Below the pieces are notes generated by a model. That model worked only from the letters and a program-made list of their open reading frames with translations. It was not told the origin of the DNA and did no database searches. Positions 1 through 25,826 of a stretch of DNA of 25,826 bases are shown one piece after another (the stretch's first letter is position 1; every line of letters begins with the position of its first letter). Made by a program: the position numbers and the translations under genes. Location of the stretch: positions 1 to 25,826 of IMG/VR virus record IMGVR_UViG_3300045120_000115; one strand, given 5' to 3'. This DNA comes from a virus.

Positions 1-1
1 C

Positions 2-2602
2 ACCACCCGTACCGTGGGGCCAGGGAAAACCTACGCAACCGTCTGTGCTGCTCTCGCTGCCGCTGCCAATAGTGACACGATTAATGTCGATTCCGTTGAC
101 GCTTCAGGAAACCAACTCGTCCTGAACGATGACATTTGCACGACCACGCTCACAGGTTTGACGATCACTGGAGTTGGGGGTGGTCGGCCACTGATTCGTC
201 GCACGACCACTGCGCTGACTGCAAGCGGTGCCATCTGGTATTTCAATCCAGCCGGGGCCTCCACACTCACCCTCAACAACATCGAGATGGCAGGGGCGCA
301 CAACCTGACGCAAGACGCTTCTCCCATCAAAGCCGTCACCACCACGCTGACCTTTAATAACGTCTACTTTCACCACAACGATAACGGCTTTAAAGGGACC
401 GATGAGGCAGCAGCGGGGGCCAGCCGCTCCTATGACCTGACCATTACGAACTCAGAGATTGCCTATAACGGCGGGCTGACAGAAGGTGCCAACTGGACAC
501 CGACCGCGCATAACATCCAGACCGGGCAATGTCGGGCGTTTACCATCACAGGGAGTTGGATACACGATGCACGCGGTGGGAGTGGGATTCGCAGCCGCTG
601 CAATACCAGCATGATCGTGTACAACCGCCTTGCAGACTATCCAGCGGGAACCGAAATCTACTCGTCAGTGGTGCAACCGAACGTGATTTGCACGGGGGAG
701 ACCTCGGAAGAGTTAGCGTTTCCGATTGGGGGCACGGCCTATGTGATCGGGAATGTGATCTATCAATCCGTGGGTACGCGGAGTTACGCCATCATCCATT
801 GGCATAGTACAGCAGCAACGACTGGTCAGGCCAATAGCGCAGATGAACTCTACATGACCAACAACACAGTGGTCGATGCGCTCGGTACGTCGAGCACTGT
901 CGGGATCTGGGCGGATCTCGTGACGCCTTCACCACTGACTGTGACCAATAACATCTTTGCGGGCTTCGTGAGTGGTTCGACTGTGTACGCGACAGGTGTG
1001 GGGCATGTGGCGCAAACGACGCCCGCGAACAATCAGACCTACACCACGATTGCGGGAGCGGGCTTCGTGAGTCCAGGCGACCAGAACTATCACCTGGCGG
1101 TTGGCTCGGCAGCGATCAACGCCGCGAGCACGGACCCAGGCACGGCGCACTCTGTCAATTTGAACCCGGTGAGCAACTACCTCCATCCTCTCAGTGTGAC
1201 AGCACGGACCTCGACCGGCACGCGAGACATGGGGGCCTACGAGAGCACGGCGACACTCGGAGCCACGATCACCAATCCTGTGATATGGGCCGACCCCGGC
1301 GCAACCAGTACGAAAGTCCGATGGACACCCGCACTCAGTGATACGGCGCTTGTGGGCTACACGCTCTTTCGTAATGGGACGATCATTCAAGGAGTGCCGG
1401 AGAGCCTCACGGGCCTCAGTTTTACTGATAGCACCGTCATCTCTCCCGGCACGATCTCAACTTACGTCGTCTCAGCAGAGACGGCTGACACGTGTGGAGA
1501 TGTATCAAATAGTGCGACCGCCGGCCGCATTCGGCAGGTCAATACGCAGAACGCCCCGGTGCTTGACCCAGCCGTAGGATGGCAAGACCTTACGAGAACC
1601 GATCTCCTCTCGTTTGTTCCCTCCCTGACTGTTGATATTTTTAACCGTGGGGGCTTTGCCTACGACACGCAGAGCAACCGGCTCCTGCTCTTTTCCAATG
1701 CGCAGACGTGGGACAGTAACGCCGTTGTGCAGATGGTGCCGACGACCTTTGTGGCACGGCTGGCGAACGTGTCAGACACGCATATGGGCACGGGTGGCGA
1801 GATTACTGCCGGAGGCCGACCCAATGGACGCCAAACCTACGGAGGTGTGGCGTGGCTCCCTGGGAGCAATCAGCTCTTTGTGACAGGCGGGCAACGAGTA
1901 GAGACCGGCTTTCTGCAAGATACGTGGGTGTGGACGCCAGGAACGGATACCTGGCAGAAGAACACCCCCACAGGGACTCTGCCTCCCGCCGACGTACAGG
2001 CCACAGCCTACGATCCGCTCACAGGGCACGTGTGGGTGTTGACGCCGGGGTGCCTCGATGAGTACGACCCCGTGACCAATGCCTACAATCGTGCTGTGGG
2101 GTGCCAGACTCCTATTCCCTCCCATCCCCATGTGGCGCTCGATCCTGACCGTAGACGCCTCTACGTGTGTGCAGAACTCGTCTGCGGGTATTACAATCTC
2201 AGCACCTTCGCCTATGTACCGATCACAGATCCCGTCTGCACGCCGCTCATGGTCGCCTTCCCTGGTCTTGAATGGGACGACGTACGAAACGTGGTCCGTG
2301 GCTGGGTCGGTGGGAAGAACATCTACACGATTGACCCCACAACCAACACCTGTAGCGTCGATGTATTTGAAGGTGGGCCGGGATACACTCCCACGTATGA
2401 AGTGGGATCACGCTTTCAGTATGCGCAAGACCTGAACGCCTTCCTGGTCGGCACGAAAGTAGAGGACGATTTTTTCCTATTGCGGCTCAATACTGACCCG
2501 CCCGTGGGCGTGCCTCCCCCACCGACGCCACCACGGGACTTCTACTCCATAACAGGAACCGGGACTATCAGTGGAAAGGTCACTGTTGGACATACCCCCT
2601 AA
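2..2602 (+). CDS. Parallel beta-helix / kelch-like surface or tail-spike protein, 5' truncated
   Basis: The reading frame is open from base 2. A GTG at position 14 could be read as a start, but the residues before and after it (TTRTVGPGKTYATVCAAL) look like the beginning of a pectate-lyase-type beta-helix that normally follows a leader, so I think the true start lies left of the window. Counting from the GTG, residues about 1-410 are Thr/Asn-rich with short beta-strand runs (NNIEM, NNVYF, NSEIAYN, NNTVV, NNIFAGF) typical of right-handed beta-helices. Residues about 416-512 look like a fibronectin type III fold. Residues about 530-835 hold kelch or galactose-oxidase-like blades (GGFAYDTQSNRLLLF, GGVAWLPGSNQLFVTGG followed by TWVWTPGTDTW). 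A proline linker and a short Gly/Thr tail end the protein. Such architectures occur in phage tail spikes and in bacterial secreted proteins. Polysaccharide binding or depolymerisation is an inference; no catalytic residues were identified. Confidence 0.72.
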   Translation, partial: TTRTVGPGKTYATVCAALAAAANSDTINVDSVDASGNQLVLNDDICTTTLTGLTITGVGGGRPLIRRTTTALTASGAIWYFNPAGASTLTLNNIEMAGAHNLTQDASPIKAVTTTLTFNNVYFHHNDNGFKGTDEAAAGASRSYDLTITNSEIAYNGGLTEGANWTPTAHNIQTGQCRAFTITGSWIHDARGGSGIRSRCNTSMIVYNRLADYPAGTEIYSSVVQPNVICTGETSEELAFPIGGTAYVIGNVIYQSVGTRSYAIIHWHSTAATTGQANSADELYMTNNTVVDALGTSSTVGIWADLVTPSPLTVTNNIFAGFVSGSTVYATGVGHVAQTTPANNQTYTTIAGAGFVSPGDQNYHLAVGSAAINAASTDPGTAHSVNLNPVSNYLHPLSVTARTSTGTRDMGAYESTATLGATITNPVIWADPGATSTKVRWTPALSDTALVGYTLFRNGTIIQGVPESLTGLSFTDSTVISPGTISTYVVSAETADTCGDVSNSATAGRIRQVNTQNAPVLDPAVGWQDLTRTDLLSFVPSLTVDIFNRGGFAYDTQSNRLLLFSNAQTWDSNAVVQMVPTTFVARLANVSDTHMGTGGEITAGGRPNGRQTYGGVAWLPGSNQLFVTGGQRVETGFLQDTWVWTPGTDTWQKNTPTGTLPPADVQATAYDPLTGHVWVLTPGCLDEYDPVTNAYNRAVGCQTPIPSHPHVALDPDRRRLYVCAELVCGYYNLSTFAYVPITDPVCTPLMVAFPGLEWDDVRNVVRGWVGGKNIYTIDPTTNTCSVDVFEGGPGYTPTYEVGSRFQYAQDLNAFLVGTKVEDDFFLLRLNTDPPVGVPPPPTPPRDFYSITGTGTISGKVTVGHTP

Positions 2603-2633
2603 ACTTGGCGAATACACACAAAAGGAACATACC

Positions 2634-3356
2634 ATGAGGAAAATACTCCTTGTGATGATCGGGTGCCTACTCCTTGGTGGGCGAGCCTATGGAGCGGACA
2701 TCACACCGCCCGTAGTGAGCATTGGCCAGCCCCTTGCAGCGCTGACGTGCTCTGGTGATATTATCGACCTCGTTGCGAGCGCCACTGATGACGTAGCGGT
2801 GGCGAGCGTACAGTTCACCGTTGACGGAGCAAACGTCGGCAGTGCCGTGACAACCGCTCCGTATGTAAGTGTCTGGAACACAACGCTGGTCAGCAATGGC
2901 CTCCATACCCTCACCGCCATAGCCAAAGATCTGGCGGGCAATACCACCACAAGCACGCCGATCACCGTCACGGTCAGTAATCCCGGCACTGTCCAAATTT
3001 ACACACTCACCGTGACCAAAGCAGGTACCGGGACAGGAACAGTCACAGGACGGGATCTCAACTGTGGGATTACATGCAACGCTGGCTTTACCAACCTTGA
3101 GGTGGCAACTCTGGTCGCCACGCCAGCGGCGGGCTCGACGTTTGCGGGCTGGAGTGGAAACCAAGATTGCAGTGACGGTGCGGTGACGATGACCGTAGAC
3201 AAGACCTGCATTGCCACCTTTACAGCAACAGCGCCAGTCATGCCGATGGTGTTCAATATCACTGGTGTGGTGCAGGTCGATAAGAATGGCAACAGCGTAT
3301 TTGACGGGTGCGCGGTGGACCAGTGCCTTCCCTTCAACGTGCAGGTCGCGCCATAA
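2634..3356 (+). CDS. Secreted Ig-like plus InlB B-repeat protein
   Basis: A 240-residue protein. I place the start at the ATG at 2634, preceded by AAAGGAAC, because it opens a clear Sec signal peptide (MRKILLVMIGCLLLGG, cleavage near AYGA). The longer frame from 2571 would bury this peptide. Residues about 24-115 resemble a bacterial Ig-like fold (TPPVVSI, ATDDVAVASVQFTVDG, LTAIAKDLAGN). Residues about 121-200 form one divergent InlB B-repeat: LTVTKAGTGTGTVTG, AGSTFAGWSG and a closing IATFTA strand. Four cysteines sit in the same places as in the repeats of the next gene, which suggests disulfides formed outside the cytoplasm. A short acidic tail (DKNGNSVFDG) ends the protein. It lies 12 bp before the next secreted gene, probably cotranscribed. 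It may be a host-derived adhesin-like module; the function is unknown. Confidence 0.8.
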   Translation: MRKILLVMIGCLLLGGRAYGADITPPVVSIGQPLAALTCSGDIIDLVASATDDVAVASVQFTVDGANVGSAVTTAPYVSVWNTTLVSNGLHTLTAIAKDLAGNTTTSTPITVTVSNPGTVQIYTLTVTKAGTGTGTVTGRDLNCGITCNAGFTNLEVATLVATPAAGSTFAGWSGNQDCSDGAVTMTVDKTCIATFTATAPVMPMVFNITGVVQVDKNGNSVFDGCAVDQCLPFNVQVAP

Positions 3357-3368
3357 GGAACACTCCTC

Positions 3369-5819
3369 ATGAAAAAAATACTCTTTGTTCTTCTCTTTCT
3401 CCTTTGCAGTACAACCGTACATGCAGCGGGCAGGGTCTTCACTGATGGATTTGAAGACGGCAATACCAACAAATGGCTCGACGATGGACGAGGGAAAATT
3501 CCTATCGTGACCTCCTCCGTGGACGGCATTGCGGGGCCGCATAGCGGGACACACATGGCAGGGGCGAACTTTACTGGCAACAATAGTTTCCCCGGACTCG
3601 TACTCAATACTGACGTGCTCTACAACAATGAGTTATTCCTCCGCATGTGGGAACGCCCGGATGGGGATATCCACCAGGGAGACGAGGGCTCTGGATGCTC
3701 CTTCAAACTGCTGCGGTTCTTTTTTGCAGAGGGCACGACTTATCATGACTACTATACGGTGGCTGGGCATCCAATGGAGTCGTTTACCTCAGCCGGGAAC
3801 GCCTGGACCAATTCACAGTTCCCTACCTATTGGGGAGGTGCGGCGGGCGATCACACGAACAACAAGAGTAGTTGGCATAAAGTGGAAATGTACGTTAACC
3901 AGTCCGCCGGCATCTTCCGTGTCTGGCATGATGGGGTGATGATCCAGAATAATACGGGCTACGACTTCCACGGGGTGAAATGGACGCCGTTCTACATCCA
4001 GTCCAACGGCGATAACTGCGGCATTACAAATAACCATTGGTATCTGGACGATTTTGAAGTGTTTTCTGATACGGGCAGCGGGGCAACGGGCCTGATGAGT
4101 GATGCCTCTATTGCTCAGTCCACGGGACCGGACACGACACCACCGACCGTTAGCAGTGTGAGCCCGACGAATGGCGCAACAGGTGTGTCTCTCACCGCTA
4201 ATGCGGTCGCCACGATGTCAGAAGACATTGACGCCGCGACTGTCACCACAAGTACAGTCGAACTCAGGAATCCCTCGAACACGCTCATCACGTCTGCTGT
4301 CAGCGAGAGCAGCCCAGGCGTGATTACGCTCAACCCCAACGCCTCCCTCCTGCCGAGCACGGTGTATACTGCGAAGGTGATCGGCGGTGCCAGTGGTGTC
4401 AAAGACGTAGCAGGGAACGCGCTGGCCTCCACCTTTACGTGGACCTTTACCACGATAGCGCCAGACACGACGCCTCCCACCGTGAGTACGGTGATGCCAG
4501 CGAACGGGGCCACCAATGTCTCGACTACTATTGCACCCACGATCACGTTTAGTGAAGCGATGGACCCGGCGACGATGACGACGGGGACTGTTGAGATTCG
4601 TAGCTCTCCTGGGAGTGTCCAAGTGCCGATCACACCAACCTACAATGCGGCAACGAACACTGCCACGTTGACCCCTACGTCTCCGCTCTCGCTGAACACG
4701 ACCTATAGTGCCAGGGCCATCAATGGTGCGAGTGGGGTCAAAGATGTTGCGGGCAATGCCTTGGCCTCATTGTTTAGCGCAAGTTTTACGACCACGAACT
4801 CCACGAATGATGTGAGTCTAGGGCTGCAAACTGTGGGCGGGACCTTCGACGATGGTGACAAGAACTTCATGAACGGCTCGAAAGTCACTACCGTCACAGG
4901 TGGGACCGTCGCTTCGATGTCGGTGTACGTCGGTCCCATCGATGCCACTGCTGCGAATAGAAAGTTTCAATTCGGGATCTACACCAACAACACGGGGACG
5001 GGGAAACCTGATACCCTTGTGGCGCAGAGTGTCGAGGGCACGCTGGTTGCCAATAGTTGGAACACGATAAATCTCACCGCCACGCTGGCCCCTGCCACCA
5101 CCTATTGGCTCTTGTATAACACCAACGCGCTGACCAGTGCGTTTAATAACATGGCGTACAACACCACGTCTGCGGGCGCTGGTGTGTACAGCACGGCAGG
5201 CGTGACCTATGGCACGTGGCCGGGAACGTTTCCCGCAGCCACGCTGACGACGACAACCTACTCCCTCTATGTGACGTTCGTTCCTCCAGTTACTGGGCCG
5301 TTTGCGCTGACAGTGACGAAGGCAGGAACCGGCACCGGGACGGTGACAGCGACGGGGATTAGTTGCGGCGCGGATTGTACGGAGTCCTACGCAACCAATA
5401 CCATTGTTCCGTTGACGACGACCCCCACTTCAGGGAGTGTCTTTCTGGGCTGGTCAGGCGATGCAGACTGCGCGGACGGCTCGGTAACAATGGCAGCCGC
5501 ACGCAATTGTACGGCTACCTTTAATCTGGCTCCGCCCTCGACGTTCACGTTGACCATAACGAAAGCGGGGACCGGCACGGGAACCGTAACCGCGACCGGG
5601 ATAGCCTGCGGCGCGGACTGTAATGAGGCGTATGATTCTGGAACCGTGGTCGAAGTGATTTCTACAGCAGACGCGACCAGTAATTTTATTGGATATACCG
5701 GGACTGGCTGCACCACAGGCTCAGTCACGATGAGCGTCGATCGGACGTGTACCGCGACCTTCGATCTCAAACCGGCGAGCCTCATCAATGCAGGCCCCGT
5801 CTGTATACGACAACCCTAG
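3369..5819 (+). CDS. Large secreted multidomain protein: lectin/lyase-like, two SbsA Ig-like, two InlB B-repeats
   Basis: An 816-residue protein with a classic signal peptide (MKKILFVLLFLLCSTTVHA). Residues about 22-240 resemble a concanavalin-like or polysaccharide-lyase-like jelly roll: FTDGFEDGNTNKW near the start, WHKVEMYVNQSAGIFRVWHDG, then HWYLDDFEVFSD at the end. Residues about 255-363 and 366-474 are two SbsA-type Ig-like (Big_5) repeats, each opening with DTTPPTVS and containing GASGVKDVAGNALAS. Residues about 480-640 form a further beta-rich jelly roll (GLQTVGG, FGIYTNN, TTYWLLYN). Residues 645-720 and 726-800 are two InlB B-repeats (TKAGTGTGTVTATGI), each with four cysteines. Extracellular carbohydrate binding is plausible. 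Exported phage structural proteins of this type are unusual, because tail fibres assemble in the cytoplasm. It could instead be a cargo gene that alters the infected cell's surface. Confidence 0.82.
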   Translation: MKKILFVLLFLLCSTTVHAAGRVFTDGFEDGNTNKWLDDGRGKIPIVTSSVDGIAGPHSGTHMAGANFTGNNSFPGLVLNTDVLYNNELFLRMWERPDGDIHQGDEGSGCSFKLLRFFFAEGTTYHDYYTVAGHPMESFTSAGNAWTNSQFPTYWGGAAGDHTNNKSSWHKVEMYVNQSAGIFRVWHDGVMIQNNTGYDFHGVKWTPFYIQSNGDNCGITNNHWYLDDFEVFSDTGSGATGLMSDASIAQSTGPDTTPPTVSSVSPTNGATGVSLTANAVATMSEDIDAATVTTSTVELRNPSNTLITSAVSESSPGVITLNPNASLLPSTVYTAKVIGGASGVKDVAGNALASTFTWTFTTIAPDTTPPTVSTVMPANGATNVSTTIAPTITFSEAMDPATMTTGTVEIRSSPGSVQVPITPTYNAATNTATLTPTSPLSLNTTYSARAINGASGVKDVAGNALASLFSASFTTTNSTNDVSLGLQTVGGTFDDGDKNFMNGSKVTTVTGGTVASMSVYVGPIDATAANRKFQFGIYTNNTGTGKPDTLVAQSVEGTLVANSWNTINLTATLAPATTYWLLYNTNALTSAFNNMAYNTTSAGAGVYSTAGVTYGTWPGTFPAATLTTTTYSLYVTFVPPVTGPFALTVTKAGTGTGTVTATGISCGADCTESYATNTIVPLTTTPTSGSVFLGWSGDADCADGSVTMAAARNCTATFNLAPPSTFTLTITKAGTGTGTVTATGIACGADCNEAYDSGTVVEVISTADATSNFIGYTGTGCTTGSVTMSVDRTCTATFDLKPASLINAGPVCIRQP

Positions 5820-5828
5820 AGGTGAAAA

Positions 5829-6197
5829 ATGAAACATTTTTTTTTCTTAATTTTGCTGCTTGTTCCATCGCTGTGTTTTGGACAGGCGTGTCAATTCGCC
5901 AACTCCTATTCCCTTGGCTCGACGTTATACGTGCCCCGCAATGGCTACCTTGCTGGGCTCAACTGCCAGATCCAGAAGACGCCCTACTATCCGTTTACGA
6001 TGACCGTCCAGTACAAAGGGTCAGACACGCCGATACGATGCACTGTTGCCGGGGGCTACTGTAGTTGGTACGCCGGTACGAATGGTCAAGCAATCGCCGT
6101 GAGTGAGGGCTACACCCTCGGTATCAAAATGAATGATCCCGCGAACGCAGACGGCGCAACGGTCAACTGTATGGTACAGATACGAGACACCCCATGA
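5829..6197 (+). CDS. Small secreted cysteine-containing protein, unknown
   Basis: A 122-residue protein that starts with a strongly hydrophobic Sec signal peptide (MKHFFFLILLLVPSLCFG, likely cleaved before QAC). The ATG follows GAGGTGAAAA at good spacing. The mature part of about 104 residues is rich in Tyr, Gly and Thr and has five cysteines (in QAC, LNC, IRC, GYC and VNC), which fits a compact disulfide-bonded beta-domain. It is the third signal-peptide protein in a row on this strand. Its stop codon overlaps the next start as ATGA, so translation is coupled to the gene that begins the packaging module. I do not recognise a family. The strict coupling argues that it belongs to the phage and is not host flanking DNA. 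Confidence 0.7.
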   Translation: MKHFFFLILLLVPSLCFGQACQFANSYSLGSTLYVPRNGYLAGLNCQIQKTPYYPFTMTVQYKGSDTPIRCTVAGGYCSWYAGTNGQAIAVSEGYTLGIKMNDPANADGATVNCMVQIRDTP

Positions 6198-6430
6198 CAT
6201 GCAAATACTGTGGCACAGAGTGTTGGAACAGAGAGTTCATGCCTGGGCGTGGCTGGGAAGACAGTCACCCCAAGTGTCGCCCGTTTCAGCCACGAGTGGA
6301 ACGGCGCTACGCTCGTGGGCATATCCCGCAAAGTTACGGCGGGCTCGGGCAAGGAATCAACTATCCTGGCGAACGTGAGACGAAGCCCAGTGAGGCCATG
6401 CACCAGGCGATTAGAGCCAGAGGGAGATAA
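6194..6430 (+). CDS. Small Cys-rich (possible zinc-binding) protein
   Basis: A 78-residue basic protein beginning MTCKYCGTECWNREF. The CxxC followed by Cys10 and Cys28 (HPKC) could bind one zinc ion as a short ribbon or knuckle. The rest is Arg/Gly-rich and predicted to be poorly structured (YARGHIPQSYGGLGQGINYPG). Its start overlaps the previous stop by 4 nt and its stop overlaps the next start by 1 nt (TAATG), so it sits in a fully coupled string leading into the terminase. Two other frames over the same bases are open (to about 6378 and 6461), but only this one fits the overlaps and gives a clean zinc-like N-terminus. The function is unknown. Confidence 0.6.
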   Translation: MTCKYCGTECWNREFMPGRGWEDSHPKCRPFQPRVERRYARGHIPQSYGGLGQGINYPGERETKPSEAMHQAIRARGR

Positions 6431-6774
6431 TGGCGAAGAAGAAAAGTGCTGTCCCGATTGACGATTTGCTAGCCGAGCACGGCGAGGATGCCCTGCGTGA
6501 TGCGATCCTCGCCACGGGACGGATGCAGCTCATGCTCGCGGTCGAAATGCTCCACACGCAGAAGTGGTGGCTCCAGAAGTTGGAGCAAGCGTTCCGTTCC
6601 CCTAAGAGCCCGATGGGTGTCTTGCTCACACGGATCATCGACAAACTGCTACCGAACGCGGGAACCCTGAAGCCAGTCACAGAGCAAGCGGACACCTTCC
6701 TAGTCACCTACGAGATGCCACCAGATGAAACGATTCATCAAGCCACTCCCAACACACAACAGAATACACTTTGA
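6430..6774 (+). CDS. Putative small terminase subunit or terminase-associated protein
   Basis: A 114-residue, mostly helical and charged protein (MAKKKSAVPIDDLLAEHGEDAL, ATGRMQLMLAVEMLHTQKWWLQKLEQAF). It begins at a TAATG junction with the upstream gene and its last 50 nt overlap the start of the large terminase in another frame. The small DNA-recognition subunit of terminase is usually encoded directly upstream of TerL and is of about this size, which is the main reason for the call. I see no convincing helix-turn-helix, so a neighbouring unrelated small protein is also possible. The C-terminus is Gln/Thr/Asn-rich and probably disordered. Confidence 0.45.
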   Translation: MAKKKSAVPIDDLLAEHGEDALRDAILATGRMQLMLAVEMLHTQKWWLQKLEQAFRSPKSPMGVLLTRIIDKLLPNAGTLKPVTEQADTFLVTYEMPPDETIHQATPNTQQNTL

Positions 6775-8194
6775 TAAGCGCCAGGTGATTGCGCTTGTTG
6801 GTCCCTGGGGCTCCGGCAAGAGCACCGTATGCGCCGTAGAACTGGCTGTACACTGTTCAAAGTACAAGTGTGATGGTTTGGTTGTCCGCGACACGTACCC
6901 TGCTCTAATCGACTCCTGCTGCGCCAAATGGGAGGAACTCTTTGAAGGGCTGGGTGAGATGAACTGGGGGCCACCGCCGACGTGGTATTGGACGAACGAA
7001 CTCCGGGACCGCAAAGTCTTGTTCCGCTCTGCGCAGGATGCAGAGGACATCCAGAAATTTGGAAGTGTGGAAGTCGGGGCCGCATGGTTAGAGGAAGTTA
7101 CACCCGGACTACTGCCCGGTGGACAGCTAAACATTGGCATGGCACCTGAAGTGCTGGGCGGTGTATTTGGACGCATGAGAAAATGGCATACGCATGATAA
7201 CACCCCGGACTGCTCGACCGTACCCGGGGAGGCGTGCGATCATCGGAAGTTGCTTATTAGTGCGCTACCGCCGCCCAGCACTAAGCATTGGTTTCATAGC
7301 CTCTTTTATGACAAACGGGCACTCAACCGAGGGCTCTCCGATGAGCAAAGTAATCTATTTGTCTCGCGCAGTGGTCTCTATCGACTCACGCCGGAAGAAA
7401 ACAGCAAGAATCTTCCCCCCGACTATTACACCTTGCAGGCTGCTTTTCTTACCTCAGAAGACCAAGTGCAACGGTTCCTCAGAGGAGAAGTTGGTTCCGG
7501 TTATGGTAAGGCCGCGATCTATGGCGACCAATGGAACGATGCGTTGCACATCAACGATAAGATTGTCCCATCTACTGGCCCTATGGTTATTGGCGTTGAC
7601 GGCGGTATGGATGCTAGCGCTGTGTTCCTACAAATTCAGCCGAGCGGACGATGCTACATCCTGGGGGAACTCCCCACTCAGGGCCTTGGCCTCGAAGACT
7701 TCGCCTACGCCGCGTTGCAATACGGCGGCCTTAACTTCGGGCAACGTAGTTACCAGGTCTGGTGTGACCCGTCCATTTTTTCTCGTGGACCAGACGGGCG
7801 CAGTGCTGCAACCCACTTGCAAGCCGGAGGACTTATCGCTCGTCCCGGACCACAAGACCCCAAGATAAGAATAGGCGCTGTCCGTACGTGGCTGTCGCGC
7901 TTCGGCTCGCTGGGACCGATAGTCCAAGTCCACCCACGGTGTGAGATGATTATCGAGGGGTTCAGAGGCAGCTACCATTGGAAGATAGCCGGGGGTGTCC
8001 CGCTCATTGGGAAGCCGGACAAGAACGAGTTTAGTCACCCGCACGACGCGCTCCAGTATCCGCTCGCTGGTCTCCTCCGCAAAGCAGAGACCGGCGAGGG
8101 CCAGAAGTTACCAGCGATCAATCCTGACATCCTTGGCCGCGTGAACAAACCAGCGATCAACCTCTCGCGCTTTACCCGTAGGCCCCCCTCATAG
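6725..8194 (+). CDS. terL: Terminase large subunit (TerL), ATPase-nuclease
   Basis: A 489-residue DNA-packaging motor that docks on the portal and translocates and cuts the genome. The Walker A loop is GPWGSGKST at residues 26-34. A Walker B-like strand with its acidic pair is AAWLEE at 119-124. The C-terminal RNase H-like nuclease shows GVDGG (Asp292), WCDPS (Asp348) and HPHDALQYPL (Asp441), the expected three acidic positions. The length is normal for a phage TerL. The first ATG gives a 50-nt overlap with the preceding gene and has no good Shine-Dalgarno sequence, so translation probably depends on coupling. The next in-frame Met is at residue 79, beyond Walker A, so the start at 6725 is forced. 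The portal follows after 11 nt. Confidence 0.93.
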   Translation: MKRFIKPLPTHNRIHFDKRQVIALVGPWGSGKSTVCAVELAVHCSKYKCDGLVVRDTYPALIDSCCAKWEELFEGLGEMNWGPPPTWYWTNELRDRKVLFRSAQDAEDIQKFGSVEVGAAWLEEVTPGLLPGGQLNIGMAPEVLGGVFGRMRKWHTHDNTPDCSTVPGEACDHRKLLISALPPPSTKHWFHSLFYDKRALNRGLSDEQSNLFVSRSGLYRLTPEENSKNLPPDYYTLQAAFLTSEDQVQRFLRGEVGSGYGKAAIYGDQWNDALHINDKIVPSTGPMVIGVDGGMDASAVFLQIQPSGRCYILGELPTQGLGLEDFAYAALQYGGLNFGQRSYQVWCDPSIFSRGPDGRSAATHLQAGGLIARPGPQDPKIRIGAVRTWLSRFGSLGPIVQVHPRCEMIIEGFRGSYHWKIAGGVPLIGKPDKNEFSHPHDALQYPLAGLLRKAETGEGQKLPAINPDILGRVNKPAINLSRFTRRPPS

Positions 8195-8205
8195 TACAAG
8201 GGAGT

Positions 8206-10155
8206 ATGCCAGCACCAGATCCCGGTTCCGACATCCATCGCAAGTTGCTCACACTGATACGGAGCCGTCTCCGCAACTCAGAGGACGTGCTCAGCGCACG
8301 TCAGGAGAAGTGGAGACGCTCAGAGCGCTCCTACCGTCTCTTTGTCGATCCGTCCGAGGTGATGAACACGAGCGACGGAACTACCTCAGACCCTGAGTTA
8401 CTCCATCCCTACCCTACTTCTATCGTGGTTCCTCTCAGCTACGCGCTCACACAGACGCTCGTGAGTTTCTGGCTCACGCTGTTCACGAACAACCGTCCAT
8501 ACTTCATGATCGACCCAGCCGACCAGAACTCAGAGATGGCTGCCAAGAGCCAGGAACTCTTGCTCACCTACCAACTAGATCATGTTGGATGGGTGCCAAC
8601 GCTCTACCAAGCGCTCGTGGATGCCTGCCGCTACGGGATCGGCATCATGTCCAACACCTGGGAGGTGACACACCGCATCCAGACCACACGGCAGACAATC
8701 GCGATGCCTGGACCGGTGGGGCCGATTCAGATTCCCATTACCCAGCAGCAGCAAGTGCTGGAGTACGAGGGCAACATGGTGGACATCGTAGACCCGTTCA
8801 CCTGGCGACCAGACCCGCGCTGGCCATCGGCTCGCTTTCAGCGTGGCTCCTTCTGTGGCGAGACCATGTGGCGTTCGCTCATCGAACTGCGCCGCAAGCA
8901 GGATGAAGGCATCTACAGCAACATCGACCAAATCTCGCGCTATACCGCCGAGCATATGAAGGAGGATCAGTCAGACCGTGACCGCATCTCTGGGATGAAC
9001 AGCAGATACGGCTTCAGTGTCAACGAACCCAACGACGCGCTTGTGATGGTAGAGCCGCTCATCGTTGACATCGTGCCCGACGACTATCTACTCTCGCCCA
9101 GTCAGTCAGTGGAGCGCTGGCTCATTGTCTGTGCCAACCGCTCCATTATTATCCGGGCGGAACCCTATCCGTATGACCATCAGGATTTCAACTACACGAC
9201 GCTCGAAAGCAGCATGGATTTGCACTCCTTGTCGAACCCTGGGTTAATTGAGATCATGGAGCCGATGCACCAACACATTAGTTGGTTCATCAACAGCATG
9301 ATCGAGAACGCTCGCAAGTCGCTCAATGACCGTGTGATCTATGATCCTTCCATTGTGAACATGGACGACGTGATGAACCCGAGCGCAGGGAAGGCGATCC
9401 GGCTCACACAAGAGTATTGGGGAATCCCCGGTGCAGTCGATCAAGGCGCACGCCAACTCAAGGTGGAAGACATATCGAAACAGAACATGTCACATGTGGG
9501 CTTTCTTATCGACCTACTACAACGGGTCGCCGCAGCGAACGAAACTCTGCAAGGTCAGCCGACCCCGGAGGAAAAGACTGCAACGGAAATTAGCTCTATG
9601 GCGAATCAAGGCTCCGCTCGCCTACGAACCCAAGCAAAACTGTTTTCTGCTACCGGCTTGGTCCCTCTGGCTCGTCAGATGGTACAGAATAACCAGCAGC
9701 TCATGACCCAGCCGACCTACCTCAAGATCATGGGCAGCCTCGCCACGACCTACCCTGGCGTCGGCTCACAAAGTGGGATCTCCATCAGCCCAGAGGACAT
9801 TCAAGGGCTCTTTCAATTCCCGGTTAGCGATGCCAGCCAGCCGCTTGACCCCGTGCGCTACGCTCGTACCTGGGTGCAGATCATGCAGATGTCGATGTCG
9901 AATCCAGCCATCGCGCCGCGTGTGAACCATCTCGCAGTCTGGGCAGAGACCTTAAAGTCGATGGGCATTACCGACCCGTCGAAATTCATCCTGCCCCAGC
10001 AGGTCCAGGTCATGCCCGATCAGCAAGTGCAGCAGCAGGTGCAGCAAGGGAACCTCGTCCCGCAGCAACCAGGCGGCGCACCTCCTATTCGTGCTCCGAT
10101 CCCCGCTCAGCCACAAATGCAGAGTGTGAATGGAGAAGAGAATCGTCCACATTAA
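8206..10155 (+). CDS. Portal protein
   Basis: A 649-residue protein directly after TerL, preceded by AAGGGAG. It forms the dodecameric ring through which DNA enters and leaves the head. The sequence has the usual features: an N-terminal helical part (IHRKLLTLIRSRLRNSEDVLSARQ), an early YRLF, PLSYALTQTLVSFWLTLFTNNRPYF, and a central wing and stem region (ISWFINSMIENARKSLNDRVIYDPS, VDQGARQLKVEDIS, TPEEKTATEISSMANQG). The last 60 residues or so are Gln/Pro-rich (QQVQQQVQQGNLVPQQPGG) and would form a flexible tail or extended barrel, as in podovirus portals of 600-700 residues. The assignment rests on size, position and these motifs. Confidence 0.88.
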   Translation: MPAPDPGSDIHRKLLTLIRSRLRNSEDVLSARQEKWRRSERSYRLFVDPSEVMNTSDGTTSDPELLHPYPTSIVVPLSYALTQTLVSFWLTLFTNNRPYFMIDPADQNSEMAAKSQELLLTYQLDHVGWVPTLYQALVDACRYGIGIMSNTWEVTHRIQTTRQTIAMPGPVGPIQIPITQQQQVLEYEGNMVDIVDPFTWRPDPRWPSARFQRGSFCGETMWRSLIELRRKQDEGIYSNIDQISRYTAEHMKEDQSDRDRISGMNSRYGFSVNEPNDALVMVEPLIVDIVPDDYLLSPSQSVERWLIVCANRSIIIRAEPYPYDHQDFNYTTLESSMDLHSLSNPGLIEIMEPMHQHISWFINSMIENARKSLNDRVIYDPSIVNMDDVMNPSAGKAIRLTQEYWGIPGAVDQGARQLKVEDISKQNMSHVGFLIDLLQRVAAANETLQGQPTPEEKTATEISSMANQGSARLRTQAKLFSATGLVPLARQMVQNNQQLMTQPTYLKIMGSLATTYPGVGSQSGISISPEDIQGLFQFPVSDASQPLDPVRYARTWVQIMQMSMSNPAIAPRVNHLAVWAETLKSMGITDPSKFILPQQVQVMPDQQVQQQVQQGNLVPQQPGGAPPIRAPIPAQPQMQSVNGEENRPH

Positions 10156-10168
10156 CAGGAGGTGACAT

Positions 10169-10354
10169 ATGGAAAGCCTTGTCTCGCTGGTCATTGCGCT
10201 TATCATCGTCGGTGTCTGTCTCTATCTCATCGAACTGTTACCGATGGACGCAACGATAAAGACCATCATTCGCGTGATTATCATCCTCGTTGTGATACTG
10301 TGGCTGCTTGGGATGCTGGTTGGGTATGCGCCGCTGCACCTGGGACTCCATTAA
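10169..10354 (+). CDS. Small two-helix membrane protein (Thivi_2564-like), possible holin
   Basis: A 61-residue protein with two transmembrane helices (residues about 4-23 and 33-52) joined by the short polar turn PMDATIK. A near-perfect Shine-Dalgarno AGGAGGTGA stands just before the ATG. The pattern of helix, LPMDxxIK and helix ending WLLG matches small phage and bacterial membrane proteins that I know as the Thivi_2564 family. Class II holins also have two helices, and no other holin candidate is visible in the window. However, this gene sits between portal and scaffold, far from the endolysin. A holin role is therefore possible but not shown. Confidence 0.7.
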   Translation: MESLVSLVIALIIVGVCLYLIELLPMDATIKTIIRVIIILVVILWLLGMLVGYAPLHLGLH

Positions 10355-10357
10355 CGC

Positions 10358-10585
10358 ATGGAACTTGACGAACGCGAATTGGTAATGTTAGAAGCCCTCT
10401 CCCGTCACGAGGGCTGGGCGGTCTACCGCAAACTCTTGGAGGACTACCACGAGACGACGGCAAAGGCACTCAGGCAGCGCATCTGCACGCCGGAAGAGCA
10501 GGCGCGACACAACGAGAATATGGGTAGACTAAGTGCAATAGAGAAGTGTCACCGCGTGGTCGAAGATATTATCAAGCAGAAATAG
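10358..10585 (+). CDS. Small helical protein of unknown function
   Basis: A 75-residue charged, all-helical protein (MELDERELVMLEALSRHEGWAVY, ending in KCHRVVEDIIKQK). It starts 3 nt after the preceding stop, with no strong ribosome-binding site, which implies coupled translation. It ends 8 nt before the scaffold gene. Proteins of this size and character often lie between portal and scaffold in podovirus genomes, but I do not recognise a named family. A short GC-rich hairpin (10391-10413) lies inside the gene and lacks a U tract. Confidence 0.65.
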   Translation: MELDERELVMLEALSRHEGWAVYRKLLEDYHETTAKALRQRICTPEEQARHNENMGRLSAIEKCHRVVEDIIKQK

Positions 10586-10593
10586 GAGGCCGT

Positions 10594-11397
10594 ATGGCGT
10601 TTTCACCAGATGAAGTTGAGCAACTCTTTGAGCAACCGCAGGAGCCGCAAGGCGGAGCAGTTGAGACACCACAGCCGCCACAACAAACGCCAGCCCCAGC
10701 GGGACCAGACCCGACTGTATTCGCTCTCCAGCAACAGGTGGGCCAACTGACGGGTACGGTGCAAGCCCTGACGAGTATGTTCCAGCAGAATTTCCAGCGT
10801 CCAGCAGAGCCGCCGCCACAACAGAAACAAGAGTACTTCACTGAGCAAGACGTGGACGCACTGCTGACGCATCCCAACAAGGCTCATACGTTTAACGTAC
10901 TCGCGCAGAAGATACGGGATGACGCTGTAGTTCCGATGTCGCAAGCGCTTCAGCAGGCGAACATGCGGCTCAACCAGTTTGAGCAGCAGCAGCAACAAGA
11001 GCGCCAGCGCGTAGAAGCAAACCGGCAGGCAGAAGAGAACAAGCGTCTCTTCACCTCGTCCTATCCAGACCTCGAAGGAATGGACAGTCTCATCGCGACC
11101 GAAGCGGCACGCCTCGATGCAGCCAGCCGTGCCAATCCCTACATGCTGGCAGGGAAGACGAACAAAGACCTGATGGATGTCCTGGCGACGAACGTGCGGG
11201 CAGAGGCTGGTCGCATTGCTGCACGTATGAATGGGACGCCAGTAGCAGAAGGCGAGAAGCCCCGCGCTCCTGCTCGCAGTACCTACATGGAACGTGGCGG
11301 GGCTGCCCGTATGCCAGCGCCAGCGCAAACGAAAGACCCGAACAAAGCAGCGCTGACCGATATGGCGAACTACTTAGGGAGGCGTCAGCAGCGATAG
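10594..11397 (+). CDS. Scaffolding protein
   Basis: A 267-residue protein. I chose the ATG at 10594, which is preceded by ATAGGAGGC at good spacing; the frame extends upstream to 10546 but without that signal. The N-terminus is disordered and Gln/Pro-rich (QEPQGGAVETPQPPQQTPAPAG). The middle, about 95-160, is a Gln/Glu/Arg-rich helical stretch likely to form a coiled coil (MRLNQFEQQQQQERQRVEANR). The C-terminus is basic and ends in a helix (NKAALTDMANYLGRRQQR), the typical capsid-binding end of scaffolds. It lies immediately before the major capsid gene. The composition and position make scaffold the best call; no protease domain is seen. Confidence 0.83.
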   Translation: MAFSPDEVEQLFEQPQEPQGGAVETPQPPQQTPAPAGPDPTVFALQQQVGQLTGTVQALTSMFQQNFQRPAEPPPQQKQEYFTEQDVDALLTHPNKAHTFNVLAQKIRDDAVVPMSQALQQANMRLNQFEQQQQQERQRVEANRQAEENKRLFTSSYPDLEGMDSLIATEAARLDAASRANPYMLAGKTNKDLMDVLATNVRAEAGRIAARMNGTPVAEGEKPRAPARSTYMERGGAARMPAPAQTKDPNKAALTDMANYLGRRQQR

Positions 11398-11426
11398 TTG
11401 ACACCTACGGCGATAGCTGCTACTTT
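11398..11426 (+). promoter_or_regulatory. Sigma70-like promoter candidate directly after the scaffold stop
   Basis: A perfect -35 box TTGACA (11398-11403) begins on the base after the scaffold stop codon. Exactly 17 nt later lies TACTTT (11421-11426), which keeps the key T, A and final T of a -10 box. Transcription would start near 11433, about 30 nt before the hairpin terminator at 11463. The call is by consensus and spacing only. Confidence 0.45.
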
Positions 11427-11462
11427 CAATTCACTTCAGCTAGTTCTAACTTCTTCTTGCAG

Positions 11463-11494
11463 CGCCCAGAGTCCCCCCACTCTGGGCGTTTCTG
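11463..11494 (+). terminator. Rho-independent terminator or processing hairpin before the capsid gene
   Basis: A perfect 10-bp stem, CGCCCAGAGT (11463-11472) and ACTCTGGGCG (11479-11488), encloses a six-C loop and is followed by TTTCTG. The short U tract is modest, so termination may be partial. It is placed to reduce read-through from portal and scaffold, or to protect a capsid mRNA 5' end after processing. Confidence 0.75.
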
Positions 11495-11528
11495 TATCTA
11501 CTCCTCACTGACAGTACCCGCTATTTCC

Positions 11529-11557
11529 TTGAGAACATTGAGTTTTTCTGGTATCCC
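11529..11557 (+). promoter_or_regulatory. Possible promoter for the capsid gene, weak match
   Basis: TTGAGA at 11529-11534 and TATCCC at 11552-11557 are 17 nt apart, and TG at 11549-11550 gives an extended -10 arrangement. The -10 is poor at its last three positions. It lies downstream of the hairpin, so it could restart transcription for the capsid gene. The evidence is weak. Confidence 0.25.
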
Positions 11558-11589
11558 AAAACTACGTCTTTAGATTTTGAGGAGTAGAT

Positions 11590-12765
11590 ATGGCAATTCT
11601 AGGCTTGCGTGGTGTGGGGAATTTCGCGACGAACGAACATCCCCAGAATTGGCGGGAGGGCATCCTCTTTTATTATCCAAACGGGGAGACGCCCCTCATG
11701 GCAATTTCGAGCCAGGGCAAGTCGGAACCCACAGACAGTTACATTTTCAACTGGTGGGATAAGTCGCTTCCTACCAGGCGCGTGTTCGTGAACAACGGCG
11801 CAGGCTACAACACCTCGGCGACGACGATTGTGATTGACGATGGCGCTGCGGGAACAGCCAGCACCCATTTCCATAACGGGATCGTCGTGATGAACGAGCG
11901 CACGTCAGAGCGTATGATTGTGACGGCGAACCCGACCACTGACTCTCTGACCGTTGCTCGCGGCAAAGGCGCAACCCCTGCGCAGGTCATGCAAGACAAT
12001 GATGCGTTGCTGATTATCGGCACAGCCTATGAAGACGGCGCGACTGCTGTGAGTGGTATCAGCTACGACCCGACGCAGCGCTTTAACGTGACGCAAATCT
12101 TCCAACGTGGCGTGGGGCCACTGACCCGCAGGATGGCAAAGACCACGCTCCGCACTGGCGACAAACTGCTGGACATGAAACACGATGCGTGGCTCTCCAT
12201 GATGCTCGACTGTGAATGGTCGTCCCTCTTCGGTGACTATCTGGATGAAGCAGGCTCCTCCTCAGCCGTGCGTCGATCCTTCTCCGGTGGCATGACCTAT
12301 TTCGTCCAGACGAACGTTTTTGACGGTGGTGGCGCGGTCTCCTACTTTGAACTCATGGACATGCTTGAAGACGTGTTCAGAGTCGGCAGCTCTGAGAAGA
12401 TGGCATTCGCGGGCTCAACCTTCGTGAACGTATTGAACAAACTCGCCAAACTGGAGATGGTCATGAACTCCGTACCGGGGGAACAATCCTTCGGTATGAA
12501 GATAGTTGAGATCCTCACTCCCTTCGGAACCCTCTACCTCAAACTACACCCGTTGCTCTCAGACCATCCACTCTACCGCTCGTGGGCGTTCGTCGTGGAC
12601 ATGGCAAACTTCGTCGTCAGGTACATTGACGATGTGATTTATCTTCCCTTCAACGACGTGAGCAACCCGCATCGCCGACAAGATGAGTACTACGGCGATC
12701 TTGGCTGGGAGTGGCAGATTGAAAAGAGCCACGCGATTCTGAAGAATTTTACTACCGTCATCTAA
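11590..12765 (+). CDS. Major capsid protein (SU10-type, DUF5309-like)
   Basis: A 391-residue HK97-fold capsid subunit that polymerises around the scaffold to form the head. The ATG follows GAGGAGTAG. Recognisable segments are the N-terminal LGVGNF-like start (LGLRGVGNF), NVTQIFQRGVGPLTRRM, the helix KLLDMKHDAWLSMMLDCEWSSLFG, and the C-terminal strand region ending EWQIEKSHAILKNFTTVI. The form WQIEKSHAILKNF is close to the conserved end of the SU10 major capsid family. Its own leader with a hairpin separates it from scaffold, in keeping with the much higher copy number that the capsid needs. Confidence 0.88.
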   Translation: MAILGLRGVGNFATNEHPQNWREGILFYYPNGETPLMAISSQGKSEPTDSYIFNWWDKSLPTRRVFVNNGAGYNTSATTIVIDDGAAGTASTHFHNGIVVMNERTSERMIVTANPTTDSLTVARGKGATPAQVMQDNDALLIIGTAYEDGATAVSGISYDPTQRFNVTQIFQRGVGPLTRRMAKTTLRTGDKLLDMKHDAWLSMMLDCEWSSLFGDYLDEAGSSSAVRRSFSGGMTYFVQTNVFDGGGAVSYFELMDMLEDVFRVGSSEKMAFAGSTFVNVLNKLAKLEMVMNSVPGEQSFGMKIVEILTPFGTLYLKLHPLLSDHPLYRSWAFVVDMANFVVRYIDDVIYLPFNDVSNPHRRQDEYYGDLGWEWQIEKSHAILKNFTTVI

Positions 12766-12770
12766 CCACA

Positions 12771-12790
12771 GGGGAACACAGGGGAACACA
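12771..12790 (+). repeat. Tandem 10-bp repeat carrying duplicated ribosome-binding site
   Basis: Two perfect copies of GGGGAACACA stand back to back and end on the base before the ATG at 12791. Each copy contains a GGGGAA that could act as a Shine-Dalgarno sequence, at about 4 and 14 nt from the start. The proximal copy is rather close and the distal one rather far. Confidence 0.85.
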
Positions 12791-14047
12791 ATGCGAAGAT
12801 TACAATTCATCAACAGACCCTCATCTCCTGGCGTTGGAGTGGTGCTGCCGAGCGTTCAGCAGGGCGGCGCAGGGTATTACCCAGTCATAGGGAACGCCTA
12901 TATCCATCTCGATGACTTCCTTGACACCAACATTGACGCGCAGGAATGGGCAGACGGTTCCAATCTGGGCACCAGCGGCGCAAGCCCCAAGAGTGTGGCC
13001 AACTCCTTCCTGACGATGACCACCTCCACGGCGACTGGTACCATCGCTACCTTCGTAACGAAAGGTTCTGTCACCAGTGGGAACAACATTTACAACGTGC
13101 CCTTCCGTGTCCTCTATAACGCACGCATCTCAACCACTGCTGGTGCAGGCATTGCTCCAACAGGCGGTCTCGATTTCTATCTTGGTGTCCGTGACTCCGC
13201 AGAGCAACACATTGCGCAATTTCATATTGATTGCTCGACCGCCGGCGGATCTTCTCTTGCAGCTCCTGCTGTCAGTTGCGAGACTCGGCAGGGGAGCACT
13301 GCCGCCGCCTTCATCAACTCGGCGGCAACGATCATCTTCAATAGTGCATGGAACCGTACCGCGACGATGGTGACGGGATTCATGATCGAAGTCACGCACC
13401 GTGGCGTAGCGTTCGCGCTTCGTGACCCAGTAGGAAACAACCCACCGCAACTGCTCTCCTACTTCGGCAGCAAGATCCCCCGCATCGATAAGAACTACGC
13501 GCTGGACATGAGAGCCATCGCCAACGGGACCGCTGGCTACACACAATCAAGCGGCGTGTCCTTTGAGATTGACAACGTGACAGTGGAGCAGTTCGCTCCA
13601 GAGTTCGCACCGCTGAACCCTGGACAAGACTCTCTCACTCTCGTCGGTGGCGTCCGTTCCGGCTTCGTTACTCAGGCGCTTGGCTCGGCAGCCGGTTCCC
13701 TCGTGACTTCTGGCAGTGGGCTATTCCTTGGCTACTCCGCAGGCTCCTCAGCCACATCTGGCGGCGATCTCTTCCTGGCCGTGTGGGATGCCTCAGCCGC
13801 AGGGTCAAGCGTCTACGACTTCGTTTCGACGAACAGCGCAACCTCGCTGGCGCGTCTCCTCTGGTACGGGCAACTCGGTGGTGTGAGTTCAGCGGGAGCA
13901 GACGGCAGCGGGCTTGCCATTGGTGGCCTTCCCGCAGGCGGTCTTCCGTTTCAACGTGGCTTAGTGGTAGGCTCAGTGACAGGAGCCGCGAGTGCAGTCG
14001 GTGGCTCAGCGCTCAACGTGCTCGTCGTGTACCGAGCCAATTCATAG
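12791..14047 (+). CDS. Putative capsid decoration or head fibre protein
   Basis: A 418-residue protein starting 25 nt after the capsid gene. Residues about 35-270 form a beta-rich, lectin-like jelly roll (YIHLDDFLDTNIDAQEWADG, GLDFYLGVRDS, GFMIEVTHRGVAFALRDP, FEIDNVTVEQF). Residues about 280-418 are Gly/Ser/Ala-rich and strand-forming (SLTLVGGVRSGFV, GLAIGGLPAGGLP, ALNVLVVYRANS). Genes directly after the major capsid gene often encode decoration proteins, and a beta-sandwich with a glycine-rich partner domain fits one. It has no signal peptide, unlike the left-end proteins. I do not recognise a named family. Confidence 0.6.
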   Translation: MRRLQFINRPSSPGVGVVLPSVQQGGAGYYPVIGNAYIHLDDFLDTNIDAQEWADGSNLGTSGASPKSVANSFLTMTTSTATGTIATFVTKGSVTSGNNIYNVPFRVLYNARISTTAGAGIAPTGGLDFYLGVRDSAEQHIAQFHIDCSTAGGSSLAAPAVSCETRQGSTAAAFINSAATIIFNSAWNRTATMVTGFMIEVTHRGVAFALRDPVGNNPPQLLSYFGSKIPRIDKNYALDMRAIANGTAGYTQSSGVSFEIDNVTVEQFAPEFAPLNPGQDSLTLVGGVRSGFVTQALGSAAGSLVTSGSGLFLGYSAGSSATSGGDLFLAVWDASAAGSSVYDFVSTNSATSLARLLWYGQLGGVSSAGADGSGLAIGGLPAGGLPFQRGLVVGSVTGAASAVGGSALNVLVVYRANS

Positions 14048-14055
14048 GAGAATAC

Positions 14056-14337
14056 GTGTCTCACTTCGTCGCCCGGTGTTACAACTATCCTGAGATGAAA
14101 TTCAACGTACCGACGTTGCGCCCGATCTACGCGCAGGACGAACGCCGGAGTCAATCGACGTGGAAGAAGTTTACGGGCGGCGTCTTTGATACGATGGTAG
14201 AGGAAATACCGGACGACGAATGCGAGCATATCCGCAGAGCACTGGAGAAGTGCGCGAAGGTTGGCGCGAACATTACCTTCACGATCCCAGAGGAAATACT
14301 ACACGTAGGAAAGGAGCCAGCACATGGCATCAGGTGA
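14056..14337 (+). CDS. Small hypothetical structural-region protein
   Basis: A 93-residue protein read from the GTG at 14056, which is preceded by ATAGGAG. An upstream extension of the frame to 13783 lies inside the decoration gene and is not used. It is a mixed alpha/beta protein (SHFVARCYNYPEMKF, VPTLRPIYAQDERRSQSTWKKF, a helix DDECEHIRRALEKCAKVG, and NITFTIPEEI). It overlaps the next gene by 14 nt. No family is recognised. It is the only one of the six small genes here that looks properly folded. Confidence 0.65.
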   Translation: MSHFVARCYNYPEMKFNVPTLRPIYAQDERRSQSTWKKFTGGVFDTMVEEIPDDECEHIRRALEKCAKVGANITFTIPEEILHVGKEPAHGIR

Positions 14338-14521
14338 TAAAGTCTCAACAGGGAAATCCAACATCAACAAGATTAAAGATGGAGTCGGCGACGGGCCGAA
14401 GATGGGCGTCAGTGAAGTAGACCCGACCAGCCAGAGCCCAAAGAAAGTCAGCGGGATTCAAGACTTCATGAGCGATACCGAGTTGAAGCCGAACAAAGTT
14501 AGCGGCACCAAATCCTTCTAG
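14324..14521 (+). CDS. Small Lys/Ser-rich disordered protein
   Basis: A 65-residue protein with AAGGAG before its ATG. The sequence is low in hydrophobics and carries a loose internal repeat: DKVSTGKS, KKVSGIQDF and NKVSGTKSF. It is very likely unstructured. It overlaps the upstream gene by 14 nt and is followed after 2 nt by another small basic gene. The ribosome-binding site and regular packing make it credible as a gene; the function is unknown. Confidence 0.6.
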   Translation: MASGDKVSTGKSNINKIKDGVGDGPKMGVSEVDPTSQSPKKVSGIQDFMSDTELKPNKVSGTKSF

Positions 14522-14523
14522 GT

Positions 14524-14721
14524 ATGCCACTCACAGGGCCAGATAAAAAGATCATGTCGTCAATGGAGAAGACGTACAAAAGCCCCAAGAAGGCCAAAAA
14601 CGTCTTCTATGCAATGGCAACGTCAGGGAAACTTGGCGGGGCCATCCAGAAACGCCACGGTTCACAGTTCAGGAAGAACAAGGGGCCGAGCGTAGATAAG
14701 AAGGAGAGCGCAAATGGGTAG
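14524..14721 (+). CDS. Small Lys-rich basic protein
   Basis: A 65-residue, strongly basic protein (GPDKKIMSSMEKTYKSPKKAKNVFYAMATSG, then QKRHGSQFRKNKGPSVDKKESANG). Spacing to the gene before is 2 nt, and it overlaps the gene after by 8 nt. The middle part could form a short helix and the ends look disordered. The pattern of Met-Ala and Lys clusters recalls small phage proteins annotated only as hypothetical. Nucleic-acid binding or a packaged basic peptide is a guess from charge alone. Confidence 0.6.
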   Translation: MPLTGPDKKIMSSMEKTYKSPKKAKNVFYAMATSGKLGGAIQKRHGSQFRKNKGPSVDKKESANG

Positions 14722-15271
14722 GCCAAACGTATCCGTTCCCCCAGGAGAAGCGGCAGCGACAAAGAAACCATCTGCCCCTCCAGCTCAAAGAGCAGCAATG
14801 ATGGGGAAGCCGTCTGCTCCTCCAGCTCAAGCCGCCGCCGCAGCAGAGATGCAAAAGCCATTTGCACCTCCAGGGCAAGCAGCAGCCGCGCTGGTCCCTC
14901 CCCCGATCATGGGGAAACCATCTGCTCCGCCCTCACAAACAGCAGGAGTGAGCACGCCTATCAACCCTGGGTCTATTCCCATTGGTAATGACTGGCCGCA
15001 GCCTCCCGGGAGTGGAAAACCATCTGCGCCACCGTCACCAACAAGCCCGTGGGACGAACGCATTCCTGGCCGCCGATACCCTGGGGATTTGAATGGTGGC
15101 CTTGTGACAGGGAAGCCAACGGCACCCCCCTCTCCTGCTCCTGGTCCGTGGTCCGAGCAGATTCCTAACGGTGGCATGGGAACAGGGAAACCGACTGACC
15201 CTGGCTCGGCGCTGCCGTCAGATCCTCGACGCCGCTACATGGGTTCTGGTCGCTATCCTTTTGACTATTAG
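14714..15271 (+). CDS. Proline-rich repeat protein with seven KP[STF]xPP-type motifs
   Basis: A 185-residue disordered protein preceded by AAGGAG. A short motif of the form GKPSAPP recurs with its lysine at residues 18, 32, 48, 68, 102, 134 and 159; the third and last copies are degenerate. The spacing ranges from 14 to 34 residues. Two copies sit in a longer repeat in which the motif is followed by PSP, PW and E-x-IP (102-118 and 134-151). The C-terminus RRRYMGSGRYPFDY resembles the end of the following small gene. Regular proline motifs in a long flexible chain suggest a linker or a multivalent peptide-binding partner. No domain is recognised. Confidence 0.68.
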   Translation: MGRPNVSVPPGEAAATKKPSAPPAQRAAMMGKPSAPPAQAAAAAEMQKPFAPPGQAAAALVPPPIMGKPSAPPSQTAGVSTPINPGSIPIGNDWPQPPGSGKPSAPPSPTSPWDERIPGRRYPGDLNGGLVTGKPTAPPSPAPGPWSEQIPNGGMGTGKPTDPGSALPSDPRRRYMGSGRYPFDY

Positions 15272-15277
15272 GTGATT

Positions 15278-15436
15278 ATGAAGCCGCCAATGAAGAAGCC
15301 AATGGCAAAGAAGCCGATGCCTCCAGACATGCCGATGAAATCAAAGGATATGCCGATGATGCCACCGAAGGCAGCGGCTCCTGACATGGGCAGGCGCATG
15401 ACGAAGGCGGGAGGAAGGTACACCTTCGATGGCTAA
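15278..15436 (+). CDS. Tiny Met/Pro/Lys-rich protein
   Basis: A 52-residue protein read from the ATG at 15278, with TTAGGTG just upstream. It contains eleven methionines, mostly in KPM and DMPM contexts (KPPMKKPMAKKPMPPDMPMK), and ends AGGRYTFDG. That tail matches the end of the previous gene (SGRYPFDY) in position and spacing, and both have a preceding Arg/Met cluster. It overlaps the following gene by 8 nt. Nothing is known about its function. The coding call rests on the ribosome-binding site, tight packing and shared tail. Confidence 0.5.
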   Translation: MKPPMKKPMAKKPMPPDMPMKSKDMPMMPPKAAAPDMGRRMTKAGGRYTFDG

Positions 15437-15602
15437 GTATGACAAAGGCGTGAAGTCCGGGCCAGACCCGGACTGGCACGTCAAAGAACAGGAAGTGCCC
15501 AAGGTACGCTACGGGAAAAACCTGATTGAGCGTATGGCGGGGACAGTGAAACCATCTACGAAGAACGAAGACAGCGGTAGCGATTCCCCAGCAGACGACT
15601 AA
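15429..15602 (+). CDS. Small charged hypothetical protein
   Basis: A 57-residue protein from the ATG at 15429 (MAKYDKGVKSGPDPDWHVKEQ, then RYGKNLIERMAGTVKPS, with an acidic Ser/Asp tail). GGGAGGAAGG lies about 13-22 nt upstream of the start, and the gene overlaps the Met-rich gene by 8 nt. It ends 27 nt before the adaptor gene. It is probably disordered, with a possible helix in the middle. No family is recognised. Confidence 0.5.
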   Translation: MAKYDKGVKSGPDPDWHVKEQEVPKVRYGKNLIERMAGTVKPSTKNEDSGSDSPADD

Positions 15603-15629
15603 ACTTTTCTGCTGGGTGAAAGGAACTCC

Positions 15630-16274
15630 ATGCCCAGCACAATCAGCGGCGTAATAGACATTGTTCGCGCACGCCTCGACTTCTCGGGCCTCTCCGACCT
15701 CGAGATGCTGGACCTTATCAACGATGAGCAGCGCCGCATCCTCAGACAGTACCCATTCCTCTCCTTTGAAGGGCGTTCTTCTGGCACCTTAGTCGCCGCC
15801 AATCCGCAGACGTTCGCGCTTCCCTCAGACTTCGCAGTAGCAACCGCCTTCTTCATCTACACCGCCACCGGCGCTCCTGCACTGGTCCCTGGCATCTCCT
15901 ACGCCGAGGGGCTGGAGAGCTACGCCTCAGCAGCTACACAGGCCGTGCCCGCACGGCTGGCGTTCTATGGAACGGTGGGCTACCTCTTCCCTGCACTTCA
16001 GGCAAATGCGCCCTATCTGATGCTCTACCAGAGCCAGCCCGCAGACTTCGCCACGATCACCGCAACCAATGCGCTGCTCCAGAAGGCTCCCGAGGTGCTG
16101 AACTATGCGACTGTTGCTGGCGCGTATGAAGCAACGGGAGAGATAAAACTGTCTGCCGTCATGCGAGCCAAGGCCGCCGACGCAGTGAAGGCACTGATAC
16201 GGCAGACCATTAACGCCCGAGAAACGTACCGCAGCGCAATTCCTGTCACTCCTGGCGGAGCGCCACAGAGGTAA
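15630..16274 (+). CDS. Head-tail adaptor (phage adaptor / tail tubular A-like)
   Basis: A 214-residue protein with AAAGGAA before the ATG. The N-terminal helices (IIDIVRARLDFSGLSDLEMLDLINDEQRRI-type), a central beta insertion (FALPSDFAVATAFFIYT, YLMLYQSQPADFA), and the C-terminal helices (VLNYATVAGAYEATGEIKL, then AADAVKALIRQTIN) follow the pattern of podovirus adaptors that form the ring beneath the portal. It lies directly before the large beta-propeller nozzle gene, 1 nt apart, exactly as such pairs occur in short-tailed phages. Confidence 0.78.
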   Translation: MPSTISGVIDIVRARLDFSGLSDLEMLDLINDEQRRILRQYPFLSFEGRSSGTLVAANPQTFALPSDFAVATAFFIYTATGAPALVPGISYAEGLESYASAATQAVPARLAFYGTVGYLFPALQANAPYLMLYQSQPADFATITATNALLQKAPEVLNYATVAGAYEATGEIKLSAVMRAKAADAVKALIRQTINARETYRSAIPVTPGGAPQR

Positions 16275-16275
16275 T

Positions 16276-17898
16276 ATGGCCGACGCAGTTCCCGTCAATG
16301 AAAAAACACTGAACTACTCACCGCTCCAGAGTAGCGTCTACACAGCGGTGGAGTACACGATCCCGTTGCAGCTCGCGGCACCGGACTTGAGCGTCCTTCA
16401 CCTCGGGACGCAGTTCCTGCCCGAAGCAACAAACGTTGTCATCCGAGGTGGACGTGTCAAAAGTCGTGAGGGGACCGCATGGATGACAACCGGCATATCT
16501 GGCAGCGTCATCGTTGGCGGATTCGAGCATACTTTGCATAACGCTAGCGCAATGTACTTGCTTGCCACGACCACGAACGTCTATCTCTACGATAAGGGAG
16601 CCAGTTCGTTGACGGCAATGCTCGCTAGTTCCTGGGTCGCTCCGAACAATGATTCGCATGTGGACTGGGTGCCCATGCGTACTGCATCGTCAGGGCTTCG
16701 CTTGCTTGTCGTCACGGTGTCGCCTCCCAGTGCCGTACAAGAGCCAGTCCGCTGGTGGGATGGCAACACAGCCTCGACGTTTACTGTCATGAGCACCGCC
16801 GTGCAAGGCAACTGCGGGATCATGTGGAAGTCGCACTTTCTGTTAGGAGATACGAACGATATAGACGGCCTACTTCCTTACCGTGTCCACTGGTCAGCGC
16901 TAGGCGATCCGACCGTATGGGACGGTACCGCCAGTGCGGGGAGCATAGACCTCCTTGATAAGAACACGTCGCGCATCTGGCGGTTTATGCCACTCCGCCG
17001 CAACCTCCTGGCCTACAAAGAACAGGGCGTGCATAGTCTCACGTACAAAGACCCGCCATTCTACTTCACTCAGCAGTTGGAAAGCGAACAGCTCTCACTC
17101 ATCGGGCGCAGTGCCGTGGTCTCTGTGAACGATGGCGACTCACACTTCCTCGTTACACGAGATGGCATCATGCTCTGGGATGGACAGACGGTAACTCCCA
17201 TCGGTAGGAACCGCGTGGATAGAACCATCCTCCGAGACCTTGATTATCTCCACGTCGGGCAAGTCACGACTAGTTACTATCCACTGACCCAGGAGGTGAT
17301 GCTCACCTACTCCACCCGCACGAGTGTGATGTGTTGGGTCTATAACTTAGAGTTCAATTCGTGGAGCACGATTGATAAGTGTCCACACAACGGGACGACG
17401 CTCTATAAGGTCTTTGCCTCTGGCTCTCCTCGGTTTGTCGCCAACGATAGACGATCACAGCCGAGCCAGATACTCGTCTATTTCGTTGGCGTCGGCGATC
17501 AAGTGGGGTCAAGTAGTTCCGCTGTTGTGACCAGCAGCGTTGTGACGCCTCCGCTCGATTTTGGCAGTTTCGCCGGGAAACGTGTCCTCAAGATTCACCC
17601 GTTGCTGAGACTGACCAATGCGTTAAACGAAAATGTCTTCGGACAAAGTACAGTGGATGTGTCAGTGCAAGGGTCGGAAGTGCCGTGGGATGGTGTTGTC
17701 GGTGGGAACGTCAAAACTGTGACCATGCCCTTTGGGGGCGTGCCTCCGCAGCCTATGCCGACAGTTAGTGAGCACATCGATGGGCGCTACATTACGGTCA
17801 AGATGGAGTATGTTGGTATCAATACTCAGGTGGAATTTGGCAGCGTCGTGCTCCTGCCGACGCTCCGCACGGATGCACGGCTGAATAAAACTGTATGA
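16276..17898 (+). CDS. Tail nozzle / DNA-stabilisation protein, beta-propeller
   Basis: A 540-residue protein made of repeated strands resembling propeller blades: PEATNVVIRGGRVKSREGTAWM at the start, then YLLATTTNVYLYDKG, RVHWSALGDPTVWDG, AYKEQGVHSLTYKDPPF, DSHFLVTRDGIMLWDG and TSVMCWVYNLEFNSWSTID. The RVHWSALGDPTVWDG segment is a recurring feature of podovirus nozzle proteins related in role to T7 gp12 or P22 gp10. It would close the adaptor ring and retain DNA in the head. The C-terminal 130 residues carry another beta domain. The stop overlaps the next start as ATGA. Confidence 0.78.
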   Translation: MADAVPVNEKTLNYSPLQSSVYTAVEYTIPLQLAAPDLSVLHLGTQFLPEATNVVIRGGRVKSREGTAWMTTGISGSVIVGGFEHTLHNASAMYLLATTTNVYLYDKGASSLTAMLASSWVAPNNDSHVDWVPMRTASSGLRLLVVTVSPPSAVQEPVRWWDGNTASTFTVMSTAVQGNCGIMWKSHFLLGDTNDIDGLLPYRVHWSALGDPTVWDGTASAGSIDLLDKNTSRIWRFMPLRRNLLAYKEQGVHSLTYKDPPFYFTQQLESEQLSLIGRSAVVSVNDGDSHFLVTRDGIMLWDGQTVTPIGRNRVDRTILRDLDYLHVGQVTTSYYPLTQEVMLTYSTRTSVMCWVYNLEFNSWSTIDKCPHNGTTLYKVFASGSPRFVANDRRSQPSQILVYFVGVGDQVGSSSSAVVTSSVVTPPLDFGSFAGKRVLKIHPLLRLTNALNENVFGQSTVDVSVQGSEVPWDGVVGGNVKTVTMPFGGVPPQPMPTVSEHIDGRYITVKMEYVGINTQVEFGSVVLLPTLRTDARLNKTV

Positions 17899-18302
17899 AC
17901 TTTTTCACTCCAGAACTTGGACCGCCACTCGCGTCAACGACAGACCTTGAAGACTGGCGACGGCGCGTCACCGACTATCTGAACGGTCTCCGGCAAGTCA
18001 TCGACACACAGATGATCGCGTTCATTAGCGACCCCGCGCAATTCGCGGACCGTATCATTGGCGGGCAACAGATTTCACTGGGCACGTTTGCCCAGCAGAC
18101 CGCGAACCTGGCTATAGGTGCCAGCACAATGCTGGTGTTCAATGTGGCGAACAGCTCGCCGCTGTTGGCAAGTCCCTCCTGTACGTCTGCTGGCTGGTTC
18201 GTCTCGATGGCGGGCAGTACCACCGCCGTGCAGCGGGTGAACGTTCTTAACCAAAGCGGCTCGACCGCAGGCGCGACCGTCTACTTGCGCTACTTTCCAT
18301 AG
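17895..18302 (+). CDS. Small tail-region protein of unknown function
   Basis: A 135-residue protein translationally coupled to the nozzle gene (ATGA overlap). The N-terminal 45 residues are helical (TTDLEDWRRRVTDYLNGLRQVID). The rest is beta-rich and Ser/Thr/Ala-rich (LAIGASTMLVFNVANSSPLL, WFVSMAGSTTAVQRVNVLNQ, ATVYLRYFP). The helix-then-sandwich layout is like short tail fibre or trimeric tail tip proteins, with the helix perhaps the attachment part. I do not recognise a family. Confidence 0.65.
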   Translation: MNFFTPELGPPLASTTDLEDWRRRVTDYLNGLRQVIDTQMIAFISDPAQFADRIIGGQQISLGTFAQQTANLAIGASTMLVFNVANSSPLLASPSCTSAGWFVSMAGSTTAVQRVNVLNQSGSTAGATVYLRYFP

Positions 18303-18313
18303 GAGACTGAGAC

Positions 18314-18991
18314 ATGGGAATTTTTTCTCCCGAAGAGGCAAAACAGACCCAACCCTGGGATAAGCAGTACGGACTGTGGACGCTGCTGTCTATGTTCATG
18401 CCGCAGTTTGGTGAGGGGTTTCAATCGGCCAAGCCGAACATGTTTAACCAGGTGTTCGGCAAAGGCACGGACACAGGCGACATTGCCGACAACCCGCTCT
18501 CGCAGATCTTCAAGTCATACGACCCTCAGAATTTCTTGAAGAGTCTAGGACGAGACGCTACGGCACCAGAACAGGCACTCTTGGACAAGTCCCTCTTTGG
18601 GGTAGGCGTCCAGCCAGACTTGAGCGGGGCAACAGCAGCAACGGGGGGGCTGCAGGATCTCATGAAGCAACTGAACCCAGGCGAAGGCGGTGGCTTTGGT
18701 GCGAACTTCCAGAATCTGCTCCAGGGTGTTGGTGGACCAGCAGGCGCGAATATGCCACAGGTAACGCCACAGCTCCCACAGGCAACCCCACGACTGAACG
18801 CTGCCACAGGGATGACTCCTCCCACTCCAGGTGCTGCTGCCTTTGGCGTGGGACAAGGGCCACAGTCGCTCCAGTTCAGCGGGGGCGGTGGCTATGGAGG
18901 AGGAGGCGGAGGAGGAGCACAGAACATTTTGCAAACCCTTATGAAGTCGCTCGGTGGGTTCAATCAACCCTATCCGTATCGCTTTCAATAG
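18314..18991 (+). CDS. Gly-rich putative internal virion / ejection protein
   Basis: A 225-residue protein with TAGGAGAC before the ATG. The N-terminus (MGIFSPEEAKQTQPWDKQYG, then WTLLSMFMPQFGEGF) could form an amphipathic helix. The C-terminal third is low-complexity, with a poly-Gly run near residues 192-204 (GGGGYGGGGGGG) and the end QPYPYRFQ. It lies at the head of a run of four such genes before the module boundary, where podoviruses keep the proteins ejected with DNA. No homologue is recognised; the ejection role is inferred from position and composition. Confidence 0.55.
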   Translation: MGIFSPEEAKQTQPWDKQYGLWTLLSMFMPQFGEGFQSAKPNMFNQVFGKGTDTGDIADNPLSQIFKSYDPQNFLKSLGRDATAPEQALLDKSLFGVGVQPDLSGATAATGGLQDLMKQLNPGEGGGFGANFQNLLQGVGGPAGANMPQVTPQLPQATPRLNAATGMTPPTPGAAAFGVGQGPQSLQFSGGGGYGGGGGGGAQNILQTLMKSLGGFNQPYPYRFQ

Positions 18992-19000
18992 GAGAGAGCC

Positions 19001-21085
19001 GTGGCAACACAACCATATTGGGATGCATCGCTCGGGCGCTATGTTGACCCTGTAACTGAGGGAGTGAGGACTGACGTTGCGCAACGTCAGTCGGGGTATA
19101 ATTACACGCCACTGCCGAAGCAGAGCATTGCGCAGAACCCCGTGCAACAGCCGTCTATGCAGTTTCCGTCGCAAGCGCCCGCTGCTCCAGCTCAGGCATC
19201 CTCCCCTTTTGTCGGTGGTTCGATGCCGAGTACGTTCATGAACCCAACGGCTTCCACCATCAACCAGACGAACCAGAACCCAGGGAGTGTAACCCGGAAC
19301 GTTACACCAACCGTTGGGAACACGGGATACAATGCCAGCGGGACACAGCCGAGCACATCGCTCTTTGGTGGTATTGCTAATTACATGAAGCCCGGGCAAA
19401 CCGTATCGCCCGCAATGGCTCCTATGGGGGGTAGTCTTGGGAATGGTGGGACCGCACCAATGACAGGAGGCCAGCCCGCCGCCACTGGTGGCTTCTCCAA
19501 CATTGGCTCACCAACAAACCCTGACTTCTGGAATCCTAGCCGCCAACCCTCTTACGGGACGCTTCCTCCTGGAGTATCAGCGCCACTGATGACCGATGTA
19601 CAGAAGGGCTACAACGGTCAGCCACAACGCTTAAATCCGTGGTCTACCGATCCAGCAACAAAGTACAGCACGCCAACCTCAGACTCTGATTTCATGGTGC
19701 GGAACCAGATCCTCGCCAGTGTGAACAAAGACCTCGGCTATGCCTCCTACACGCCGACCTTTGAACTCCACAACGAGAGCAATGACGTCAAAGCGAATAA
19801 CGTTAAGGCGTGGGATATGTACTCTCAGCGGATGCAAGCGGCGGGACTGGGGAACATGGTAGGACCAGAACCGCAAGCGATTGCGGCGGCGCGTGTGGAC
19901 CCGGCAGTCATGGCGAACCCGAACTATCCACAGGCTGGAACGCAGTACGGTGCTGCCCCTACTACTGGTGGCGGATATCAGTCAACCCCAGCGGGAAGTC
20001 TGAACCCCACGAATCAATATCCGAGTGGCGCAGCACCGATGGGGCCTCCTGGGTATGGCAACCCACAGCCGAACACAGGCTCGCCTGGGCCATACTCTCC
20101 CACGGGCGCAACGCTGCCGCCCAACTTTCCCACTGGACAGGGAGACCTCAGCACCACGCCAAACGTCGGCGGTTTTTTTGGCCAACTTGCACAGTCGTAC
20201 CCGCAACTTGGTGGCGCACTGGCGCAACTCCTTGGTCCGCTGGCTCCTTATGTGGACGCAGCCACCAGTGGATCTAACGCCGCGTTCCAGCAAGATAAGG
20301 CGAACCAGGATATAGAATTACAGTCACGCTTCGCGAACGAAGGTAGCTATCTCTCGTCTCCGATGTTCGCTGGGCAGGGACAACTCGACGCGAACCTGAC
20401 AGCGCAGCACCTCCGCGACATTGGGCAGCTACAGACTGACGCGGCTAACAACCAGGCAAACCGTAGCACCTCGACCGCCAACAACCTGGCGCAGATGTTT
20501 ACGACCATGAGCCAGCAGGCCATGCAGAGCGGCTCAATGTTGCAAGCGGCGCAGTGGCAGACGATGGCGGATCTGTTCAAGACGCAGACTGGCGCAGACA
20601 CCAGCCGATACCAAACAGATGTCGGCGCACAGACCAGCATGTACAACACCAACGTCGGCGCTGCCTCACAGCGATACGCGACCGATGCCGATACCTACAA
20701 GTCACAGCTCCAGTACTCACTGGGGCAAGCGGGGCTCGGTGTGCAGCAGACAGGACAGGTGCTCCAATTCCTCGACAGCGCACAAGCACGACAACTGCAA
20801 GCGCAAGGGCAGAGTTTCGACCAGATATTAAAGATCGCGCTCACCCAGGCTGGAGCAGATCAATCTGTGCTCGATAAACTCTATGCCGCATCGCAAGCAC
20901 CAGGAACCGCAGGGCTCGACCTCTTTAAGACCCTCTCTGGTATTCAGAACGTCCAAAGCCAGACTGGAGCGAGCCCGATAGGCCAAGCCGTCCTCGGTGG
21001 TCTCGGGGGTCTCGTGGGCGCTGGTGGTAACATCTTTAGTTCGCTGCTTGGTCAGTTAGCGACGAACGGAATGATAGTAGTCTAG
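19001..21085 (+). CDS. Large low-complexity ejection / internal virion protein
   Basis: A 694-residue protein starting at GTG (19001), preceded by AGGAGAGAG. Residues 1-390 are rich in Pro, Gly, Asn, Gln and Thr and look disordered (NPTASTINQTNQNPGSVTRN, GAAPMGPPGYGNPQPNTGSP). From about 395 to 680 it becomes helical and Ala/Gln-rich. Residues 529-572 hold four consecutive 11-residue units (see the repeat entry), followed by YSLGQAGLGVQQTGQVLQFL. The C-terminus is a Gly-rich hydrophobic segment (GQAVLGGLGGLVGAGGNIF) that could enter a membrane. This layout suits proteins injected to build a trans-envelope channel. The family is unnamed; the role is inferred. Confidence 0.65.
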   Translation: MATQPYWDASLGRYVDPVTEGVRTDVAQRQSGYNYTPLPKQSIAQNPVQQPSMQFPSQAPAAPAQASSPFVGGSMPSTFMNPTASTINQTNQNPGSVTRNVTPTVGNTGYNASGTQPSTSLFGGIANYMKPGQTVSPAMAPMGGSLGNGGTAPMTGGQPAATGGFSNIGSPTNPDFWNPSRQPSYGTLPPGVSAPLMTDVQKGYNGQPQRLNPWSTDPATKYSTPTSDSDFMVRNQILASVNKDLGYASYTPTFELHNESNDVKANNVKAWDMYSQRMQAAGLGNMVGPEPQAIAAARVDPAVMANPNYPQAGTQYGAAPTTGGGYQSTPAGSLNPTNQYPSGAAPMGPPGYGNPQPNTGSPGPYSPTGATLPPNFPTGQGDLSTTPNVGGFFGQLAQSYPQLGGALAQLLGPLAPYVDAATSGSNAAFQQDKANQDIELQSRFANEGSYLSSPMFAGQGQLDANLTAQHLRDIGQLQTDAANNQANRSTSTANNLAQMFTTMSQQAMQSGSMLQAAQWQTMADLFKTQTGADTSRYQTDVGAQTSMYNTNVGAASQRYATDADTYKSQLQYSLGQAGLGVQQTGQVLQFLDSAQARQLQAQGQSFDQILKIALTQAGADQSVLDKLYAASQAPGTAGLDLFKTLSGIQNVQSQTGASPIGQAVLGGLGGLVGAGGNIFSSLLGQLATNGMIVV
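19069..19092. repeat. Perfect 24-bp palindrome inside a coding region
   Basis: GACTGACGTTGC (19069-19080) is followed with no spacer by its exact reverse complement GCAACGTCAGTC (19081-19092). Symmetry fails at the next pair outward. A perfect -10-like TATAAT lies at 19097-19102, 4 nt downstream. It encodes TDVAQRQS in the ejection protein. It could be a dimeric protein binding site; no function is shown. Confidence 0.9.
20585..20716 (+). repeat. Four consecutive 11-residue repeats in the ejection protein
   Basis: Residues 529-572 split cleanly as QTGADTSRYQT, DVGAQTSMYNT, NVGAASQRYAT and DADTYKSQLQY. The shared pattern is a polar start, then Gly/Ala, Ser/Thr, a large residue and Tyr at position 9 (the fourth copy is degenerate). 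An 11-residue period is typical of hendecad right-handed coiled coils or of helices lying on lipid. Confidence 0.7.
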
Positions 21086-21092
21086 GTGAAAT

Positions 21093-22526
21093 ATGCCGAC
21101 TGATTTTCAATCGTGGCTCGACGAACAGAAACAACAAGGGTTACAGTTCCCCGATCAGGGGACTGTACAGCCGGAAGCCCCCCAGGCTTCTCCCTCTGCT
21201 ACCCCTCCTGGAGGGGCTCCCGCTCCTCCGTCGTCTCTCGCTGCGATGATGCAAGCGCTCCAGCAGTCGCAACAACAGTCACAACCCCAGCAAGCACCAG
21301 GTCTCTTAGGTGCTCTGGGGCAGCTCGTCAAGGGAGCCGCGCAAGGGTTTCAATCCGTAGCCGCACCGCGCACGCTTCCTCCCGCTGGTCAGCCCACATT
21401 TGAGCAACGCCAGCAGTTCGAGATGATGAAGAACCTGATGATCTATGAACGGATGCAGGAACTTGCCACGCAACAGCAGGGAGCAGCGTCTGCCTTGGCA
21501 GATCAGCAGGCCAGAGCGCGACTGGCGCAGGAAGCCGAACGTGCGAAAAATAACATAGCGACTAAACAGACAGCTCCCGGTATTAACCCTGAAATTCCAC
21601 GTCACAACATGAGTGCAGAGAATATTGCTGCTGAAAACCTCCGGCAAGAGGGACTACTACGAGCAGCACAGACACAAGCAGCGCAAGCCACGGCTGGGCT
21701 CAGTGGAACAAAAGGAAGGTTCTTAGATTCTATGCTTGGTGGCGGTGGTGACGTAGGAGGAGCAGCGCCAGACTATGGCGGTGGCCTCCTACCAGCGCCA
21801 GAGTCGGCAACACATCCGCTGAACCCTCCCTCTAGTCCGGGCGCAGCCGCTCCTGCTGGCAGTCTCAAGGGGGCGCTGCAAGGGATGCAATTAGAGGGAG
21901 CAAACGTTGAGGGCATGAATTTTAAGCGGCAGAAGTCAGACGAACAGATCGCCCACGAAGCGATGGTAAAGAGACGAGGAACACAGCAAGGCGTTCGTGA
22001 GGAGGCACGGCAGGCATCTTCAGAGACGACTGGCCCAGTCATAGACAACCTTGAACGGATTGCAATGGAGCACTCAGTACAGGGAAAGGGGGGGGATACC
22101 CTACTAGGGAGAGCGGGTGCAGGGATCAACGCGGCAGTGGGCGCACGGTTACAGACGGATGAAGACGCGAAGAACTATAACAGGGACTCCACCGTCTGGA
22201 TGGAAGGCATGTTACGGAAAGCGAAGGCGGCAGGAGGACAATTCACTGACCGTGATGAGATACGTATGCGGCAGGCAATGCCTACCCTGGGGTGGGACAC
22301 TCCCGCCGTTGTCAAATCCGCCTTTACTTCTTTCAGGCTCATGACTGACCTTGCCGATAATGGACACTGGGACCAGGTTAAGGCGCTTCTATATTCCCTT
22401 CCAACAGGAGCAGCAGGAGCCAGTCACAAGGTAGACGTGCCGTCAACGGGTCAATCTGCGGGGGCTCCTGCTGGACTTACCCCATACGAACAAGGGCTAT
22501 TAGATAAGTACGTTCCACAGAGGTAA
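21093..22526 (+). CDS. Gln/Pro-rich ejection / internal virion protein
   Basis: A 477-residue protein following the previous gene by 7 nt, with TAGGTGAAA before the ATG. The N-terminal 20-80 region is Pro/Gln-rich (LQQSQQQSQPQQAPGLLGAL). Residues about 95-200 are strongly helical and Gln/Ala/Arg-rich (EQRQQFEMMKNLMIYERMQEL, AENIAAENLRQEGLLRAAQ). Residues 210-265 are a Gly/Pro linker. Residues about 280-440 are a second helical domain (SDEQIAHEAMVKRRG, VIDNLERIAMEHSVQGKG, WMEGMLRKAKAAGG) that may be the folded functional part. It ends in YEQGLLDKYVPQR. Position between two other ejection-type proteins supports the call. No catalytic motif is seen. Confidence 0.6.
   Translation: MPTDFQSWLDEQKQQGLQFPDQGTVQPEAPQASPSATPPGGAPAPPSSLAAMMQALQQSQQQSQPQQAPGLLGALGQLVKGAAQGFQSVAAPRTLPPAGQPTFEQRQQFEMMKNLMIYERMQELATQQQGAASALADQQARARLAQEAERAKNNIATKQTAPGINPEIPRHNMSAENIAAENLRQEGLLRAAQTQAAQATAGLSGTKGRFLDSMLGGGGDVGGAAPDYGGGLLPAPESATHPLNPPSSPGAAAPAGSLKGALQGMQLEGANVEGMNFKRQKSDEQIAHEAMVKRRGTQQGVREEARQASSETTGPVIDNLERIAMEHSVQGKGGDTLLGRAGAGINAAVGARLQTDEDAKNYNRDSTVWMEGMLRKAKAAGGQFTDRDEIRMRQAMPTLGWDTPAVVKSAFTSFRLMTDLADNGHWDQVKALLYSLPTGAAGASHKVDVPSTGQSAGAPAGLTPYEQGLLDKYVPQR
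21142..21216 (+). other. Three successive hairpins near the 5' end of an ejection gene
   Basis: TACAGT-T-CCCC pairs with GGGGACTGTA (21142-21167, one bulged base, loop GATCA). GAAGCC pairs with GGCTTC (21174-21190). CCCCTCC faces GGAGGGG (21202-21216). All lie within 125 nt of the start codon and none has a U tract. Confidence 0.4.
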
Positions 22527-22527
22527 C

Positions 22528-24285
22528 ATGGCCGAGAATTTTATTCCCTCCGCGCTAGGACAGCCAGGTCAAACTGATGACCCGCAGAAAGCAATGGCAG
22601 ATGCTGTTGCTGCGTACAAAGCGCTTGTAAATGACCCCGGCTTTGCTGCACTCCCAGAGGATCGGAAAGGGATGCTCGTCCGTGCGGCGAATGATCGCCT
22701 CCAGTTGGCCGGTGCAGCGCAGCGCTCATTCGTCGGGGCTCCAGCGCCGGCAGCGAATGCAGCGAGAGAACTCACGCCTGCCGTTGGGGGATTACTTGCA
22801 CAGCAGAGTGACCCGAATGCGCCAGCACGTGACATTGACTTGAAACAGATGGCGAAGCAGTCATGGCCGGGAATGGTGGGCTCTCTCGGTGGTCAACTCC
22901 TCTTGGCACGCCTGGGTATGGGGCCAGCCGCTCAGGGCCTCGGTGCTGCAGTCGGTGGTGCAATGGGTGAGGGCGCAAGCCAGCTCACAGGCAATAGCCC
23001 GGTCAGCCCGACCTCGTTGTTACTTCAACTCTTGCCTGCTCTCCCTAATGCGGCCCTGAGTGGGAAGAAAGAGTTTGGCCGTGCTAGGGCGTCGATGAAC
23101 CCCGCGACTCCTGCTGCCATCGCAGAGGATGCACTGAAGACACAGGGAAATATCGCGCAACGCTTTGCTCCGGTGGAATCGAGTGAGAGTCAGTTTGGCA
23201 AGGTACAAGTTGACCCTGAGTATAGAGCGATTACCGCTCTTCCTCTGGAAACGAAAGAGAGGGCAGTTAGCCCACATGAATACTTTCCCCAACCAGAAGA
23301 ACCTGTCTGGAGTGAACATGGAACTCACGTTCTGACAAACCGCCTCGCCCCTCAAGATCAACATATTCCATTGCCAAGAGTTGACCCTATTGTCTCTGTC
23401 AGTGATAAATTTATACGTCCCATTGAGATGACGAACGCACACGTCATCATGCAGAATGTGAAGGACTACGTAGCTCGCGTTGCGCCACAGATGGGACCGC
23501 TAGGCAAAGAACTTCAGTCCGATATGTCAGCGCTCAACGTCTCCCCCACTATGAACGTAGAAGGAATAGACACCGCATTGAAACGTCTTAATAACTGGCG
23601 AGGGCCGACCGGAGCGGGGCTTCCTCCAGATGTCAAGCAACAGATTGGTAGCCTCCATAGCGCTATCTGGGATGACGTAATGACCTCTCCCCTCGGCCCA
23701 CAGTTTAAGGACGCTTATCACGCATACAAGCGTGAACTCGTGGTCGGCCATGTGCAAGACGTGGTGGACGCCGCGACCCATGACTTCGGCGGGGTGACTG
23801 GTATCCCGAACATGGATTCTCTAGCCGATGCCTTACGCCGGACGCGGAAGCAAGAGCAGGTGATGCACGATCCTTCTACGCCGTCGGCTCAGGGAGGCCC
23901 AGGCGTGGTGCCTGAGGCAGAATGGCAAGCGCTGCGAGAGGCGATGGTCCCAGCCCAACGAGAACAGAAAGTATGGACTAGAGGAAACAACAACCTGTCT
24001 GGTTCGATGATCCCGACCATGACAGGCTACCATGCTGGACAAGCGATTGCTGGCCCTCTTGGTGGGCTCGCAGGTGCTGAAGTCGCGAACCAAGGAGCAA
24101 GTCTGTTCCGTCGTCATATCATGGATAAGTCATTAGCAACCCCGACCGTTAGACAAGGACTGCTTGATGCGATCCGACAACCCATCACAGGAAACGTCTT
24201 TACTGCGGCGAGTCCGGCAGTGATGGAGGGATTAGCACAGTACCTCCGCGATAAGATGCAGCGTGAGAGCGGGCAAGAACAATAA
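22528..24285 (+). CDS. Ejection protein with glycine-zipper membrane segments
   Basis: A 585-residue protein, 1 nt after the previous stop. The N-terminal helix (AMADAVAAYKALVNDPGFA) is followed by a hydrophobic Gly/Ala-rich region at about 112-180 (GSLGGQLLLARLGMG, GLGAAVGGAMGEGAS, then SLLLQLLPALPNAALSG). A second such region lies at about 490-530 (GYHAGQAIAGPLGGLAGAEVA). Both have G-x3-G spacing typical of glycine zippers in podovirus pore or ejection proteins. Between them is a soluble, mostly helical domain (NVKDYVARVAPQMGPLGKEL, KRELVVGHVQDVVDAA). Its last 86 bp are also the 3' end of the opposite-strand PEP-CTERM gene. The ejection role is inferred. Confidence 0.63.
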   Translation: MAENFIPSALGQPGQTDDPQKAMADAVAAYKALVNDPGFAALPEDRKGMLVRAANDRLQLAGAAQRSFVGAPAPAANAARELTPAVGGLLAQQSDPNAPARDIDLKQMAKQSWPGMVGSLGGQLLLARLGMGPAAQGLGAAVGGAMGEGASQLTGNSPVSPTSLLLQLLPALPNAALSGKKEFGRARASMNPATPAAIAEDALKTQGNIAQRFAPVESSESQFGKVQVDPEYRAITALPLETKERAVSPHEYFPQPEEPVWSEHGTHVLTNRLAPQDQHIPLPRVDPIVSVSDKFIRPIEMTNAHVIMQNVKDYVARVAPQMGPLGKELQSDMSALNVSPTMNVEGIDTALKRLNNWRGPTGAGLPPDVKQQIGSLHSAIWDDVMTSPLGPQFKDAYHAYKRELVVGHVQDVVDAATHDFGGVTGIPNMDSLADALRRTRKQEQVMHDPSTPSAQGGPGVVPEAEWQALREAMVPAQREQKVWTRGNNNLSGSMIPTMTGYHAGQAIAGPLGGLAGAEVANQGASLFRRHIMDKSLATPTVRQGLLDAIRQPITGNVFTAASPAVMEGLAQYLRDKMQRESGQEQ

Positions 24286-24928
24286 GCAGCAGGCCAGAGC
24301 CCATGAGTATCAGCGTGCTCGGCTCTGGATTCTCCGTCACCTCAGGCCCATTTCCCCACACTACATTGCTGAGCACCGGGGCAGGAAGGACAGGATTGAT
24401 ACCCTCGGACGAGAAGAATTGCGTCTCACGAGCAAACAGATTCCACAGATGATGCCCAGGTTGGGCGCGATCCCAGTCCGAGAACATCCCAATAGCAATC
24501 GCGCATGGCTCCAAGCATACTTGGTTATAAGGCCATACCAGCATAGAAATCTCACCATAGGTACTATAATCCGGGTCGTCATTCTCTGTCAGAGTGACAT
24601 GGAAGGTCAGGGGATCTTCGGGGCTTGGGACGAACGCTTGCCAGAAGATCCCACGCTCCGGCAGGGTAATGCCATCCGTCAGATTCCCGCGCTCTGGAGC
24701 AAAGAGCGGATCGCCGACCGGGAATCCACGATAGCCCCAGTGAAAGTCGAAGAGTGTCATGGTGTTGACTGCTGCCCCTTCTGACTCGCCCCAATCAATC
24801 CCGAATGCCACGCCTCCTTGTATGGGGCCAGCCTCATCAATAGGCCGAAGGTCCCAACTCACATCAAACGAGAGGGCATGACTGAATGAGGGGAACAGCA
24901 GCACACATACCAGGATGAGGACTACCAT
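24200..24928 (-). CDS. PEP-CTERM (exosortase) sorting protein encoded in the phage lysis operon
   Basis: A 242-residue protein read from the ATG at 24928, with AAGGAG 8 nt upstream (24937-24942). It has an N-terminal signal peptide (MVVLILVCVLLFPSFSHA), with no basic residue in the n-region. At residues 201-222 it has a PEP-CTERM tail: PEPSTLILMGSGLL, continued hydrophobic to residue 219, then Arg220. In known systems the exosortase recognises this tail at the inner membrane and the proteins go to the surface or exopolysaccharide. Here 20 residues follow the usual end. The middle, about 19-195, is a beta-rich unknown domain (LSFDVSWDLRP, TMTLFDFHWGYRG, LTFHVTLTENDDPDYSTYGEI) of the kind seen in other PEP-CTERM proteins. 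It overlaps the endolysin stop by 7 nt. A membrane-anchored lysis factor is an alternative. No exosortase gene is in the window. Confidence 0.83.
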   Translation of the reverse strand: MVVLILVCVLLFPSFSHALSFDVSWDLRPIDEAGPIQGGVAFGIDWGESEGAAVNTMTLFDFHWGYRGFPVGDPLFAPERGNLTDGITLPERGIFWQAFVPSPEDPLTFHVTLTENDDPDYSTYGEISMLVWPYNQVCLEPCAIAIGMFSDWDRAQPGHHLWNLFARETQFFSSEGINPVLPAPVLSNVVWGNGPEVTENPEPSTLILMGSGLLLIVLARSHAASYRGGTVLIPPSLPDSPQ

Positions 24929-25389
24929 TGTTCTAACTCCTTGTCGGTTGGGTAGCGATTGTTTGCCATCATGAAGGACAGGCGCTTTGCACGGATGCCC
25001 ACCTGTCCCGCCCATTTGCTTTTCATCATCTGCGTAGACGCCGTCACATAGTCACCACCTTTGATAGCTGCCAAGGTCGCAGTGAATTTCTTGAGCCCGG
25101 CAAGGCCCAGGTTAAAACACATGTCGATGAGGACGCGCTGGCGGATCTCGGACAGTCCATAGAAAAATGGCAAGAAATTTTTCAGCTCTATTTGCGCTGT
25201 CATAATGTCATGGTCAAGGAGAGAATACGCCTCATATTTTGTGAGGCCATTCGTGATGAGGTTTCTTCCAACTCCGATGGTAGGATAGCCAATCAAAATT
25301 TTCCCTGGTTTCAGTGGTTCCCCTGTCGCGTCGTCATACACGACCAGCCGCAGCCCCTCATGCAAGATGAGTTGGTCTTCGAGTGTCAT
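24922..25389 (-). CDS. Endolysin, GH24 T4-type lysozyme
   Basis: A 155-residue peptidoglycan hydrolase. I use the ATG at 25389, which is preceded by GGAGGAG and overlaps the upstream stop as ATGA. The frame reaches 25461 but the extra residues lie within the neighbouring gene. The catalytic triad of the family is visible: Glu11 (LHEGLRLVVYDD), Asp20 and Thr37 (PTIGVGRNL), with an 11-residue insertion between Asp and Thr compared with T4 lysozyme. The C-terminal lobe is typical (MCFNLGLAGLKKFTATLAAI, SKWAGQVGIRAKRLSFMM). There is no signal or SAR anchor, so a holin should be required for export. It is cotranscribed with the PEP-CTERM gene. Confidence 0.92.
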   Translation of the reverse strand: MTLEDQLILHEGLRLVVYDDATGEPLKPGKILIGYPTIGVGRNLITNGLTKYEAYSLLDHDIMTAQIELKNFLPFFYGLSEIRQRVLIDMCFNLGLAGLKKFTATLAAIKGGDYVTASTQMMKSKWAGQVGIRAKRLSFMMANNRYPTDKELEQW

Positions 25390-25826
25390 AGCTCCTCCAT
25401 TGGATGCAGAGTATCCTGGGGAACGCAGAAGGCAGGCCGCCCCTTCGCGACATCCCTCCACCAGTCTTGTCGTTTGCCTTCACGCCCTGTGATCCAGCCA
25501 CGCAGTGTGAACCTCGGGGCATCATGCGAGAGCACGAGGATAAACTGGTCATCATCTGCGTCAGTGGGGTGCAAGAGCAGGTCGCCCCAGTCGCGGCTGC
25601 TCGTCCGCACTTGCAGATGTCCAACGTCTCGTGCGCTAAAGTCTCCCATCGCCCCGTCCCAGAAATGCCCGAGCCACTTGGCCACCGCGAGTTCCCCGCA
25701 CGCACCGTCACAGTTTATCTGCCAACCCACCTCTGCGTTGTTCACGCCATAGCGTCCGGGTTTCTGCACGCCTTTGACATGGCGAGAGACCCCGACGAGA
25801 CCAGCGTAAAACAAGTTGTGGGGTGT
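25386..25826 (-). CDS. Conserved phage hypothetical protein, possibly nuclease-like, 5' truncated
   Basis: At least 146 residues remain open to the window edge. A TTG at 25814 is a possible start, but the residues before it (TPHN) also look coding, so the true start is probably outside. The core reads GVNNAEVGWQINCDGACGEL, AVAKWLGHFWDG, ARDVGHLQVRTSS, HPTDADDDQFILVLSHD, FTLRGWITGREGKRQDWW, and ends FCVPQDTLHPM. I recognise this style from recurrent phage and metagenome hypotheticals, but not a named function. A Glu in GEL, an Asp in DVG and QVR could be a degenerate PD-(D/E)XK core, as a guess only. It overlaps the endolysin by 4 nt. Confidence 0.7.
   Translation of the reverse strand, partial: TPHNLFYAGLVGVSRHVKGVQKPGRYGVNNAEVGWQINCDGACGELAVAKWLGHFWDGAMGDFSARDVGHLQVRTSSRDWGDLLLHPTDADDDQFILVLSHDAPRFTLRGWITGREGKRQDWWRDVAKGRPAFCVPQDTLHPMEEL

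Follow-up and report, generated by a model that had tools for sequence, protein, structure and literature searches.

Why should a tailed phage encode, in overlap with its endolysin gene, a protein that ends in a PEP-CTERM tail? The exosortase system that reads such tails is one by which host cells deliver proteins to their surface and matrix, for example in floc and biofilm formation. The gene in question lies in a 25,826-base stretch of DNA (the window), which is a full IMG/VR record classed as a virus record and is not necessarily an entire phage genome. The terminase, portal and capsid genes identify the contig as that of a tailed phage (Table 1). A sequence-only reading of the locus had proposed that the phage uses the host exosortase to place its own protein in the envelope or matrix late in infection, where it might block competing phages, alter the matrix or aid lysis.

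Table 1 Features of the window and of the phage contig that carries an exosortase gene.
Feature	Position	Strand	Basis and remarks
Terminase large subunit	6725..8194	+	phrog_2, 73 bits; marks the contig as tailed phage
Portal protein	8206..10155	+	PF23899, 78.5 bits
Major capsid protein	11590..12765	+	Nearest: Caulobacter phage Kuura, Roseobacter phage CRP-810
Convergent phage gene, 585 aa, no assigned function	22528..24285	+	86 bp overlap with the 3′ end of the PEP-CTERM gene
PEP-CTERM protein gene, 242 aa	24200..24928	-	Body without known relatives, between a hydrophobic, signal-peptide-like N-terminus and the PEP-CTERM tail
22-residue C-terminal extension and stop	24200..24268	-	On the strand opposite the final part of gene 22528-24285
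PEP-CTERM sorting tail (PEPSTLILMGSGLLLIVLAR)	24269..24328	-	TIGR02595 and phage-tail HMM
Signal-peptide-like segment (MVVLILVCVLLFPSFSHA)	24875..24928	-	Sequence, hydropathy, lipobox scan
GH24 endolysin	24922..25389	-	PF00959 (Phage_lysozyme), 37.4 bits; phrog_7 endolysin
ORF146 (phrog_18407, function unassigned)	25386..25826	-	Upstream in the endolysin/PEP-CTERM unit; gene cut by the contig end
PEP-CTERM and exosortase gene pair	L144 1459-2633 = IMGVR_UViG_3300020061_000007 54443-55617	Same as integrase, adjoining	4-nt overlap
Exosortase, 171 aa	L144 1459-1974		PF09721, 124.5 bits; TIGR04178, 68.2 bits (cut-off 23)

The gene and its sorting tail

A Shine-Dalgarno sequence, AAGGAG, lies 8 nt upstream of the ATG of the PEP-CTERM gene, and the start overlaps the endolysin stop by 7 nt (ATGGTAG, read from the sequence). 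Both features, and the assignment of the neighbour to the GH24 endolysins, are as the sequence-only reading had them. In a codon model trained on the other window genes, the frame contains no stops and scores +0.10 to +0.14 bits/codon; the antisense ORF 24263-24784 scores -0.09 bits/codon, and the model prefers the PEP-CTERM frame. The protein has only two membrane-type hydropathy peaks, at residues 1-15 and 205-219. The body between the signal-like segment and the tail reaches a maximal 15-residue hydropathy of 1.37 and thus holds no membrane segment. By sequence and hydropathy, the N-terminus combines a hydrophobic core with a cleavage-like SHA site, after which signal peptidase I would likely cut, yet no Lys or Arg occurs in residues 2-8. 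A scan of the 242 residues for a lipobox found none. No relatives of the body were found in viral contigs, GenBank phages, the PDB or, by exact-pattern scan, GTDB genomes, and the AlphaFold model of the protein alone has a pLDDT of 38.

The tail matches TIGR02595 over residues 201-220, with 18.5 bits in the protein scan and 21.1 bits in the genome-wide search (cut-off 16). The PEP motif occupies residues 201-203 and the helix peak residues 205-219, with a mean hydropathy of 2.49, and R220 follows, which is the succession of PEP, hydrophobic stretch and Arg that had been proposed. The model check suggested at the same time came out divided, in that PF07589 gives the tail 20.4 bits, just under its gathering score of 20.7, which is a threshold of the model and not a biological feature. 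An HMM was built from 67 other phage tails, with the window's own left out, and gives the window tail 30.4 bits. In 1.64 Mb of DNA from phages related by endolysin or capsid, a true PEP-CTERM gene in G082 alone scored higher with this HMM (42.6 bits), and the next unrelated stretch reached 12.8 bits. None of 20,000 shuffles approached the score of the window tail. A chance origin of the tail is thus excluded.

The window protein is atypical at both ends. Lys or Arg in residues 2-8 is present in 66 of the 67 other phage PEP proteins. The distance from PEP to the end is 42 residues, against a median of 26 among phage homologues, one of which has 46, and two basic residues follow the helix (R220 and R227), against a median of four in the other phage PEP proteins. 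The codon score of the C-terminal extension, -0.16, resembles that of non-coding DNA. Judged from these features, a serious alternative is that the gene is decaying, or that an acquired gene was recently fused to a new 3′ end.

Lineage and gene neighbourhood

Within the lineage of the window the gene is accessory, since a tail above the cut-off occurs in one of 80 capsid relatives. None of four related isolates has such a tail, and no TIGR02595 match was found in 44 endolysin-related records. Lineage-wide conservation of a PEP gene might be read from the portal and capsid genes common to the window and the PEP-bearing set; the survey of the 80 capsid relatives rules it out.

ORF146, the endolysin gene and the 242-aa ORF run on the minus strand, convergent to the structural genes, and relatives of ORF146 are found in replication-type gene blocks. 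Neither observation supports the late timing, or the aid to lysis, that had been suggested for the protein.

Three signal-peptide-like proteins are encoded in the window directly upstream of the terminase (2634-3356, 3369-5819 and 5829-6197), two of them with Big and InlB-B-type repeat domains. At 10169-10354 the window encodes a Thivi_2564-family (NF041949) membrane protein of 61 aa, which is related to proteins of four other phage contigs with PEP genes. For host inference, the window was searched for tRNAs and the viral contigs for a close relative of the terminase, and none was found. A defence-system search gave no match, and promoter and terminator scans remained at background level.

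PEP-CTERM genes and an exosortase in other phages

IMG/VR was scanned with the degenerate pattern PEP-x-[ST/A]-L-xxx-G-x-G-L, which yielded 98 loci in as many viral contigs, a lower bound because the pattern is narrow. The full-length ORFs number 84, of which 67 are non-redundant at 90%, and they fall into 33 body families. Lengths of ~200-250 aa, signal-peptide-like N-termini and basic C-termini are each found in nearly all of the proteins. Two or three PEP-CTERM genes share one locus in twelve cases. By the phrog_2 family alone, the large terminase was detected in 20 of 50 PEP-bearing records, in 8 of them at most 2 kb from the PEP gene; at least a large share are therefore phage genes rather than host flanks. 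The proposal that the window encodes a phage PEP-CTERM protein, upheld by the TIGR02595 and HMM scores and by the tailed-phage contig, thus extends to a recurrent class instead of a singleton.

The PEP genes of other phages adjoin terminase, portal, capsid or integrase genes, and an HTH small-terminase-like gene, the PEP gene and the large terminase gene recur in this order. No lysis family stands beside them among the matches listed (25 top neighbour families). A search for homologues beside endolysins had been suggested; no homologue of the window protein body occurs in viral contigs, and endolysin adjacency was seen at the window only. Position is what argues for a lysis role, and the wider class speaks against lysis as its general function, which is not supported. 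At several loci (L069, L088, L090, L094, L125 and others; clusters 4 and 6), a PEP-CTERM protein, a DNSLPG-repeat protein and a predicted lipoprotein are encoded between the small and large terminase genes. The body of another PEP-CTERM protein (L133 3804-4556) resembles, judged by eye, a C39-type peptidase (WYHGCSPTAVGMVLGYWD), and enzymes may accordingly be found among phage exosortase substrates.

The predicted structure of the largest phage family, of fair confidence (pLDDT 82), is an all-β domain flanked by two terminal helices, and a fold search with this model returned nothing significant. A conserved-peptide search of 84,980 GTDB genomes identified one relative of the family, a Roseococcus protein whose tail is a variant of VPAPA type and whose genome also encodes an exosortase. 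The one representative of the family that was compared by tblastn with ~50,700 GenBank phage records had no match. The bare consensus tail also returned nothing from GenBank phages, which is a weak test with so short and low-complexity a query. No description of the phage class was found in the open-licence literature, to which most subscription journals do not belong.

One contig, IMGVR_UViG_3300020061_000007 (61.7 kb), carries an exosortase gene in overlap with a PEP-CTERM gene (Table 1). Its N4-gp56 capsid protein scores 235 bits and its P22-type portal 118.9 bits; with genes also for a tyrosine integrase and for a repressor weakly similar to DicA, it is a temperate phage. The exosortase motifs SCAG, NVVR and HQGAG fit C-x-G, N-x-x-R and H-x-x-x-G, and all six residues invariant in EpsH are retained (Haft et al. 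2006, PMC1569441). Relatives of the enzyme were found in no other viral contig and in none of the ~50,700 GenBank phage records. That neither the exosortase nor the largest-family representative has a match in GenBank phages may explain why the class has so far escaped notice. With the models used, no exosortase was detected in the other 97 PEP-bearing records, which would therefore rely on a host exosortase. The same contig encodes exported proteins similar to the three that precede the window terminase, and a 1709-aa tail-fibre-like protein with an apparent signal peptide (MKSRIVALLVLLLAFAVPLHAADTQ) at its start (L251 18170 onward; contig position 38170).

Phage-encoded exosortase substrates are well supported as a class. 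The use of exosortase that had been proposed for the window phage is supported at this level, most strongly by the coupling of an exosortase gene to a PEP-CTERM gene in one phage and also by the exosortase in the Roseococcus genome; for the window phage itself, we infer the use of a host enzyme.

Proposed role, alternatives and known systems

As a whole, the locus is best explained, in our modestly confident view, by an exported, exosortase-processed accessory protein that alters the cell surface. The 242-aa protein would be exported via Sec and held in the inner membrane by the PEP-CTERM helix; a host exosortase would cut at the PEP site, and the cleaved protein would be released to the outer surface or the exopolysaccharide layer. 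Export, anchoring, cleavage and display are proposed because they follow the established PEP-CTERM/exosortase model. Once displayed, the protein would most likely change the surface of the infected cell to the advantage of the phage, and superinfection exclusion or receptor masking would be the likeliest form of such a change. The window protein is probably an exosortase substrate. Superinfection exclusion as the actual benefit is a doubtful conjecture, although modification of the surface against competing phages would fit an accessory, exported protein. Against the exosortase reading count the few basic residues, the 22-aa extension and the missing basic n-region, as well as the rarity of the tail in the lineage and the lack of a body homologue.

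The unusual n-region and the read-through tail, together with the accessory status of the gene and a body without phage relatives, would also suit a host PEP-CTERM gene that was captured recently and is decaying as a useless passenger, its stop lost into the neighbour gene and its n-region damaged. We consider such a passenger unlikely: the ORF is intact, with a strong Shine-Dalgarno sequence, a positive codon score and a start tightly coupled to the endolysin gene, the exact-pattern scan of GTDB genomes found no cellular relative, and the class is conserved across diverged phages. The coupling could instead point to a lysis-cassette protein, a periplasmic, inner-membrane-anchored, spanin-like helper made with the endolysin, in which the PEP-CTERM likeness would be incidental or vestigial. 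Small membrane genes mostly follow related endolysins, a putative N-terminal export signal and a C-terminal membrane helix are in place, and the extra C-terminal residues could form a cytoplasmic tail. However, the protein has no lipobox and so is not a unimolecular spanin, no spanin or holin match was obtained with PHROG at E 0.1, the tail scores far above chance, and in other phages no lysis family adjoins the PEP genes among the matches listed, all of which makes a lysis helper quite improbable. A virion or tail-associated protein, with terminal hydrophobic segments that serve assembly or entry, is very improbable: the PEP-CTERM gene and the structural genes are on opposite strands and we know of no virion role for a PEP-CTERM sorting tail, even though other signal-peptide-like proteins precede the window terminase and PEP genes occur in late operons of other phages.

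Returning to the exported, exosortase-processed protein, a broader proposition is that uncultivated phages whose hosts have an exosortase exploit the PEP-CTERM/exosortase system as a rule, to display proteins of their own on the infected or lysogenised cell, that one temperate phage or more supplies the exosortase itself, and that the window gene is a member of this set; we regard its truth as evenly balanced. Phages that encode exosortase substrates, and once the enzyme, would exploit a dedicated Gram-negative protein-sorting pathway. If so, they would offer a testable link that joins phages to changes of the cell surface and to the aggregation of environmental bacteria, and the enzyme with its substrate would form a pair that is small and tractable.

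With the bacterial PEP-CTERM/exosortase system (EpsH, XrtA; Haft et al. 2006, PMC1569441), the window protein has in common the signal-peptide-like N-terminus, the PEP motif, a hydrophobic helix of ~14 residues, an Arg after the helix and a body without homologues. It differs in being encoded by a phage, in its weak basic cluster, in the 22 further residues and in that the same genome carries no exosortase. Like unimolecular spanins such as T1 gp11, it has a C-terminal membrane helix, a putative N-terminal export signal and a gene that adjoins the endolysin gene, whereas it has a PEP-CTERM motif and neither a lipobox nor a family match. The T5 lipoprotein Llp and P22 SieA, examples of the envelope proteins by which phages exclude superinfection, are likewise small accessory phage proteins directed to the envelope; compared by description, these proteins reach it by a lipoprotein signal or by integral membrane segments, whereas the window protein carries an exosortase tail.
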